Shown here piece by piece: positions 1 to 64,000 of a DNA stretch of 64,000 nucleotides (within the stretch, counting starts at the first letter, position 1; each line of letters begins with the position of its first letter). The stretch comes from Pseudoalteromonas rubra (GTDB lineage Bacteria > Pseudomonadota > Gammaproteobacteria > Enterobacterales > Alteromonadaceae): positions 3,603,501-3,667,500 of the forward strand of contig NZ_CP013611.1 of assembly GCF_001482385.1 (NCBI RefSeq), read 5' to 3'. The notes beneath the pieces are model-generated. The model was not told where the DNA came from. It ran no database searches and worked only from the letters and a program-made list of their open reading frames with translations. A program made the translations under genes and the position numbers.

Positions 1-616
1 TCATGGTTTCTTCACCTGAAGTACGCATCAGATAAGCGCTGATCACCAATGCTGAGGCGTGTTCAATCAATGACTTGTCAATTGACTCAGGTTTAAGGTG
101 GTTCATCATGCCGGCGCTGATGGCGAAGGTACGTTCGCCACTGTCGTCAATCAGTGTAAAGCAGCGGCCGATGGGACCTGGTACGGGTTGCAGATAATCA
201 AGATCGACCCGGCTGGAGGTATTACACAAAAACTTATACGCATAACTGCCTATCTGAATGTTTTCGCTCATGACGCCCAGTAACACCGAGCGGCTATCAG
301 CCAGCACTGAGTAGTTGTGCATGGTATTGCCAATGGTGCCGCCAGCAAATTCATAGTCAATCATGTCATCACGTTTCAGGCGATCGTAAAGCGCATTGGT
401 GACATCATTGTCTATCACTTGAGACATACCGCGTTGCAACCCAAACTCATCAAGGAAGGCCTGATCGACCTTAGCTTCGATGTCCACTACGATTTGGTCT
501 ATACCACAAATGTAGTTGCGTTTAAGTCGATCAACGACATGTAACTGGTTAATTATAGGGTCTTTATCTTCGACTGGAAAATAATGTTTATGTCTTCTGC
601 GGCCCGGAAATTTCAT
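1..616 (-). CDS. gsk: Inosine/guanosine kinase (N-terminal part, cut by window edge)
   Basis: Phosphorylates inosine and guanosine to IMP and GMP in cytoplasmic purine salvage; PfkB/ribokinase superfamily. The ORF starts with ATG at 616 and runs off the left edge, giving about 205 residues of a protein that is about 430 long in E. coli. The visible N-terminus (MKFPGRRRHKHYFPVE) and the internal FAGGTIGNTMHNYSVLADSR, GSYAYKFLCNTSSR and GPIGRCFTLIDDSGERTFAI stretches match E. coli Gsk closely. The C-terminal catalytic Asp region lies outside the window. It is divergent from tadA. A -10 box TATAAT lies about 46 bases upstream on the minus strand; no strong Shine-Dalgarno is seen. Confidence 0.93.
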   Translation of the reverse strand, partial: MKFPGRRRHKHYFPVEDKDPIINQLHVVDRLKRNYICGIDQIVVDIEAKVDQAFLDEFGLQRGMSQVIDNDVTNALYDRLKRDDMIDYEFAGGTIGNTMHNYSVLADSRSVLLGVMSENIQIGSYAYKFLCNTSSRVDLDYLQPVPGPIGRCFTLIDDSGERTFAISAGMMNHLKPESIDKSLIEHASALVISAYLMRTSGEETM

Positions 617-661
617 GTTCTACCCGTGTGTGTTGAGCTCGTCAAATAAAAAAAGCGGCGA

Positions 662-684
662 ATTATAGCTTAAATTGATGTCAA
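662..684 (-). promoter_or_regulatory. Putative gsk promoter (-10 TATAAT)
   Basis: Read on the minus strand, a consensus TATAAT occupies 667-662, followed by a CG-rich discriminator. A consensus TTGACA lies only 11 bases upstream (684-679), too close to serve as the -35 for this -10; the hexamer at the normal 17-base spacing is poor (GGCTCA). The -10 assignment is therefore better supported than the -35. Confidence 0.45.
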
Positions 685-698
685 TGAGCCATGGCAAT

Positions 699-714
699 TT
701 GCTAATTTTAGCAA
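699..714. repeat. Inverted repeat in the gsk/tadA divergent region
   Basis: TTGCTAATTTTAGCAA is a perfect inverted repeat with two 7-base arms and a 2-base centre, sitting between the divergent gsk and tadA genes just upstream of the gsk -10 region. It has operator-like dimensions. No regulator can be named from sequence alone. Confidence 0.35.
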
Positions 715-786
715 TATAACTGTCACAGTGCGCAGTTCGCGACAATAAGCTAGAATATCCCCCATTTTGTACCCAGGAGCATTTAG

Positions 787-1463
<677 letters not shown>

Positions 1464-1581
1464 CGTAACCTCCATTTTTAGTGAGAGAACAACTACGCGC
1501 GACAGCTATAGCGTATTCGTATGTCAACTTGATGACATGATCTGAATACCGTACCGGACACTTAACAGAACGCCTTGTAGA

Positions 1582-2970
1582 TCATTGGGCTGGTTGCTCT
1601 GAGTCTGTATTGACTTGAAGGGCCCCATTTTCGTCCAACCAGATCAGGGCGTCGTAGTATCGGCGAATATTATCTACATAGGTCACTGCCACATCGCCGC
1701 GCGCATATCCATATTTTGTCTCTCGATAGTAGCGCTTTTTAGTCAGTAGTGGTAGTCGTTTTTTCACCTCTGCCCAGCTGGTTGGCGAGCCCCCCTGACG
1801 CATCGTGAGTTTGCGTGCGTCATTCACATGACCCCACCCAACGTTATACGCCGCAAGTGCAAACCAGGTTCTGTCTGGCGCACCGATCTGTTTGGGGATG
1901 CGATTAATGAGTTTACGTAAATAGCGGGCGCCACCGCGAATATTCTGTTCCGGTTTAAGCCTGTGTGTTACGCCAACTTGTTTGGCTGTGCGCTGTGTGA
2001 GCATCATGATCCCGCGTACCCCGGTGGGCGATTTAGCCCTGGGATTCCACATTGATTCCTGGTAGCTCAGTGCGGCGAGTAAACGCCAGTCCAGCTGGTG
2101 TTGCTCAGCATATTGCATAAACCAATCCTGATATTTAGGCAGTGTGGTTTTACTCGCTTCGACAAAAGCCAGGGTGTTGACGTAATTAAAGCGTCTGACA
2201 TGGCCAAAGTACTTCTCTTCGAGCGCGGCCAGTTGTTTAGATTGTTGCATCTTGGCAAAAAATGGCGGCAGCAGTGCATACAAAGAATCGTCATTTTCGT
2301 TGCGCAGCACCCAGGAAACCGGATCGGCCTGGGTGATGGAAAATGCAATGCTGACATTGGGGTGGTAACGCCGGAACAGGGCCAGCGAATGCGAGTCGAC
2401 GACTGTGTATTGTATGTCGCCGTCGATGATCCCCTGCAATAGCTCTTCCTGATCCCGGTCATCGACGGTTTGCCAGCTGAGTTCAGGGTACTGCTTTTTT
2501 GCAAGCTGCAAAGAGATCACATGATGGCTGTCCGCTAAAACGGTCACAGGTCCGGTTAACTTGGCAAAGTTGCGCGGCCGGGTATTGCCTTGTTTAAAGA
2601 CCAATTTTTGGCTGATCTCGCGATAGCTGGGGCCAAAACGAAAATGGGCAGCACGCTGAGGGTGATAGCTGAGTCCTGCCGCTGCCATGTCCAGATCGCC
2701 ACTTTGCAGGCGTTCGAACAGCTTTTTTAGGCTGAAAAAAGGCACCATTTGCAACTCAACGCCCAGCTCATTGGCAAACTGCTCTGCCAGTTCATATTCA
2801 AACCCCTGTTCGCCACCAATGCCCTGATAAAAGGTCGCGGGTCCAACCAGGGTGCCAATGCGGATCACTTCCAGCGCTTTGATCTGTTGTAATTGAGTGG
2901 CGGGCATTTTTTCGCAGCTACTTAATAGCAATAAACAGCACAGTACCAGCACAGAGGAAAGCAAACGCAT
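1582..2970 (-). CDS. mltF: Membrane-bound lytic murein transglycosylase F
   Basis: Cleaves peptidoglycan glycan strands, releasing 1,6-anhydromuropeptides, at the inner face of the outer membrane. The likely start is ATG 2970, giving MRLLSSVLVLCC followed by a lipobox LLSSC, so it is a lipoprotein. An upstream in-frame ATG at 3018 would bury the signal peptide behind 16 residues and has no ribosome-binding site. After the lipobox comes a solute-binding-protein-3-like domain (IRIGTLVGPATF to about residue 260), then an SLT lysozyme-like domain with catalytic Glu in ALSYQESMWNPRAKSPTGVRG-type sequence and AAYNVGWGHV. The order matches E. coli MltF. It ends 118 bases from the small Arg-rich ORF. 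Confidence 0.93.
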   Translation of the reverse strand: MRLLSSVLVLCCLLLLSSCEKMPATQLQQIKALEVIRIGTLVGPATFYQGIGGEQGFEYELAEQFANELGVELQMVPFFSLKKLFERLQSGDLDMAAAGLSYHPQRAAHFRFGPSYREISQKLVFKQGNTRPRNFAKLTGPVTVLADSHHVISLQLAKKQYPELSWQTVDDRDQEELLQGIIDGDIQYTVVDSHSLALFRRYHPNVSIAFSITQADPVSWVLRNENDDSLYALLPPFFAKMQQSKQLAALEEKYFGHVRRFNYVNTLAFVEASKTTLPKYQDWFMQYAEQHQLDWRLLAALSYQESMWNPRAKSPTGVRGIMMLTQRTAKQVGVTHRLKPEQNIRGGARYLRKLINRIPKQIGAPDRTWFALAAYNVGWGHVNDARKLTMRQGGSPTSWAEVKKRLPLLTKKRYYRETKYGYARGDVAVTYVDNIRRYYDALIWLDENGALQVNTDSEQPAQ

Positions 2971-3077
2971 AAGTGACTTTTGGCTCCTTGACCAAATGAG
3001 AGTGACAGACCGCTCCATGCTCGCAATTAACGGTGCTTTTGTGAAGGGGCTTTTTTTCGATAATTGCTAAATTTGAG

Positions 3078-3106
3078 TTAAATAAGGAGGGCAAATCGAC
3101 TATAAT
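3078..3106 (+). promoter_or_regulatory. Putative purL promoter
   Basis: A consensus -10 TATAAT (3101-3106) is followed by AGCGGCCC. With a 17-base spacer the -35 would be TTAAAT (3078-3083), a weak match. No PurR-type 16-base operator is seen nearby. Confidence 0.55.
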
Positions 3107-3153
3107 AGCGGCCCAAAATATCGTTCAATCCTTAACCCCGGATGAAAATACCT

Positions 3154-6100
3154 ATGTTGATCCTACGTGGTGCACCTGCACTTTCTGATTTCAAAGTTCA
3201 AAAAATCCTTAAAAGCTGTAACGATGCGCAATTGCCAGTGACGGGTGTGTATGCCGAGTTTATGCATTTTGCTGATCTGACAGCGGAACTTTCTGAGTCT
3301 GAACTGGACAAGCTGAGCAAGCTTTTAAAGTACGGCCCGACCATTGCCGAACATGCGCCTGAAGGAACCCTGATTTTAGTCACGCCGCGAATTGGTACGA
3401 TTTCGCCTTGGGCATCGAAAGCCACTGACATCGCCAACAACTGTGGCTTGGATAAAGTACACCGCGTAGAGCGTGGTATTGCCTACTATGTCGAGGGTGC
3501 GCTGAGTGCAGAGCAGATCGATGAGGTAGCCAAGCTTTTACATGATCGCATGACAGAGTCGGTACACAGCTCGCTGGAAGATGCCGGTCAGCTATTCCGC
3601 GTTGAAGAGCCACGCCCAATGTCATCTGTAGACATTCTTGGCGGTGGCCGTGAAGCGCTTGCTACTGCAAACGTTGAGCAAGGCTTTGCGCTGGCGGATG
3701 ATGAAATTGATTACCTGGTAGAGAATTTCCAGAAGCTAGGGCGCAACCCCAACGACATCGAGCTATTCATGTTCGCACAGGCGAACTCTGAGCACTGTCG
3801 TCATAAAATTTTCAACGCCGATTGGACAATCGACGGTGAACAGCAGCCTAAGTCGCTGTTCAAAATGATCAAAAATACATATGAAACGCACCCTGAAAAT
3901 GTACTGTCTGCGTATAAAGATAACGCAGCGGTAATGAAAGGCTCAAAAGCGGGTCGTTTCTTCCCGAATAAAGACGGTGAGTACAGCTACAATCAGGAAA
4001 ACATTGAAATCCTGATGAAAGTTGAAACCCACAACCACCCAACCGCGATTGCCCCATTCTCAGGTGCATCAACGGGTTCTGGTGGTGAAATTCGTGACGA
4101 AGGTGCAACAGGCCGTGGTTCTAAGCCAAAAGCAGGTCTGGTTGGTTTTACGGTATCTAACCTGCGTATCCCTGGATTCGAGCAGCCATGGGAAAGCAAC
4201 TTCGGTAAACCGGGTCGCATTGTTAATGCACTTGATATCATGATCGACGGCCCTCTGGGTGGCGCGGCGTTCAATAACGAATTTGGTCGTCCTAACCTAC
4301 TTGGTTACTTCCGTACTTACGAAGAAAAAGTGAACAGCCACAACGGCGAGGAAGTACGCGGTTACCACAAGCCAATCATGCTGGCAGGGGGGCTGGGTAA
4401 CATTCGTACTGAGCACGTACAAAAAGGTGAAATCCCTGTCGGTGCTAAGCTAGTTGCACTGGGTGGCCCTGCGATGAACATTGGCCTGGGTGGTGGTGCT
4501 GCATCATCAATGGCTTCTGGTCAGTCAAACGAAGACTTAGACTTTGCGTCTGTACAGCGTGAAAACCCAGAGATGGAGCGTCGTTGTCAGGAAGTGATCG
4601 ACAAATGTTGGCAGCTAGGCGACGAAAACCCCATCGCGTTTATCCACGATGTGGGCGCAGGTGGTCTTTCTAACGCATTCCCTGAGCTGGTAGACGACGG
4701 TGGTCGTGGTGGTAAATTCCAGCTACGCAATATCCCGAATGATGAGCCGGGCATGGCACCACACGAGATCTGGTGTAACGAATCTCAGGAGCGTTATGTA
4801 CTGGCCGTAGCTGCTGAAGACTTTGACCGTTTTGAAGCCATCTGTCAGCGTGAACGCGCACAGTACGCAGTTATCGGTGAAGCAACTGAAGAGCGTCACC
4901 TAACGGTCGCAGATAGCCACTTTGATAACAACCCAGTTGATCTTCCGCTTGAGGTACTACTAGGCAAAGCACCTAAAATGCACCGCGACGTTGAGTCGAA
5001 GAAAGTCGAAGGTGAAGCCCTTAACACTGACAGCATCGATGTAGAAGAAGCGGCTAAGCGTTTACTTCGTCTTCCTACTATCGCTGAGAAAACATTCCTT
5101 ATCACGATTGGTGACCGTACGGTGACAGGTTTAGTGGCCCGTGACCAAATGGTTGGCCCCTGGCAGGTACCGGTAGCAAACTGTGCTGTGACAGCAGCTG
5201 CGTTTGACACTTACCACGGTGAAGCGATGTCAATGGGTGAGCGCACACCTGCGGCACTTCTAAACTACGGTGCCTCTGCACGTTTGGCTGTCGCTGAAGC
5301 GTTAACGAACATTGCTGGTGCCAACATTGGTGGTCTTGAGAACATTAAGCTATCTGCAAACTGGATGGCCGCAGCAGGACACCCGGGTGAAGACGCAGGT
5401 CTTTACGAAGCGGTTAAAGCCGTAGGTGAAGAGTTATGTCCGGCGTTGGGTCTCACTATTCCGGTTGGTAAAGACTCGATGTCGATGAAAACCACCTGGC
5501 AAGAAGATGATGAAGATAAAGCGGTAACTGCACCACTTTCTCTGATCATCACTGCATTCGGCCGTGTTGAAGACATTCGTAAAACGGTAACGCCTCAGCT
5601 TCGCACCGATAAAGGTGATTCAAGCCTGATCTTAGTTGATTTAGGTGCGGGTCAAAACCGCATGGGAGCATCAAGCCTGGCACAGGTTTACAAGCAGCTT
5701 GGTGACAAGACGCCAGACGTTGATAGCCCAGAGCTACTAAAAGGCTTCTACAACGCGATGCAAGCACTTGTCGCTGACGAAAAACTACTGGCTTACCACG
5801 ACCGTTCAGACGGTGGTTTATTCACAACCGTTGCTGAAATGGCATTCGCAGGTCGCACCGGTGTCACGGTAAACCTTGATAGCTTAGTTGGTTCTGACAT
5901 TGAAGTACTTTACACCGAAGAGCTGGGTGCCGTTATTCAGGTTCGTAACGATGACTTGGCTGCAGTTGAAGCGATTCTTGCTGATAACGGCCTGACGGCA
6001 ATCAGCCATACTATCGGTGCACTCAACACGGAAGATAAAGTTATCTTCAACCGTGGCGGCGAAGCAGTACTGGCAAATACACGCACTGAATTACGTACTA

Positions 6101-7038
6101 TTTGGGCTGAAACCACGTATAAGATGCAGGCACTTCGTGACAACCCAGCGTGTGCAAAACAAGAATTTGATGCCAAGTTTGACGAAAAAGACCCAGGTCT
6201 TAACGTAAAACTAAGCTTCGACCTAAACGAAGACGTTGCTGCACCTTACATTGTAACAGGTGCTAAGCCTAAGATGGCTATCTTGCGTGAGCAAGGCGTT
6301 AACTCACACGTTGAAATGGCCGCCGCATTTAATCGTGCAGGGTTTGCAGCGGTAGACGTACACATGAGTGACATTCTTGAAGGTCGCTTAACGCTAGATG
6401 AGTTCAAAGGTCTTGTAGCCTGTGGTGGTTTCTCTTACGGTGACGTACTAGGTGCGGGTGAAGGTTGGGCCAAGTCAATCCTGTTCAATGACATGGCATG
6501 CGACCAGTTCCAAACCTTCTTTGAGCGTCAAGACACGTTCAGCTTAGGTGTGTGTAACGGCTGTCAGATGCTATCAACTCTGAAAGAGCTTATCCCAGGC
6601 ACTGAGCACTGGCCTCGTTTTGTAACCAATAAGTCAGAGCGTTTTGAAGCACGCTTCAGCTTGGTTGAAGTACAAGAAAGTCCGTCAGTATTCTTCCAGG
6701 GTATGGCAGGCTCTCGCATGCCAATCGCAGTCTCACACGGTGAAGGTCATGCTGAGTTTGCCAACGACGCAGCAGTAAAAGCGGCGCTTGAGTCTGGCAC
6801 AGTGGCGGTTCAGTACGTTGATAACTTTGGTAAGCCGACTACGCAATACCCGAACAACCCGAATGGCTCACCAGAAGGGATCACAGGTATTACATCACTA
6901 GATGGTCGTGCCACAGTCATGATGCCTCACCCAGAGCGCGTATTCCGTGCAGTAGCAAACTCTTGGCACCCGGACGAGTGGAAAGAGGACAGCCCTTGGA
7001 TGCGCATGTTCCGTAACGCACGTAAGAATGTTGGGTAA
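3154..7038 (+). CDS. purL: Phosphoribosylformylglycinamidine synthase (FGAM synthase)
   Basis: Fourth step of de novo purine synthesis: FGAR + glutamine + ATP to FGAM. This is the large single-chain gammaproteobacterial PurL: an N-terminal PurS-like part, two AIRS-like synthetase halves ([20 protein letters not shown], then HDRSDGGL), and a C-terminal class I glutaminase with nucleophile Cys in GVCNGCQML (about residue 1134) and the His/Glu pair in MMPHPER. I chose the second ATG (3154), because [11 protein letters not shown] aligns with E. coli's start and gives 1294 residues against 1295; an in-frame ATG at 3142 is also possible, and neither has a strong Shine-Dalgarno. A hairpin over the stop codon and a later intrinsic terminator follow. 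Confidence 0.97.
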
Positions 7039-7074
7039 AACACGACCGAAACAACGTTTCGCAGCGTGTTTTAC
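7035..7074 (+). repeat. Nested hairpin overlapping the purL stop codon
   Basis: Outer arms GTAAAACACG (7035-7044) and CGTGTTTTAC (7065-7074) are perfect 10-base complements; inside them CGAAAC (7047-7052) and GTTTCG (7056-7061) pair around AAC. The outer left arm contains the purL TAA. No T-tract follows, so it is not a standard terminator; it may stabilise the 3' end of the mRNA. Confidence 0.5.
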
Positions 7075-7144
7075 GCGAGTCATGGATGACGAGCCGGGCC
7101 GCAGCTTCAGGACGAATTAATCTGCAGTACTTCAACTAGCTCAA

Positions 7145-7175
7145 AAGAAAAGGGTCACTTCGGTGGCCTTTTTTA
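7145..7175 (+). terminator. Intrinsic terminator after purL
   Basis: GGTCAC (7153-7158) pairs with GTGGCC (7163-7168), one G-T wobble, around a TTCG tetraloop, preceded by AAAAG and followed by six T's. It lies about 110 bases after the purL stop. The rest of 7039-7335 holds only the hairpin above and the leader of the next gene. Confidence 0.75.
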
Positions 7176-7335
7176 TTGCCTGTCACATTACTATGTTCAT
7201 GGTTTGGTATTATTCATCCTCTATACTTTCTCTCCTCAAGTTTTCTATGTAAATACCGATACAATGGTTGAATTAGAGGTACTTCCGGGCGCAGAGCGAC
7301 GCCTACAGACCAATAATGACAGTCAAGGAGTGAGT

Positions 7336-7878
7336 ATGGACATACAAGTACACCCAGGTAGCGCTTCAGTTAGCAAGCTGGTATCGCCAGCAAAAGTGCG
7401 TAATAGCAGCGATAAAGCGTCTGATGTTAAGGTAAGTGTGGAGATACAAAATCGCGACGAGGTTGATACCGTCTCCCCCTTACTGTCGCAAGAACTGGAT
7501 GACGAGGCAGGTCAATATAAAGAAGACAATCCGGTATTCAAAGAAGACTATGAGGATCTGGAGAAAGCCATGGCGCTGATCCAGGCGTTTATCCGTAAGT
7601 TACAGGCACAACTCAGCAAGTTAATGCAGTCTGTGCAGCAGCGCCATCTTCAGGTGCAGGAAAACGAACAAGCAGAAGCGTCATCGGATTTGGTGCTCGT
7701 TGAGCACATTGGCTTAAAGCAATATCGTGACATTACTAAAGTGGATGAAATTGCACTGCTGGAACAACAGCTCTCTGAACACAAGCAACTCGAAGCTGAT
7801 ATTCGCGTCAATATGATTAAAATGATCCTCGCGGAGCGTGAGCGGCTCGAAGAGCTCAAGCGTAAGGGTAAGCTGTAA
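7336..7878 (+). CDS. Coiled-coil protein of unknown function (180 aa)
   Basis: Not recognised. The reading frame opens at 7204, but the ATG at 7336 (MDIQVHPGSASVSKL) has AAGGAG about 6 bases upstream and is the likely start. The first ~75 residues are low in hydrophobics and acidic around DDEAGQYKEDNPVFKEDYE. From about residue 80 to the end a long Leu/Glu/Gln/Lys-rich helix (LEKAMALIQAFIRKLQAQL, later EIALLEQQLSEHKQLEAD) predicts a coiled coil. There is no signal peptide or membrane segment. It is followed 85-135 bases later by ydbH on the same strand, so co-transcription is possible. Confidence 0.75.
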   Translation: MDIQVHPGSASVSKLVSPAKVRNSSDKASDVKVSVEIQNRDEVDTVSPLLSQELDDEAGQYKEDNPVFKEDYEDLEKAMALIQAFIRKLQAQLSKLMQSVQQRHLQVQENEQAEASSDLVLVEHIGLKQYRDITKVDEIALLEQQLSEHKQLEADIRVNMIKMILAERERLEELKRKGKL

Positions 7879-8013
7879 ACCCGTTAGCCGACGAAATGAT
7901 GGCCTATTTGTAAGAGATTTTTGCCAACTTAACATCTTCTTACTTGGGCAAAGATTACTTCGTTGGCAAGATCCCTTACACTTAAGCGAATTCTCACTGA
8001 ATACCAGATACCA

Positions 8014-10605
8014 ATGCGGCGCTTTTTTCTTATTCTGCTTTTTGCCCTGTTTACACTAGGGATCACTGTCTATTATTTTCGCGTGCCACTGACGCTTACG
8101 ATTGGTAAACAGATATTGACCGAGGAGCAGGGCCTGCTTGAGTGTCTGGACTGGTCCGTAGACAGTTGGGATAGGCTTGCCGTAGAGCGCATGTGCTGGC
8201 GCAGTGAAGCCGTATCGGTTGAGCTCAGCGATGCCACCTTTGATGGTGACCATTTTCGGGTTGGGAACATGAGGGTGGTGCATCAGCAAACCCCGACAGA
8301 CAACAACACCCAAGTGAGCTATGCGCCTGCACCTTTGCAGCTCGACTTACCTGAAGGCATGCCTACGGTTGAGGTTGAGGCGCTCACTGTATCCAGTCCA
8401 TTATTACCTGAGCCATTGAATTTGAGCGTTAAGCAAACCGATGATTTTGCCTTTACCATTGCCGGGGATGTGGAAGCCGATCTTGCCCTGAGTGATACCA
8501 AGCTGCGTGCGGCACTGAGGTTATCCAGCCCGGCTGTGCAGATGTTTTTGCGTGAGGCGAAACTGCCTGTGAGCATGTCTGCACTGAGCGGTACTGTCGA
8601 AGCTGAATTCAACGGTCAGGCTATCAATACAGCAGTTCAGTTACAGAGTACTTTAAACTACGCTATGCCTCAGTGTCAGTCTGAGATCCAGGTCAACGGA
8701 GTGGTTACCGGGCAATGGGACTTTACACACGAACATGCAATGCTGGATTTGAGTCAGCTGCCTGTTGATGTGGCTGTGGTTGAGTGTAGCGCGTTGCTGG
8801 CAGGGCTGCCAAAAACCTGGCAAAACAGTATCTGGTCCGGGCACTTGCAGGCGCGTATATCGGAGCCTGTTACATTTGAAGAGCAGGCACTTACACTGCG
8901 TGGTTTGAGCGTGCATGACGTTGCACACGTTAGCGAAGCCACCCTGAGTGAGTTTGTCTATCAGCTGCCCAAACAGCAGATGCAGGGCAAACTGATGGTG
9001 TCGCATCGTAGTGAGGCATTTCAGTTGCTGGATGCGCAAGTCGATTTTCTGCTGACAGGGACACAGCTGGAAAGTCAGGGGGAGGTGACTTTAGAGGTTA
9101 CGCAGGCGCCAGAGGAGCTTCCCATCGACTGGCAGGCACTGAATATGCGCAGTGACTTTTCATTGCAGGGCAAAGTGACTGAACAGCTGATACTCAATGT
9201 CACAGCAAAACCACAGGCTCAGTCTGTAGCGACCGAAGCAATGATGCTAGACAATGTCACTACTTCTGTGTCAGCCCAGACCCTAATCGCGATGGGCGAA
9301 CACCTTGATACAGCACAACAAGTGCCGTTTGAGCAGTTGCAATGGCAGCTCGATGCTGAGGTAGAGCGATATCAGGTAAGTGGGGTGCAGGGGCGCAATC
9401 TGACAATGGCTAGCCATGGTGAAACTGATGACTCGCTGGCGGCTAATGTAAACGCTGATATTTGGATTGGCTCGTTCAAACGCGAGGACGTGCGAGGTAA
9501 AGAGCTACATCAGCAGCTGAGTTTTAGCGGTGCATTAAGGCCAGAGGGACCTGTTGGCAAACTCAATGGCAACTCGACTATTGAGCTGGTGGCACATCCA
9601 CAATTGGTGCTCAGAGATTTGGTTACACACAGCGAAGGTGACATCAAAGGCAGGGAGCAGTTGGCACTTACCCATAGGCTGGTGCATGATAACCTTGAAC
9701 TACAACTGACACACCGTCTTGAAGCTGGGTTAATGCCATTTACCCTGACACTGGGTGAACATGGCCTGGGGGCGATTCAGTCTGTGGCCAGCCAGTTTGT
9801 GCCTAAACTTAAAATAGAAGAGGGCCTGGTTAGTGCCAGTGTTTCAGGTGAATTGTCGCGTCAGGCTTTTGACTTTGAAATAAACCTTGGTGATGCCTCG
9901 TTTTTGTATGATCACCACTACGTATCTGGATTTGATTTGCCTCTTAAGGGGAAGTGGCATGCAGGGGCCCTCATGTTAGCGCCTGCTCCATTGAGCATTA
10001 CCGAGGTACGGTCAGGACCTGTGTTGACAGATGTGCGTGGTCAGATAACCTCAGATAACAATTTGCCTGTATTACGTCAGTTTAGCGCCAATATTTTTAG
10101 CGGCCAGCTCGCGGCTGAGCAAGTGTTACTCGACAAGCGGGATCAGGAGATTTTAGTGACGGCCAGCGATCTGGATTTAATGCTGATCTCCGAAGCTGGC
10201 CGTGAGGCCGGGGTTGAGCTATCCGGCCAGGTCTCAGGCAGACTTCCCGTGTTTATACACAATGGGCAAGCCGAAATCCGCGATGGGTATTTGAGTAACA
10301 TAGTAGATAGCATGTTGAAAGTAGAGGACAATGCATCATTTAATGCGTTAAAGTCCCAGCGTCCGGAATTGCAGCCTGTGTTCGAGATGTTGGATGAGTT
10401 GAGTATTGAAACTTTAAGTGCCGATGTGAACATGTCACAAGATGGGCAGCTGGAACTGGCTGTAAAAATTGCCGGCGAAAACAAACAGAAACAACAACCT
10501 GTGAATTTCAATTATACGCACAGTGAGAATATTTATACCCTGTTCAGGGCGTTGCGTCTGAGTGATGAAATTACTCAGGCAGTGGAAAAAGCGTTAAACC
10601 AATAG
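8014..10605 (+). CDS. ydbH: YdbH family AsmA/TamB-like envelope lipid-transport protein
   Basis: Large (863 residues from this start) inner-membrane-anchored, mostly beta-strand periplasmic protein of the YdbH family. In E. coli YdbH works with the lipoprotein YnbE and the periplasmic YdbL as a bridge moving phospholipid between the membranes, redundant with TamB and YhdP. Evidence here is the N-terminal membrane segment MRRFFLILLFALFTLGITVYYF, long repetitive beta-rich sequence, a C-terminal SGQVSGRLPVFIHNGQAEI-type DUF748/YdbH ending, and ynbE and ydbL immediately downstream. The frame is open to a TTG at 7963; neither start has a clear ribosome-binding site, so the start is uncertain. Confidence 0.88.
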   Translation: MRRFFLILLFALFTLGITVYYFRVPLTLTIGKQILTEEQGLLECLDWSVDSWDRLAVERMCWRSEAVSVELSDATFDGDHFRVGNMRVVHQQTPTDNNTQVSYAPAPLQLDLPEGMPTVEVEALTVSSPLLPEPLNLSVKQTDDFAFTIAGDVEADLALSDTKLRAALRLSSPAVQMFLREAKLPVSMSALSGTVEAEFNGQAINTAVQLQSTLNYAMPQCQSEIQVNGVVTGQWDFTHEHAMLDLSQLPVDVAVVECSALLAGLPKTWQNSIWSGHLQARISEPVTFEEQALTLRGLSVHDVAHVSEATLSEFVYQLPKQQMQGKLMVSHRSEAFQLLDAQVDFLLTGTQLESQGEVTLEVTQAPEELPIDWQALNMRSDFSLQGKVTEQLILNVTAKPQAQSVATEAMMLDNVTTSVSAQTLIAMGEHLDTAQQVPFEQLQWQLDAEVERYQVSGVQGRNLTMASHGETDDSLAANVNADIWIGSFKREDVRGKELHQQLSFSGALRPEGPVGKLNGNSTIELVAHPQLVLRDLVTHSEGDIKGREQLALTHRLVHDNLELQLTHRLEAGLMPFTLTLGEHGLGAIQSVASQFVPKLKIEEGLVSASVSGELSRQAFDFEINLGDASFLYDHHYVSGFDLPLKGKWHAGALMLAPAPLSITEVRSGPVLTDVRGQITSDNNLPVLRQFSANIFSGQLAAEQVLLDKRDQEILVTASDLDLMLISEAGREAGVELSGQVSGRLPVFIHNGQAEIRDGYLSNIVDSMLKVEDNASFNALKSQRPELQPVFEMLDELSIETLSADVNMSQDGQLELAVKIAGENKQKQQPVNFNYTHSENIYTLFRALRLSDEITQAVEKALNQ

Positions 10606-10617
10606 GAGCTACTCAGC

Positions 10618-10797
10618 ATGAAATGGATGCTAACTTTGGTGTTTGCTTGTTTGGTGTCTGCTTGTACACATAAAGTGCAGGTAGAAACCAAAGAGCCTAT
10701 CACCATTAACTTAAACGTCAAAGTTGACCACGAGATCCGAGTTAAGGTCGACAAAGAGCTGGATGATTTGTTCAGCGATGACAGTGAATTATTCTAA
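10618..10797 (+). CDS. ynbE: YnbE-like small lipoprotein (59 aa)
   Basis: Short lipoprotein in the middle of the ydbH operon. MKWMLTLVFACLVSAC ends in a lipobox (VSAC, Cys16), followed by about 43 residues with VETKEPITINLNVKVDHEIR, typical of YnbE, and an acidic C-terminus. YnbE is an outer-membrane lipoprotein proposed to extend the YdbH beta-sheet by forming multimers. AGGAG lies about 11 bases before the ATG. It starts 12 bases after ydbH and ends 11 bases before ydbL. Confidence 0.9.
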   Translation: MKWMLTLVFACLVSACTHKVQVETKEPITINLNVKVDHEIRVKVDKELDDLFSDDSELF

Positions 10798-10808
10798 GGA
10801 GCCAGACT

Positions 10809-11129
10809 ATGAACGCATCTAAGTTACTGACCACGATTGCCGCCGCTTGTATGAGCTTTTCGGTATTTGCTATTACGCTGGATGATGCTAAGTCACAGGG
10901 CTTAGTGGGTGAAACCGCAGCGGGCTATCTGGGCGTGATCAAAGGCAGCAGTGAAGTGAAAAAGCTGGTGAAAGAAGTAAACAGCAAACGCAAGGCGAAG
11001 TACCAGCAACTTGCTAAGAAAAACGGCATCAGTCTGAGTCAGGTTGAAGCTATGGCTGCCAAGAAAACATTTGCAAAAACGGCGCCAGGCCACTTCGTTA
11101 AAGTCGATGGAAAGTGGGTTAAAAAATAG
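10809..11129 (+). CDS. ydbL: YdbL family periplasmic protein (DUF1318)
   Basis: 106 residues with a cleavable signal peptide (MNASKLLTTIAAACMSFSVFA) and the YdbL core: TLDDAKSQGLVGETAAGYLG, a Lys/Arg-rich middle (VNSKRKAKYQQLAKKNG) and the ending KTAPGHFVKVDGKWVKK, all matching E. coli YdbL. In E. coli YdbL is thought to act as a chaperone controlling YnbE multimers. Shine-Dalgarno AAGGAG is 6 bases upstream. Last gene of the ydbH-ynbE-ydbL operon; a 24-base palindrome follows. Confidence 0.93.
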   Translation: MNASKLLTTIAAACMSFSVFAITLDDAKSQGLVGETAAGYLGVIKGSSEVKKLVKEVNSKRKAKYQQLAKKNGISLSQVEAMAAKKTFAKTAPGHFVKVDGKWVKK

Positions 11130-11156
11130 CGCTCAGGGCGGAGCGCTCCGCCCTGA
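11125..11156 (-). terminator. Terminator after the waaA-DUF1415 operon (palindromic)
   Basis: A perfect 24-base palindrome occupies 11133-11156 (arms TCAGGGCGGAGC and GCTCCGCCCTGA) in the 30-base gap between convergent ydbL and the DUF1415 gene. On the minus strand it is followed after five bases by six T's, so it should terminate the minus operon. On the plus strand there is no T-tract, so it is a poorer terminator for ydbL. Confidence 0.8.
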
Positions 11157-11159
11157 CTG

Positions 11160-11705
11160 TTAATCTGTTTGCTGGCACTGACGTAACAGTTGTTGCCAGA
11201 AAGCCGCGCCTTTTCGGCGTGCGAGCTTGATGTTGTTATCCGGAATTGATTCTGGATCATCATAACTTTCCAGGGCCTCAGCCATGCTGGCTTCGCGAAT
11301 GACATGTAAAGCCGGGTAAGGGGCTCGGTTTGTGTAGTTGGCTGGATCATCTTGCTCTGAATCTGCAAAAACGTAATCCGGGTGGAAGTTGGCAAGCTGA
11401 AAGGTGCCTTCATAGCCTTGGGCAACTAACAGTGCGTTTGCCAGGTCAACCAAATCTAAAAATGCATCAAAATCTGTGAAACCTTGAGTAAAGATGAGCA
11501 AGCTGGTTTCCCGCTTTGGTGTCTCCGTCAGAGCCTGACACTCATTCAACATATCCATCACGGCATCTTCCGCTTTTTGTGATTCGCAGATTCGGTAGTG
11601 GATCGCGTTTTGTTCCACTTCTTTGCGGGCAAATGGGCAGAAGTTGTATTTGACAATCACTGAGCTGACCCAGTTTTGCATCGCTTGGACGGCAATATGG
11701 TGCAT
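11160..11705 (-). CDS. DUF1415 family protein
   Basis: 181 residues, cytoplasmic. The N-terminal WVSSVIVKYNFCPFARKEV carries the NFCPFA signature of DUF1415, and LANFHPDYVFADSEQDDPAN with NRAPYPALHVIRE is typical of the family. Biochemical function is not established. Its ATG abuts the waaA stop codon (TAAATG), so it is almost certainly co-transcribed and translationally coupled with waaA; whether it has a role in LPS synthesis is unknown. Confidence 0.88.
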   Translation of the reverse strand: MHHIAVQAMQNWVSSVIVKYNFCPFARKEVEQNAIHYRICESQKAEDAVMDMLNECQALTETPKRETSLLIFTQGFTDFDAFLDLVDLANALLVAQGYEGTFQLANFHPDYVFADSEQDDPANYTNRAPYPALHVIREASMAEALESYDDPESIPDNNIKLARRKGAAFWQQLLRQCQQTD

Positions 11706-12986
11706 TTATTTTCCCAAAAGAGACTTAATCATAGTAATACTGCGTGCAATGGCACCCTGATTGCGTGCCAGGCACGCTCTTGCATGTGTGCCCAATTCCA
11801 TTGCTCTTTGCTGTGAGCTAAGGTAAACCAGTAAAGTATCGGCCAGGGCTTGCTGATCCACCACTTCAATGGCACCGTGCAGCGCAAACAGTTCAGGATA
11901 TATATGGGCAAAATTATAGGTGTGTGGTCCGGTCAGTACTCCGACCGAACAGGCTGCCGCTTCAAGCGGGTTGTGGCCGCCCCGTTCAATCAGGCTGCCG
12001 CCAATATAGGCAATTTGTCCACATCCGTATAACAACTTAAGTTCGCCTAATGTGTCTGCCAGCAAGACCTGTGATGACGGCGTGTAATCCTGGCTACGGC
12101 GGCTGTAGCTGAGTGCCCGCGCTTCAATTAAAGCGGCAACTTTATCGAATTGTTCTGGGTGCCTGGGCGCAATGATCAACAGTGCATCGCTCTGGTGGGC
12201 CAGTAGTTGCTGATGGGCCGATAATACTTGTTCATGCTCTGTGGGATGGGTAGAGCCAGCAACCCATATAGGCCGGTTACCGAGTTGTGCTTTTATTGTC
12301 TCTATTTTGCTTTGTTGGGCGTTATCCAGGGCGATATCAAATTTGATAGAGCCAGTTACGGTGACTTTGTCTGGCGTTAGTCCCAGCTTAATAAAACGCT
12401 CGGCATCTTCTTGATTATGGCTGGCCAGCATAGTGATCTGCTGCATTAAAAAACGGCTCAGAGAAGCGACTTTTTGATATCCCGTGAGTGACTTTGCGGA
12501 CAGGCGGGCATTGATGACCGCGACCGGGCAGTGCGCCTTATTGGCGTAATAAAATAGGTTAGGCCACAGCTCAGTTTCCAGTACTAATAATATTTTCGGT
12601 CTGAGTTGCTTAATGAAGCGCCGTGCTGCAAAAGCAAAATCAACGGGTAAATAGCAAATCGTGATAGCTCGCTCGCTGTTGCCAAAGAGCTGATTCAGCT
12701 GCTCGCGACCTGTTGGGGTGTTACAGGTAAGCACAAAAGGTGCATCAGGGTGCTCTTTTAGGAGCGCTTTTATGAGGGGGGCTGCAGCCAGTACTTCTCC
12801 CACAGAAGCGCAGTGGATGATGACGGCCTGCTTTGCAGTCACTTTAGGAACAAAGCCAAACCGCTCGCTAAAATGAGCCTTATACAGCGGGTTCTTTTTT
12901 CCTCTGATAACGTACAGGTAGAGCACGATGAATGGACATAAAATCAGCAGCAGCAGGGAATATAAACGTCTAATCATGACAGCCAT
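11706..12986 (-). CDS. waaA: Kdo transferase WaaA (3-deoxy-D-manno-octulosonic acid transferase)
   Basis: Transfers Kdo from CMP-Kdo to lipid IVA, the first step of LPS core assembly, at the cytoplasmic face of the inner membrane. 426 residues, N-terminal anchor (RRLYSLLLLILCPFIVLYLY), GT30 N-domain with IHCASVGEVLAAAPLI (the conserved acceptor-site Glu) and GT-B C-domain with WVAGSTHPTEHEQVL, APRHPEQF and GGSLIERGGHNPLEAAA. The start is ATG 12986 or 12977; neither has a good Shine-Dalgarno. kdkA, which phosphorylates Kdo, lies 4 kb away. Whether the enzyme adds one or two Kdo cannot be read from sequence, though kdkA suggests one. Confidence 0.96.
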   Translation of the reverse strand: MAVMIRRLYSLLLLILCPFIVLYLYVIRGKKNPLYKAHFSERFGFVPKVTAKQAVIIHCASVGEVLAAAPLIKALLKEHPDAPFVLTCNTPTGREQLNQLFGNSERAITICYLPVDFAFAARRFIKQLRPKILLVLETELWPNLFYYANKAHCPVAVINARLSAKSLTGYQKVASLSRFLMQQITMLASHNQEDAERFIKLGLTPDKVTVTGSIKFDIALDNAQQSKIETIKAQLGNRPIWVAGSTHPTEHEQVLSAHQQLLAHQSDALLIIAPRHPEQFDKVAALIEARALSYSRRSQDYTPSSQVLLADTLGELKLLYGCGQIAYIGGSLIERGGHNPLEAAACSVGVLTGPHTYNFAHIYPELFALHGAIEVVDQQALADTLLVYLSSQQRAMELGTHARACLARNQGAIARSITMIKSLLGK

Positions 12987-13124
12987 CAGTATAAAAAACG
13001 CTTATTTTAACTTGTCCGCCTGAAAAAGCGATAACACACGTACAAATTATCACAGTTGTTGAGGTGCTCAGCGGACGGGAATTTGCTAGGATCGGGCAAA
13101 ATCTCCAATTTTAAAGGTTTTAAG

Positions 13125-14573
13125 TTGTCTTTTCGTACTATCACGCTTTCTACTTTGTGTCTGCTGGGCGCAGCGCAGGCTTTTGCCATGCCAACCGCTT
13201 TTTTACCTTTGGGTAAAGACAATCTTCTGGAATATCATATAGATCAGATGTTTGCAATGACAGGCACTACGCCAATGGCAAAGCCGTATCGCATTACCGA
13301 AATTAATAAAACCTTGTCTCAGCTTGCGAAGGTTGACCCTGCATTGCATCAAAGCATTAAGTCTCGACTTGCCCCTTATCTGGAAAGGGATGCAATTACA
13401 CGTCGAGGTATTAAGCTGCGAGTTGATTCCGGCGATGTACAAAAACTTGCCAATGATCGGGGTAATTACAGCAGTGAATATGCTGAATTATCGTTCGATG
13501 GCATTTGGCGCGGCAGTGATACGAGTCTGGTTCAGATCGGCGCAGAGTACCGTATCGATTCGGGTAAGGTCGTGCCTTACAATACCTTCTATGCGATAGG
13601 GGGAGACAATTTACAACTGACTCTGGGCTACAAGGAGCACTGGTTTTCTCCATTTAAGCATGGTGCTCAGGTGTACTCAAACAATGCTAAAGCGCCGTTA
13701 TCGGCCTCTTTGGGTCTGAGTTTGCCATTGGATAATTGGTGGAACTTTGATTTTGAGCTGTTTTACGCCGAGCTTGAGCACGTTGAAGAGGGCATTTTGT
13801 ATCAAGGCAAACGCCATGATGGTACGCCGAAATTGGCGGGCACACATATTAGCTTTGAACCACTGGAAAACTGGAAAATAGGCATCAACCGAATGATGCA
13901 GTTTGGAGGGGGACCAAGGGAAGTTGGCTTCAAAGATGTTTTAAAAGCCTACTTTGATCCCGCGGGCAACGACAATGTTGATCAGGTGGGGAGTTCAGAT
14001 GAGGAACTTGGCGATCAGTGGGCGAGTATTACCTCTGTATTTAAAACCAGCTGGGTGATGCCGGTAGAATGGTATTTTGAGTATGGCGGCGAAGACACGA
14101 AAGACCACAAGAACTACCAGTTTGGCAATATAGCTTCTAACTTAGGTTTTTATATGCCGGCCCTGACGCAGGACCTGACATTCCGGTATGAATATACCAA
14201 TATGCACAGCTTGTGGTACCGGAACTATATTTACCCTAAGAGCGGCAACACAATAGATGGATTTGTCGTCGGTCATGCGGTTGCAAACCAGCGTACTCTT
14301 CACGATGGTGCGCCAGTTAAAGGTCATTTAGTCGAGCTGACTTATCGAGAAAACCTGGATTCACTATGGCGTTTGGAACTATCCACGGTCAAAAATAGCA
14401 ATCACTTTGAGGTTTTGGGGGTGGAATATACCCGAAACTATGAGCAAGCCCGACAACTTCAGCTTGCTAATACCCGGCGTATATATGACAAGCAAGTTGA
14501 GACATCACTGACTTATGGCAAAGATGTCTTTGGCGAAAGCTACACTTGGTTGTCTGTCAATGTATACTGGTAG
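13125..14573 (+). CDS. Wzi-like outer-membrane protein (capsule assembly Wzi family)
   Basis: A 482-residue outer-membrane beta-barrel candidate. Signal peptide LSFRTITLSTLCLLGAAQAFA, then alternating aromatic beta-strand sequence to the C-terminal LSVNVYW, ending on an aromatic as barrels do. Features such as GDNLQLTLGYKEHWFSPF and GTHISFEPLENWKIGINRMMQFGG fit the Wzi family; Wzi binds group 1 capsule at the surface in E. coli. The best start is a TTG at 13125 directly before the signal peptide, with AAAGG upstream; the frame extends to a TTG at 13056. No other capsule gene is in view, so the ligand may be a different surface polysaccharide. Confidence 0.82.
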   Translation: MSFRTITLSTLCLLGAAQAFAMPTAFLPLGKDNLLEYHIDQMFAMTGTTPMAKPYRITEINKTLSQLAKVDPALHQSIKSRLAPYLERDAITRRGIKLRVDSGDVQKLANDRGNYSSEYAELSFDGIWRGSDTSLVQIGAEYRIDSGKVVPYNTFYAIGGDNLQLTLGYKEHWFSPFKHGAQVYSNNAKAPLSASLGLSLPLDNWWNFDFELFYAELEHVEEGILYQGKRHDGTPKLAGTHISFEPLENWKIGINRMMQFGGGPREVGFKDVLKAYFDPAGNDNVDQVGSSDEELGDQWASITSVFKTSWVMPVEWYFEYGGEDTKDHKNYQFGNIASNLGFYMPALTQDLTFRYEYTNMHSLWYRNYIYPKSGNTIDGFVVGHAVANQRTLHDGAPVKGHLVELTYRENLDSLWRLELSTVKNSNHFEVLGVEYTRNYEQARQLQLANTRRIYDKQVETSLTYGKDVFGESYTWLSVNVYW

Positions 14574-14664
14574 TTCGACGCACAGCGTCACCACTTAATT
14601 TAACACGGGTTAGTTTTTGACTTTGTCACGACGACAGAGTCGCATTATTTATTTAAGGATCACT

Positions 14665-15258
14665 ATGTCAATCAATGATCACATCAAACAAAGCTATCAG
14701 GCCAGCTTAGAGCGACATATGGCGTTGTTCGCTAAAATGGCTGATTATCACACCCAGTCTGTGGAATTACTGGCTGCCTGCAAAGCAACCTTAGAGGCAG
14801 GAGGTAAGGTGATTTGGTTTGGTAATGGTGGCAGTGCGGCCGATGCCCAGCATCTGGCTGCCGAGTTTGTGGTTCGCTATAAGCTCGAACGTGGTCCTTT
14901 GGCGTCAATTGCTTTGACGACCGATACCTCTATTTTAACGGCACACAGCAACGACTATCATTTTAATACGGTATTCGAACGCCAGGTGCAAGCGCTATGT
15001 AAACCGGAAGACTTAGTGATTGGCCTGACCACGTCAGGAACCAGTGAGAATATTAACCTGGCATTGCAGGCGGCTAATGAAATTGGTGCATTCACCGTGG
15101 CCTTGACCGGGCGTACAGGCGGGACAGTGAAAGACATTGCTAAGCTGCCAATTATCATCGACTTTGATGAAACCGCGCGGATCCAGGAAGCGCATATGTT
15201 TATCGGACACTGGTTATGTGAGGCGGTAGATATGGTTGTTGTGGAGCAATCGGCATGA
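14665..15258 (+). CDS. gmhA: Sedoheptulose-7-phosphate isomerase GmhA
   Basis: Converts sedoheptulose 7-phosphate to D-glycero-D-manno-heptose 7-phosphate, the first step of ADP-heptose synthesis. The 197-residue protein is a SIS-domain isomerase with [54 protein letters not shown] and an [13 protein letters not shown]-terminus supplying active-site Glu/His. ATG 14665 has AAGGA 7 bases upstream; the frame is open further upstream without signals. It overlaps hldE by 4 bases (ATGA). Confidence 0.96.
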
Positions 15259-16697
15259 ATCTGAGCGCGCTGAGAAACTTAAACCAGGCGAAGGTTCTGG
15301 TGGTTGGTGATGTTATGCTGGATCGTTACTGGCATGGTGATACAGGCCGTATTTCACCAGAAGCACCTGTTCCCGTGGTTAAGGTAAGCAGCCTTGAAGA
15401 CAAAGCGGGTGGGGCGGCGAATGTGGCGAAGAACATTGCTCATCTGGATGGCCAGGTTGGCCTGCTGGGTCTGATTGGTGAAGATGACAATGGTCGCCAG
15501 CTTGAGTCTATCCTGGCAAAAGAACAAATTGCTTCACAACTTGTGACGGTTGCTGAGTTGCCGACTATCGCGAAAATGCGTGTCATCAGTCGCCATCAGC
15601 AGGTCGTGCGACTAGACCTGGAAGAACCCTTTGTGCAGTCTCACAGTCAACTGTTACTGACTCGTCTGGAACAAGTCGTCAATGATTATGATTTTGTTCT
15701 GTTTTCAGATTACAACAAAGGTGCTTTAAGTTGTATCGAAGAGATGATTAGTGTGGCCAAGAACGCGGGTAAAACGGTGCTGATTGACCCTAAATCGTCG
15801 GATCTGACCCGTTATCGGGGCGCGGACTATATTACGCCAAATCTCAATGAATTCCGCCTGGCCGGTGGTGATTCCAGCAGTGAAGATGCATTGACGGAGA
15901 GTGCCCGTAGTTTGATAAAACAGGCAGGCATTGGCGCTATGCTACTGACTCGCTCTGAGCAGGGCATGTCCCTGATCACCCAAGATGAGAAGTATGATTA
16001 TGCAGCGCAGGTTCGGGAAGTCAGTGACGTTACCGGTGCAGGTGATACCGTTATTGCGACCTTAACGACTATGTTGGGCGCAGGATTATCGCCCAGCGAA
16101 GCGGTGGAGCTGGCGAACTTAGCTGCGGGGATTGCGGTTGCTAAACTGGGTGCGGCTACCGTGACACCAGAAGAGCTGAGTCGCAAACTGGGGCAATATT
16201 TGCGCCAGACTGGTGAACACTATCAAACTCCATATGAAGAAGTACTGAAACACATTGAGTTTGCCAAACAAAATGGCGAAAAAATAGTGTTCACCAATGG
16301 TTGCTTCGACATTCTGCATGCAGGTCATGTGCGTTATCTGGCACAAGCGAAAGCCAGGGGAGACCGGTTAGTGGTCGGGCTGAATAACGATGACTCAATT
16401 TCTCGTTTGAAAGGTCCTGAACGTCCAATTAACCCACTAAACGAGCGGGCCATGGTCCTGTCTGCTCTGGCTTCTGTCGACTGGGTGATCCCGTTTGGTA
16501 AAGAGAGTGAGGGTGACACTCCAGCAAAACTGATTGAACAGGTCAGCCCGCATATCCTGGTCAAAGGTGGCGACTACCAGGTATCTGAAATAGCGGGAGC
16601 AGATCATGTTCTTGCTACGGGAGGTCAGGTAGAAGTGTTAGCATTTCTGGATGGTTGCTCAACCTCTAATATCATTGCGAAAGCAAGAGAGACATAA
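15255..16697 (+). CDS. hldE: Bifunctional heptose-7-phosphate kinase / heptose-1-phosphate adenylyltransferase HldE
   Basis: Two domains in one chain of 480 residues. Residues 1 to about 320 are a ribokinase-type kinase ([21 protein letters not shown] at the start, [13 protein letters not shown] with the catalytic Asp). Residues about 345-480 are a nucleotidyltransferase ([20 protein letters not shown] with HxGH, later [14 protein letters not shown]). It makes heptose 1,7-bisphosphate and later ADP-heptose; GmhB, also in this cluster, acts between these steps. Translationally coupled to gmhA. It ends in an intrinsic terminator whose hairpin reaches into the convergent kdkA gene. Confidence 0.97.
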
Positions 16698-16720
16698 TAG
16701 CGACGTCTGACGATACAAGA

Positions 16721-16745
16721 AGCCGGTTTAAACCGGCTTTTTTTT
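16721..16745 (+). terminator. Intrinsic terminator after hldE
   Basis: AAGCCGGTTTAAACCGGCTT (16721-16740) is a perfect 20-base palindrome followed by T's to 16745. The stop codon and final codons (Lys-Pro-Val) of the convergent kdkA lie within it. No comparable T-tract is seen on the minus side. Confidence 0.85.
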
Positions 16746-17462
16746 CATCTTACTTCGATAGGCATCGATAAAACTTTGCCAGTCTTGTGGCGGACAAAAG
16801 AACTGCGCAGAGCGGCTGGCTTCTTTTTTAAGCGAGCGTGCGAGCCGGTCAATATTGGCCATTTGCCATTCTTTAGCAGGCGTTTTGAGCGCGCCTTTAT
16901 CGAAATCAATGAGATACACCTCACCGCTTTCATCGAACAAAATATTGTTGCAGTTTAAATCATCATGATAGGCACCAGCGTGATGAAAGCGTGCCAGCGT
17001 GGCGGCAACCTGCTGCCAGTCTTGTACACTGAGTGGTGCCGACTGTAGCCGCTCACACAGGCTTTGTGCGCCCGAGATGGCATGCGTCAGGATATCAGCG
17101 CGATAAACCCCCGCTGATACGGTTACTTTGGCACCCAAAGGAATGGGGACTGGCAAGCCCAAGTCGGCGAGTTGGTTCAGCAGGTGTAGCTCAAGGTATA
17201 CCCGGGTGCGCTTGAGACCTGTAAACACGTATTGATCTTTGAGTAACTTACCAATTAACCCGCCACGCCAGTAATGCTTTAGAACGGCAATCCCCTGGCC
17301 GGAATAGCGTACGAACCAGGCAGCTGCACGACCTTGTTTTGAGGTCACAACGGCATTTTTTTGTTGCCAGAATGCCATATCGAACCAGTCCAGAGATAAA
17401 GTATCTGGGGTATGGTTGGTTCGCAACAAGTAATGATTGTGATGTTGTTCAATTTTTAGCAT
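16728..17462 (-). CDS. kdkA: 3-deoxy-D-manno-octulosonic acid kinase (KdkA)
   Basis: Phosphorylates the single Kdo of Kdo-lipid IVA on the cytoplasmic face in bacteria whose WaaA adds one Kdo. The 244-residue protein has an atypical eukaryotic-kinase-like fold: GGLIGKLLKDQYVF region, RVYLELHLLNQL, catalytic loop HDDLNCNNILF and metal motif LIDFDKG. This pattern fits the KdkA/InaA/WaaP family, and the length fits KdkA. It sits alone on the minus strand between hldE (convergent) and the GT9 gene (divergent), inside the LPS core cluster. A heptose kinase (WaaP) is the main alternative. Confidence 0.87.
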   Translation of the reverse strand: MLKIEQHHNHYLLRTNHTPDTLSLDWFDMAFWQQKNAVVTSKQGRAAAWFVRYSGQGIAVLKHYWRGGLIGKLLKDQYVFTGLKRTRVYLELHLLNQLADLGLPVPIPLGAKVTVSAGVYRADILTHAISGAQSLCERLQSAPLSVQDWQQVAATLARFHHAGAYHDDLNCNNILFDESGEVYLIDFDKGALKTPAKEWQMANIDRLARSLKKEASRSAQFFCPPQDWQSFIDAYRSKMKKKPV

Positions 17463-17597
17463 GGCCGATTAATAGCAGGGTCTGAATTGATAAACGTTCA
17501 GTGTAACGGCTTTTGTTGTCGGGGAGAATCTCATAGGTTGCAAAATAGTGGGTTTTATTTAAGATCGGGTGCTTATTTTCAGTTACAGGCGAAATGT

Positions 17598-18641
17598 GTG
17601 TCTCAGGCAATTTCTTCCATTTGTATTCTCCGGCTTTCGGCCATCGGTGATGTGTGTCATGCCGTCACGGCTGTACAAGCTATTCAGCGCGCGCACCCAC
17701 AGGCGAAAATCACCTGGGTCATAGGCAAGGTTGAAGCTATGCTGTTAGCCGATTTGCCTGGGGTGGAGTTTGTTGTCTTTGACAAGAAGCAAGGTAAAGC
17801 GGCGTTCAAGCAGCTCAAAGCCCGGTTTAAAGGGCATAAGTTTGATGTGCTTTTGCATATGCAAGTGGCGTTTCGCGCTAACCTGGCGGCACGCTGTATT
17901 CCGGCTAAAGTCAAAATTGGTTTTGACAAAGGTCGCTCCAAGGAGTTTCACTCTCTGGTGATTAATCAGCGCATTGCTCCACAGCAGCAACCGCATGTGA
18001 TAGAAGGGTTTCAAAACTTTGCCCGGGCAATAGGCGCTGAATGTGGCGCGCCAAGTTGGGAGATGCCCGTTAGCGATGAAGATAAACATGAAGCACAAGC
18101 TTTGCTTGCAGGGCTGGGACGTATCTTTGTGATTTCTCCTGCTGCCAGTAAGGCGGAGCGGAACTGGCTACCTGAGCGCTATGCTGCGTTGGCAGAACAT
18201 GCTGCGGCGCAAGGCTTTAGTGTGGTCCTGACTGGGGGGCCAACCGACTTGGAGCGTAACCTGAGTGACGCTATCATTGCGCATGCACAGTGCGATATCA
18301 CCAACCTGGTTGGCAAAACCAAACTAAAAACCTTGCTGTGTGTGTTAGCGCAGGCACAGTTGGTTCTGGCACCGGATACCGGGCCTGCCCACATGGCGGT
18401 GACCGTTGGCACGCCGGTCATTGGTTTGTATGCGCATTCTAACCCCAAGCGCACTGGGCCGTATTTGTATCAGGACTATGTAGTCGAGGTCTATCATGAC
18501 AACCTGATGGCACAAAAGGGCAAAACTGCACAGCAACTTAAATGGGGCACACGTATGAAAGGCAGCGACCTGATGAGTCAAATTTCGATTGAGCGGGTGA
18601 CACAGATGTTCGATAAGGTAGTAAAGCAGGAACAGTTATGA
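17598..18641 (+). CDS. Glycosyltransferase family 9 (LPS heptosyltransferase-like)
   Basis: GT-B glycosyltransferase of family 9, most likely transferring heptose from ADP-heptose to the LPS inner core. N-terminal ICILRLSAIGDVCHAV is the GT9 signature. C-terminal VISPAASKAERNWLPERYA, LTGGPTDLERN and VLAPDTGPAHMAVTVGTPVI bind the sugar nucleotide. From GTG 17598 the protein has 347 residues, normal for the family; the frame opens at 17487 but the extra 37 residues are unlike any GT9. Whether it is heptosyltransferase I, II or III cannot be settled. It overlaps gmhB by 4 bases. Confidence 0.85.
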   Translation: MSQAISSICILRLSAIGDVCHAVTAVQAIQRAHPQAKITWVIGKVEAMLLADLPGVEFVVFDKKQGKAAFKQLKARFKGHKFDVLLHMQVAFRANLAARCIPAKVKIGFDKGRSKEFHSLVINQRIAPQQQPHVIEGFQNFARAIGAECGAPSWEMPVSDEDKHEAQALLAGLGRIFVISPAASKAERNWLPERYAALAEHAAAQGFSVVLTGGPTDLERNLSDAIIAHAQCDITNLVGKTKLKTLLCVLAQAQLVLAPDTGPAHMAVTVGTPVIGLYAHSNPKRTGPYLYQDYVVEVYHDNLMAQKGKTAQQLKWGTRMKGSDLMSQISIERVTQMFDKVVKQEQL

Positions 18642-19195
18642 CACATAAAGCCGTATTTCTGGACAGAGACGGGGTGATCAATCAGGATCATGCCTACGTG
18701 CATAAAATTGAAGACTTTGAGTTTATCGATGGTGTGTTTGAGGCCTGCTATCAGTTCCAGGCATTGGGCTATAAACTGATCGTGGTGACTAATCAGTCTG
18801 GTATTGGCCGGGGTTACTATAACGAAGCCCAGTTTGCGCAACTGACAGAGTGGATGTGCCAGCAGTTTCAGGCTCACGGTATCACCATTGACGGGGTCTA
18901 TTTTTGTCCCCACCACCCACATAAAGCACAACCGCCTTATCAGCGTGAGTGTACGTGCCGTAAACCGAACCCTGGTATGCTTCTAGAAGCCATTGAAGCA
19001 CATAACATTGATCCGAAACAAAGTGTTATGGTGGGTGACAAAGGGTCAGATATTCAGGCTGCATTGGCGGCGGGAGTTAGTACTAAAATACTGGTTGAGT
19101 CAGGGCAAACTTTCAGTGAACAAGTGCGCGACTCAGCAGACTATGTGTGTGGATCATTATATAAGGCACTTGATCTGCCTCCGTTTATCTCATAA
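18638..19195 (+). CDS. gmhB: D-glycero-beta-D-manno-heptose-1,7-bisphosphate 7-phosphatase GmhB
   Basis: Removes the 7-phosphate of heptose 1,7-bisphosphate between the two HldE steps. 185-residue HAD-family phosphatase with catalytic FLDRDGVIN (nucleophile Asp and general acid Asp), VVTNQSGIGRG, the zinc loop with His/Cys ligands (CPHHPH then CTCRKP) and VMVGDKGSDIQAA. Coupled to the GT9 gene by ATGA overlap, completing the heptose pathway with gmhA and hldE. Confidence 0.96.
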   Translation: MTHKAVFLDRDGVINQDHAYVHKIEDFEFIDGVFEACYQFQALGYKLIVVTNQSGIGRGYYNEAQFAQLTEWMCQQFQAHGITIDGVYFCPHHPHKAQPPYQRECTCRKPNPGMLLEAIEAHNIDPKQSVMVGDKGSDIQAALAAGVSTKILVESGQTFSEQVRDSADYVCGSLYKALDLPPFIS

Positions 19196-19287
19196 GCGTT
19201 TACAAAGCGTCTGCGAACAAGATAATCACAATCCGTGCAATTAAGGTGCGAACCTTTTAAAATATAAGCAACGAATTTTATGACACA

Positions 19288-19342
19288 GCCGATATTGGGC
19301 ATAAAGGATATCGGCATTTTAGTGTGTGCCAGGGGCACACAC
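19288..19342 (+). repeat. Two tandem hairpins in the kbl leader
   Basis: Hairpin 1: GCCGATAT (19288-19295) with ATATCGGC (19308-19315), 12-base loop, followed by ATTTTAG. Hairpin 2: GTGTGTGCC (19322-19330) with GGCACACAC (19334-19342), loop AGG. Both lie between gmhB and kbl, ending about 25 bases before the kbl ATG. The first might act as a weak terminator for gmhB; together they could be a regulatory leader. Confidence 0.5.
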
Positions 19343-19367
19343 CCCGTGCAACTAATGGAGACTCCCG

Positions 19368-20564
19368 ATGAGAGCAGCGGCATTTTTCAGCCAGCTTCAG
19401 CAACAGATTGAAGAAGTAAAAGCTGAGGGTTTATACAAGAAAGAGCGTGTGATCACTTCTCAGCAGCAAGCAGAAATTGCAGTATCAACTGGCGAAAGTG
19501 TTATTAACTTCTGTGCCAATAACTATCTTGGTCTGGCTAATCACCCGGATTTGATTGCGGCTGCTCAGGGTGGCCTGGATGAGCACGGTTTTGGTGTCGC
19601 GTCCGTGCGCTTTATCTGTGGTACTCAGGATATCCATAAAACACTGGAAGCCAAAGTCAGTGAGTTCCTGCAAACTGAAGATACCATCTTGTACTCTTCT
19701 TGTTTTGATGCCAATGCAGGCTTGTTCGAAACCATTTTAGGCCCTGAAGATGCCATTATCTCGGATTCACTGAATCACGCATCTATCATTGATGGTGTGC
19801 GTCTGTGTAAAGCGAAACGTTTCCGTTATGCCAATAATGATATGGCAGATCTTGAGAAGCAGCTGATTGCTGCTGATGAAGCCGGCGTGAAAACTAAACT
19901 GATTGCGACCGACGGTGTGTTCTCAATGGACGGGGTGATTTGTAACCTGTCTGAGCTGTGCGATCTGGCAGACAAATACGATGCGTTGGTTATGGTTGAT
20001 GATTCGCACGCAGTCGGTTTTGTGGGCGAAAATGGCCGTGGTACGCCAGAGTACTGTGGCGTGATGGATCGCGTTGACATCATTACGGGTACTTTGGGTA
20101 AAGCGTTGGGCGGTGCATCAGGCGGTTATACCTCAGGTAAAAAAGAAATTGTTGAGTGGCTGCGTCAGCGTTCGCGTCCTTATTTGTTCTCAAATTCACT
20201 TGCCCCGTCTATCGTGACTGCGTCAATCAAAGTACTGGATATGATGAAAGAAGGTGAGGCACTGCGTAATAAGCTATGGGAAAATGCTGCACACTTCCGC
20301 AGTAAAATGGAAGCGGCAGGTTTTACCTGCGCCGGTAAAGACCATGCGATCATTCCTGTCATGCTAGGCGATGCGAAAGTGGCCTCTGATATGGCGGACC
20401 GCTTATTAGCTGAAGGTATTTATGTGATCGGCTTCTCATACCCGGTTGTGCCTAAAGGTCAGGCCCGTATCCGTACTCAGATCTCTGCGGCGCATACCAC
20501 AGAGCAGCTGGACAAGGCAATTGATGCCTTTATTCGAATTGGTAAAGAACTGGGCGTGATTTAA
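19368..20564 (+). CDS. kbl: Glycine C-acetyltransferase (2-amino-3-ketobutyrate CoA ligase)
   Basis: Second step of threonine degradation: 2-amino-3-ketobutyrate + CoA to glycine + acetyl-CoA. 398 residues, identical in length to E. coli Kbl. PLP-dependent alpha-oxoamine synthase fold with [49 protein letters not shown] and the Schiff-base Lys in [16 protein letters not shown] (Lys245). GGAG precedes the ATG. tdh follows after 73 bases, and the product of Tdh is the substrate of Kbl. Confidence 0.97.
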
Positions 20565-20595
20565 TCACTGCCCCACAGGCTGTGAGCGATTTTTA

Positions 20596-20616
20596 ACGCA
20601 AGCTGATGGCTTGCGT
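20596..20616 (+). repeat. Intercistronic hairpin between kbl and tdh
   Basis: ACGCAAGC (20596-20603) pairs perfectly with GCTTGCGT (20609-20616) around TGATG. GTTTC follows, too poor for a full terminator. It may attenuate or protect the kbl transcript ahead of tdh. Confidence 0.5.
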
Positions 20617-20637
20617 GTTTCTAATGAGTGAAAACAC

Positions 20638-21663
20638 ATGAAAGCACTATCCAAGTTAAAAGCAGAAGAAGGGATTTGGATGACGGATGCGCCCAAACCG
20701 GAAGTTGGGCATAACGATCTGCTGATCAAAATCCGTAAAACCGCTATTTGCGGTACTGATGTACACATTTATAAATGGGATGAATGGGCGCAAAACACCA
20801 TTCCAACACCTATGGTCGTTGGACACGAATATGTCGGTGAAGTTGTCGATATGGGCCAGGAAGTACGTGGCTTTGATATTGGCGATCGCGTGTCTGGTGA
20901 AGGTCACATTACCTGTGGCCATTGTCGTAACTGTCGTGCTGGTCGTGTACATTTGTGTCGCAACACCATTGGTGTGGGTGTCAATCGTGAAGGGTCGTTT
21001 GCAGAATACCTTGTGATCCCTGCATACAACGCGTTTAAGATCCCGGATAACATCTCTGATGACCTAGCATCTATTTTTGACCCGTTTGGTAATGCTGTAC
21101 ATACTGCTTTGTCTTTTGACCTGGTGGGTGAAGATGTTCTGATCACAGGTGCAGGCCCAATCGGCATTATGGCCGCCGCTGTTGCCAAGCATGTGGGCGC
21201 ACGTCATGTTGTGATCACCGACGTGAATGAATACCGCCTGGAGCTGGCTCGTAAAATGGGTGCAACGCGCGCTGTAAACGTGGCCGAAGAGCAACTTGAA
21301 GACGTGATGACTGAGTTAGGCATGACAGAAGGGTTTGATATCGGCCTGGAAATGTCGGGTGTGCCTGTGGCGTTCAATAGTATGCTAAACAACATGAACC
21401 ATGGCGGTAAAATTGCCATGCTGGGTATTCCACCAAGCGACATGGCTGTTGACTGGAATCAGGTGATCTTCAAAGGGTTAGTGATCAAAGGTATTTATGG
21501 TCGCGAGATGTTTGAAACCTGGTACAAAATGGCGAGTCTGATCCAGTCGGGTCTGAATTTAGACCCGATCATTACGCACCAGTTCCATATTGATGAGTTC
21601 CAACAGGGCTTTGATACGATGATCTCTGGTCAATCGGGTAAAGTGATCTTAAACTGGGATTAA
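20638..21663 (+). CDS. tdh: L-threonine 3-dehydrogenase
   Basis: Oxidises threonine to 2-amino-3-ketobutyrate with NAD+. Zinc-dependent medium-chain dehydrogenase, 341 residues as in E. coli. Catalytic zinc Cys in [27 protein letters not shown] with His/Glu, structural zinc cysteines in [18 protein letters not shown], and a Rossmann motif [17 protein letters not shown]. Lies directly after kbl; a strong terminator follows. Confidence 0.97.
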
Positions 21664-21683
21664 GGTCTACATGATCCTGTTTT

Positions 21684-21723
21684 AAAACACCTCGGGTCCG
21701 TGACCATTAACGAGGTGTTTTTT
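21684..21723 (+). terminator. Intrinsic terminator after tdh
   Basis: AAAACACCTCG (21684-21694) pairs with CGAGGTGTTTT (21711-21721) across a 16-base loop, with the T-run continuing to 21723. It lies 20 bases after the tdh stop. Confidence 0.8.
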
Positions 21724-21750
21724 GTGTCTGCTTATTAATTAGAGAGTATT

Positions 21751-22068
21751 ATGAGTTTTAAACATATTTCAGTCGCCCAAACCAAAGAAATGCTGGCGCA
21801 TTCTGAGCTGGTCATTGCAGATATCCGTGATGCTAACTCGTTTGCGCAAGGGCACATTCCGGGGGCGGAGCATTTGTCGAATGATAACCTGGGACACTTT
21901 TTACAGGAAAAAGAGTTTGAACATCCAATTATTGTGGTGTGCTATCACGGGATCAGCTCTCAAGGTGCTGCGAATTACCTGGTTGAGCAAGGGTTTGAAG
22001 AAGTATACAGCATGGATGGTGGTTTCACTCAGTGGGCGCAAGAACTCCCGGATAGTGTGGCAAAATGA
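21751..22068 (+). CDS. glpE: Thiosulfate sulfurtransferase GlpE (rhodanese)
   Basis: Single-domain rhodanese of 105 residues that moves sulfane sulfur from thiosulfate to cyanide or thiols in the cytoplasm. The active-site loop is CYHGISSQGAA with the catalytic Cys, preceded by ADIRDANSFAQGHIPGA and followed by YSMDGGFTQWAQ, as in E. coli GlpE. It overlaps glpG by 4 bases. No glpR or glpD is present, so the name reflects family rather than glycerol metabolism. Confidence 0.95.
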   Translation: MSFKHISVAQTKEMLAHSELVIADIRDANSFAQGHIPGAEHLSNDNLGHFLQEKEFEHPIIVVCYHGISSQGAANYLVEQGFEEVYSMDGGFTQWAQELPDSVAK

Positions 22069-22886
22069 AACTGCTAGGCTCCCACGATAACCCGCGTGCG
22101 GTTCAGGGAGTCGCTGACTATCTGAAAACCCATCATATCGAGTGTCGGGTGACCAGTGAAGATGGGCAGCAGGTTTCTGTGTGGGTTGCTGAGCAACATT
22201 GGCTTCAGGCCAATGAGATCTGGCAGGAATTTGTCACAGATCCTTATCAGGATAAGTATCTGGCAGCATCCTGGCAACTTTCACCAAAAGAGTCTCCGCT
22301 TGTCTATCAGGGTGTCAAACTGAACCTATGGCAGCGTTTTACCCAGCTTAGCTGGATGCTCAAAGCCGTTTTTATTCTCTCTTTGGGGATATTCGTGAGC
22401 TTCTTTGTGTATGGCGTTGAGCCGGTCTTTAACACTTTGCAATTTGACCCTCATACCCCCTGGCGTTGGATCACCCCCGCTTTTTTGCATTTTGGCCTGT
22501 TACATTTGGTTTTTAATTTGTCCTGGTGGATTTATCTGGGCAATATGATTGAGCGTCGCCTGGGTAATTGGGTGCTCTGGACTGTCTTTGTGGCCGGTGC
22601 ATTGCTGAGCAATTGGATGCAGTATCTGTTAGCCGACGCAAACTTTGGTGGCCTCAGTGGTGTGGTTTATGCCCTGCTTGGTTTTTGCTGGATCCACTCT
22701 GTTAAGCATCCACAGTCACCGCCTCTGATAGGAACCCCTGTCGTTGGTTTTATGTTGATCTGGATGGTGTTAGGCTTTACAGACGTACTATTTGTTAATA
22801 TGGCGAACTGGGCGCACTTGTTTGGCTTATTGGCTGGTATGAGTGTCGCTATGCTGCTGCGTGTAGGCGGTTCGGAACAGGTTTAA
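22065..22886 (+). CDS. glpG: Rhomboid intramembrane serine protease GlpG
   Basis: 273 residues. The N-terminal cytoplasmic domain (1 to about 75) precedes six membrane helices. The catalytic dyad is Ser198 in GGLSGVVYALLGF and His251 in NWAHLFGLLAG; oxyanion-hole partners His147 and Asn151 are in LHLVFNLSWW. These correspond to E. coli GlpG Ser201, His254, His150 and Asn154. It cleaves transmembrane substrates within the inner membrane. Coupled to glpE. Confidence 0.96.
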   Translation: MKLLGSHDNPRAVQGVADYLKTHHIECRVTSEDGQQVSVWVAEQHWLQANEIWQEFVTDPYQDKYLAASWQLSPKESPLVYQGVKLNLWQRFTQLSWMLKAVFILSLGIFVSFFVYGVEPVFNTLQFDPHTPWRWITPAFLHFGLLHLVFNLSWWIYLGNMIERRLGNWVLWTVFVAGALLSNWMQYLLADANFGGLSGVVYALLGFCWIHSVKHPQSPPLIGTPVVGFMLIWMVLGFTDVLFVNMANWAHLFGLLAGMSVAMLLRVGGSEQV

Positions 22887-22911
22887 CGCGAGGCGATTGA
22901 CCTTCGCGACA

Positions 22912-23307
22912 TTAATGGTACAAATACTTGGTGAACAGCACTTCTCGGATGATTTCTTGTCCGGTTTCTTCTTTGAGGAGTGTTTTTAACTTTTCTGCAC
23001 AGCGTTGGCGTATTTCTTCACGCCCTGTTAAAGATTTGATGGCTTCTTCTGGTTCTTTACTCAGGATTTGCACGATGGCATCCCGTAATAGGGGAGTGTG
23101 GTGCTCAACAACGGCGATGTTGCTGACATCATCAAGCATTAAATCTACCGTTACCCGGACGTAGCCGAGTTTTTTATTAGACTGCCCTATATAGTTGGTA
23201 ATGATGTCAGGCTCAAATCCAAAGTAGCCGACGGTTGATTCAGCGCGTGAGTTTGTACTCACACAAACCAACAAAAACGCCATCAACGCGATACAGATCC
23301 GATTCAT
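22912..23307 (-). CDS. FliL-related secreted protein
   Basis: 131 residues with a cleavable signal peptide (MNRICIALMAFLLVCVSTNSRA). The mature part resembles the FliL C-terminal domain: LGYVRVTVDLMLDDVSNIAVVEHHTPLLRDAIVQIL and EEIRQRCAEKLKTLLKEETG followed by IREVLFTKYLYH. FliL is a stator-associated flagellar protein with a membrane helix; here the helix is replaced by a signal peptide and no other flagellar gene is in view. It could be a FliL paralogue that acts at the motor, or something else. Convergent with glpG. Confidence 0.75.
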   Translation of the reverse strand: MNRICIALMAFLLVCVSTNSRAESTVGYFGFEPDIITNYIGQSNKKLGYVRVTVDLMLDDVSNIAVVEHHTPLLRDAIVQILSKEPEEAIKSLTGREEIRQRCAEKLKTLLKEETGQEIIREVLFTKYLYH

Positions 23308-23462
23308 AATAGCCTGAAAATACTTAACTAAATACCAACAATAGGATTAGTTTATACGTAAAATCAGATTATGAACAGCAGTGAGTAAGGGAAAGGTAAA
23401 CTTTTTTGCCGGAGTAAGCTTTGCTATTATGGCGCGGTTATTTCCTGAATTGAATTACTGAC

Positions 23463-23990
23463 TTGTTTAATCTGCCAAATTTATTGCAATCAAGCTGGGA
23501 ACCGCTTACCCGGCATAAGGACATCCCGGACGACCTGCGCACATTGTTATGCGAAACTGGCTCTCTGACAGCCTTACTGCGTTCACAGTGTCGTATACTA
23601 CATGTCGAGGTACTCAGTGAGCAGATGCGTCAGCTTGATGGGGAAGTACAAGCGATTCTAAATTGCGATAGCGCCTTGTGTCGCGAAGTCGTGCTATATT
23701 GTGATGATATTCCCGTGGTTTACGGCCAGAGTTGGATACCTGATAGTGCCAATGCGCTGGGCTTAGATAACATTGGCAATACCCCGTTAGGTGAGCGTTT
23801 GTTTGACCAACAAGCATGGCAAAGAGGCAACATTGAGGTTGCGACAATGGAGCAACAGATGCTCCCCTCATTTTTCCCGGCCAAAGAGAAATTATACAGT
23901 GAGCCTTGTTTTGCAAGACGGAGCGTTTTTACGCGCCAAACTTGCAAGGTACTGGTGTGCGAAATCTTCCTGAATGGAGTTAAGGTATGA
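23463..23990 (+). CDS. ubiC: Chorismate lyase UbiC
   Basis: Cleaves chorismate to 4-hydroxybenzoate and pyruvate, committing to ubiquinone. 175 residues with family features: [20 protein letters not shown] at the N-terminus, [21 protein letters not shown] (containing the conserved Arg-type contact region) and LGERLFDQ, plus a late ARRSVFT stretch. The start appears to be TTG at 23463 without a clear ribosome-binding site. It overlaps ubiA by 4 bases, and UbiA uses its product. Confidence 0.92.
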
Positions 23991-24853
23991 AGCTATCGCG
24001 GCTGCGAGCAGACCACATAAACGAATATAAGCAGCTAATGCGTGTCGAAAAGCCCATTGGTACTTTACTGCTGATGTGGCCGACACTTTGGAGTTTGTGG
24101 ATAGCGTCGGGCGGTATACCTCAGTGGCATTTGTTGCTCATATTTGCACTGGGCACCTTTATGATGCGCAGTGCCGGTTGTGTGATTAATGATTTTGCTG
24201 ATCGCAAGGTTGATGGTGCAGTAAAAAGAACGGCGCAACGGCCACTTGCCAGAGGCGCTGTCAGTGAAGGTGAAGCACTTTCTTTGTTCTTATTGTTGGT
24301 CGGTGCCTCTTTTGTGCTGGTATTGATGCTCAACTGGCAAACCATCTTATTGTCATTTGGCGCGCTTGCGCTGGCCAGTGTTTACCCCTTTATGAAGCGC
24401 TACACCAATTTGCCCCAGGTGGTTCTTGGGGCTGCGTTTAGCTGGGGAATACCCATGGCGTTTATGGCTGTTCAGGAAACGGTTCCAGCCATTGCCTGGG
24501 TGTTATTTATTGCTAACTTGCTCTGGACGGTTGCTTACGACACTAAATACGCCATGGTTGATAAGGACGATGACCTTGTCGTGGGTATTAAGTCCACCGC
24601 TATCTTATTCGGGCGTTGGGACCGACATGTCATTGCTGTCCTCAATCTGGCATTTTTAGGTTGTATGGCCTGGGTTGCAACGCAGGTTACCCTGTCTGTG
24701 TGGTTCTGGTGTGGTTTTGTGGTCGCCGGGATGTGGCTGGCTAAGCTGCAATGGCAGATCAATGACAGAAGCAGAGAGAAGTGTTTTCAGGCATTTTTGA
24801 GCAATAATTATGTTGGGCTAGCGATGTTTGTCGGAGTGGTTGTTGGTATCTGA
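23987..24853 (+). CDS. ubiA: 4-hydroxybenzoate octaprenyltransferase UbiA
   Basis: Integral membrane prenyltransferase attaching the polyprenyl chain to 4-hydroxybenzoate. 288 residues, eight or nine membrane helices. Two Asp-rich Mg2+/diphosphate motifs: [15 protein letters not shown] and [39 protein letters not shown] at the N-terminus is typical. Translationally coupled to ubiC. The 195 bases after it, up to the LysR gene, contain an isolated imperfect hairpin but no gene I can support. Confidence 0.96.
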
Positions 24854-25048
24854 CGGGCATTCTCACTTACATTAACTCAGAGGCTTGTACGCTATTCGCC
24901 GTGGCTTTTTGACGGGAAAAGTGAGGGTGAGCGAATTTTTTTGACTCTATTACCGCGGGTTTATACTTAAAAAACCCGAACAGAATACCTAAAACTCGCT
25001 CTAAACTCCCATTTAAGCAAACAGGATAAAAACCTAGTTAGCTAACCA

Positions 25049-25954
25049 TTAACTATTTACCGCTGTGGCAACGGCGTTTTTCTGTGCTGTTTGTTCAATT
25101 AATGACAACAAGTTACTGACGTGTGAACCGCTGCCTAGTTGGTGGCTGGTCTGCACGACAATTTGCTCATGACTAGCGTCCTTGTTAGTCTTCAGTAAGA
25201 TCAGTTCCGGGTCTTGTGCGATAACCTTAGAATGTTCAATGCTTGCAATGGCAAAGCTCTGGCTATTCTTCAGTCCGTCAATCACCTGGCTGATATTACC
25301 TATTTTGACATTGGTTGATTTGTTAAGCCCTTCAACCGCCTCATTTAGCATGTTCTGTACCTGCTTAGACTGAGAGAAACAGCCGTACATTGGGTACTGA
25401 GCAAGCTCACTGCGACGAATACTGTCTTGTGTTGCCAGTGGGTGTTGTTTAGCAACAAACAAAACAAGTTGGTCGGGCAGATGGATATCACTCACTAAGC
25501 TGGTTGCAGACTCAAGATAAACACTGATATCTATTTCACCAAGCTGTAGCTTGCGAAGCAGATCGTGTTCATTCAAAAGTTGCATCTCAACTTTGACGTT
25601 AGGGAAATCCGCCAAAAACTGTCCACATGACGTTGGCACTATGCTACTGGCTTGCGCAGTGTAACCAACAACAACACGCTGTTGATCACGACCAAACAGG
25701 CTTTGTTTGATAGTGTTTCTGGTTATGTCTAATTCCGATAAGGTCGACTTACAATAATTCAGAAAAAGTTCGCCCTGTTCGGTCAGTTTGACGGAGCGGG
25801 TAGATCGTTTGACAAGTTCACAGCCAATTTCATCTTCCAGTGTCTGAATGCTTCTGGTGAGTGCGGAAGTACTGATATTGGTTTGTTCTGCGGCTTGCCT
25901 AAAGTGGCGTAAATTGCCTAAAGCAACGAATTGCTCGAGTTGTTCAAATCTCAT
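25049..25954 (-). CDS. LysR family transcriptional regulator
   Basis: 301 residues. N-terminal winged helix-turn-helix (MRFEQLEQFVALGNLRHFRQAAEQTNIS then LTRSIQTLEDEIGCELVKRS), followed by the LysR substrate-binding domain (VVVGYTAQASSIVPTSCGQF onward). The ligand is not predictable. It is transcribed alone; the 109-base gap upstream separates it from the HD-GYP gene, whose 3' end faces it on the same strand. LysR proteins usually regulate a divergent neighbour, but none is adjacent here, so the target is unknown. Confidence 0.9.
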   Translation of the reverse strand: MRFEQLEQFVALGNLRHFRQAAEQTNISTSALTRSIQTLEDEIGCELVKRSTRSVKLTEQGELFLNYCKSTLSELDITRNTIKQSLFGRDQQRVVVGYTAQASSIVPTSCGQFLADFPNVKVEMQLLNEHDLLRKLQLGEIDISVYLESATSLVSDIHLPDQLVLFVAKQHPLATQDSIRRSELAQYPMYGCFSQSKQVQNMLNEAVEGLNKSTNVKIGNISQVIDGLKNSQSFAIASIEHSKVIAQDPELILLKTNKDASHEQIVVQTSHQLGSGSHVSNLLSLIEQTAQKNAVATAVNS

Positions 25955-26063
25955 GTGAAATTCCTTTTATTTCAACAAAAATGCAATGACAACGTTGATT
26001 CCCTAATACTAATACAGTTTAGAGAAACATCCAAGTGATTTTTTTACATTTCGCTTACAAAAA

Positions 26064-27590
26064 TTAGTCTGGGTACTGATCGCGTATTGCGAGGAATTGT
26101 TCCAGATTTTCTACAAACAGATCAACCAGTTTGGGATCAAATTGTTGGCCACGCTGGGATTTTATCTCTGTCAGAATTTTTTCAAGTTTCCAAACCGGCT
26201 TGTAACAACGAACACTCCCCAATGCATCGAACACATCAGCAAGCGCTGTAATTCTTCCGGCTACGTCTATTTGTTCACCTTTGAGCCCTTGCGGGTATCC
26301 GCTACCGTCCCACTTTTCGTGGTGTTGGTGTGCGATAATTGCGCCGCATTGCAAAATATCATTTGTTGAGTTTTTTAGTATTTCATAACCCTGTTGGGCA
26401 TGAGTCTTCATTATTGCCCATTCATCGTCATTCAGTTTTCCTGGTTTATTGAGAATGACATCTGGGATGCTAATTTTGCCAATGTCGTGCAATGGTGACG
26501 CCAGTTTAATAATTTCGGCTCTATAATCGTTCAATCCGTACAATTTAGCCAGTAATAAACTGTAATGTGCCACACGCTTAACATGTGATCCTGTTTCCTT
26601 AGAGCGTTTCTCTACGGCTTCGCCGAGTATATAAGACAGCTCTTTTTGTGACTCTTTCATTGTTTCTCTGAGATTCAGATTATCGTATGCCAGCGCGATG
26701 TTGTTAGCGAAGAAGGCGAGCAGCTGACAATCTGTGGGCTGTAACAGACCTTTTTTACTCACGTATAACATCGTTTCCAGACCAGCCTGGCTAGTAAAGT
26801 AACCGACGTACTCGTGGTCGGACTTACTGGATGTTTTACGATTGTGTGTTTCTATAAAGCGACTTTTCACTTTATCCGGTAAGGCGGTTTGTTCTGGCTC
26901 AATGCCAGCACCAGACGCGGCAAGCAATTGAAACTCGGCTCCTGCGCCATTTTGTTTATTCACCGCTGCTGCACAGTAGATATCGGAATCCGTGAGACCC
27001 ATCACATCGGCAACATGCGATAGGATAGTCGAGGCAAAGTCCTGAACGTTATTACATTTTAGAAAACTTGAAGAGGCATCAATAATTCGCTCAAGTCCTC
27101 GTTTGTGGCGTTCGATTGTCTGAATATCTCGGTGGGAACGCAGAGCCGAGTAGAGTAAGGTTTTTAATTTGACTGCGGTGAGCTCGGTTTTATTTTTGTA
27201 ATCATTGATATCATAATCACGAATAACCGATTCTTCGGGCGCTTCTCCGGGCTGCCCGGTGCGCAAGATCAGACGAATATCATGATTGGCCATATCGTTG
27301 CGAATGAACTTAATGAGATCGAGCCCTGCGTGGTTGCTTTCCATAACAACGTCAATTAGTCCAACAGATATGGATTCTTCGGAGTTTAGGATATCCATTG
27401 CTTGCTTTGCAGAGTAGGCATGATGAAAACGCAAAGGTTTTTGTTCAAACCTAAAATCAGATAACACCAATTTGGTTACCTGATGGATATCTTCCTCATC
27501 ATCAACCACCAGGATATCCCAGTGGGCTTTATCTACTGTAATTTGCTCATCACCCTTAAGTGGCTCATTTGTAAAGAGAAAACCGCTCAC
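26064..27590 (-). CDS. Response regulator with DUF3369 and HD-GYP domain (c-di-GMP phosphodiesterase)
   Basis: 508 residues in three parts. Residues about 24-150 are a REC receiver (ILVVDDEEDIH; phosphoacceptor Asp80 in GLIDVVME). Residues about 165-310 are a GAF-like DUF3369 domain (LERIIDASSSFLKCNNVQDF). Residues about 320-508 are HD-GYP, with intact HD in SPLHDIGKISIPD (368-369), HHEKWDGSGYP (423-433) and ITALADVFDAL. An intact HD-GYP domain predicts hydrolysis of cyclic di-GMP. No sensor kinase is next to it, so the activating signal is unknown. It is a single transcription unit. Confidence 0.93.
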   Translation of the reverse strand: MSGFLFTNEPLKGDEQITVDKAHWDILVVDDEEDIHQVTKLVLSDFRFEQKPLRFHHAYSAKQAMDILNSEESISVGLIDVVMESNHAGLDLIKFIRNDMANHDIRLILRTGQPGEAPEESVIRDYDINDYKNKTELTAVKLKTLLYSALRSHRDIQTIERHKRGLERIIDASSSFLKCNNVQDFASTILSHVADVMGLTDSDIYCAAAVNKQNGAGAEFQLLAASGAGIEPEQTALPDKVKSRFIETHNRKTSSKSDHEYVGYFTSQAGLETMLYVSKKGLLQPTDCQLLAFFANNIALAYDNLNLRETMKESQKELSYILGEAVEKRSKETGSHVKRVAHYSLLLAKLYGLNDYRAEIIKLASPLHDIGKISIPDVILNKPGKLNDDEWAIMKTHAQQGYEILKNSTNDILQCGAIIAHQHHEKWDGSGYPQGLKGEQIDVAGRITALADVFDALGSVRCYKPVWKLEKILTEIKSQRGQQFDPKLVDLFVENLEQFLAIRDQYPD

Positions 27591-27649
27591 ATAGAACCTC
27601 TGCTTAATGCCTGTTCTCTGTTAGTATAGCCAGCAAAAAAGTGAGTTGC

Positions 27650-28048
27650 TTAATCTTGTATTGGCTTTTTTTCAATATTGTTGAGCTCAATCTCTATGGC
27701 ATCACAAGAAATGTGTATCTCATAGAGTGAGAGCAGCAAAGAAAGTGTGAGGCAGCAGAGGCTGGCACCAAACAAAATGACCCCCAAAAGTGCTACTTCA
27801 ATGAACAGAGCGAACATGGACATGGTACAGAGTAAAAAGGCGATGACGCCCCATACCTGCATCAGGCGGATGAGTTTGATACGCTTTTTGAGGTTATCGA
27901 TTTGTGCAACCACCAGAGGTCTGAGTTGATCGCCTTCTCTGGCGTTTAACTCTCTGATCAGCTGTGCCAAAACTAAGAATCGATTGGTATAGGCCAGTAA
28001 TAACAAAGAGATTGCGGGGAATAGTAGCCCGGGTGTGGTGAGCGTCAT
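27650..28048 (-). CDS. DUF2721 family membrane protein
   Basis: 132 residues. The frame opens at 28174, but ATG 28048 has GGAGTA about 8 bases upstream and gives MTLTTPGLLFPAISLLLLAYTNRF, a membrane helix at the very N-terminus as expected. Two further helices (VWGVIAFLLCTMSMFALF, GVILFGASLCCLTLSLLLSLY) follow a basic loop. The family has no known function. It is divergent from the DUF2007 gene, with 63 bases between the starts. Confidence 0.85.
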   Translation of the reverse strand: MTLTTPGLLFPAISLLLLAYTNRFLVLAQLIRELNAREGDQLRPLVVAQIDNLKKRIKLIRLMQVWGVIAFLLCTMSMFALFIEVALLGVILFGASLCCLTLSLLLSLYEIHISCDAIEIELNNIEKKPIQD

Positions 28049-28111
28049 TTTTGTACTCCGTCTAAGCACGCTACAATAGTGATTATCATAGCAAAATTTT
28101 GGAGTCCAGCG

Positions 28112-28444
28112 ATGAGTAATGCAATGTTTGACTGGACGTGCGTATATCGCACGGATAACCCGTTGGAAGCCCATATTGTACTTGGGTTATTGGCACAGGC
28201 GCGACTTAAAACGCATGTCGAAGGAGAGGCACTGGCAGCTGCCTTGGGAGAGATGCCGTTTGCGCACAATACAATAAAAATATTTGTCTGTGCGATAAAA
28301 GTACCCGAGGCAGAAGAAATCTTGGTAAACTATCAGCAAACTAATTTATCGGAAAACTGGCAGTGCAGCAGCTGCTCTGAACACAATGGTTCGGGGTTTC
28401 AATATTGCTGGCACTGTGGAAAAAGCTATGACGAAGGCAAATAA
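28112..28444 (+). CDS. DUF2007 domain protein with C-terminal zinc ribbon
   Basis: 110 residues. Residues 1 to about 75 (VYRTDNPLEAHIVLGLLAQARLKTHVEGE) are DUF2007, a small alpha/beta domain related to signal-transducing PII-like folds. The C-terminus has [24 protein letters not shown]: two CxxC knuckles that should bind zinc. GGAG lies about 7 bases before ATG 28112. Its last 17 bases overlap the start of the DUF416 gene, implying coupling. Function unknown. Confidence 0.85.
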   Translation: MSNAMFDWTCVYRTDNPLEAHIVLGLLAQARLKTHVEGEALAAALGEMPFAHNTIKIFVCAIKVPEAEEILVNYQQTNLSENWQCSSCSEHNGSGFQYCWHCGKSYDEGK

Positions 28445-29024
28445 CTTTCAGCGCATCAGAGAGCTAAATTATTTACAAAAAGCGGTGCTTGCGGCTGCGA
28501 TTTTAGAACGTATGCTGCCAAATTATGGTTTGTTCAGTGAAGCGACCGGGTTTGGAGATGAGACCACCCTGCGCAGTGCATTGAATGTTTGCTGGGAAAA
28601 AGTGTTGCTGCCGAAAAGCAAAATCAGCTTAGAAAAACAAATTGAGAAAATTGAGCCTAATGTTCCGGAGCTAAAAGACTTCGACATGTTCGGCACCTAT
28701 GCGGCAATTGACGTGGCTACGGCGTTACTCGGCTTTATCCAGGGTGTGATGAGCAAAGAGGAAAGTGAGTTTGTCAATGTGGCCAAAATCTCTCAGGCAA
28801 CTGTGGCCAGGTACATTGAATTCTTACTGATGGCAGAAGACATTGAGCCCGATAATCAACATGTAAGAGAGCATCCATTGATGCAATACGAAATTGAGGT
28901 GCTTGGCGAGCTCATCGATTGTGTTGCACAAATGCCGAGGATTGATAACCAGTCGGTTAAAACGCTTAAGGCACTGGCATTGAGTGACGGCCAGACAAAC
29001 ATTGGTCTGGCAATCGACGCCTGA
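28428..29024 (+). CDS. DUF416 family protein (YjaG-like)
   Basis: 198 residues, cytoplasmic and helical. [44 protein letters not shown] and the C-terminal [12 protein letters not shown] match E. coli YjaG (DUF416). Function unknown. ATG 28428 lies within the last codons of the DUF2007 gene; GGA-rich sequence precedes it. tsaD starts 38 bases later, so these could form one operon. Confidence 0.88.
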
Positions 29025-29062
29025 ACTTTTTGTCCAAATTTTTAAGTAGTGGAGAAGCAACA

Positions 29063-30076
29063 TTGCGAATTTTAGGTATCGAATCTTCTTGCGATGAGAC
29101 GGGGATTGCCATCTATGATGACGAGCAGGGACTTTTGGCGCACCAGCTGTATAGTCAGGTAAAAGTTCATGCGGATTATGGGGGAGTAGTACCGGAGCTG
29201 GCGTCGAGAGATCACGTTCGCAAAACCATTCCTTTAATTGAAGCCGCTTTTAAACAGGCCGGTTGCGGCCCTGAGTCGCTCGATGGCATAGCTTACACCG
29301 CCGGCCCGGGCTTAGTGGGAGCCTTGCTTGTAGGGACTTCTATCGGTCGCTCTTTGGCATTTGGGTGGAATATTCCCGCAGTGGCTGTCCATCACATGGA
29401 AGGGCACTTGTTAGCACCTATGCTGGAAGATGAGATGCCTGAGTTCCCATTTGTCGCCTTACTGGTGTCTGGTGGTCATACTATGATGGTGAAAGTGGCT
29501 GGCATTGGGGAGTATGAGGTGCTCGGTGAGTCGGTGGATGATGCTGCCGGTGAGGCCTTTGATAAAACGGCGAAACTTCTTGGCTTAGATTATCCGGGTG
29601 GCCCAATGCTGGCTAAGTTAGCGACGCAAGGCGTGGCTGGCCGGTTTGTATTCCCAAGGCCTATGACAGATCGTCCTGGCCTGGATTTCAGCTTCAGTGG
29701 CTTGAAAACCGCTGCGGCAAATACCATCAAGTCAGCTGGGGATGATGAGCAAACCAAAGCGGACATTGCTCATGCATTTCAGACAGCCGTAGTAGATACG
29801 CTGGCGATTAAGTGTAAACGCGCCCTGAAAGAGGCAGGCATCAATCGCTTGATCATTGCCGGTGGTGTCAGTGCGAATACTGAGCTGCGTACTAAGCTGG
29901 AGCGCATGATGCAGGGGATGAAAGGCAAAGTGTACTATCCTCGCACAGAGTTTTGTACTGACAACGGGGCGATGATCGCTTATGCCGGTATGCAGCGTCT
30001 TAAAGCGGGTCAAACCGCCGAGTTAAGCATGAAAACCCAGCCACGCTGGCCACTGGATAGCTTACCACCTCTTTGA
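29063..30076 (+). CDS. tsaD: tRNA N6-threonylcarbamoyltransferase TsaD
   Basis: Transfers threonylcarbamoyl to A37 of ANN-decoding tRNAs with TsaB and TsaE. ASKHA fold with metal-binding [33 protein letters not shown] and [13 protein letters not shown]. The TTG at 29063 has GGAG about 9 bases upstream and gives [20 protein letters not shown], aligning exactly with E. coli's start; the 337-residue length is also identical. The TTG at 29030 is rejected. Convergent with plsY. Confidence 0.97.
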
Positions 30077-30086
30077 TGGCCCGACG

Positions 30087-30677
30087 TTAGTCGACGTTTT
30101 TCTTACCGAGCTTAGGCTCGGTGCCACTCAGGAGCCGACGAATGTTGGCTCTGTGGCGAAATATGATCAGTAAAGTCAGAAAGCACACGGGCAATGTGTA
30201 CATAGGTTTGATGAGCCAGGTGTAGGCCGGGGCGGCTAATACGGTGACGATCGCTGCGAGTGACGAGTAACGTGTCAGTGCCAACACGAGCAGCCAGGTG
30301 CCAATCAACATCCCACCAAGCGATAGTCCGATTGGCAACAGTGCCCCAAAGGCTGTTGCAACCGCTTTACCACCGTTAAAATGGAAAAATACCGGGTAAA
30401 TATGGCCCAGGCAGGCGCACACTGCGACAACGCCCAGCCAGATGGGTTCAATGCCCAGAAAATAAGCTCCCCACACCGGGATTGTCCCTTTGAGAATATC
30501 AAAGACCAGGACCAGGGCTGCAGGGAGTTTACCGCCAAGCCGTAACACATTGGTTGCGCCAGGATTATTTGAACCGGAAAAGCGGGGATCAGGCAACGAA
30601 AATAGTCTGGAAATCAAAATCGCGGAAGAGATTGAACCAAATAAATAAGCACAAATACATATTAAACTGACTATCAC
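30087..30677 (-). CDS. plsY: Acyl-phosphate glycerol-3-phosphate acyltransferase PlsY
   Basis: Acylates sn-1 of glycerol-3-phosphate from acyl-phosphate in the inner membrane. 196 residues with five or six membrane helices and the three PlsY motifs: [34 protein letters not shown] and a late [17 protein letters not shown]. Divergent from folB, the same arrangement as in E. coli (tsaD and folB nearby). Ends 10 bases from tsaD. Confidence 0.96.
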
Positions 30678-30786
30678 AAGCTTCCTTATTTTTTCTTGCC
30701 GTTATTTGGGCTATCATCGTCGCTTTATTCTAAGGCGGCTGAGTACGTGAAAAAGCCGATCCGAATCAGTCATGTCAGGAGTTTAC

Positions 30787-31137
30787 ATGGACACGGTCTA
30801 TATCTCGCAATTACACGTCGAGACCATAATAGGAGTTTACGACTTTGAAAAAGAAAGTAAACAAAGCCTTTTCTTTGATATAGCGATGAAGACTGATATC
30901 TCGGCTGCTGCGCGACAGGATGACATTACGCTGGCTGTGGATTATGCCAAAGTCAGTGAGCGGGTGATTGCCCATACTGAGGCCAGCCGGGTTGAGTTAC
31001 TTGAGACACTGGTTGAACAACTAGCTGCCATTATTCTAGAAGAGTTTGCTATTGAGGCTGTCACGATTCGAGTCAGTAAGCCGGCTGCCGTTCCTCAGGC
31101 ACAAACTGTTGGCCTGGAAATCACGCGGAATCGATAG
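30787..31137 (+). CDS. folB: Dihydroneopterin aldolase FolB
   Basis: Converts 7,8-dihydroneopterin to 6-hydroxymethyl-dihydropterin in folate synthesis. 116 residues from ATG 30787 (MDTVYISQLHVETIIGVYDFE), with AGGAG 6 bases upstream. VDYAKVSERVIAHTEASRVELLETL and a terminal VRVSKPAAVPQA fit the T-fold family. FolK, the next enzyme, starts 2 bases later. Confidence 0.95.
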   Translation: MDTVYISQLHVETIIGVYDFEKESKQSLFFDIAMKTDISAAARQDDITLAVDYAKVSERVIAHTEASRVELLETLVEQLAAIILEEFAIEAVTIRVSKPAAVPQAQTVGLEITRNR

Positions 31138-31138
31138 T

Positions 31139-31627
31139 ATGGCGCATGTGTTTATCAGTATAGGGTCCAATGTCGATCGCGACCGTCATTTCCGCCAGGG
31201 GCTGACAACGCTTATTCAGTATTTTCCTGATTATGTTCATTCGGACGTTTACGAAAGTGAGCCGGTGGGGTTCAACGGTAAGAACTTTTATAACTCTGTG
31301 TTTGCAACGCACACAGATATGTCGTTGCCTGATTTGTGCGTGTTGCTTAAGCAAATAGAGCACGATAATGGCAGGACACCCCAGGATAAGAAGTTCAGTC
31401 CCAGAACTCTGGATCTCGATATCCTGTTCTACGACGATGTGATCTGTGACTCCCCGGCGCAGCTACCGCGTGATGAGGTTACAAAGAACGCCTTTGTGCT
31501 CAGGCCTTTGGCTGAAATTGCCCCAGAATTTATTCATCCCGTGCAGGGCTGTAGCATGGCAGAGATCTGGCAAGCTTATGACAACCAAACCCAAAAACTA
31601 TGGAAAGTGGAGTTTTCTTTACCATGA
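31139..31627 (+). CDS. folK: 6-hydroxymethyl-dihydropterin pyrophosphokinase FolK
   Basis: Adds pyrophosphate to hydroxymethyl-dihydropterin. 162 residues from ATG 31139 ([21 protein letters not shown]). The HPPK signature [18 protein letters not shown] contains the Mg2+-binding Asp pair. Middle gene of folB-folK-uppP, overlapping uppP by 4 bases. Confidence 0.96.
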
Positions 31628-32427
31628 GTATCATTGAAATCATTGTCCTGGCATTGATCCAGGGGTTAACCGAGTTTCTGCCTATTTCCAGTTCAGCGCA
31701 TCTGATTTTGCCGTCTCAGATCTTAGGCTGGCAAGATCAGGGGTTGGCATTTGATGTTGCTGTGCACGTAGGCTCATTGGCTGCTGTATTGATTTATTTT
31801 CGCAAGGAAGTCGCCGACATACTGGGTGCCTGGTTTAAATCCTTCGGCAAACAAGGTTCAACGGATGACAGCCGCCTTGGCTGGTGGATTATCGTGGCAA
31901 CGATCCCGGGCTTGGTGATTGGGTTTTTAGCCAAAGATCTGGTTGAGGACTTTTCCCGCAGCGCTTGGGTTATTGCGGCAACGACGGTCATTTTTGGCTT
32001 ATTGCTTTGGTATGCCGATGCCACTGCAAAACAAACCAAAACCATATATCAATTGAACTGGCGCAGCGCGCTGATCATTGGTTTTGCCCAGGTCGTAGCG
32101 GCTTTACTTCCTGGCACGTCGCGTTCAGGGATCACCATGACGGCAGGTATGATGTTGGGGCTAAACAAGCAAAGTGCGGCCCGGTTTTCTTTTTTAATGT
32201 CTATTCCAATCATTGCTGCTGCGGGTGGATATTACACATTGAAGCTGGCCACGGGAGATGAGCTGATCGACTGGAGCGCCATAATCACCGGGGCTGTGTT
32301 GTCGTTTATCTCCGCCTACACGTGTATTCATTTCTTTTTGAAAGTGATAGAGCGGATGGGGATGTTGCCATTTGTGATCTACCGTTTGCTGTTAGGTCTG
32401 TTCCTGGTGATTTTCCTGATGGTGTAA
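31624..32427 (+). CDS. uppP: Undecaprenyl-diphosphatase UppP (BacA)
   Basis: Recycles undecaprenyl diphosphate to the monophosphate carrier for peptidoglycan and LPS. 267 residues with seven or eight membrane helices. Catalytic (E/Q)xxxE-type and PGTSRSG motifs: [20 protein letters not shown] and [22 protein letters not shown] 31624 overlaps the folK stop (ATGA). A perfect hairpin follows. Confidence 0.96.
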
Positions 32428-32434
32428 GCTGACA

Positions 32435-32460
32435 TAAAGCGGGTATGTTTACCCGCTTTA
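32435..32460. terminator. Hairpin between uppP and the acetyltransferase gene
   Basis: TAAAGCGGGT (32435-32444) pairs perfectly with ACCCGCTTTA (32451-32460), loop ATGTTT, between convergent genes. T-tracts are short on both sides, so it is a modest bidirectional terminator. Confidence 0.6.
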
Positions 32461-32463
32461 TCG

Positions 32464-33000
32464 TTATACCGCTTTTCGATAATACACCACATCCATTGGT
32501 CCCGCAGGGCCTTCATGAATACCATCTCGTAAGAAGGTCATGGAGAGCTTTTTCATGATATTAATTGAACCCTGGTTCTCTTTGAGTGCTTCTGCGCTGA
32601 GATAATCCATTTTATCCTGCTCAGCTAGGTGCGTGGCAATGTGTCTGGCGGCTTCGGTTGCATAGCCTTTGCCCCAGGCGATTTGTTTGAAGCGCCAGCC
32701 GATTTCCAGATCCCGCTCGTCCATTTCACCATTAAAGAAACCCATGGGACGGATCAACACCCAGCCCAGAAAAGTCTCGTCATCAATCAAGCTGCAATGC
32801 CACAGGCCCCAGCCCTGTTGTGGGTTCGTAAACTTAGCCAGGCGTGGCAGATAGAACTGCTCAATTTGTTCACGAGAAGTCGGTTTGCCATTGGTTAAGT
32901 AGCGCATTACCGCCGGGTCACTGTCCAGTTCGGTGAGTAAATCACCATCATTCTGAGTCATGAGGCGGTATTTCAAACGTGCTGAATGGGAAATGATCAT
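32464..33000 (-). CDS. GNAT family N-acetyltransferase (RimJ/RimL-like)
   Basis: 178 residues. SARLKYRLMTQNDGDLLTEL at the N-terminus, an acetyl-CoA loop in FKQIAWGKGYATEAARHIA, and NQGSINIMKKLSMTF are typical of the RimJ/RimL-like group; the substrate is unknown. The frame opens at 33036, but ATG 33000 lies just after the stop of the upstream gene, with AGAGAAA before it. Probably co-transcribed with the small secreted protein upstream. Confidence 0.88.
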   Translation of the reverse strand: MIISHSARLKYRLMTQNDGDLLTELDSDPAVMRYLTNGKPTSREQIEQFYLPRLAKFTNPQQGWGLWHCSLIDDETFLGWVLIRPMGFFNGEMDERDLEIGWRFKQIAWGKGYATEAARHIATHLAEQDKMDYLSAEALKENQGSINIMKKLSMTFLRDGIHEGPAGPMDVVYYRKAV

Positions 33001-33011
33001 GCTATTTCTCT

Positions 33012-33365
33012 TTATTGACACCACATGGTATCGCACAGGTAAACCTGCGTAACTTTCGGGTATTTGCTATCCGCATTTTGGCTGAAACAGCCGCGCAGTT
33101 CCAGGAACATTTTTTGTTTAGCAAGCTTGGCAGCAAGTAAAGAAGAATAGATATGCTGCGCACCGTCAGTACGCAGATCTAAATGGTACCATTTAGCACT
33201 GGTTGGTGATGATGAACACTCAGTCAGTTTGTTCATTGTAGATAGTTTAATACGCACGGTGTTATGACTAACGGTCATATCTTTAATTGTTGCAATTTGT
33301 GTGTAAGCTGTCGCATTTGCGAATACAGGTAATAATAAAAGCGCGGTTGCAATGAGTTTTTTCAT
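33012..33365 (-). CDS. Small secreted cysteine-containing protein, unknown
   Basis: 117 residues with a signal peptide (MKKLIATALLLLPVFANA). The mature ~99 residues have four cysteines (TECSSS, RGCFSQ and CDTMWC), so two disulfides are possible in the periplasm. HLDLRTDGAQHIYSSLLAAKLAKQ is reminiscent of small conserved proteins in Vibrio and Pseudoalteromonas, but I cannot name a family. GNAT gene follows after 11 bases on the same strand. Confidence 0.8.
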   Translation of the reverse strand: MKKLIATALLLLPVFANATAYTQIATIKDMTVSHNTVRIKLSTMNKLTECSSSPTSAKWYHLDLRTDGAQHIYSSLLAAKLAKQKMFLELRGCFSQNADSKYPKVTQVYLCDTMWCQ

Positions 33366-33490
33366 ATTGTTTTCGATTCCATTTCGAGATTATTGAGGCG
33401 CTAAATTATAGTTAAGTCTGTCACTAAAAAATAGACTAAGGCTATGAGTAGTTCTATTGAGATGTACTTTTTGCTAAAATTGGCATTTTT

Positions 33491-34195
33491 ATGCAAAATG
33501 GGAGCTGCGTGGGCGTGGAAAACTGCGTGGAAAACTCGGTACTGGCATTACGAGCCCAACAAATCGCATCTGCGCGGCGGGAATTTAAGGCCCGGGGGTC
33601 AAAGCTGCCTCGTTGTGAGCGGTGTTTACTGGCACAGCCGCTGTGTATTTGTGCTGGGATTCAGGTTGCTGAGTGCGATAGTGCTGTGTGCCTGCTTATG
33701 TACCATAACGAGAGCTTTAAGCCGTCTAATACGGGGCGACTCATTGCTGATATTGTGCCGGATAACTATGCATTTCGCTGGGACCGCACTGATCCTGAGC
33801 CCGGCTTGCTGACTTTACTCGAAGATCCGGCTTATCAACCTGTCGTAGTCTTTCCAGCCGAAAATGTGGAGCCGGAACGCGTAATGCAACGTGTCACTCG
33901 GCAAAGTGGTAAAAAACCGCTCTTTATTTTCCTTGATGGCACCTGGCGTGAAGCGAAAAAGATGTTTCGTAAAAGCCCTTATCTGGATCAATTTCCGGTG
34001 TTGTCGGTAACGCCAGAAAGTTTGTCTGATTACAAACTGAGAGTGGCTCCGCACGCCCATCAACTCGGCACCGCAGAAGTCGCTTGTGTGGTGTTGGCTG
34101 AAAATGGCGAGACGCAGGCAGCAGAGTATCTGACTCAGCATTTCGTAGATTTTCGGGATGCCTATCTGAAAGGGAAAAAAAGTAAGCTTTCTTGA
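33491..34195 (+). CDS. tapT: DTW domain tRNA-uridine aminocarboxypropyltransferase (TapT-like)
   Basis: Likely makes acp3U47 in tRNA by transferring the aminocarboxypropyl group of S-adenosylmethionine. 234 residues. The N-terminal RCERCLLAQPLCIC is the family's cysteine cluster, and IFLDGTWREAKKMFRKSPYL is the DTW motif region, here DGTW as in E. coli YfiP. The start at ATG 33491 has no strong Shine-Dalgarno; initiation further downstream is possible. The convergent CsrB-type RNA ends about 30 bases after its stop. Confidence 0.85.
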   Translation: MQNGSCVGVENCVENSVLALRAQQIASARREFKARGSKLPRCERCLLAQPLCICAGIQVAECDSAVCLLMYHNESFKPSNTGRLIADIVPDNYAFRWDRTDPEPGLLTLLEDPAYQPVVVFPAENVEPERVMQRVTRQSGKKPLFIFLDGTWREAKKMFRKSPYLDQFPVLSVTPESLSDYKLRVAPHAHQLGTAEVACVVLAENGETQAAEYLTQHFVDFRDAYLKGKKSKLS

Positions 34196-34226
34196 GAGAA
34201 TAAAGCGCGCGAAGTGACGGCCCGCC

Positions 34227-34261
34227 AAAATAAGAAGAGCGCGACCCTTGCGGGCCGCGCT
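34227..34261 (-). terminator. Intrinsic terminator of the CsrB-type RNA
   Basis: On the minus strand AGCGCGGCCC and GGGTCGCGCT pair (one G-T wobble) around a GCAA tetraloop, followed by CTTCTTATTTT. Distance from the convergent tapT stop is about 30 bases. Confidence 0.85.
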
Positions 34262-34619
34262 TGACGGAATCTTCTAAATAGCATCCTGCTATGTTGATGA
34301 GATCAACTCCTTACATGCTCGTCCATGTCTCGCCTTGCGTTGTCATTCTGCGAGATGTACATCCTGTACTGTCCTTAAAGCAATCAGCAGTCCCAGTTGC
34401 TGAATGAGTCCATGCTAACCATCCTTTGTGTCGTCATCCTGACTTGTTCCTATCTCCCTGTATTCCAATACACCATCCACCTGTGTATCAACATCCTTAC
34501 TTAATCGGCATTTCCTGTTGTCCGAAGCCTAATCCTAGTTCCTGACACTCCTACCGCACAAACTCCCTGATAAGCAACTCAATCCATTTCCATGTTGCTT
34601 TGTGCTCTCCCCTTGAGAT
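34227..34619 (-). ncRNA. csrB: CsrB/CsrC-family regulatory RNA (CsrA sponge)
   Basis: No ORF occupies this 0.39-kb stretch. On the minus strand 34262-34619 holds 23 GGA trinucleotides, far above chance, often as CAGGATG or AAGGA. Many sit in the loops of perfect short stems: TAGCAGGATGCTA (34291-34279), GTACAGGATGTAC (34369-34357), GTCAGGATGAC (34443-34433). This is the hallmark of CsrB, which sequesters the translation regulator CsrA. The 3' end is an intrinsic terminator (34261-34238: 10-bp stem with one G-T, GCAA loop, then TTCTTATTTT). The 5' end is inferred from a -10 box TATACT at 34631-34626. csrA itself is not in the window. Confidence 0.9.
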
Positions 34620-34625
34620 GACTAA

Positions 34626-34631
34626 AGTATA
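34626..34631 (-). promoter_or_regulatory. -10 box of the CsrB-type RNA
   Basis: TATACT on the minus strand (one mismatch to TATAAT), about 7 bases before the inferred 5' end near 34619. The -35 region (CTGTTA or TGTTAT at 17 or 16 bases) is weak, as expected for a promoter needing an activator. Confidence 0.65.
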
Positions 34632-34704
34632 TGGGAGTCTGGGTGAGATAACAGCACGAAAAAACGCTTTGAATTTCGATTAAATAAATTGGCTGTAAAA
34701 AAAC

Positions 34705-34718
34705 TTGTTATCTAACAA
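34705..34718. repeat. Inverted repeat between csrB and the iron transporter
   Basis: TTGTTATCTAACAA: 6-base arms around TC, about 90 bases upstream of the inferred csrB start. A second short repeat, TGCTGA/TCAGCA, lies at 34735-34751. Either could be a protein site; neither matches a motif I can name. Confidence 0.35.
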
Positions 34719-34777
34719 AGACCTTTTTATATTTTGCTGATAAAGTCAGCATTATCTTCATAGATTGCGACAGGCTT

Positions 34778-34795
34778 AGTGAGAGATCTCTCACA
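34778..34795. promoter_or_regulatory. GacA/UvrY-type box upstream of csrB
   Basis: AGTGAGAGATCTCTCACA contains a perfect 16-base palindrome. On the minus strand it reads TGTGAG-AGATCT-CTCACT, matching the GacA/UvrY/VarA consensus TGTAAG-N6-CTTACA in spacing and in nine of twelve fixed positions or better. It lies about 160 bases upstream of the inferred csrB start, the usual distance for csrB/csrC activation sites in gammaproteobacteria. Confidence 0.8.
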
Positions 34796-34883
34796 ACTAA
34801 ATGTCCGGATGTCGCTATTTAATAAAATTGCAATATGTTGAACTATCGGCTGTATTTTGTCGGGATCCGGGTTACCATAGCCT

Positions 34884-34902
34884 GAGAATAGTTATTGTTA
34901 TT
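34884..34902 (+). promoter_or_regulatory. Possible Fur box before fbpA
   Basis: GAGAATAGTTATTGTTATT matches about 12 of 19 positions of the Fur consensus and reads as three NAT(A/C)AT-like hexamers on the minus strand. It lies 14-32 bases before the fbpA ATG. Iron repression is expected for this transporter, but the match is moderate. Confidence 0.45.
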
Positions 34903-34915
34903 ATTTGGAGCTTAT

Positions 34916-35920
34916 ATGAAAAGTGCAATCGCAACATTGCTTGCTGCTGTAACCAGTTTATCTGCTGTCGCTGCGGATGAAGTGAACATCTATTCCTATC
35001 GTCAGCCTTTCCTGATCCAACCGATCCTGGATGACTTTACTAAACAGACCGGCATTAAGACCAATGTTGTGTTTGCGAAAAAAGGTTTGATTGAGCGGGT
35101 TAAACGCGAAGGTAAACACGGTCGCGCCGATCTGGTTTTGACTTCAAACTTCAGTGCTATGATCCAGCTAGAAGAAATGGGGCTGACTAACCCCATCGAC
35201 AGCGATAAAGTCGATAAAAATATCCCGGCCAGCTTTCGTGATCCGGATGGTCATTGGGTCGCACTGACTAAACGCGTGCGCAATGTATACTCTTCAAAAG
35301 ACAGAGCAGGCAAGTTAACCAGTCTGAGCTATGAAGAGCTGGCTAGCCCTAAATACAAAGGCAAGATCTGCACACGTTCGGGCAAACACCCATACAATTT
35401 AGGCCTGGTCGCTTCTATGATTGCGCACCATGGCGAGGCCGAAACCAAAACCTGGCTGCAAGGGGTGAAAGCAAACCTGGCACGTAAGCCACAAGGTAAT
35501 GATCGCGCTCAGGTCAAAGCCGTAAAAGAAGGCTTGTGCGACTTGGCGCTGGGCAACAGCTATTACTTTGGCAAAATGCTTGAAGACAATAAGCAAAGAG
35601 CCTGGGCTGATGCCGTCTATATTAACTTTCCAAACCAGAGTGATCGGGGTTCACATTTGAACGTTTCGGGTGTCGTGATGACCAAGTACTCGAAAAACAA
35701 AGAAAATGCCTTGAAACTGATCGAGTTTATGACCGACAATAAAGCACAGAACATGTACGCCTCGATGAATATGGAATATCCGGTTAAACCGGGCGTCGAA
35801 TTGTCGAAATTAGTGGCATCTTGGGGCACTTTTAAGGAAGATAGCCTACCATTGTCCGAGATCAGTAAATACCGTCCGATGGCGCTTAAGCTCATCGATG
35901 AGGTAAAATTTGACCTTTAA
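34916..35920 (+). CDS. fbpA: Ferric iron ABC transporter, periplasmic substrate-binding protein
   Basis: 334 residues, start ATG 34916 with GGAG 6 bases upstream. Signal peptide MKSAIATLLAAVTSLSAVAA, mature start DEVNIYSYRQPFLIQPILDDF as in FbpA/FutA/AfuA-type transferrin-like Fe3+-binding proteins. The double tyrosine in LGNSYYFGKML is the iron-ligand pair. It delivers Fe3+ to the permease encoded next. fbpB starts immediately after its stop codon. Confidence 0.93.
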   Translation: MKSAIATLLAAVTSLSAVAADEVNIYSYRQPFLIQPILDDFTKQTGIKTNVVFAKKGLIERVKREGKHGRADLVLTSNFSAMIQLEEMGLTNPIDSDKVDKNIPASFRDPDGHWVALTKRVRNVYSSKDRAGKLTSLSYEELASPKYKGKICTRSGKHPYNLGLVASMIAHHGEAETKTWLQGVKANLARKPQGNDRAQVKAVKEGLCDLALGNSYYFGKMLEDNKQRAWADAVYINFPNQSDRGSHLNVSGVVMTKYSKNKENALKLIEFMTDNKAQNMYASMNMEYPVKPGVELSKLVASWGTFKEDSLPLSEISKYRPMALKLIDEVKFDL

Positions 35921-37552
35921 ATGCAATTAAAACAAAGTCTGTCCTCGTGGCAGAGCATAGCGTGGTTGATAGGCATTGCACTGTCAATCCCGCTGGCATT
36001 TTTGATTTTCGAGGCGCTGCAAGGCGAATCGGAAGTATTCAGCCATCTGTGGCAGAGCGTGTTATGGGACTACACTCGTAACACCCTGGTGCTGATCGCC
36101 GGTGTTGTGGCGCTCAGCGCGTTAATTGCCCTGCCTCTGGGGTGGTTAACGGCCTATTGTCGCTTTCCCGGTAAGCGAGTGTTTGAATGGGCGTTGATGT
36201 TACCCCTGGCACTGCCTGCTTATATTATTGCGTACGTCTATACTGACCTGTTGGATTATGCGGGCCCGGTTCAAATCTGGTTACGGCAGCAATTTGGCTG
36301 GCAGGGACCGGATGATTACTGGTTCATCGATCTGCGCACTTTGCCTGGCGCGATTGTGATGATAGCACTGGTGCTTTACCCCTATCTCTATTTGATTTTT
36401 AAAACCGCATTGCGAGAACAGTCTTTTAAATTGGTTCAGGCAAGCCAGCTCATGGGCATGAGCCCGGCGCAAAGTTTCTTTAAAGTCAGCCTGCCTCTGT
36501 CTCGTGGCGCGATTGTCGCGGCACTTGCGTTGATCAGTATGGAAACCATGGCAGACTTTGCCACAGTCCATTATTTTGCGGTCAGTACCCTGACGACGGC
36601 AGTGTATGACACCTGGCTGGGGTATTACTCCCTGACTGCGGCAGCCAAAATCTCGGGTATTATGCTGCTGTTTTTATTTGTTGCCCTGTTACTTGAACGA
36701 ATGAGCCGTAAAACTCAGGTGGTTCACGAGCGTCAATCCGGGGTTAATGACACCCACTTATATGACTTAACGGGTTATCAGGGGTGGCTGGCCTGGGGGT
36801 TTTGCATGTTGATCCTTGGCGTTGCGTTTTTTGTTCCGGTCGGCATATTACTCAATTATGCATTTCATTATTTCGAACAAGCCTGGAATGCCGAGTTCTT
36901 TACCTATGCGCTGCAAAGCTTACAGATCAGTCTGTATGTGAGCGTGATTGCCATGTTTATCAGTTTACTGGTGGTGTACTATCAGCGCATCGAGCCAGGT
37001 AAGTTCACCAATCTGCCAGGGCGCTTTGCCAGTACAGGTTATGCCCTGCCAGGTACTGTATTGGCTATTGCGGTCTTGCTGCCGCTGACGTTAATGGATA
37101 GCAAGCTTAATGACTGGCTGGATGGCAGTGGTTTTGAGCCAGGGCTGTTATTAAGCGGTACCTTGTTCGCGATGATTTTTGCTTATGTGGTGCGCTTTTA
37201 TGCCATCGCACATGGCGCGGTTGAGTCCAGCTTTGTACGGATAAGCCCAAGTATCGACATGGCCAGTCTGTCACTCGGTAAAGGGCGCTTTCAGACCCTG
37301 ACTCAGGTTCATATGCCCCTGCTCAAGCGAGGCTTGCTGACGGCTGGCTTACTGGTTTTTATCGAATGCATGAAAGAACTGCCCGCGGCGCTGTTATTGC
37401 GTCCCTTTAATTTTGAGACCCTGGCCACTCATGTTTATCAGTACGTCAGTGATGAGCAGTTGGAGCTGGCTTCGATTTCAGCGCTGTTTATCGTCCTGGT
37501 CGGACTTATCCCGTTATATTGGGTCAACCGCTCAATGGAGCAACACAACTAA
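35921..37552 (+). CDS. fbpB: Ferric iron ABC transporter, permease
   Basis: 543-residue fused permease with two BPD-type membrane domains (about 60-270 and 330-540), each with an EAA-type loop (QASQLMGMSPAQSFFKVSLP and MASLSLGKGRFQTLTQVHMP). About twelve membrane helices. This two-domain layout is characteristic of FbpB/SfuB iron permeases. ATG follows the fbpA stop directly; its own stop shares a base with the fbpC ATG (TAATG). Confidence 0.94.
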   Translation: MQLKQSLSSWQSIAWLIGIALSIPLAFLIFEALQGESEVFSHLWQSVLWDYTRNTLVLIAGVVALSALIALPLGWLTAYCRFPGKRVFEWALMLPLALPAYIIAYVYTDLLDYAGPVQIWLRQQFGWQGPDDYWFIDLRTLPGAIVMIALVLYPYLYLIFKTALREQSFKLVQASQLMGMSPAQSFFKVSLPLSRGAIVAALALISMETMADFATVHYFAVSTLTTAVYDTWLGYYSLTAAAKISGIMLLFLFVALLLERMSRKTQVVHERQSGVNDTHLYDLTGYQGWLAWGFCMLILGVAFFVPVGILLNYAFHYFEQAWNAEFFTYALQSLQISLYVSVIAMFISLLVVYYQRIEPGKFTNLPGRFASTGYALPGTVLAIAVLLPLTLMDSKLNDWLDGSGFEPGLLLSGTLFAMIFAYVVRFYAIAHGAVESSFVRISPSIDMASLSLGKGRFQTLTQVHMPLLKRGLLTAGLLVFIECMKELPAALLLRPFNFETLATHVYQYVSDEQLELASISALFIVLVGLIPLYWVNRSMEQHN

Positions 37553-38583
37553 TGCCAAGTTTAGAAATTCAATCGTTAAACTATCACTATGACGGCCATC
37601 CTGTGATCCAGCAGCTTGATTTAACCGTGGCTGAAAATGAAATAGTGTGTTTGCTTGGCGCCAGTGGCTGCGGCAAAACCACGACCCTAAAAGCGATTGC
37701 TGGCCTGTTGCACCCTCAACAGGGTGAAATCCGCATTAATGGTAAAAGTGTCAGCAGTGAGCGGCACTTTGTTGCTCCTCAACATCGAAATATCGGTATG
37801 ATGTTTCAGGACTATGCATTATTTCCTCACCTGACAGTGGCACAGAATATTGCCTTTGGCCTGAATAAATTGAGTAAGGCAGAACGCCAGAAGCGTGTGG
37901 CTCACATGTTAGAGCTGGTGCACCTTGAAGGCTATGCAGAGCGTTTTCCTCATGAGTTGTCTGGTGGTCAGCAGCAGCGTGTGGCCATTGCCAGAGCGCT
38001 GGCATATCACCCTAACTTGTTACTGCTGGATGAACCCTTTTCTAATATTGACGCCCAGGTGCGCTTTCAGCTGATCAAAGATATTCGCGATATTATTAAG
38101 GACCAGCAGGTATCCGCTATCTTCGTCAGCCACTCTAAAGATGAAGCGTTTGCTTTTGCCGATCGGCTTGCCATCATGCACCAGGGGCAGATCGCCCAGT
38201 TGGGCACACCTAAAGAACTCTTTCAGCATCCGAGCAGTCGCCAGGTTGCTGAGTTTTTAGGGCAGGGAGCATACGTTTCGGCACAGCGTCACAACGGTGC
38301 GCAGGTCGAAACCGCGTTTGGTTCGGTAGAGTCTCTGATTGATATTGAGAGCCCGGCCCGGGAGGGGCAGATTTACCTGAGGCCTAGCCATATTGAGTTG
38401 TTTAATACCGAGCAGGGACAAGTTGATGTGGCGCAACACCGCTTTGTCGGCACCGAGTATTTATATGCCATCGAGCTGGAAGGTCAGATGCTGGAGGTCG
38501 CTATGCCGTCAGATAAACCGCTGGATCTGAGCCGGCCGGTAAGTTTGAAAATTAAGCCCCATGCGATAAACTTCTTTTCTTAA
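37552..38583 (+). CDS. fbpC: Ferric iron ABC transporter, ATP-binding protein
   Basis: 343 residues. ATPase domain with Walker A GASGCGKTT, Q-loop in MMFQDYALFPHL, signature LSGGQQQRVAIARAL, Walker B LLLLDEPFSNID and H-loop VSHSKDEAF, then a C-terminal TOBE-type regulatory domain (about 240-343). Start is ATG 37552, overlapping the permease stop. The ORF also opens upstream at 37519, which is rejected. Energises iron import; last gene of the operon. Confidence 0.94.
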   Translation: MPSLEIQSLNYHYDGHPVIQQLDLTVAENEIVCLLGASGCGKTTTLKAIAGLLHPQQGEIRINGKSVSSERHFVAPQHRNIGMMFQDYALFPHLTVAQNIAFGLNKLSKAERQKRVAHMLELVHLEGYAERFPHELSGGQQQRVAIARALAYHPNLLLLDEPFSNIDAQVRFQLIKDIRDIIKDQQVSAIFVSHSKDEAFAFADRLAIMHQGQIAQLGTPKELFQHPSSRQVAEFLGQGAYVSAQRHNGAQVETAFGSVESLIDIESPAREGQIYLRPSHIELFNTEQGQVDVAQHRFVGTEYLYAIELEGQMLEVAMPSDKPLDLSRPVSLKIKPHAINFFS

Positions 38584-38622
38584 TGCATAACAATTCGTTA
38601 CATTAGCTTATAGCAATTTAGG

Positions 38623-38726
38623 TAAGTGCGAAGGGTTGGGCGGTGAAAGGAAGTGGCCAAGAAGCTACGGATACAACCGCACCGTTCAGGTTCAGTATGG
38701 TTGGCGAACATAGCAATCAGCACTTA
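38623..38726. other. Possibly structured non-coding segment between fbpC and the DyP gene
   Basis: The 328-base gap 38584-38911 has no ORF I can support. Within it TAAGTGC (38623-38629) and GCACTTA (38720-38726) would close a 104-base domain. Inside, GGTTG (38634-38638) can pair with CAACC (38674-38678), and CGGTG (38641-38645) with CACCG (38680-38684); these two stems cross, i.e. a pseudoknot or two alternative folds. It matches no riboswitch or RNA family I know. Stems this short also arise by chance. Confidence 0.3.
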
Positions 38727-38911
38727 TACACAACCACTATGAGGGGTTAAATCAGCCGCGGACTATGTAAAAAATTTCTCATTCAGAGCAATAATGACAA
38801 TTTTTTGCCTGGTTATCACCGAGGTTTTTCCGTCTCAAGACGAGCTACTTAACTATGCGGATTGATATTATGTCAGATTTTCGCGTGTTGATATAATGAT
38901 AGGATGGGGTG

Positions 38912-39826
38912 ATGGCGCAAGCACAATCAGGGGTATGTGCTGAGGCAAACCTGCATGGTTTGCACTTATTTTTTAATGTACTGGATGGTCAGGATGAGGT
39001 CGTGCGCTCGGCACTCAGTCAGGCAGGCAGACTACAGGACGAACTCAGCGACCGCTTTTCAGAGGCCATGCTCAGCAGCTTTGTGGCTGTGGGGGCGCAA
39101 TATTGGCCACATATTTATCCCGAGTTCATTCCCCCTCAATTGAAAGGTTTTCCTCTGATAAAAAGCAGTGAGCATTTGTGCCACAGCCAGCCTTTTGATT
39201 TGCTTTATGTGATCCGCTCAGATCGGGAAGATGTGAATCATCTGTTTGCCCAGAGTGTGTTGCACATGCTGTCCGGGTGCGTTGAACTGGTTGCACAGGT
39301 ACGCGCTTTTCGTTTTCTCGATGGACGTGACTTCAATGGATTTGTTTATGGCGCCGATATACCTCATGGTCGTTTTAAACGTCAGGTGGCCTTAGTCAGC
39401 AACTCTGGGGGGCTGGATGATCAGGGCAGTTATATCCATATTCTGCGGACTCAGTTCGACCTGGCACGCTGGCAGGCGTTACCTTTGTTAGATCAGGAAC
39501 AACTGATGGGGCGCACCCGGCTGGACAACGAGTTGATTGACGATGCACCGCCCTACAATCACGCTCGCCTCAATGAGATTAAAGACAACGAAGGAAAGCC
39601 TTTGTTGTTGAATCAGAGTATGCCCTATGGGGATGTTTATGAGCAGGGGAGCCTGTGGCTCAGTTGCGCTGCGAAAGGTAATGCGTTTGAGCAGCTGTTA
39701 CATAGTCGCTTTGGCTTGTCTGGTGATGGGGATTATGATCCGTTACTGGACTATTCACAAGGCGATATGGGGGCTGCATTTTTTGCGCCATCGCTGCAGT
39801 TCTTGCAACAAATGGCGCAGTCGTAA
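38912..39826 (+). CDS. DyP-type heme peroxidase
   Basis: 304 residues. RFLDGRDFNGFVYG carries the GxxDG-type distal Asp region, and a proximal His occurs in PPYNHARLNE; FKDN-like NEIKDNEGKPLLL and the dimeric ferredoxin-like fold fit the DyP/YfeX group. No signal peptide, so it is cytoplasmic or needs encapsulation. A TATAAT at 38891-38896 could be its -10. Start ATG 38912 rather than the GTG one codon earlier. Ends 6 bases from convergent argR. YfeX-like enzymes oxidise porphyrinogens or dyes with peroxide; the natural substrate is unknown. Confidence 0.88.
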   Translation: MAQAQSGVCAEANLHGLHLFFNVLDGQDEVVRSALSQAGRLQDELSDRFSEAMLSSFVAVGAQYWPHIYPEFIPPQLKGFPLIKSSEHLCHSQPFDLLYVIRSDREDVNHLFAQSVLHMLSGCVELVAQVRAFRFLDGRDFNGFVYGADIPHGRFKRQVALVSNSGGLDDQGSYIHILRTQFDLARWQALPLLDQEQLMGRTRLDNELIDDAPPYNHARLNEIKDNEGKPLLLNQSMPYGDVYEQGSLWLSCAAKGNAFEQLLHSRFGLSGDGDYDPLLDYSQGDMGAAFFAPSLQFLQQMAQS

Positions 39827-39832
39827 TCGCTA

Positions 39833-40306
39833 TCAGACGTTATCAAACAGCGTTTTGACCCGTTCCAGTGTCGCGTCGATCTCAGACACTTTGGCGGGGG
39901 CAATAAAAATGGTGTCATCACCGGCGATGGTCCCTAACACACCATCCGCAGATCCTAAAGAATCCAGTAAGCGCGCAATCAGCTGAGCGGCGCCCGGGCT
40001 GGTGCGTATGATGATCATCATCTCGTTGTGCACTATGTCAATGACCAGCTGACGTAACGGGCTTTTTGCTGTTGGTACACCCATCTCAGCAGGCAAACAA
40101 TATACCATTTCCTGTTTGGCATTACGGGTCCGGACGGCACCGAACTTACTAAGCATACGAGAGACTTTACTTTGGCTGATATTGTCAAACCCCTGATCTT
40201 TTAGGGCATCGACGATTTCACCTTGAGAACCAAAATTTTCTTCTTTTAACAGGGCCTTAAAGGCTTTAACGAGGGCTTCTTGTTTTTCCTGCGGCTGCAT
40301 ATTCAA
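39833..40306 (-). CDS. argR: Arginine repressor ArgR
   Basis: Hexameric, arginine-dependent regulator of arginine metabolism. 157 residues: N-terminal winged helix ([19 protein letters not shown] then [20 protein letters not shown]) and C-terminal oligomerisation/arginine domain with [15 protein letters not shown]. Divergent from mdh, as in E. coli and Vibrio. I looked for an ARG box in the 266-base gap and saw no convincing one. Confidence 0.96.
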
Positions 40307-40411
40307 TACTTCTTTGTGACTCGACTGTTAGGATTTTACACAAAACCAGTCTGTTACCCAAATTTCAGGACAAGAAGATTCTTCAAGCGGTGAAGATTAT
40401 CTTTATTAGAA

Positions 40412-40426
40412 ACGCATGGCATGCGT
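40412..40426. repeat. Inverted repeat in the argR/mdh intergenic region
   Basis: ACGCATGGCATGCGT: perfect 7-base arms around one G. Operator-sized; sits between the argR start and the mdh promoter. No regulator assigned. Confidence 0.4.
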
Positions 40427-40501
40427 AAACCATTAGTAGCAGAATTTGTCGCGAACTTTACAACTATAGTCGAAAAAAAGACGAAAATTGCGCGTATAAA
40501 T

Positions 40502-40530
40502 TTGTTTTTGGCGGCGCTTTTCATTATCTT
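40502..40530 (+). promoter_or_regulatory. Putative mdh promoter
   Basis: TTGTTT (40502-40507) and TATCTT (40525-40530) with a 17-base spacer, 42 bases before the mdh ATG. Each hexamer has two mismatches to consensus. Confidence 0.45.
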
Positions 40531-40572
40531 TACAGCACATTTAATTCCACCTTCAAATTATGGAGAATTCCA

Positions 40573-41505
40573 ATGAAAGTTGCTGTATTAGGTGCCGCTG
40601 GCGGTATCGGTCAAGCATTGTCTCTTTTGCTTAAAAACGGTTTGCCTGCTGGTTCTGAGCTTGCGCTATACGACGTAGCGCCAGTAGTACCTGGCGTAGC
40701 GGTTGATCTGTCTCACATCCCAACAGCGGTAAAAGTCGCTGGTTTTGGTAAAGACGACCTGGATGCAGCGCTGGTTGATGCAGACATCGTATTGATCCCT
40801 GCAGGTATGCCACGTAAGCCAGGTATGGATCGTGCTGATCTGTTCAATGTAAACGCGGGCATCATCAAGACTCTGTCTGAAGGCATCGTTAAAAACTGTC
40901 CTAAAGCCCTGGTTGGTGTGATCACTAACCCTGTGAATGGCACTGTGCCAATCGTTGCTGAAGTATTCAAAAAAGCGGGTACTTACGATCCAGCTCGCGT
41001 TTTCGGTGTAACAACACTGGACGTGATCCGTGCAGAGACTTTCATCGCTGAGCTGAAAGGCCTGAACGTAAACGACGTTAAAGTACCTGTGATCGGTGGT
41101 CACTCAGGTACAACTATCTTGCCTCTGCTTTCTCAGGTTGAGGGTGTTGAGTTCTCTGATGAAGAAGTCGCTGCGCTGACTAAACGTATCCAGAATGCGG
41201 GTACTGAAGTGGTTGAAGCGAAGGCGGGTGGCGGCTCTGCAACTCTGTCTATGGGCGCAGCGGCAGCGCGTTTCTGCTTCTCACTGGTTAAAGGTCTGCA
41301 AGATGAGAACGTGGTTGAATACGCTTACGTTGAAGGCAACACTGGCGATGCGACTTTCTTCGCACAACCAGTTCGTCTTGGTAAAAATGGCGTAGAAGAG
41401 CTACTTCCTTACGGCGAGCTGAGCGCGTTTGAGCAACAAGCAAAAGACGACATGCTTGCGACTCTTGAAAAAGACATCAAAGAAGGTGTTGATTTCATGG
41501 CATAA
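40573..41505 (+). CDS. mdh: Malate dehydrogenase
   Basis: NAD-dependent malate to oxaloacetate in the citric acid cycle. 310 residues. Rossmann motif [26 protein letters not shown], catalytic His in [16 protein letters not shown] and substrate-binding arginines ([13 protein letters not shown]). Typical gammaproteobacterial enzyme close to E. coli Mdh. GGAG lies 7-10 bases before the ATG. A strong terminator follows. Confidence 0.98.
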
Positions 41506-41532
41506 TTGCCACATTGCAGTGCAATAAATACT

Positions 41533-41562
41533 AAAAAAGCCTGTCTTGTGACAGGCTTTTTT
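41533..41562. terminator. Bidirectional intrinsic terminator between mdh and serA
   Basis: AAAAAAGCCTGTC (41533-41545) pairs perfectly with GACAGGCTTTTTT (41550-41562) around TTGT. The A/T ends give a U-tract in both directions, serving convergent mdh and serA. Confidence 0.9.
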
Positions 41563-41585
41563 GTGTCTGCGGTAGTTGCAGTTTA

Positions 41586-42815
41586 TTAGTGCAGGATCCG
41601 GGCGCGGATAGTACCTTCTACAGCGCTTAGCTCTTTTAATGCCACTTCAGAGTGGTCGCTGTCAACATCGATGACCACGTAGCCAATGCTGTCATCCGTT
41701 TGCAGATATTGCGCAGCAATGTTGATGCCATGTTGTGCAAACGCCTGGTTAATTTGTGTCAGGACGCCAGGGCGGTTCTCATGCACATGGAGCAGACGAC
41801 TGCGGTTTGATAGCTCAGGCAGTGACACTTCCGGGAAGTTGACTGCGGTGACGGTAGAGCCATTGTCTGAGTACTTAGTGAGTTTACCCGCGACTTCAAT
41901 ACCAATGTTTTCCTGTGCTTCCTGAGTAGAGCCACCGACATGCGGCGTTAAGATCACGTTGTCAAATTGACGCAGTGGAGAGATAAACTCTTCATCATTA
42001 GACTTGGGCTCGACCGGGAATACGTCGATAGCAGCACCAGACAGTTTACCGGCGCTGAGTGCTTCGGCCAGAGCATCGATGTCTACCACTGTGCCGCGAG
42101 ATGCATTGATCAAAATTGCGCCTTGCTTCATCACTTCCAGCTCGGCCATGCCAATCAGGTTTTTAGTTTGTGGCGTTTCAGGGACATGCAGGCTAACTAC
42201 ATCGGCACGTTGAAGTAGCTGAGTTAAGCTCTGCACCTGTTGTGCATTACCTAACGTCAGTTTATCTTCAATGTCATAAAATTCGACCTTCATGCCGATA
42301 TTCTCAGCCATGATCCCCAACTGAGTACCTATGTGACCATATCCTATGATCCCCAGCGTTTTTCCGCGGGCTTCAAAAGAGCCGATAGCCGACTTGTACC
42401 ATTCACCTCGGTGTGCCATGGCGTTGCGTTTTGGAATGCCACGTAATAGAAGTAATATCTCACCCAGAACCAGTTCCGCCACTGAACGAGTATTTGAAAA
42501 TGGGGCATTAAAGACGGCAATGCCACGCTTTTTGGCTGCGCTTAGATCGACCTGATTAGTGCCAATACAAAAGCAGCCAATCGCGACCAGCTTTTCAGCT
42601 GCTTCCAGCACCGTCTCATTAAGGTGAGTGCGTGAGCGGATCCCCACAAAGTGGACATTCTTGATCCGCTCAATCAGTTCATTTTCAGGCAGCGATGTCT
42701 TCACGTACTCGATATTGCTATAACCGTTGCGTTTGAGCGTTTCAACGGCGCTCTGATGTACGCCTTCCAACAATAAAATGCGAATTTTGTCCTTAGACAG
42801 GGATACCTTACTCAT
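41586..42815 (-). CDS. serA: D-3-phosphoglycerate dehydrogenase
   Basis: First step of serine synthesis. 409 residues, like E. coli SerA (410). D-2-hydroxyacid dehydrogenase fold with LGIIGYGHIGTQLG (NAD), INASRGTVVDIDAL, catalytic His in VILTPHVGGSTQEAQ, and a C-terminal ACT domain (from about 335: RLLHVHENRPGVLTQINQAF) that mediates serine feedback. rpiA ends 12 bases upstream on the same strand, so the two form an operon. Confidence 0.97.
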   Translation of the reverse strand: MSKVSLSKDKIRILLLEGVHQSAVETLKRNGYSNIEYVKTSLPENELIERIKNVHFVGIRSRTHLNETVLEAAEKLVAIGCFCIGTNQVDLSAAKKRGIAVFNAPFSNTRSVAELVLGEILLLLRGIPKRNAMAHRGEWYKSAIGSFEARGKTLGIIGYGHIGTQLGIMAENIGMKVEFYDIEDKLTLGNAQQVQSLTQLLQRADVVSLHVPETPQTKNLIGMAELEVMKQGAILINASRGTVVDIDALAEALSAGKLSGAAIDVFPVEPKSNDEEFISPLRQFDNVILTPHVGGSTQEAQENIGIEVAGKLTKYSDNGSTVTAVNFPEVSLPELSNRSRLLHVHENRPGVLTQINQAFAQHGINIAAQYLQTDDSIGYVVIDVDSDHSEVALKELSAVEGTIRARILH

Positions 42816-42827
42816 GACTCATTCCTG

Positions 42828-43481
42828 TTACTTAATTTGTGGCCCCTCTGGGGTACCAGTGATGACGATGTTGGCACCGCGCTGAGCAAACAGGCCATTG
42901 GTGACAACACCGACGATTTGATTTATTTTCTCTTCTAGTTCAGCAGCTTGTGTGATGGAAAGCCCATGGACATCCAAAATCACATTGCCGTTATCTGTGA
43001 CCACACCCTGGCGATAGACGGGATCGCCACCGAGCTTAAGTAGTTCGCGGGCAACGTAGCTGCGCGCCATCGGGATCACTTCTACTGGCAAAGGGAACTG
43101 TCCCAGTACGTCTACGTGCTTGGTGTTGTCGACGATACAGACAAACTTGCGGGCAACCGCAGCGACAATCTTTTCGCGTGTCAGAGCTGCACCACCACCT
43201 TTGATCATCTGATTGAGGGCATTAATTTCATCTGCGCCATCCACATAAATATCCAATTCAGAGACGTCGTTGAGTTCGAACACGTCGATACCCAGTGCTT
43301 TGAGCTTTTCTGTAGAGGCTTCTGAACTTGAAACGGCCCCTTTGATGGTGTCTTTAACACTCCCCAGTGCGTCTATAAAGTGGTTAACGGTGGAACCTGT
43401 ACCTACACCGACAACTGTACCAGCTTCTACATATTGTAATGCCGCCCAGGCAGCTGCTTTTTTCATTTCATCTTGAGTCAT
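42828..43481 (-). CDS. rpiA: Ribose-5-phosphate isomerase A
   Basis: Interconverts ribose 5-phosphate and ribulose 5-phosphate. 217 residues. [26 protein letters not shown]-type motif ([11 protein letters not shown]) and [16 protein letters not shown] with catalytic residues match E. coli RpiA (219). First gene of rpiA-serA, an order seen across gammaproteobacteria. Confidence 0.97.
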
Positions 43482-43517
43482 AACGCGATCACTGTATTAG
43501 TTAATTATTGGTTCGCA

Positions 43518-43523
43518 ATTATA
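43518..43523 (-). promoter_or_regulatory. -10 box upstream of rpiA
   Basis: A consensus TATAAT on the minus strand about 37 bases before the rpiA ATG. No good -35 at 16-18 bases; the region there is a T-run. Confidence 0.45.
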
Positions 43524-43602
43524 CGCTCAAAGCACAAAAAAAATATGTCATATGCCATCAATGACGGAAATTATGATCAGATACTCCAGGCTTATTTTTA
43601 GT

Positions 43603-43628
43603 GGTAACGCGTGATTGCACGCATTACC
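43603..43628. repeat. Hairpin downstream of the formyl-THF ligase gene
   Basis: GGTAACGCGTG (43603-43613) pairs with CACGCATTACC (43618-43628) around ATTG with one C-A mismatch. It lies 8 bases beyond the fthC stop on the minus strand. No T-tract on either side, so terminator function is uncertain. Confidence 0.5.
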
Positions 43629-43635
43629 GTATATG

Positions 43636-44253
43636 TCACCACTGATAGCAGTGCTGTGGCGTGATTATGGTTGGTAAAGGCACATCCCAGGCTTCGGTTG
43701 GTAGTGCTGAAACTTTCTGACATTCATGAGCCAGACCAATCAATTTAGGCTGTTGCCAGTTCTCACGATAATAACGCGCCAGCGTACGATCATAATAGCC
43801 ACCGCCCATACCAAGGCGGTTTCCTGAATCGTCAAATGCCACCAATGGGAGCAGCAAGTAGTCTAGCTGCACCAGTGGACAAATTTGGCTACAATTCAAT
43901 TCTGGCTCTAAGATAGCATAGCGATTCTGCTTCATGGGTGAGTTTTTTTCATACTTCTGAAAGAGCAAAGTAACGCCGCTAAAGGGGTGTATTACAGGCA
44001 GGTAAAGGTCCACACCTTCGGACCAAAGTGATTGAATTAAAAGGTTAGTTCTTAGTTCGCCATCGTTCTCAAGGTAGACCCCGATACGGGCGTTTTTAGT
44101 GGGTTTTATGTATTGAAAAAAATTAATAGTTAGATTTTTCTCTGCCGCTGATTGTTGCTCATCAGTGAGACTGTTGCGCAATTTTCTAATGCTTTTTCTA
44201 ATATCCTTTCTTGAAGATGCATTTTTTTCATTTTTCGGTGAGGGTGTTTTCAT
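43636..44253 (-). CDS. fthC: 5-formyltetrahydrofolate cyclo-ligase
   Basis: ATP-dependent conversion of 5-formyl-THF to 5,10-methenyl-THF (YgfA family). 205 residues with a basic, Lys/Ser-rich N-terminus, then RKDIRKSIRKLRNSLTDEQQ, and the signature FDDSGNRLGMGGGYYDRTLA. Its start overlaps the stop of the tail-anchored protein upstream by one base. In E. coli the 6S RNA gene precedes ygfA; I saw no 6S-like sequence here. Confidence 0.93.
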   Translation of the reverse strand: MKTPSPKNEKNASSRKDIRKSIRKLRNSLTDEQQSAAEKNLTINFFQYIKPTKNARIGVYLENDGELRTNLLIQSLWSEGVDLYLPVIHPFSGVTLLFQKYEKNSPMKQNRYAILEPELNCSQICPLVQLDYLLLPLVAFDDSGNRLGMGGGYYDRTLARYYRENWQQPKLIGLAHECQKVSALPTEAWDVPLPTIITPQHCYQW

Positions 44254-44789
44254 TACATAGGTACCAATTCGGGGAAAGCAAGACTGATCCCTAACACAAT
44301 CAGTAACAACACTAATAATGACAGGAGAATATACAGCAGCTTCTTAGAGCGTTTGGGTGGCTCATTGTCGAGTTCCAGTTCGCTAAACAAAGCTTCATCT
44401 TCCCACTCATCTTCTTCATGTTGCTCATCCTGCGCCTGCTTGCCATCGATGCGTTGTTCCAGTTCATCAAGCTTTTCCTCGATGCGGATGAGGCTGCTGG
44501 TGATGTAATCCAGGGCATCAAACACACGTTCATTGGCTGCATTTTGCATGGTTTCTGCGGGGTCAGAGGCCTGTGATTGCAGTTTACTCTGGATCCCATA
44601 CACGGCGAGTAATTTGGCCTGCTTTAGACATTTTTGCTTATCACCAGGGCCAAATAAGGGTTTGCCAGCGGTGAAGTCGACGACCTTCTGCGTCGGTACT
44701 TTTAACTTGGCTGCGAGTTGCTCTGTGGCTGCCTGGCTGTCAGTGTCGGGCTTAAAGCCGGAAAACACGACGCGAAAATGTTCGCTCAT
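44253..44789 (-). CDS. Tail-anchored protein of unknown function (178 aa)
   Basis: Not recognised. Residues 1 to about 75 form a compact domain (FRVVFSGFKPDTDSQAATEQL, VVDFTAGKPLFGPGDKQKC), followed by a helical segment (ITSSLIRIEEKLDELEQRID), a very acidic stretch (DEQHEEDEWEDEALFSELEL), a basic PPKRSKK patch and one C-terminal membrane helix (LLYILLSLLVLLLIVLGISL). This topology places the N-terminal domain in the cytoplasm. Coupled to fthC by overlapping stop and start. Confidence 0.8.
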   Translation of the reverse strand: MSEHFRVVFSGFKPDTDSQAATEQLAAKLKVPTQKVVDFTAGKPLFGPGDKQKCLKQAKLLAVYGIQSKLQSQASDPAETMQNAANERVFDALDYITSSLIRIEEKLDELEQRIDGKQAQDEQHEEDEWEDEALFSELELDNEPPKRSKKLLYILLSLLVLLLIVLGISLAFPELVPM

Positions 44790-44971
44790 GAGGTTTCCTC
44801 AAAATTGTTACTTCGGGTCCATTATATACCCCGCGGCCCTGTGAATTGTCGTTAACTTATTGCTGGGTAAGCGGAATAAAAAATATGGACATCGTCAATT
44901 GTTGTTTTGAGTATACCTAACTTTTAAGCATAGTGTGTGAAGTAATCACTATGGTCAGTACCAGATAAGAA

Positions 44972-44994
44972 ACGGCGCTGCATTGCAGCGCCGT
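44972..44994 (-). terminator. Terminator after the S10 peptidase gene
   Basis: ACGGCGCTGC (44972-44981) and GCAGCGCCGT (44985-44994) form a perfect 10-bp stem with a 3-base loop. On the minus strand it is followed by TTCTTAT, 17 bases after the peptidase stop. Confidence 0.75.
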
Positions 44995-45011
44995 GAGAGA
45001 GGTCAGGGAGA

Positions 45012-46538
45012 TCAGTATTTAGCAGGTTGATTGTACTTTAATGCGTCAGTAATGAACGCTCGCAGATCCTGATTGGCCTGGGTGAGATCCGGGCGACGCA
45101 GATACATCATGTGGCCAGAGCGGTAGCCTTTAAAACGCAACCGGTCCTGCATTTTACCACTGGGGTCGAGGTGCCAGAGGTTATACTTGCCATCAAAGTA
45201 GTTGGTAGCACCGTCATAGTAACCTGATTGCACCATCACGTTCAGGTAAGGGTTTTTCGCCATCGATAAGCGAAGTTGTTCACCCACCTCGTTTTTGCTG
45301 CGATCCCAGGGGCGTACATCGCCAAACATGTTGTATTTGATGTCCGTTTTATAGTTCAGCTCGTGGCGGAAGTAATGATTAATTGCCGGCGTAAAGGCAT
45401 GCAGCCAGGCATCCAGTTCAGGCCAATAGTCGGGGCCTTCACCGGCGTCTCGTTTATCAATACCCAGATAGCGGGAGTCAAGACGGCCGACGGTATAACC
45501 ACGCTCGCGTAACAACTCTTTCCAGAAACTGCGGTTGGGAATGTCGAGGTTATTCTGCAGTACGAACTGCTCTGATAGCCCGCTGAAGTGTGCGACTTGC
45601 TTTGCTACTGCCAGGCGTTCTTGCTCACTTAACATGGCCCCTTTGGCCAATGCGGGCAGATAATGATCTAAGGTGTAGGCTTCTACCTGCTCAAGTACAT
45701 TCAGTAGATCTTGATTTTGCAAGGCATCGGGGAGCGCCTTGTGATACCAGGCGGTTGCTGCGAAATACGGTAGGCGATTGGCACTTTTTACCGGCCCCTG
45801 GCGTTTAATGCCAATATCTGTCGGAGAAACCAGTACCACGCCATTTAAAAATAACCACTGCTTGTTTTGTAGTTCATGGGCCAGGCCTGAAACACGAGTT
45901 GTACCATAGCTTTCACCAATCAAAAACTTCGGTGACAGTGCACGACCATGTCGATTGATAAAGGTATTGAGCCACTCTGCCAGATATTTGATATCTGCAT
46001 TTACGCCGAAAAAGCGTGATTGCAGGGTTTGTTTGTCAGCCATTGAACCGTCTTGCTCTGGTAGCACACGGGAGTAACCGGTGTTGACTGGGTTGACGAA
46101 CAGAATGTCGGCGACATCCAGTACCGAATCCGGGTTATCTTTTAAGCCGTAAGGCTGCATCGGATAACCTTCATCGTCAATCTTCAGCACCCGAGGCCCG
46201 GTGTACGCAATATGCATCCATACTGACGCGGAGCCCGGGCCACCGTTAAATGAGATCAGCAGCGGACGAGTGGCGGGATCTTTGACTTTATTCTTTTTAT
46301 AGTAGGTATAGTGAAGAGTCGCTATCGGGTGGCCTGTTTTATCCCATACAGGCTGAGTACCTGTGGTGGCGGTGTAGGCGATCCGCTCCCCGTTAAAGGT
46401 TCCTTTGTGTTCGGTGATGACCTGAGCATCAATTTGCTGGGTTAACTGACCTTGAGTATCAGCTTGTGCCGATGCGGTGTGAGAGAGTGTGGTAATAAAA
46501 GTCGCAGAAAGAGCGAACAGTAGTGGCTTCAACAACAT
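45012..46538 (-). CDS. S10 family serine carboxypeptidase-like protein
   Basis: 508 residues with a signal peptide (MLLKPLLFALSATFITTLSHTASA), so periplasmic or secreted. Alpha/beta hydrolase of peptidase family S10: oxyanion-region FNGGPGSASVWMH, nucleophile Ser in LIGESYGTTRVSGLA, catalytic Asp in SGYYDGATNYFD and His in GYRSGHMMYLRRPDL. These bacterial members probably trim peptides from the C-terminus; substrate unknown. Alone in its transcription unit. Confidence 0.92.
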   Translation of the reverse strand: MLLKPLLFALSATFITTLSHTASAQADTQGQLTQQIDAQVITEHKGTFNGERIAYTATTGTQPVWDKTGHPIATLHYTYYKKNKVKDPATRPLLISFNGGPGSASVWMHIAYTGPRVLKIDDEGYPMQPYGLKDNPDSVLDVADILFVNPVNTGYSRVLPEQDGSMADKQTLQSRFFGVNADIKYLAEWLNTFINRHGRALSPKFLIGESYGTTRVSGLAHELQNKQWLFLNGVVLVSPTDIGIKRQGPVKSANRLPYFAATAWYHKALPDALQNQDLLNVLEQVEAYTLDHYLPALAKGAMLSEQERLAVAKQVAHFSGLSEQFVLQNNLDIPNRSFWKELLRERGYTVGRLDSRYLGIDKRDAGEGPDYWPELDAWLHAFTPAINHYFRHELNYKTDIKYNMFGDVRPWDRSKNEVGEQLRLSMAKNPYLNVMVQSGYYDGATNYFDGKYNLWHLDPSGKMQDRLRFKGYRSGHMMYLRRPDLTQANQDLRAFITDALKYNQPAKY

Positions 46539-46873
46539 GTTTTTATTTTTTGGGTGACATCGATCTGCTTATTTAAGACGCATCCAGGTCAGAATTCAAA
46601 AAACTTGAGACTAATTGCCAAAAAATAGGCTATGCGCAATGCGTGTTAATTTTTATGGTTTTCTTGGTTTGTTTTTTGTGTCTCAAATTGCCCTAGGCAT
46701 CCGAGGTAAAGCGGGCTTTTGTTGCGGCCTGTTTACAATTTTATTGGCCGGTGAGTTTTTTTTGTCACGTAAATCGCGTATATTTAATCCTTATGTCTGT
46801 AGTATGAAAGTATTTAGCGCTGTTAAATTCTTGTATCTCTTCCCTTTTCTCGTAGTTTTAGTAGAGCATCGTA
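46539..46873. other. Intergenic region between the peptidase and the GGDEF regulator
   Basis: 335 bases, AT-rich with several T-runs, between divergently transcribed genes. It must hold the promoters of both. A TTG-initiated 96-codon reading frame crosses it but overlaps the next gene and has no ribosome-binding site. I see no repeat or RNA structure worth calling. Confidence 0.4.
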
Positions 46874-48109
46874 ATGCAAAGAGTATTAGTCGTCGAAGAC
46901 AGTAAGGTAGTGCAACAGATCCTTCGCCACCTTGCATCACAACACCTGGATGTGGAAATTGATTATGCCTGGTCACTGAAAGAGACCCAGGCATTACTCG
47001 AGAGCCAACATTACACTCTGGCTTTGGTTGACCTGACCTTACCAGACGCCCCTGACGGAGAGGTTGTGCAGCTTACACTGAGCCGCAATGTGCCTACTGT
47101 GGTATTAACCTCTAAAATTGATGAGTATAGCCGTCAGCAAATGCTCGAGATGGGCGTCGTTGATTATGTGATTAAGGACAATCGGGACTCTTACCTCTAT
47201 GCCATTAAACTGGTATCACGCTTATTGCGCAACGAAGGGTGCCAGGCACTGATCGCAGATGATTCGATGATCAGCCGGGCTGTGATGAGACAGATGCTGG
47301 AAAAGCAGTTGTTTACGGTCTTTGAGGCGCAAGATGGTGAGCAGGCTTTGAATATGCTCAATGCCAAATCGGACATTAAATTATTGCTGACGGATTATGC
47401 GATGCCGACCATGGACGGTTTTGAACTGGTAAAAGCGGTGCGTAATAGTCGGGGCCGTGATGATCTCGCTATTATTGGTCTATCTGGTGCTGGCAGTCAT
47501 GGTTTGTCTGCCAAGTTCATCAAATATGGTGCGAATGACTTTTTGACCAAACCCTTTATGAATGAAGAGTTTCATTGCCGGGTGATGCAAACCATGGAGC
47601 AGTTGAATCTGATCGCCGATATTAAAGAGTACGCACACAGAGATTTCCTGACTGGTCTCTATAATCGTCGTTATTTTTGCCAGCACATGGATAAAGTACT
47701 CAAGAATAAGCCGGATCAGTTCACGCTGGCGTTACTGGATCTGGATCATTTTAAGGCAATCAATGACCAGTACGGTCATCTGGGGGGGGACAAAGTTTTG
47801 TCTCAGGTCGCTGAGCTGCTTAATTGCTCTTTCAACCACTGCCTGGTGGCACGTGTCGGTGGGGAGGAGTTTGCCGTGCTAATGCCGGGTAATGACTTAG
47901 TTGTGGCTAAAAATAGCTGCCAGGATTTCAAAGAGCGCTTTGCCAACACGCAGTTTATGATCCAGGAGAAGGCATTACACTGCACACTCAGTGTGGGTAT
48001 TGCCCGGTGCGACAAAGCGACTCTCAGTGACGTTATGCGTGCGGCAGACAGCGCTTTGTATCGTGCCAAAGAAGCTCAGCGTAATTGCGTAATGGTCAGT
48101 GAAAGCTAA
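46874..48109 (+). CDS. Response regulator with two REC domains and GGDEF (diguanylate cyclase)
   Basis: 411 residues. REC1 about 1-120 (VLVVEDSKVVQQIL, phosphoacceptor Asp53 in ALVDLTLP), REC2 about 122-245 (ALIADDSMISRAVMRQML, Asp174 in LLTDYAMPTMDGFEL, Lys in FLTKPF), GGDEF about 255-411 (HRDFLTGLYNRRYF, VARVGGEEFAVL at 329-333). The intact GGEEF predicts cyclic di-GMP synthesis; the RxxD inhibitory site normally five residues before it is absent (FNHC instead), so product inhibition is probably lost. The sensor kinase is not adjacent. Architecture resembles PleD. Confidence 0.93.
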   Translation: MQRVLVVEDSKVVQQILRHLASQHLDVEIDYAWSLKETQALLESQHYTLALVDLTLPDAPDGEVVQLTLSRNVPTVVLTSKIDEYSRQQMLEMGVVDYVIKDNRDSYLYAIKLVSRLLRNEGCQALIADDSMISRAVMRQMLEKQLFTVFEAQDGEQALNMLNAKSDIKLLLTDYAMPTMDGFELVKAVRNSRGRDDLAIIGLSGAGSHGLSAKFIKYGANDFLTKPFMNEEFHCRVMQTMEQLNLIADIKEYAHRDFLTGLYNRRYFCQHMDKVLKNKPDQFTLALLDLDHFKAINDQYGHLGGDKVLSQVAELLNCSFNHCLVARVGGEEFAVLMPGNDLVVAKNSCQDFKERFANTQFMIQEKALHCTLSVGIARCDKATLSDVMRAADSALYRAKEAQRNCVMVSES

Positions 48110-48163
48110 CCCTCAGTTCACCCCTCTCTGCATTGCACCATTTCAAGTCAGACAATAAACAGG

Positions 48164-48180
48164 CGCACCAGTACGGTGCG
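48164..48180. promoter_or_regulatory. NtrC-type enhancer site upstream of glnK
   Basis: CGCACCAGTACGGTGCG is a perfect palindrome matching the NtrC consensus TGCACC-N5-GGTGCA except at its outer bases. A half-site TGCACCA lies at 48134-48140. Its centre is about 100 bases upstream of the expected start from the sigma-54 promoter, a normal enhancer distance. Confidence 0.8.
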
Positions 48181-48205
48181 TTTGATGTTCATTCCATATC
48201 TGTGA

Positions 48206-48640
<435 letters not shown>

Positions 48641-48651
48641 GGGGTGAAATA

Positions 48652-49881
48652 ATGGAAAACACGGTAATTGAATTACAATTCTCTCTGAACACCTTTTACT
48701 TTCTGGTGTCTGGTATTCTGGTGATGTGGATGGCCGCTGGCTTCGCGATGCTTGAAGCCGGGCTGGTACGCTCAAAGAACACCACCGAAATTCTCACTAA
48801 AAATGTCGCCCTGTATGCCATCGCCTGTACGATGTTTCTATTGGTTGGGTATAACATCATGTATGTGGATAACGTTGAGGGCGGGGTAGTGCCTAACTTT
48901 GGTGCACTCATTGGTAGTGCTGCCGACGATGCCGACCATGCGCTGGAATCGGACTTCTTTTTTCAGGTTGTATTTGTGGCAACTGCAATGTCTATTGTCT
49001 CCGGGGCAGTCGCTGAGCGAATGAAACTTTGGGCGTTCTTGTTGTTTACTGTGGTCCTCACTGGGTTGATTTATCCTATTGAAGGATACTGGACTTGGGG
49101 GGCTGGATTCTTGTCTGAAATGGGCTTTGTTGACTTTGCAGGCTCTGCGATTGTACATGGTGCGGGTGCCGCAGCCGCTTTGGCAGGCGTTTTGTTACTC
49201 GGGGCACGTAAGGGCAAGTATGGAAGAAACGGTGAAATCTATCCTATTCCCGGTTCAAACCTGCCTCTGGCGACACTGGGAACCTTTATTTTGTGGATGG
49301 GATGGTTTGGGTTTAACGGTGGCTCTCAGCTATTTCTCGCAGACAAAAGCAATGCTATCGCCGTCAGTCAGATCATGGTAAACACCAATGCTGCGGCGGC
49401 AGCAGGTGCGATTGCAGCACTGGTGGTGTGTAAGCTGATGTGGAAAAAAGCCGACCTGACTATGATCCTGAACGGTGCATTGGCTGGTTTGGTGACCATC
49501 ACCGCTGAGCCTGCGTCACCGACACCTATGCTGGCCTGTATTTTGGGGATGTTGGGTGGTTCTTTGGTGGTATTCAGCATCGTTGCACTGGATAAACTGC
49601 GTATTGATGATCCGGTTGGTGCTATTTCCGTGCATGGTGTGTGTGGGGCGCTGGGCATTATGATGGTACCTTTCTCGAACAGTGATGCCAACTTTATGAC
49701 TCAGGCCATCGGGCTGGTGACCATACTGGGCTTTGTGTTTATCGCGTCTTACATCGTCTGGGGGATCATTAAAACCTTGATGGGGATCCGGGTGGGTGAA
49801 GAAGAAGAGCTCAGTGGTATGGACCAGCATGATTGTGGCATAGATGCGTACCCTGAATTTGTGACCATTCGCAATAAGTAA
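48652..49881 (+). CDS. amtB: Ammonium transporter AmtB
   Basis: Inner-membrane trimeric ammonium channel, 409 residues, eleven helices. Pore histidines in GSAIVHGAGAAAALAG and GAISVHGVCGALG; phenylalanine-gate-like FNGGSQLF. The cytoplasmic tail ends in GMDQHDCGIDAYPEF, the GlnK-binding segment. Unlike E. coli AmtB there is no obvious signal peptide; the N-terminus (ENTVIELQFSLNTFYFLVSG) runs straight into helix 1. Downstream of glnK in the same operon; terminator follows. Confidence 0.96.
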   Translation: MENTVIELQFSLNTFYFLVSGILVMWMAAGFAMLEAGLVRSKNTTEILTKNVALYAIACTMFLLVGYNIMYVDNVEGGVVPNFGALIGSAADDADHALESDFFFQVVFVATAMSIVSGAVAERMKLWAFLLFTVVLTGLIYPIEGYWTWGAGFLSEMGFVDFAGSAIVHGAGAAAALAGVLLLGARKGKYGRNGEIYPIPGSNLPLATLGTFILWMGWFGFNGGSQLFLADKSNAIAVSQIMVNTNAAAAAGAIAALVVCKLMWKKADLTMILNGALAGLVTITAEPASPTPMLACILGMLGGSLVVFSIVALDKLRIDDPVGAISVHGVCGALGIMMVPFSNSDANFMTQAIGLVTILGFVFIASYIVWGIIKTLMGIRVGEEEELSGMDQHDCGIDAYPEFVTIRNK

Positions 49882-49891
49882 GCAAGAAATC

Positions 49892-49923
49892 ACCAAAAAG
49901 CGCGGCTTATCGCGCTTTTTGGT
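49892..49923 (+). terminator. Intrinsic terminator after amtB
   Basis: ACCAAAAAGCGCG (49892-49904) pairs perfectly with CGCGCTTTTTGGT (49911-49923), loop GCTTAT, 10 bases after the amtB stop. Confidence 0.85.
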
Positions 49924-49987
49924 TTAAGCGGCAGTTAATCTGAGATAATCTAGCATCTATTCACTCTCAGTAAGCATTCCACGGTCA

Positions 49988-52330
49988 ATGGCAGACAACA
50001 AAAAAGTAGCAGGCAAACCTCGCAAGTCCACCCGTAAATCACCGGCCAAATCAGGCAAGAAAAAGACCGCTAACTCCACTTCCTCATTTAAGCAACGCTT
50101 ACGGGCATTGCGTAACCGGACACTGAGCACGTTGTGGTCGTTGTGCTGGAAGCTGAGTCTGGCCATGGTATTTGCGGTTGCAGGGTATATGGTTTATCTC
50201 GATGCCAAAGTGAGCCGTCAGTTTGAAGGGAACAAGTGGCAGTTACCTGTACAGGTGTATGCCCGCGCTATGTCGTTTTATCCGGATCAATATCTGGCTG
50301 AGGAGGAAGTGATCTGGGAACTGGAGCGGCTCAATTACTCCCAGGTAAACCGTATTAAACATACGGGCCAGTTTGTGGTGCAGGGTCGTACGATTACCGT
50401 GTATCGGCGCTCCTTTGAGTTTTATGACGGGGTTGAGCAGGCGCGTATCTTTACCCTCAATTTTGCTGGCAAAAAACTGGCCAGTATTGTGAATGATCAG
50501 GGCCGGCGAGTTGAGAGTGCCAGACTTGAGCCGGTACAAATTGCCCGGATAGGCAATGAAAGTCGTCAGGATCGGGAATTTGTGCCACTGGACAAAATAC
50601 CCGATATTCTAAAAAACACCTTGCTAGTGGTTGAAGATCGGGCGTTTTACGAACATCACGGGGTGTCTGTGTGGTCGATTATGCGCGCCTTGTACCACAA
50701 TATTCGCGCGGGACGCACTGTACAGGGGGGAAGTACCCTGACCCAGCAGCTGGCAAAGAACTTTTATTTAACCCGGGAGCGCTCTTTGCTGCGCAAGATC
50801 AATGAAGCCTTTATCGCCCTCATTCTTGATTTCCGTTACAGCAAAGATGAAATTCTTGAAGCTTATATCAACGAAGTTTACCTCGGCCAGGCTTACAACC
50901 AGGGCGTCCATGGCATGGGTCTGGCAGCGGAGTTCTACTTTGCTAAGCCCATCGATGAGCTGGAGTTTGATCAGATAGCCATGCTGGTTGCTATGGTGAA
51001 AGGTCCGTCTTATTACAACCCGCGGCGATATCCGGAACGAACCATGGAACGACGCGATCTGGTGCTCAGGTTGATGGCGGAAAATGGTCTCATCACCACC
51101 AATGAGTATCGCCAGGCGTTGGAGCGGCCTGTTGCAATTCAGCCTCTGAAAGAAAGTCTGATGCAAACTTACCCAGGTTATCTGGAGCTGGTGAATCGTG
51201 AACTTCAGCAATTATTGCCAGATGAAAACGTCGTGAATGCGGGGATCAGGATATTTACTTATTTTGACTTGCAAAAGCAATCCGCCATGGAAGAGGCGGT
51301 CAGTGAAGGTTTGCCCTATCTGGAACGGCGTTTTTCGACCGCTCAGTTGGAAGTGGGGATGATTTCTGTGAACACCGAAAAAAGCGGCGTATCAGCTTTG
51401 GTGGCGGGGCGTCAGCTTCGTTATTCCGGGTTTAATCGGGTGCTGGACACACGTCGTAATGTGGGCTCTCTGGTAAAGCCCGCGATATACTTATCAGCAC
51501 TTGAGCAGCCAGGCTATAACTTGGGAACCTTGCTGGAGGATGCCCCATTACAAGTGACTAACGCGGCGGGAAAAACCTGGCAACCGGAAAACTTCGATCA
51601 TCGATTCCGGGGGGCGGTACCTTTGTATCGGGCGTTCAGTGAGAGTATCAATATTCCAGCGGTTAACTTGGGTCTGGATGTCGGCATCGACTCTGTTGCT
51701 CAAACCATAGGACAGCTTGGTGTCGACAGTGATATTCCTTTGTATCCCTCTATGCTGTTGGGGGCTGTGGAGTTATCGAGTTTTGATGTGGCTCAGATGT
51801 ACACCACATTGGCTGCCAATGGCCAATATGCGCCATTGACGAGTATTTCGGCTATTACGAATACCACAGGCAAGCGTCTGTATCAGCACCGTGTAGCAAA
51901 GCAACCCAAGTTTTCTCAGGAAGCCATGTACATGACTCGCTATGGGCTGAAGCGAGTCACCAAAAGTGGCACCGCCAAGCGGTTAAATCAGCATTTTCCT
52001 TCTATTCAGCTGGCAGGTAAAACGGGCACGAGTAATGAATTGAGAGACAGCTGGTTTGCTGGGTTTGATCATAATACGGTGACGGTTACCTGGATTGGCC
52101 GGGACGACAATAAACCTGCCAAATTGACTGGCGGGCGCGGTGCGCTTGAGCTCTATATCCGTTATTTAAAACCTCTGAATCCGCAGGCGATTGCGGATCA
52201 GCGACCTGCGGGCGTCCGCTGGGCATTTGTCAACGAAAAAACGGGTGAGCAGGCTGCGCCGCATTGTGGGCCAACTATCCAGCTGCCTGTTCGCATTGAG
52301 GAGTTTAACCCCCGGCCGGGATGCGGTTGA
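49988..52330 (+). CDS. mrcB: Penicillin-binding protein 1B
   Basis: Bifunctional peptidoglycan glycosyltransferase/transpeptidase in the inner membrane. 780 residues: basic Lys/Ser-rich cytoplasmic tail (1-45), membrane helix (about 55-75), UB2H-like region, GT51 domain with catalytic Glu216 in LLVVEDRAFYEHHG and GGSTLTQQLAKNFYL, then the transpeptidase with SLVK (Ser494), SIN-type SESINIPAVN and KTGT (678-681). The order and length match E. coli PBP1b (MrcB). No strong Shine-Dalgarno is visible. Confidence 0.96.
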   Translation: MADNKKVAGKPRKSTRKSPAKSGKKKTANSTSSFKQRLRALRNRTLSTLWSLCWKLSLAMVFAVAGYMVYLDAKVSRQFEGNKWQLPVQVYARAMSFYPDQYLAEEEVIWELERLNYSQVNRIKHTGQFVVQGRTITVYRRSFEFYDGVEQARIFTLNFAGKKLASIVNDQGRRVESARLEPVQIARIGNESRQDREFVPLDKIPDILKNTLLVVEDRAFYEHHGVSVWSIMRALYHNIRAGRTVQGGSTLTQQLAKNFYLTRERSLLRKINEAFIALILDFRYSKDEILEAYINEVYLGQAYNQGVHGMGLAAEFYFAKPIDELEFDQIAMLVAMVKGPSYYNPRRYPERTMERRDLVLRLMAENGLITTNEYRQALERPVAIQPLKESLMQTYPGYLELVNRELQQLLPDENVVNAGIRIFTYFDLQKQSAMEEAVSEGLPYLERRFSTAQLEVGMISVNTEKSGVSALVAGRQLRYSGFNRVLDTRRNVGSLVKPAIYLSALEQPGYNLGTLLEDAPLQVTNAAGKTWQPENFDHRFRGAVPLYRAFSESINIPAVNLGLDVGIDSVAQTIGQLGVDSDIPLYPSMLLGAVELSSFDVAQMYTTLAANGQYAPLTSISAITNTTGKRLYQHRVAKQPKFSQEAMYMTRYGLKRVTKSGTAKRLNQHFPSIQLAGKTGTSNELRDSWFAGFDHNTVTVTWIGRDDNKPAKLTGGRGALELYIRYLKPLNPQAIADQRPAGVRWAFVNEKTGEQAAPHCGPTIQLPVRIEEFNPRPGCG

Positions 52331-52352
52331 GCCACACCCCGGGGGCAGTCAG

Positions 52353-54191
52353 TTAAGTTCTGAACTTAGCGATGAGTTGCTTTAAGGTTGCAGCCATATC
52401 GCTGAGCTGCTGAGCATCGCCCCGTGTGGCCTCTGCTGAACTCAGTGTATGGTCGGCCAAGTGACTGATTTCACTCGATTCTACCAGTGCCTGTTGGGTG
52501 GCGACAGCCTGACGTTTTACCTGATCACTGATGACATGACCTTGCTGGTCGATGTCAGCCATACTTTGCTCTGCGGCACTCAGCACCTGGTTAGTCTCAG
52601 TGGCTGCACTGACGCCTTGCTCCATTTTTTCAACACTGCTGAGCATTTTCTTCTGGGTGTCGTTGGAGGCTTGTTGCAGTGAGTGGATAATAGAGTGGAT
52701 CTCTTCGGTTTGTTGCTGCGTTCTTTGTGCCAGTGTACGGACTTCATCCGCGACAACCGCAAAGCCTCGACCCTGCTCTCCTGCCCTGGCAGCTTCAATG
52801 GCAGCATTGAGCGCCAGCAAATTGGTTTGTTCGGCAATTTCACTGATCCCCAGACTGACTTTACTGATGTCCTGGCTGTCTTGCGCAAGCTTATCCAGCG
52901 CAATGCGACTTTCTTCGAATTCACGTTGTAACACCATCATGTGTTCGGCCAGTCGGGTGGTATTTTCACTCCCTTGTTTGACTTGTTGTGCTGCGGTTGC
53001 TGCAAGTTCAGTAGCATGGAGTGCCGAGGTTTCAACGGCATCGGCGGCATTGGCCATTTCACTGAGTGCCTGATGCACGGTCTGGATCTTGGCTTGCTGT
53101 TGTGCCACATCTTCTCGGGTGTCCTGGCTTATCTGGCGCAGTTTATCGGTGGCGCCATATAAATCAGTTGAAGTAGTTCTGACATTGCCTAGTAAATGGA
53201 CGAAGGCGTCCAGCACGGCGTTGTACTGGCGCAGAATGTCGCTGAGCTCATCTTTGCCACGCGGCTGTGCCCGTGCCGTTAAATCACCACCAGATGCCTG
53301 CTGCGCTGAAGTCGAAAATTCCGCAATGGTGTCTACAACTGCAAAATAGAAACCTAACATCAGATACAAGGCGAGCAGCAAGCTGAGTATGGATGCCAGT
53401 GCGACCAAATTTCGGATTCGACGCTCATTGGTGAGCTTTTCATCGAGCAAGGTTTTCAGAGTGGGTGTAGCTGCATTGATCAGGCCAGTCAGCTGGGTAA
53501 GTACCTCGCGATGCACGCTGCTAAAGGCCCCACTGGTCAGTTCGATGTCGTCGGGCTCCAGCAGTTTATCGTTTATGGTGCGGTGATAGTTATCCAGCGC
53601 ACGGTTTAACGCCGTAATCTTATCCTGAAGTCGCTTGGTAACTTGTTTGTTGTTGGCTGTAGCGACTTCCAGCTTGTTGTTCAATTGCATTTTTACCAGC
53701 GGGAGTACTTTATTCAGGTTTGACAGCGCGATGAAGGTATCGGGCGTGAAACGGCCGCTGCTGATGATCTTATTTGCCTGTTCAGCGATGCCATTCACCT
53801 GAGTGATCACATTAGGCAGTGATTCCACCAAAGAGCGGTTGAGGTAAGAGCGGCTCAGATCATTGTCTATCGCCAGCTTAGAAGCAATGGATAAATGCTC
53901 TAACTCGTCACCTGGCTTAACGTCTTTAGCAAATGGGCTACGTGCCAAAACCTGAGCATTGCGCTGGGCTTGCTGGTTTAACAGGTTTTCTAAAATGGGC
54001 GGATAAAATTGTAAGCCAGCACGCTGTTGCTGACTCACCTGAATTGACTGAGTCAGGGTTGAATTAAGAAAAAATAAGCTTAGGCTGAGTGGTACTAAAA
54101 GAATACCAAATACCAGGCTGATTTTGGTTTTGTATTTTAGCTGTGCCATAAAGGCAATTGCGGGGCTAGCGGCTGATCTGAGTCCTGTCAT
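52353..54191 (-). CDS. Methyl-accepting chemotaxis protein
   Basis: 612 residues. First membrane helix in [19 protein letters not shown], a helical periplasmic ligand domain (about 50-265), second helix ([21 protein letters not shown]), HAMP (about 290-345) and the cytoplasmic signalling hairpin with [38 protein letters not shown]. The C-terminus lacks a CheR-binding pentapeptide. Ligand unknown. ATG 54191 or 54149 are both possible starts. Convergent with mrcB, 22 bases apart. Confidence 0.94.
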
Positions 54192-54275
54192 AATTTTATC
54201 TTTGTTTATAAGTCATTTGTAATAGACCGGGTATAAACAAAGAATAGTTCAAAGCCCTGAAAGTTTTTACTGCCA

Positions 54276-54304
54276 AAAACAAAAAAAGCCCCGCAGGGCT
54301 TTTT
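54276..54304 (-). terminator. Intrinsic terminator after hemL
   Basis: AAAAAGCCC (54283-54291) pairs with GGGCTTTTT (54296-54304) around CGCA. On the minus strand a T-run continues past the stem, so it ends hemL transcripts 27 bases after the stop. Confidence 0.85.
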
Positions 54305-54330
54305 AATATCACTAAACTGAGCGAGTTTGT

Positions 54331-55617
54331 TTAAGCTACTAGCTTAGCAAATGCGCGCTCAGCCGCTTTGATTGTTTCAGCAATGTCTGCATCACTGTGC
54401 ATGGTGCTGACAAATCCGGCTTCGAATGCGGATGGTGCCAGATACACGCCTTCTTCCAGCATCAGGTGGAAAAAGCGTTTGAAGCGTTCCAGATCGCACT
54501 CAGTTGCTTGCTGATAGGTATCAACACGCTCGGCATTGGTGAAGAAGAAACCGAACATGCCACCGGCATAGTTGGTAGTCAGGGCAATGCCTGCGGCATC
54601 TGCAGCACGCTGGAATCCATCACACAGTTGCTTACTCTTACTTTCAAGTGCATCGTGCAGACCAGGTTCTGACAGTAGCTCAAGTGCCTTGAGGCCAGCT
54701 GCCATAGCGATTGGGTTACCAGACAGGGTGCCTGCCTGATAAACCGGGCCTACCGGTGCAATGTGGTCCATAATGGCACGTTTACCACCAAAGGCACCTA
54801 CTGGCATACCGCCACCAATAACCTTACCCAGGCAGGTCAGGTCTGGCTCGATATTGTAATAGGCCTGAGCACCACCCAGTGCCACTCGGAAGCCTGTCAT
54901 GACTTCATCGAAAATAAGCACAGACTGATGTGTATCGCAGATCTCGCGCAGACCTTCCAGGAAGCCTTCAACTGGTGGAATACAGTTCATGTTACCAGCC
55001 ACTGGCTCGACGATAATACAGGCAATCTGGTCCGGGTATTGGGCAAAAATGGCTTTCACTTCGTCCAGGTTATTGAATGACACGGTGAGCGTGTGTTTCG
55101 CAAAGTCTGCCGGAATGCCCGGTGAGTTTGGTACACCCATAGTCAGCGCACCAGAACCGGCTTTAACCAGCAGTGAATCGGCATGACCATGGTAGCAGCC
55201 TTCAAACTTCAGGATTTTATCTCTGCCTGTGTAGCCACGTGCCAGGCGGATCGCACTCATGGTGGCTTCGGTCCCTGAGCTGACCATACGCACTTTGTCG
55301 ATAGAGGGAACCAACGCTTTGACTTTTTCAGCCATCAGGATTTCGCTTTCAGTCGGTGCACCATAGCTCAGACCATTTTCTACCGCATCCAGCACAGCCT
55401 GCTTAATTTGCGGGTGGTTATGGCCGAGGATCATCGGACCCCAGGAGCCAACATAATCGATGTAGCGTTTACCATCGGCATCAAACGTGTGTGGGCCTTC
55501 TGCTTTGTTAATGAATAGCGGTGTGCCACCGACGCCATTAAACGCGCGGACCGGTGAGTTGACACCACCCGGGATAGATTCCTGGGCACGAGAGAAAAGG
55601 TCTTGACTGATTGTCAT
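54331..55617 (-). CDS. hemL: Glutamate-1-semialdehyde 2,1-aminomutase
   Basis: Makes 5-aminolevulinate for heme by the C5 pathway. 428 residues, PLP enzyme with the lysine in [17 protein letters not shown] and [18 protein letters not shown]. Start ATG 55617 ([20 protein letters not shown]). Downstream of pyrB on the same strand across a hairpin. hemJ, another heme gene, is about 1.3 kb upstream. Confidence 0.97.
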
Positions 55618-55641
55618 AATGTGTCCTTTGTTATGTACATA

Positions 55642-55668
55642 AGGTATCTGTAATGAACTCAGATACCT
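55642..55668. repeat. Hairpin between pyrB and hemL
   Basis: AGGTATCTG (55642-55650) pairs with CAGATACCT (55660-55668) across nine bases. The palindrome TTATGTACATAA follows on the hemL side. No T-run, so it is a weak terminator for pyrB at best. Confidence 0.5.
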
Positions 55669-55693
55669 CAGGTCATGAAACGAATTTAGTAGA

Positions 55694-56710
55694 TTAGGCT
55701 TCGCGTTTGCGGCTGAACCAGGGCACGTCTACTTCGTATTGCTCAACCTTGTCGGCAACGCCCAGTGTCAATGCAAACAACGCCATGCGGATCAACACGC
55801 CATTTTGAACCTGACGGAAGATGGCTAAGTTGTCATTATTATTTAAGTCGTTATCCAGTTCATTGGCATCGCCACGGCTATCACGGGGCAGAGGGTGCAT
55901 CAATACGGACTCTGGCTTACAGTGCGCATCGTAAATGGCCTGGCTGATACGAAAACCACCACGATATTTATTGGCTTCTTCTTGTGATGGGAAGCGTTCT
56001 TCCTGAATGCGGGTTTGATAGACGATGTCCGCAGCCAGGTTGCCTTCCATTTTTGAGACCAGTTCAATGCGGTGGCCAGCGTTGCTAACGGCATCCAGAA
56101 TATAGTCCGGCATTTGTAAGCCGTCCGGGGCGACCATAGAAAAGCGAACATTTTTATAGTGGCATAGCAGCTTAGACAGTGAGTGAACGGTACGGCCATA
56201 TTTCAGGTCGCCAACCAGGGCGATGTGCATCCCGTCAATGCCGCGTTCGAAGCGATCCAGTTCACGTTCAATGGTTAACAGATCCAGCAATGCCTGGGTT
56301 GGGTGTTCATTTGGACCATCTCCACCGTTGATCACCGGGACGTCTGAGCCTGTGGCAAATTCCGCAACTGAGCCAGCATCCGGATGGCGCATTGCGACAG
56401 CATCGGCATAAGCGGAGATCACGCGGGCGGTGTCATACAGGGATTCCCCTTTTGCTAAAGCGGAACTTTGCATACCTGTGGTCTCACGGACCGTACCACC
56501 CAGCAGGTTAAAAGCGGTCCCGAAACTGACACGCGTTCGGGTACTGGGTTCAAAAAACAGATTGGCTAAGACAGCACCTTCCAGCACATTGGTGCGCTTG
56601 TACTTTTTAGCGTAGGGTTCCATTTTCTTAGCAACATTGAAAATCAGCTCAATGGCTTCTCTGTCGAGTTCGTTGACGGAGAGGATGTTTTCACCTTGGA
56701 AACTTAACAT
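55694..56710 (-). CDS. pyrB: Aspartate carbamoyltransferase, catalytic chain
   Basis: Second step of pyrimidine synthesis. 338 residues from ATG 56710 ([20 protein letters not shown]), which has AGGAA about 8 bases upstream; the frame opens at 56818 but the 36 extra residues resemble nothing. Carbamoyl-phosphate site [13 protein letters not shown], aspartate-site loop [14 protein letters not shown] and [15 protein letters not shown]. The long form (338 against 311 in E. coli), with no pyrI next to it, matches the class found in Shewanella-like bacteria. Confidence 0.95.
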
Positions 56711-56881
56711 GCGGCGATTCCTAATCACAGATTGACAACAGGAGGCGGGGAGCACTCCTAACCGAGCTCGCAAAACAGGGCGCATCAGGCACGCTGCGTT
56801 GAGTAACTGGAGCGACATAATAGCACAATTCTGTTTTTTAGGCGTGGAAAATGACGGCTAAGTCGCCGTCATAGTCTGATA

Positions 56882-57316
56882 TCAGAAAACCGGTTTCAAG
56901 ATGGCGAGCAGGATGATGATCAGCAGTAATATCACCGGAAACTCGTTAAAGATGCGATAGAATCGGTCACTACGTTGATTACGGTCATGTTTAAAATCTG
57001 CCAGCAGTTTGAAGCAATAAGCGTGATACAAATAGAGCATAATGACCGGTATCAGTTTGTAGTGCAGCCACAGGTTGGCGCGAAACCACTCCCGGCCATA
57101 ACTGGTGATGAGCAATATGCCAAATACTGCGGTGAGTATCGCAAAGGGCGTGACAAAATAGAGCAGGCGTCGCTCCATGATTTTAAGCATCGCAGAGCAG
57201 GGTTTTTCGTCTGTCATTGCATGATAAACAAACAGCCTCGGCAGATAGAATATACCAGCAAACCAGGCAACCATAAAAAAGATGTGTAGCGCTTTGTACA
57301 CAAGTATCGTCGTCAT
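56882..57316 (-). CDS. hemJ: Protoporphyrinogen oxidase HemJ
   Basis: 144-residue membrane protein of the HemJ (UPF0093/CopD-like) family, oxidising protoporphyrinogen IX to protoporphyrin IX. Four helices with KALHIFFMVAWFAGIFYLPRLFVYH carrying the conserved His, WLHYKLIPVIML and FNEFPVILLLIIILLAIL. Lies 28 bases after the ClC channel start region on the same strand order (clc upstream). Confidence 0.9.
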   Translation of the reverse strand: MTTILVYKALHIFFMVAWFAGIFYLPRLFVYHAMTDEKPCSAMLKIMERRLLYFVTPFAILTAVFGILLITSYGREWFRANLWLHYKLIPVIMLYLYHAYCFKLLADFKHDRNQRSDRFYRIFNEFPVILLLIIILLAILKPVF

Positions 57317-57344
57317 AAAACCTCTAGGTTGTCTAAAGTAGCAA

Positions 57345-59027
57345 TTACAGCAGGCTGTTTCTCATAGTGAGAATATGGCGGATCTGATCCCACCTGAGCA
57401 AGCCCATAATTTGTTCGTTATTTTTCTGATTATACACATAGACGGCGCCAGAGCGCTTGTCTTTGAGGATATCAAATGCATCTGCCAGCGTGGCTTGTGT
57501 GCTCAGCCCTTGCAGCTCGATATAAGTGATGGTCATGCTCTGCTCTGAGATCAGGCTGAGGTCATACTCGGCCAGCCGATATCCATGCTCCTCGTCGTAC
57601 ACTATCAGTGGCGTCTGACTGTCGATGGCCGACAAGGTTTCTTTGATTTGCTCTTTGTCGTCCGAGTAGAGGAGTTTAAAGCCCTCGTCCATTTCTTCCA
57701 TAATCCCAACCTTTTGCAGCGCTTCTTTGGCTGGAGAAACCTGATAGGGCAGCGCCTGAAAATCCAGCTGCTGTAAGAAAATAGAACGATTTCCAAAGAC
57801 TTGCAATGCAGTAACATAGGCGCAGGAAATCACAATCATAGCGGGTACGACAATCTGAGGACTGGAGGTCAGTTCCATTACTGCGGTGAGGGCCGCCAGG
57901 GGAGCATGCAGTGTTGCTGCCAGCAACCCGGCCATGCCCAGAACGCCGTAGGTCCCTGCGACGCTGACATCAGGAGAAATATACTGAGCAAAATACGCCA
58001 TTAAGGTACCAATCAAGACTCCCAGTCCGATGACCGGGCCAATGATCCCGCCGGGGATCCCCAGGCCAATGGCAAAGATGGTTGCCAGCAGTTTGGCAAT
58101 CAATATGGTGGTTAGCAGTTGCAGCTCGCCGGGCGTTTCAACGGCAATTTTAATTGCGCTCATACCTGAGCCCATGGCTTCCGGAACCAGGTAGCCTATC
58201 AGTCCGGCCAGTAATCCGGCCAGCATCAGGCGTGGAAACATGCTGATAGGCTTAAAGGTTTTAATGATCATCATCAGGTTCTGATTAAATGCAAAAGCAA
58301 TGGCACCCAGCACAAAACCACACAGAATCAAAAACGGATAATGCCAGAACGACAATGCCGAGACGCTGATGAGTGATAACTCCAGGTCGTGGCCAAACAC
58401 GTATTGCGTTGCCAGGGCGCCTGTCACCGCTGCCAGCATGATTGGCACGAAAATGTGAATTTTGTATTCCCGCAGTACCACTTCCATAACAAAGATGACG
58501 GCGGCCAGAGGGGTATTAAACGAAGCTGCAATGCCCGCTGCAACACCACATCCGGCCAGTGTCCGGGCTGCGTTCATGGGCAAATGCAGGCGCTCGGCCA
58601 GAATGCTGGCACCTGTCGCGCCCATGTGTACAGATGGACCCTCGCGTCCGACTGAAAAGCCACTGATGAGTGCCACAGCGCCACCGAAAAATTGATTGAC
58701 CGAGTTCCAGATGGGCATTTGTCCATAATGCTGTTTGATACGATAGATCACAAACGGGATGCCGAGGCGATAGTGTTTAAACCCGGTCAGACTGGCAAAC
58801 AGGGCGATCAGTAAAGCGGCACCGACAGGCAGCAGTACCCGCTGGTGTTCCGGCAAGGTGGTGAAATCATCTGGACTGTCTAAAAATGTGCTTTGCACCA
58901 GCATGATGGTGAGACGAAACAAGATGATCAATATTGCTGCAATTAAGCCGGCACCAATTCCCAGTAAGCAAAGCTGGATGGAAGTTTTGGGTTTCGCTAA
59001 GCGACGGCGTACATTATCGAACGACAT
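57345..59027 (-). CDS. ClC family chloride channel/transporter with CBS pair
   Basis: 560 residues. Membrane ClC domain (about 1-415) with SGFSVGREGPSVHMGA (gating Glu129) and GIPGGIIGPVIGLG; the first selectivity motif reads MGSGMSAIK rather than the usual GSGIP. The C-terminal ~140 residues (from about 430) form two CBS-like domains ending in GAVYVYNQKNNEQIMGLL. The gating glutamate suggests H+/Cl- exchange. Divergent from erpA; hemJ follows it. Confidence 0.92.
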   Translation of the reverse strand: MSFDNVRRRLAKPKTSIQLCLLGIGAGLIAAILIILFRLTIMLVQSTFLDSPDDFTTLPEHQRVLLPVGAALLIALFASLTGFKHYRLGIPFVIYRIKQHYGQMPIWNSVNQFFGGAVALISGFSVGREGPSVHMGATGASILAERLHLPMNAARTLAGCGVAAGIAASFNTPLAAVIFVMEVVLREYKIHIFVPIMLAAVTGALATQYVFGHDLELSLISVSALSFWHYPFLILCGFVLGAIAFAFNQNLMMIIKTFKPISMFPRLMLAGLLAGLIGYLVPEAMGSGMSAIKIAVETPGELQLLTTILIAKLLATIFAIGLGIPGGIIGPVIGLGVLIGTLMAYFAQYISPDVSVAGTYGVLGMAGLLAATLHAPLAALTAVMELTSSPQIVVPAMIVISCAYVTALQVFGNRSIFLQQLDFQALPYQVSPAKEALQKVGIMEEMDEGFKLLYSDDKEQIKETLSAIDSQTPLIVYDEEHGYRLAEYDLSLISEQSMTITYIELQGLSTQATLADAFDILKDKRSGAVYVYNQKNNEQIMGLLRWDQIRHILTMRNSLL

Positions 59028-59186
59028 ACAATATTGGCCTGTTGAGAATCTGATTTGTTGCGAGTGCAGTTGTCCTGCCTAGCTGCCTGTACTAGCTCAA
59101 TCCTGAGGTTTTTCATAATGCCCGAACACTCGCCAAAGTCAGCGCTGTGGTACTTGATTTCCGGGAAGACAGCAGAAGTAGCATAG

Positions 59187-59207
59187 TACACTTGGTGGAT
59201 AAGTGTA
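59187..59207. repeat. Inverted repeat in the clc/erpA intergenic region
   Basis: TACACTT and AAGTGTA form perfect 7-base arms around seven bases. It lies in the 339-base gap 59028-59366, whose other contents are the erpA promoter and IscR site and the unassigned clc promoter. Confidence 0.35.
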
Positions 59208-59301
59208 TCAAATAATCTAAGTCCTTGTAATTAAGTAAATCAAACGACTAGGTAACGCAGAGGAGGGAATATGGAGATCGTTGCTGGATGAGTGCCAGTC
59301 T

Positions 59302-59326
59302 ATACTTGATTAAAATAGTCAGGTAT
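59302..59326 (+). promoter_or_regulatory. Type 1 IscR site overlapping the erpA promoter
   Basis: This 25-base stretch (ATACTTGATTAA ... AGTCAGGTAT) matches 24 of 25 positions of the type 1 IscR consensus ATASYYGACTRWWWYAGTCR-RSTAT; only one C of GACT differs. It spans the -35 and spacer of the erpA promoter, so [2Fe-2S]-IscR would repress erpA when Fe-S supply is adequate. Confidence 0.85.
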
Positions 59327-59334
59327 TAGATAAT
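59306..59334 (+). promoter_or_regulatory. erpA promoter
   Basis: TTGATT (59306-59311), a 17-base spacer and GATAAT (59329-59334), 32 bases before the erpA ATG. Both hexamers are close to consensus, and spacing is ideal. Confidence 0.75.
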
Positions 59335-59366
59335 TCCGCTATTAAATGTACAGGGGTCGAATACAC

Positions 59367-59705
59367 ATGTCTGATCAGATACCAATTAAATTTTCCGATG
59401 CGGCGGCTAGCCGTGTGAAAGAACTTATCTCTGAAGAAGAAAACCCTAACCTTAAACTGCGAGTGTATGTGACTGGCGGTGGGTGCTCTGGGTTCCAGTA
59501 CGGATTTACCTTTGACGAAAAAACCAATCCGGGTGACCTGGAAATTGAGAAAAACGGAGTGTCCATGGTGGTTGATCCAATGAGCATTCAGTATCTGGTC
59601 GATGGTGAGGTTGATTACACTGAAGGTCTCGAAGGTGCGCGCTTTTTTGTCAGCAACCCTAACGCAACCACCACCTGTGGTTGCGGTGCGAGCTTCAGCG
59701 TATAA
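59367..59705 (+). CDS. erpA: Iron-sulfur cluster insertion protein ErpA
   Basis: A-type carrier that delivers Fe-S clusters to apoproteins, e.g. for isoprenoid synthesis and respiration. 112 residues from ATG 59367 ([20 protein letters not shown]). The three cluster ligands are Cys40 in [12 protein letters not shown] and Cys104/Cys106 in [10 protein letters not shown]. Monocistronic, with its own promoter and an IscR operator. In E. coli it also lies beside clcA and hemL. Confidence 0.97.
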
Positions 59706-59734
59706 AGTCATCCTGATGTAGCATATTTACTCTC

Positions 59735-59763
59735 AAAGGCCATGCATAAGCATGGCCTTTTTG
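59735..59763 (+). terminator. Intrinsic terminator after erpA
   Basis: AAAGGCCATGC (59735-59745) pairs with GCATGGCCTTT (59750-59760), loop ATAA, followed by more T's, 30 bases after the erpA stop. Confidence 0.85.
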
Positions 59764-59864
59764 TATCTAAAATTAGACCAAAAGCGACCATCTTTTTTCT
59801 GTACAGTTTGCTAAAGTACCTGTACATGACCAAAACACGGGTGTGTGAGTCAGCACGGTGCTGG

Positions 59865-60041
59865 CTATCCCGGGTTGGTAAGGTGGATCATCAGAACAAA
59901 AAATCCCAGCACCAGAGTGGAAAAAGCGAGAATATAGATGAATCCGCGTTTGCCTTGTTTGAGTGGTACGCCATTTACACGTAAAAAGTAATACCAACCC
60001 AGACAGAGCAAAATGGGTAGCAAAAATATGAGCCGGATCAT
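59865..60041 (-). CDS. Small membrane protein, unknown (58 aa)
   Basis: ATG 60041 has GGGAG about 8 bases upstream. The protein has two hydrophobic helices (MIRLIFLLPILLCLGWYYF and IYILAFSTLVLGFFVLMIHL) joined by a basic loop (VNGVPLKQGKRGF). No family recognised, though small two-helix proteins of this type are common. The AT-rich region upstream supplies no obvious -35/-10. Convergent with erpA. Confidence 0.7.
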   Translation of the reverse strand: MIRLIFLLPILLCLGWYYFLRVNGVPLKQGKRGFIYILAFSTLVLGFFVLMIHLTNPG

Positions 60042-60380
60042 CAAAAATTCTCCCAAAATTTGTTACTTTATGACAGGTTAGCGCTAAACCACTATTTTTT
60101 AAAGAAAAAATAAATTATTTCGTATACTGGTACAAGATATAAAATTTTTGTTAAAGTGTCACAGTAATCTTACCTCTCTATTTTAGGTAAGAAAGTTGCA
60201 AATTTAATTAGGTGTTAGAGAAAAGATCGTCTATACCTAATTTGGTACATAGGAACAGGGCAGGCAAATTGGGTGTTTTATGCCCAGCTTATGTGTCCTG
60301 TTATAAAACAAGCTGCCGGTCGAGACGGGCAAATTTCGTAAGGCAGCATTAATTAATCATCGAGTAGGAGATGTTTTATT
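60042..60380. other. Leader region of the XRE regulator gene
   Basis: 339 bases, AT-rich near 60100-60140. It contains TATACT at 60126-60131 (possible -10), AACAGG/CCTGTT arms (60254-60303 region) enclosing GGGT/GCCC, and TGCCGGT/ACGGGCA (60314-60331, loop CGAG, one mismatch). The spread suggests a long leader with several hairpins, or simply promoters in both directions. No ORF is supported. Confidence 0.35.
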
Positions 60381-60626
60381 ATGATGGGGAAAACGGTTTC
60401 TTCTGAGGAAAACAGTAAGTTGACTAAGTGGCTAAAATCAAAGCGTCACGAGAAAGGTCATACAATGCGCAGTCTGGCCCAGGTGTTAGGTACACCACAT
60501 TCTTTCATTGGCAAAATTGAGAATCAGGAACGTCGTTTAGACGTGATTGAATTTCTGCGTTACTGTGAAGCGCTGGAAGTCGACCCATATGAAGGTCTGG
60601 CTCTGATCAAAGAAGAGCAGATGTAA
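60381..60626 (+). CDS. XRE family helix-turn-helix protein (81 aa)
   Basis: A single helix-turn-helix domain: LTKWLKSKRHEKGHTMRSLAQ, LGTPHSFIGKIENQERRLDV and IEFLRYCEALEVDPYE are a cro/C1-type DNA-binding fold with a short tail. AGGAG lies 10 bases before ATG 60381. No partner (toxin, phage or restriction gene) is adjacent, so it looks like a stand-alone chromosomal regulator. Targets unknown. Confidence 0.88.
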   Translation: MMGKTVSSEENSKLTKWLKSKRHEKGHTMRSLAQVLGTPHSFIGKIENQERRLDVIEFLRYCEALEVDPYEGLALIKEEQM

Positions 60627-60652
60627 ACCACTGGCGTTGCCAGTATGAATGA

Positions 60653-60682
60653 AGGTGCAAGGAGCTGCACCTCTATCCTTTT
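60653..60682 (+). terminator. Hairpin after the XRE gene
   Basis: AGGTGCA (60653-60659) pairs with TGCACCT (60666-60672), loop AGGAGC, followed by CTATCCTTTT. A smaller ACTGGC/GCCAGT hairpin precedes it at 60630-60644. Reasonable terminator for the XRE gene, before convergent ampG. Confidence 0.6.
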
Positions 60683-60711
60683 AACATGGACCAAATACGC
60701 CACGCTTTGTT

Positions 60712-62100
60712 CTAGCGTTTTTCTCCCTGATTGTGATAGTTCTGCTCTATTTGATAGAGTTTATGACGGATTGCGTACAAGAATATCAAAGAAGGCACGA
60801 CCATCAGTGCCGTCAGCGCGAAGAATACCGCCCAGTTTCCCCCCAACCAGTCATCTATTACGACACCACTGTAGCTGGAGAGCACGGTACGACCGAGACT
60901 GCCGAGCGAGGCTAGCAGTGCATAATGGGTTGCGCTGAAAGCGCGATCACATAACATCGAAATGAAGGCCACCATGGCGACCAGCGACCAGGCCTGGGTA
61001 AATCCATCTATGACGATAGCGAGGGCATACAGATGTTCCTTGGGGCCTGCAACGGCTATCCAGGAAAACATCAGGTTAGACGCCGCCATGGCAACACCAC
61101 TGATAAACAGGCCTTTTACAATGCCGTATTTGTGATTAAAGATGCTGCCCAGAAACGCAAAAATAATCGTGATAAGACCGGTTCCCAGTTTTGAATACTG
61201 AGCTATCTGACTGTTGCTAAAGCCAATCTCTTTGTAAAACACGATAGACATGCGTGCCAGAAAGGCCTCACCAATTTTAAACAGAAAAATAAAGGCCAAC
61301 AGGGCCAGGGCCGTTTTGACGCCATTGCGGTTAAAGAAGCTGCGAAACGGCTCAACCAAGGTGACAGCCAGCCAGGCCAGAATGCGCTGCAGTCGATTGT
61401 GTTCCAGCCCACCAAGCTGGGACTGATATTGCGCTTGTAGTTGTTGTTGTGTGTGCTCCCGGTGAGACTGGGGTTCATGGGCACAGAGCGTGACCAGAAA
61501 TAGTGCCAGCATGATCGCTGCGAGCAGTGTATATATCTCGGGCCAGCTGACACCCGGTAAGTCTGCCGCAAAAAACGGTATGGCACCAAGCAGGGCATAG
61601 CCACTCCACCATCCTGATGTTGCCATAGCGGCAGCAGCGGTGGATTTTTCACTTTCTTCTGGTGGCAGGATGTCAATCCGATAGGCGTCTATTGCAATAT
61701 CATGGGTAGCTGCACTCAGAGCAATAATGAAACACAATAATGCAGCCTGATAAAGATCGGCTTTGAGGTCAACTTGACTTAAAGCCAGTGCTGACAGCGC
61801 AACAATCAGTTGTCCGGCTGCGATCCAGCTGCGTCTTTGCCCTAGCCAATTCGTCAGCAATGGCAAGCGAACCCGGTCCAGCAGCGGGGACCACAAAAAG
61901 TTGATAGTGTAGGCACTGAATACAATGCCAAATAACCCTATCATGCTGCGGCTAAGCCCTTCGTCTTTAAGCCAGGCAGACATCACTGAGCCAATTAAAA
62001 CCCAGGGAAAGCCCTGACTGACCCCAAAGGCAAAGACCGTGAGCAGACGTTTATCGCGATAGTAGCTGGCATAGTCACGCAGGCTGGATGAAATGATCAT
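60712..62100 (-). CDS. ampG: Muropeptide MFS transporter AmpG
   Basis: Imports GlcNAc-anhydromuropeptides for cell-wall recycling. 462 residues from ATG 62100 (MIISSSLRDYASYYRDKRLL), twelve or more helices. FAFGVSQGFPWVLIGSVMSAWLKDEGLSRSMIGLFG, LWSPLLDRVRLPLL and AVTHDIAIDAYRI-like ATHDIAIDAYRIDIL are AmpG signatures. A TTG four codons earlier is also possible. Follows the cyclophilin and yajG on the same strand; in E. coli yajG and ampG are adjacent too. Confidence 0.93.
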   Translation of the reverse strand: MIISSSLRDYASYYRDKRLLTVFAFGVSQGFPWVLIGSVMSAWLKDEGLSRSMIGLFGIVFSAYTINFLWSPLLDRVRLPLLTNWLGQRRSWIAAGQLIVALSALALSQVDLKADLYQAALLCFIIALSAATHDIAIDAYRIDILPPEESEKSTAAAAMATSGWWSGYALLGAIPFFAADLPGVSWPEIYTLLAAIMLALFLVTLCAHEPQSHREHTQQQLQAQYQSQLGGLEHNRLQRILAWLAVTLVEPFRSFFNRNGVKTALALLAFIFLFKIGEAFLARMSIVFYKEIGFSNSQIAQYSKLGTGLITIIFAFLGSIFNHKYGIVKGLFISGVAMAASNLMFSWIAVAGPKEHLYALAIVIDGFTQAWSLVAMVAFISMLCDRAFSATHYALLASLGSLGRTVLSSYSGVVIDDWLGGNWAVFFALTALMVVPSLIFLYAIRHKLYQIEQNYHNQGEKR

Positions 62101-62157
62101 AGTGTTTTCCAATCCAGTATCGCCCTGTTATGAGGCAAGGCGATACTGGCTAAGCGA

Positions 62158-62784
62158 TTACTCGAAGGTCTCTTCCGGCAGCATTTCTATGCTGTGGATG
62201 ATCACAGGTGTTTTGGGGATAAAGGTATATCCCAGCTTTTTGTTGTAGTCTGTTTCGACTTGCATGATTTTGTCGAGTGTATCGAAGCCGTCCGCGACGC
62301 TACCAAATACAGCAAAGCCCCATCCGCGTCCGGGGTTAAGGTGGTCATTGTCATCCATATTGAAAAAGAACTGACGGGTTCCTGAATGTGGCTTATTGTC
62401 CTGATAAGCCATGGCAATGGTGTACATATTATTTTTCAGGCCGTTACCGCTCTCGTTAAAGATTGCGGGGCGCTCGAACATGCCATCATAGTCTTTGTCA
62501 TAGCCACCGCCCTGGATCACGAAATCACGCTCGTTGGCCTCGTCCCGCTCTACCCGGTGAAAGACAGAACCTTTATAGTCACCGTTGATCACGTAAGTGA
62601 GAAAGTTGTTGACTGTGATCGGTGCACGGGAGCGATCCAGTTCTACGATCACTTTGCCCAGTGAGGTATTGAGCTGAACTTTAGGAAACAGGTTATCTTT
62701 TTGGACAAAGCGCCCTTCTTTATTGTTCGCAAATGAGAAATTACTTGTCAGTAGTAATGTCAACAGGATCAGGATACGGAGCAT
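62158..62784 (-). CDS. Periplasmic cyclophilin-type peptidyl-prolyl isomerase
   Basis: 208 residues with a signal peptide (MLRILILLTLLLTSNFSFA). Cyclophilin domain: VQLNTSLGKVIVELDRSRAPITVNNFL, VFHRVERDEANERDFVIQGGGYD (with the catalytic Arg/Gln area), RQFFFNMDDNDHLNPGRGWGFAVFG. Prolyl isomerase assisting folding in the periplasm, similar to PpiA. It sits between yajG and ampG, all on the minus strand with short gaps, so probably one operon. Confidence 0.92.
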   Translation of the reverse strand: MLRILILLTLLLTSNFSFANNKEGRFVQKDNLFPKVQLNTSLGKVIVELDRSRAPITVNNFLTYVINGDYKGSVFHRVERDEANERDFVIQGGGYDKDYDGMFERPAIFNESGNGLKNNMYTIAMAYQDNKPHSGTRQFFFNMDDNDHLNPGRGWGFAVFGSVADGFDTLDKIMQVETDYNKKLGYTFIPKTPVIIHSIEMLPEETFE

Positions 62785-62795
62785 AGCTTAGCCTT

Positions 62796-63359
62796 TTATT
62801 GTTGCAAAAAATTAATCAATTCTTTATCCGACAGCATGCGAGTGACCACCTGCTCAGCAAGGCGGTTTAATTGCCCTTCTACCTGAGATTGGTCATGTTT
62901 TAGTGGTTTACTGAATGTTGCTTCACCAGTGAAGGGCTTGGTAAATGTGCGTTGCCCTTTGCTTGCTTCTATAACAAATTCGGCATGCGCTATACTTTCG
63001 TGGCGACTGAGCGTTTCATCAACTTTGGCAATAAAGGTGCGAATGCGCAGTGTCAGCTGAGTATCGCTTTGTGGCGACAGTGTCACCCCGTTGGCCTCAA
63101 GTGCCTGAGCCAATAGTTTGTTTAAGGTGACAGGCAGCTCTGCATTTGGCAGATAAACCGCAGGCTCTTGCTCCAGTACTTTAATGGTGAACTTGGTTGT
63201 TCGATTGTCGATCACCTTAATTGCCAGGGTTTGCGACAACTGGCTGATATTTCCACCTTGATAGCTGGGGTTGAGGATCACTGTTTTAGGTGCACTGCTG
63301 CACCCTGCGAGTAAACTGAGAGCTGCACCAAAGAGAGATGCAGAGAATGCTAAGCGCAT
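62796..63359 (-). CDS. yajG: YajG family lipoprotein
   Basis: 187 residues. Lipoprotein signal MRLAFSASLFGAALSLLAGC (lipobox LAGC). The mature protein starts SSAPKTVILNPSY and continues with a YajG-type fold (LAIKVIDNRTTKFTIKV, AEFVIEASKGQRTFTKPF). Function unknown; conserved next to ampG in gammaproteobacteria. It starts 2 bases after the rlmG stop, so it may be co-transcribed with rlmG. Confidence 0.9.
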   Translation of the reverse strand: MRLAFSASLFGAALSLLAGCSSAPKTVILNPSYQGGNISQLSQTLAIKVIDNRTTKFTIKVLEQEPAVYLPNAELPVTLNKLLAQALEANGVTLSPQSDTQLTLRIRTFIAKVDETLSRHESIAHAEFVIEASKGQRTFTKPFTGEATFSKPLKHDQSQVEGQLNRLAEQVVTRMLSDKELINFLQQ

Positions 63360-63361
63360 GA

Positions 63362-64000
63362 TTAGCTCCTTTTAATAGAACTCAATACGGTAAACTTCTT
63401 ATTATTGCCTATCACCTTACAATTCCCGAACAGGCGCTGCAACTTATCTAGGTAATCAAGGTGGCGATTGCCAATGATCCTTAATTCCCCGCCATTTCTC
63501 AGCGTGTGTTTAGCTTGTAAGAACATTTGCCAGGCAATGTGATCGGTAATGGCCTGTGCCTGATGAAACGGCGGGTTGCATAACACCAGATCGGTGGAGT
63601 TAGGCGAAAAGTTACTGAGACAATCATTTTGCATAAACTGGCAGTCATCTACTCTGTCCGGAAGGTTATGAGTGACGTTTTCGCGAGCACTGGCAACGGC
63701 CATGGCGGATTCATCGACAAATATAACCTGTGCATTTGGCATCCGCGCCAGAGTTTGCAAGCCAATCACGCCGTTTCCACAGCCCAGATCTATCACCCGT
63801 AGTGGTTTTTTACCTGCCGGCAGATAGTTCATAAAGAACCGGGCGCCGATATCCAGAGAGTCACGGGAGAATACATTGGCATGGTTATGTATTGTGAAAG
63901 GGGTGTTCTCCAGCGCCCAGCTGACCGGAAACTTATCTGTCACGGGTTTGCCGGTGGTGGTACAAAAGATTAATCGGGACTTTTTAACCGCCAGGCTGGT
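63362..64000 (-). CDS. rlmG: 23S rRNA (guanine-1835-N2)-methyltransferase RlmG (C-terminal part, cut by window edge)
   Basis: Methylates G1835 of 23S rRNA using S-adenosylmethionine. The frame stays open to the right edge through LAVKKSRLIFC, which aligns with the middle of E. coli RlmG, so the internal GTG at 63943 is not the start. Visible: TIHNHANVFSRDSLDIGARFF, SAM motif VIDLGCGNGVIGLQ, catalytic NPPF in LCNPPFHQAQAITDHIA, and IGNRHLDYLDKLQRLFGNC. These distinguish RlmG from RsmC. The N-terminal half is outside. Confidence 0.93.
   Translation of the reverse strand, partial: TSLAVKKSRLIFCTTTGKPVTDKFPVSWALENTPFTIHNHANVFSRDSLDIGARFFMNYLPAGKKPLRVIDLGCGNGVIGLQTLARMPNAQVIFVDESAMAVASARENVTHNLPDRVDDCQFMQNDCLSNFSPNSTDLVLCNPPFHQAQAITDHIAWQMFLQAKHTLRNGGELRIIGNRHLDYLDKLQRLFGNCKVIGNNKKFTVLSSIKRS

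Follow-up and report, generated by a model that had tools for sequence, protein, structure and literature searches.

What occupies the 720 bases (positions 34196-34915) between two genes of Pseudoalteromonas rubra? The window analysed here, a 64,000-nucleotide stretch, is C1:3603501-3667500 of a 5.9 Mb genome; a search of a plasmid collection gave no match. The initial annotation described the gap as a 700-base gene desert, close to its measured length, and placed in it a CsrB-family sponge RNA on the minus strand. On one side lies a convergent gene for a tapT-like DTW-domain protein (33491-34195, plus strand; PF03942, 190 bits), whose product shares 91-92% identity with its counterparts in three P. 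rubra strains and two other Pseudoalteromonas. On the other, a divergent gene (34916-35920, plus strand; SBP_bac_6/8, 58 bits) encodes an ABC transporter's periplasmic solute-binding protein, which we take to be of the iron type. Judged from its sequence, the gap very probably encodes a Csr-type sRNA that sequesters CsrA, running on the minus strand through 34229-34619 (about 391 nt, 23 GGA), with the 5' end placed from the -10 element and the 3' end from the terminator tail. Csr RNAs have already been published in this genus, and the window RNA adds a member to them.

The minus strand of 34227-34619 (393 nt) holds 23 GGA triplets, the number given in the initial annotation, including 12 AGGA and 8 GGAT; the plus strand holds one. 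Mononucleotide shuffles contain 10.6 +/- 2.7 GGA and dinucleotide shuffles 12.5 +/- 2.3, and 23 was reached in 0 of 2000 shuffles of either kind. Among 12722 stretches of 393 bases, taken from both strands of the window in steps of 10 bases, this one ranks first in GGA; its closest non-overlapping competitor holds 13.

That many of these motifs sit within short hairpins, as the initial annotation had noted, is borne out: 8 of the 23 can be placed in a 4-9-nt loop closed by at least four contiguous pairs. Shuffles give 2.4 +/- 1.4 (8 reached in 0 of 500), and the excess arises in part because they hold fewer GGA. Two of the eight candidates, at 34467-34489 and 34459-34472, overlap and are mutually exclusive. 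The clearest hairpins, all on the minus strand, are GATACAC-AGGTGGATG-GTGTATT (34467-34489), in which both partners of one pair differ in relatives (TGCAC/GTGCA for TACAC/GTGTA), TCAGCA-ACTGGGAC-TGCTGA (34384-34403), GTAC-AGGAT-GTAC (34357-34369) and, last before the 3' end, ATAGC-AGGAT-GCTAT (34278-34292). In the minimum free energy fold 15 of the 23 GGA are fully unpaired, and the mean unpaired probability is 0.72 for GGA versus 0.45 overall. The overall folding energy is mildly low (z -1.47), with 7 of 100 shuffles equally good, and does not discriminate the RNA from shuffled sequence. E. coli CsrB is similar in length and motif number (369 nt, 22 GGA), and under the same scoring 9 of its 22 GGA can sit in hairpin loops (shuffles 2.7). 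The neighbours differ: syd and yqcC flank csrB in E. coli, while the tapT-like and solute-binding-protein genes flank the window RNA.

Candidate transcription signals lie at both ends of the RNA. The hexamer TATACT, found by eye at 34626-34631 (minus strand), lies 6 nt before the inferred start, which it places near 34619. While the -10 box claimed earlier is thus in the sequence, a sigma-70 consensus scan did not report the promoter. Its -35 element, also judged by eye, is poor, and together with the silent scan this would be consistent with an activator-dependent promoter. A candidate for the activator's site is the UvrY/GacA-type inverted repeat TGTGAGAGATCTCTCACT (34778-34795, minus strand), whose centre precedes the inferred start by about 168 nt; it is identical at 16 of 18 positions to TGTGAGAGATCTCTTACA, which lies upstream of E. 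coli csrB. Nowhere else in the genome does a site come within one mismatch of the UvrY-type consensus. With up to three mismatches the scan returned 50 sites versus 39 for the reversed control, so that weaker matches carry little meaning. In all 31 tapT-linked regions (the window and 30 orthologous loci) the 400 bases preceding the GGA cluster contain a candidate box matching at 13-17 of 18 positions, and each outscores all 50 mononucleotide shuffles made of its own region (shuffle maxima 12-14). At the other end, the predicted GNRA-loop terminator is found at 34238-34261 (minus strand) as a 10-pair stem with a GCAA loop followed by CTTCTTATTT; none of the other three terminator-like sites in 34150-34900, where 0.6 are expected in all, is as long.

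Assignment to the CsrB family depends on what is taken as its mark: architecture and locus support it, the Rfam model does not. RF00018 matches the window RNA at 20.1 bits (E 0.0026 in a 1-kb search), a weak match in the direction predicted by the initial annotation but far under the gathering threshold of 71 bits, at which Rfam, CsrB included, finds nothing in the window. Across the genus, searched under stricter filters, it matches 15 of 108 genomes at E<=0.001, this genome not among them, and reaches its cut-off in none of the 108. At E<=10 it also matches 8 of 14 control genomes, so a weak RF00018 match by itself proves little.

Using the tapT-like DTW gene as a marker we collected 34 Pseudoalteromonas loci, and in 30 of them a GGA cluster, the motif GATTCCG and a terminator follow downstream of the gene; in the other four (L024, L025, L036 and L037) the RNA is absent from the 2.3 kb read. 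Loss of the GGA motifs from orthologous intergenic regions had been named beforehand as evidence against a sponge RNA, and they are conserved. Between the window and five loci of the P. rubra group 99.1% of GGA triplets are kept, versus 84.1% of other triplets, and only 1 of 69 GGA columns varies as compared with 37 of 322 others (Fisher p 0.0066). The RNAs of these five relatives have 22-24 GGA and keep the box and the terminator.

The last ~130 nt of the RNA, its 3' module, served to build a covariance model, R1, from the window together with 26 orthologous loci; of the 30 available, the near-identical L007, L008, L009 and L018 were omitted. In the P. rubra genome R1 has one strong match, the window RNA itself (119 bits; it is in the training set), and its next-best match scores 21 bits (E 0.54). 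Genus and family were searched under stricter filters, with which weak matches are lost. R1 matches 98 of 108 genus genomes at E<=1e-6, part of them possibly by construction since genomes of training loci may be among the 108, and 107 of 108 at E<=0.01, this genome included; nine of these matches are weak (7e-5 to 0.0027), and only G009 gave none. In a family-wide sample of 295 genomes R1 matches 16 at E<=0.001; 15 are Pseudoalteromonas, and the match in the remaining one, G349, is weak (2.2e-4). R1 locates this RNA, a probable controller of a global regulator, in nearly all genus genomes searched; RF00018 finds it in none above its cut-off. Given the four of 34 loci without the RNA and the 10 of 108 genomes without a strong R1 match, the tapT-linked RNA is not indispensable.

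Within the 3' module, two elements other than GGA are conserved. One is a GGA-free hairpin with a 16-nt A-rich loop (34327-34356, minus strand), whose loop is largely constant among relatives and whose stem shows paired changes: 14 cells are changed on both sides, versus 3.9 +/- 1.6 in shuffles (0 of 500 as high) and at most 6 for slid versions of the stem. Of five covariation measures, two fall short of significance: covarying pairs (4 versus 2.9 shuffled; 137 of 500 as high) and pair types (71 of 500 as high). These figures come from 19 rows, 15 of them distinct, after omission of L006-L010 (five copies of the window's hairpin), the near-duplicate L018, and L020, L027, L030, L031, L032 and L039, in which the hairpin in its counted form is absent; leaving out these last six makes the count favour the hairpin, and kinship among sequences can beat such shuffles without any structure. 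A role of this hairpin in turnover or folding is a guess. The other element is GATTCCG (34265-34271, minus strand), lying between the last GGA hairpin and the terminator in 30 of 30 orthologous GGA-cluster loci, where it doubled as the anchor for cutting them. It could possibly pair with a GGA motif, serving in self-sequestration or as a cleavage site. RNAalifold on the 3' module returns mostly the terminator and a pairing of TTCCG with the last GGA; with covariation in 1 of 12 pairs, we do not rely on that pairing.

The genome encodes the partners that a Csr RNA would need: one CsrA (89.6 bits), a UvrY 67% identical to that of E. coli, and a BarA 39% identical over residues 1-916 of 918, the top-ranked of 25 matches, other kinases among them. 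BarA/UvrY, a system of the GacS/GacA type, senses metabolic end products. Transcription of the window RNA, its binding of CsrA, its control by UvrY and its route of turnover are all inferred, and we picture them as follows. The inverted repeat ~168 nt upstream would be the site through which BarA/UvrY activates the promoter; the resulting ~390-nt transcript would present many GGA, each one half of a binding site for a CsrA dimer; several dimers could thereby be sequestered at once, which would free CsrA's mRNA targets in motility, biofilm formation and carbon storage; and turnover would begin with RNase E cutting the unpaired segment that precedes the terminator.

Three Csr sRNAs, Pf1, Pf2 and Pf3, are described in P. 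fuliginea BSW20308 in PMC9927453 and PMC11882849. As given there, Pf1 was studied with promoter fusions, a glycogen test and deletion (PMC9927453), Pf2 and Pf3 with promoter fusions, CsrA gel shift, the glycogen test, deletions and RIP-seq (PMC11882849); all three have active promoters and antagonise CsrA in the glycogen test (PMC9927453, PMC11882849), and their CRISPR deletion is reported in PMC12628799. By similarity search Pf1 was found in 37.5% and Pf2 in 45.1% of 672 genomes, a set other than the 108 used here (PMC11882849). The two papers give Pf1 25 GGA (PMC11882849) or 21 (PMC9927453), and Pf2 21 (PMC11882849).

Which of these corresponds to the window RNA? Pf1 shares with it the nature of a Csr sponge, a GacA box and GGA hairpins, and shares with CsrB a glycogen effect tested in E. 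coli (PMC9927453). The Pf1 box CGTGAGACATCTCTTACA occurs exactly in 3 of 108 genomes, G001, G016 and G068. In G001 and G016 it lies in sense orientation directly 3' of a GNAT gene, and the GNAT-linked RNA of G016 has 25 GGA, from which Pf1 is most likely the GNAT-linked RNA. Against this match, the GNAT-linked RNA of G001 has 31 GGA, and in G068 the box lies as its reverse complement upstream of the tapT-linked RNA. We had considered the window RNA as the Pf1 locus on a match in L032, and dropped this once the box was seen in sense orientation beside the GNAT gene of two other genomes. By exclusion, the window RNA probably belongs to the Pf2-type, tapT-linked locus. Going by the description of Pf2 in PMC11882849, the two are alike in genus, intergenic site, motif number (21 versus 23 GGA), conserved upstream sequence and terminator; in G016, the genome that best fits Pf1, the tapT-linked RNA has 23 GGA versus the 21 given for Pf2 there.

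The initial annotation had allowed that the window RNA might be one of several copies, and the genome does hold at least one further Csr RNA. It adjoins the GNAT gene at C1:1642066-1642995 (L086:1567-2496, minus strand), probably the position of Pf1. As cut, from a putative start, it spans ~930 nt; it contains 69 GGA, 37 of them able to sit in hairpin loops, and none of its sense frames is open for more than 55 codons. It includes a tandem array of a 79-nt unit in 7.4 copies, each unit able to form three AGGA hairpins. RF00018 hits this locus in four pieces, two of them overlapping, over C1:1642329-1642942 (best 47.5 bits, under the cut-off). The inverted repeat TGTGAGACTTTTCTCACA, which overlaps the end of the GNAT gene, is alone a weak match. 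A triple-AGGA pattern matched the genome 65 times versus 16 for its reversed control, with the GNAT-linked locus alone standing out as a dense cluster and one match in the window RNA; the pattern would miss a sparse RNA with 9 GGA such as Pf3. The 69-motif, tandem-expanded sister looks unusual. Among the matches listed in the literature searched, outside which most subscription papers lie, we found no description of repeat-expanded Csr RNAs, and the words 'tandem repeat' occurred in reference titles only.

How do these observations bear on other explanations of the window RNA? A GGA-rich stretch arisen by chance, an untranslated region or an undetected coding region is extremely improbable. 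No shuffle reached the observed motif number, R1 traces the RNA across the genus, the RNA has a terminator and a box of its own, and a coding region was rejected since none of the three sense frames stays free of stops for more than 40 codons. The expanded sister raises the alternative that the tapT-linked locus is a former sponge, now minor or idle, with most CsrA-binding capacity supplied by the GNAT-linked RNA. The 69 versus 23 GGA and the absence of the tapT-linked RNA from some relatives speak for this; retention of the GGA triplets, the UvrY-type box and the terminator throughout the P. rubra group, at 22-24 GGA, speaks against it, and we consider it very unlikely. Sharing of the CsrA-sponging task between the two RNAs is the probable arrangement in this genome.

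An additional function, compatible with sponging, is conceivable for the 3' module: the A-rich-loop hairpin and GATTCCG might pair with an mRNA or recruit a processing protein. The hairpin is free of GGA and combines a largely constant loop with paired stem changes, GATTCCG recurs in 30 of 30 loci, and RNAalifold pairs TTCCG with the last GGA. Yet folding, termination or turnover alone could explain this conservation, the counted form of the hairpin is missing from 6 of 31 sequences, and two of the five covariation measures fail to reach significance; a second job seems unlikely. We retain CsrA sequestration as the very probable function of the window RNA.

The GNAT gene is present in 108 of 108 genus genomes; its locus was read in 107 (all but G059), and setting aside four flanks shorter than 1000 bases leaves 103. 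At least 15 GGA are found in 97 of these, at least 40 in 26, and a tandem array in 24. More than 50 GGA occur in 18 of the 103; the repeat unit measures 79-81 nt in eight of these and 87-89 nt, or twice that, in ten. Units of 108-110 nt and 124 nt occur at other copies of this locus. The 79-81-nt unit is present in 5.6-9.3 copies, with G051 equal in copy number to the 7.4 seen here, and shares with the 87-89-nt unit a GGAGCGC...AGGA...GAAG core. In L105, L123 and L127 draft contigs break off within the GNAT-linked GGA cluster, as would happen where a repeat defeats assembly, and copy numbers from drafts may be unreliable for that reason. Six loci (L125, L147, L152, L174, L175 and L176) have the GNAT gene without a GGA cluster in the following 1.5-1.6 kb, which points to a Csr RNA lost or moved there.

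Our tentative reading, just short of an even bet, is that Pseudoalteromonas tunes how much CsrA its Csr RNAs can bind by gaining and losing GGA-hairpin units in tandem within them, with copy number acting as an evolutionary rheostat. The Csr RNAs at the GNAT locus, with 18 to 80 GGA, form a natural series for testing capacity against CsrA activity. No tandem array was found in the window RNA. Elsewhere at the tapT locus arrays occur in two of 30 loci, L035 of P. aurantia (7092-7617) and L038 (7101-7547), with 66-67-nt units in 6.8-7.7 copies and 52 and 51 GGA, respectively.
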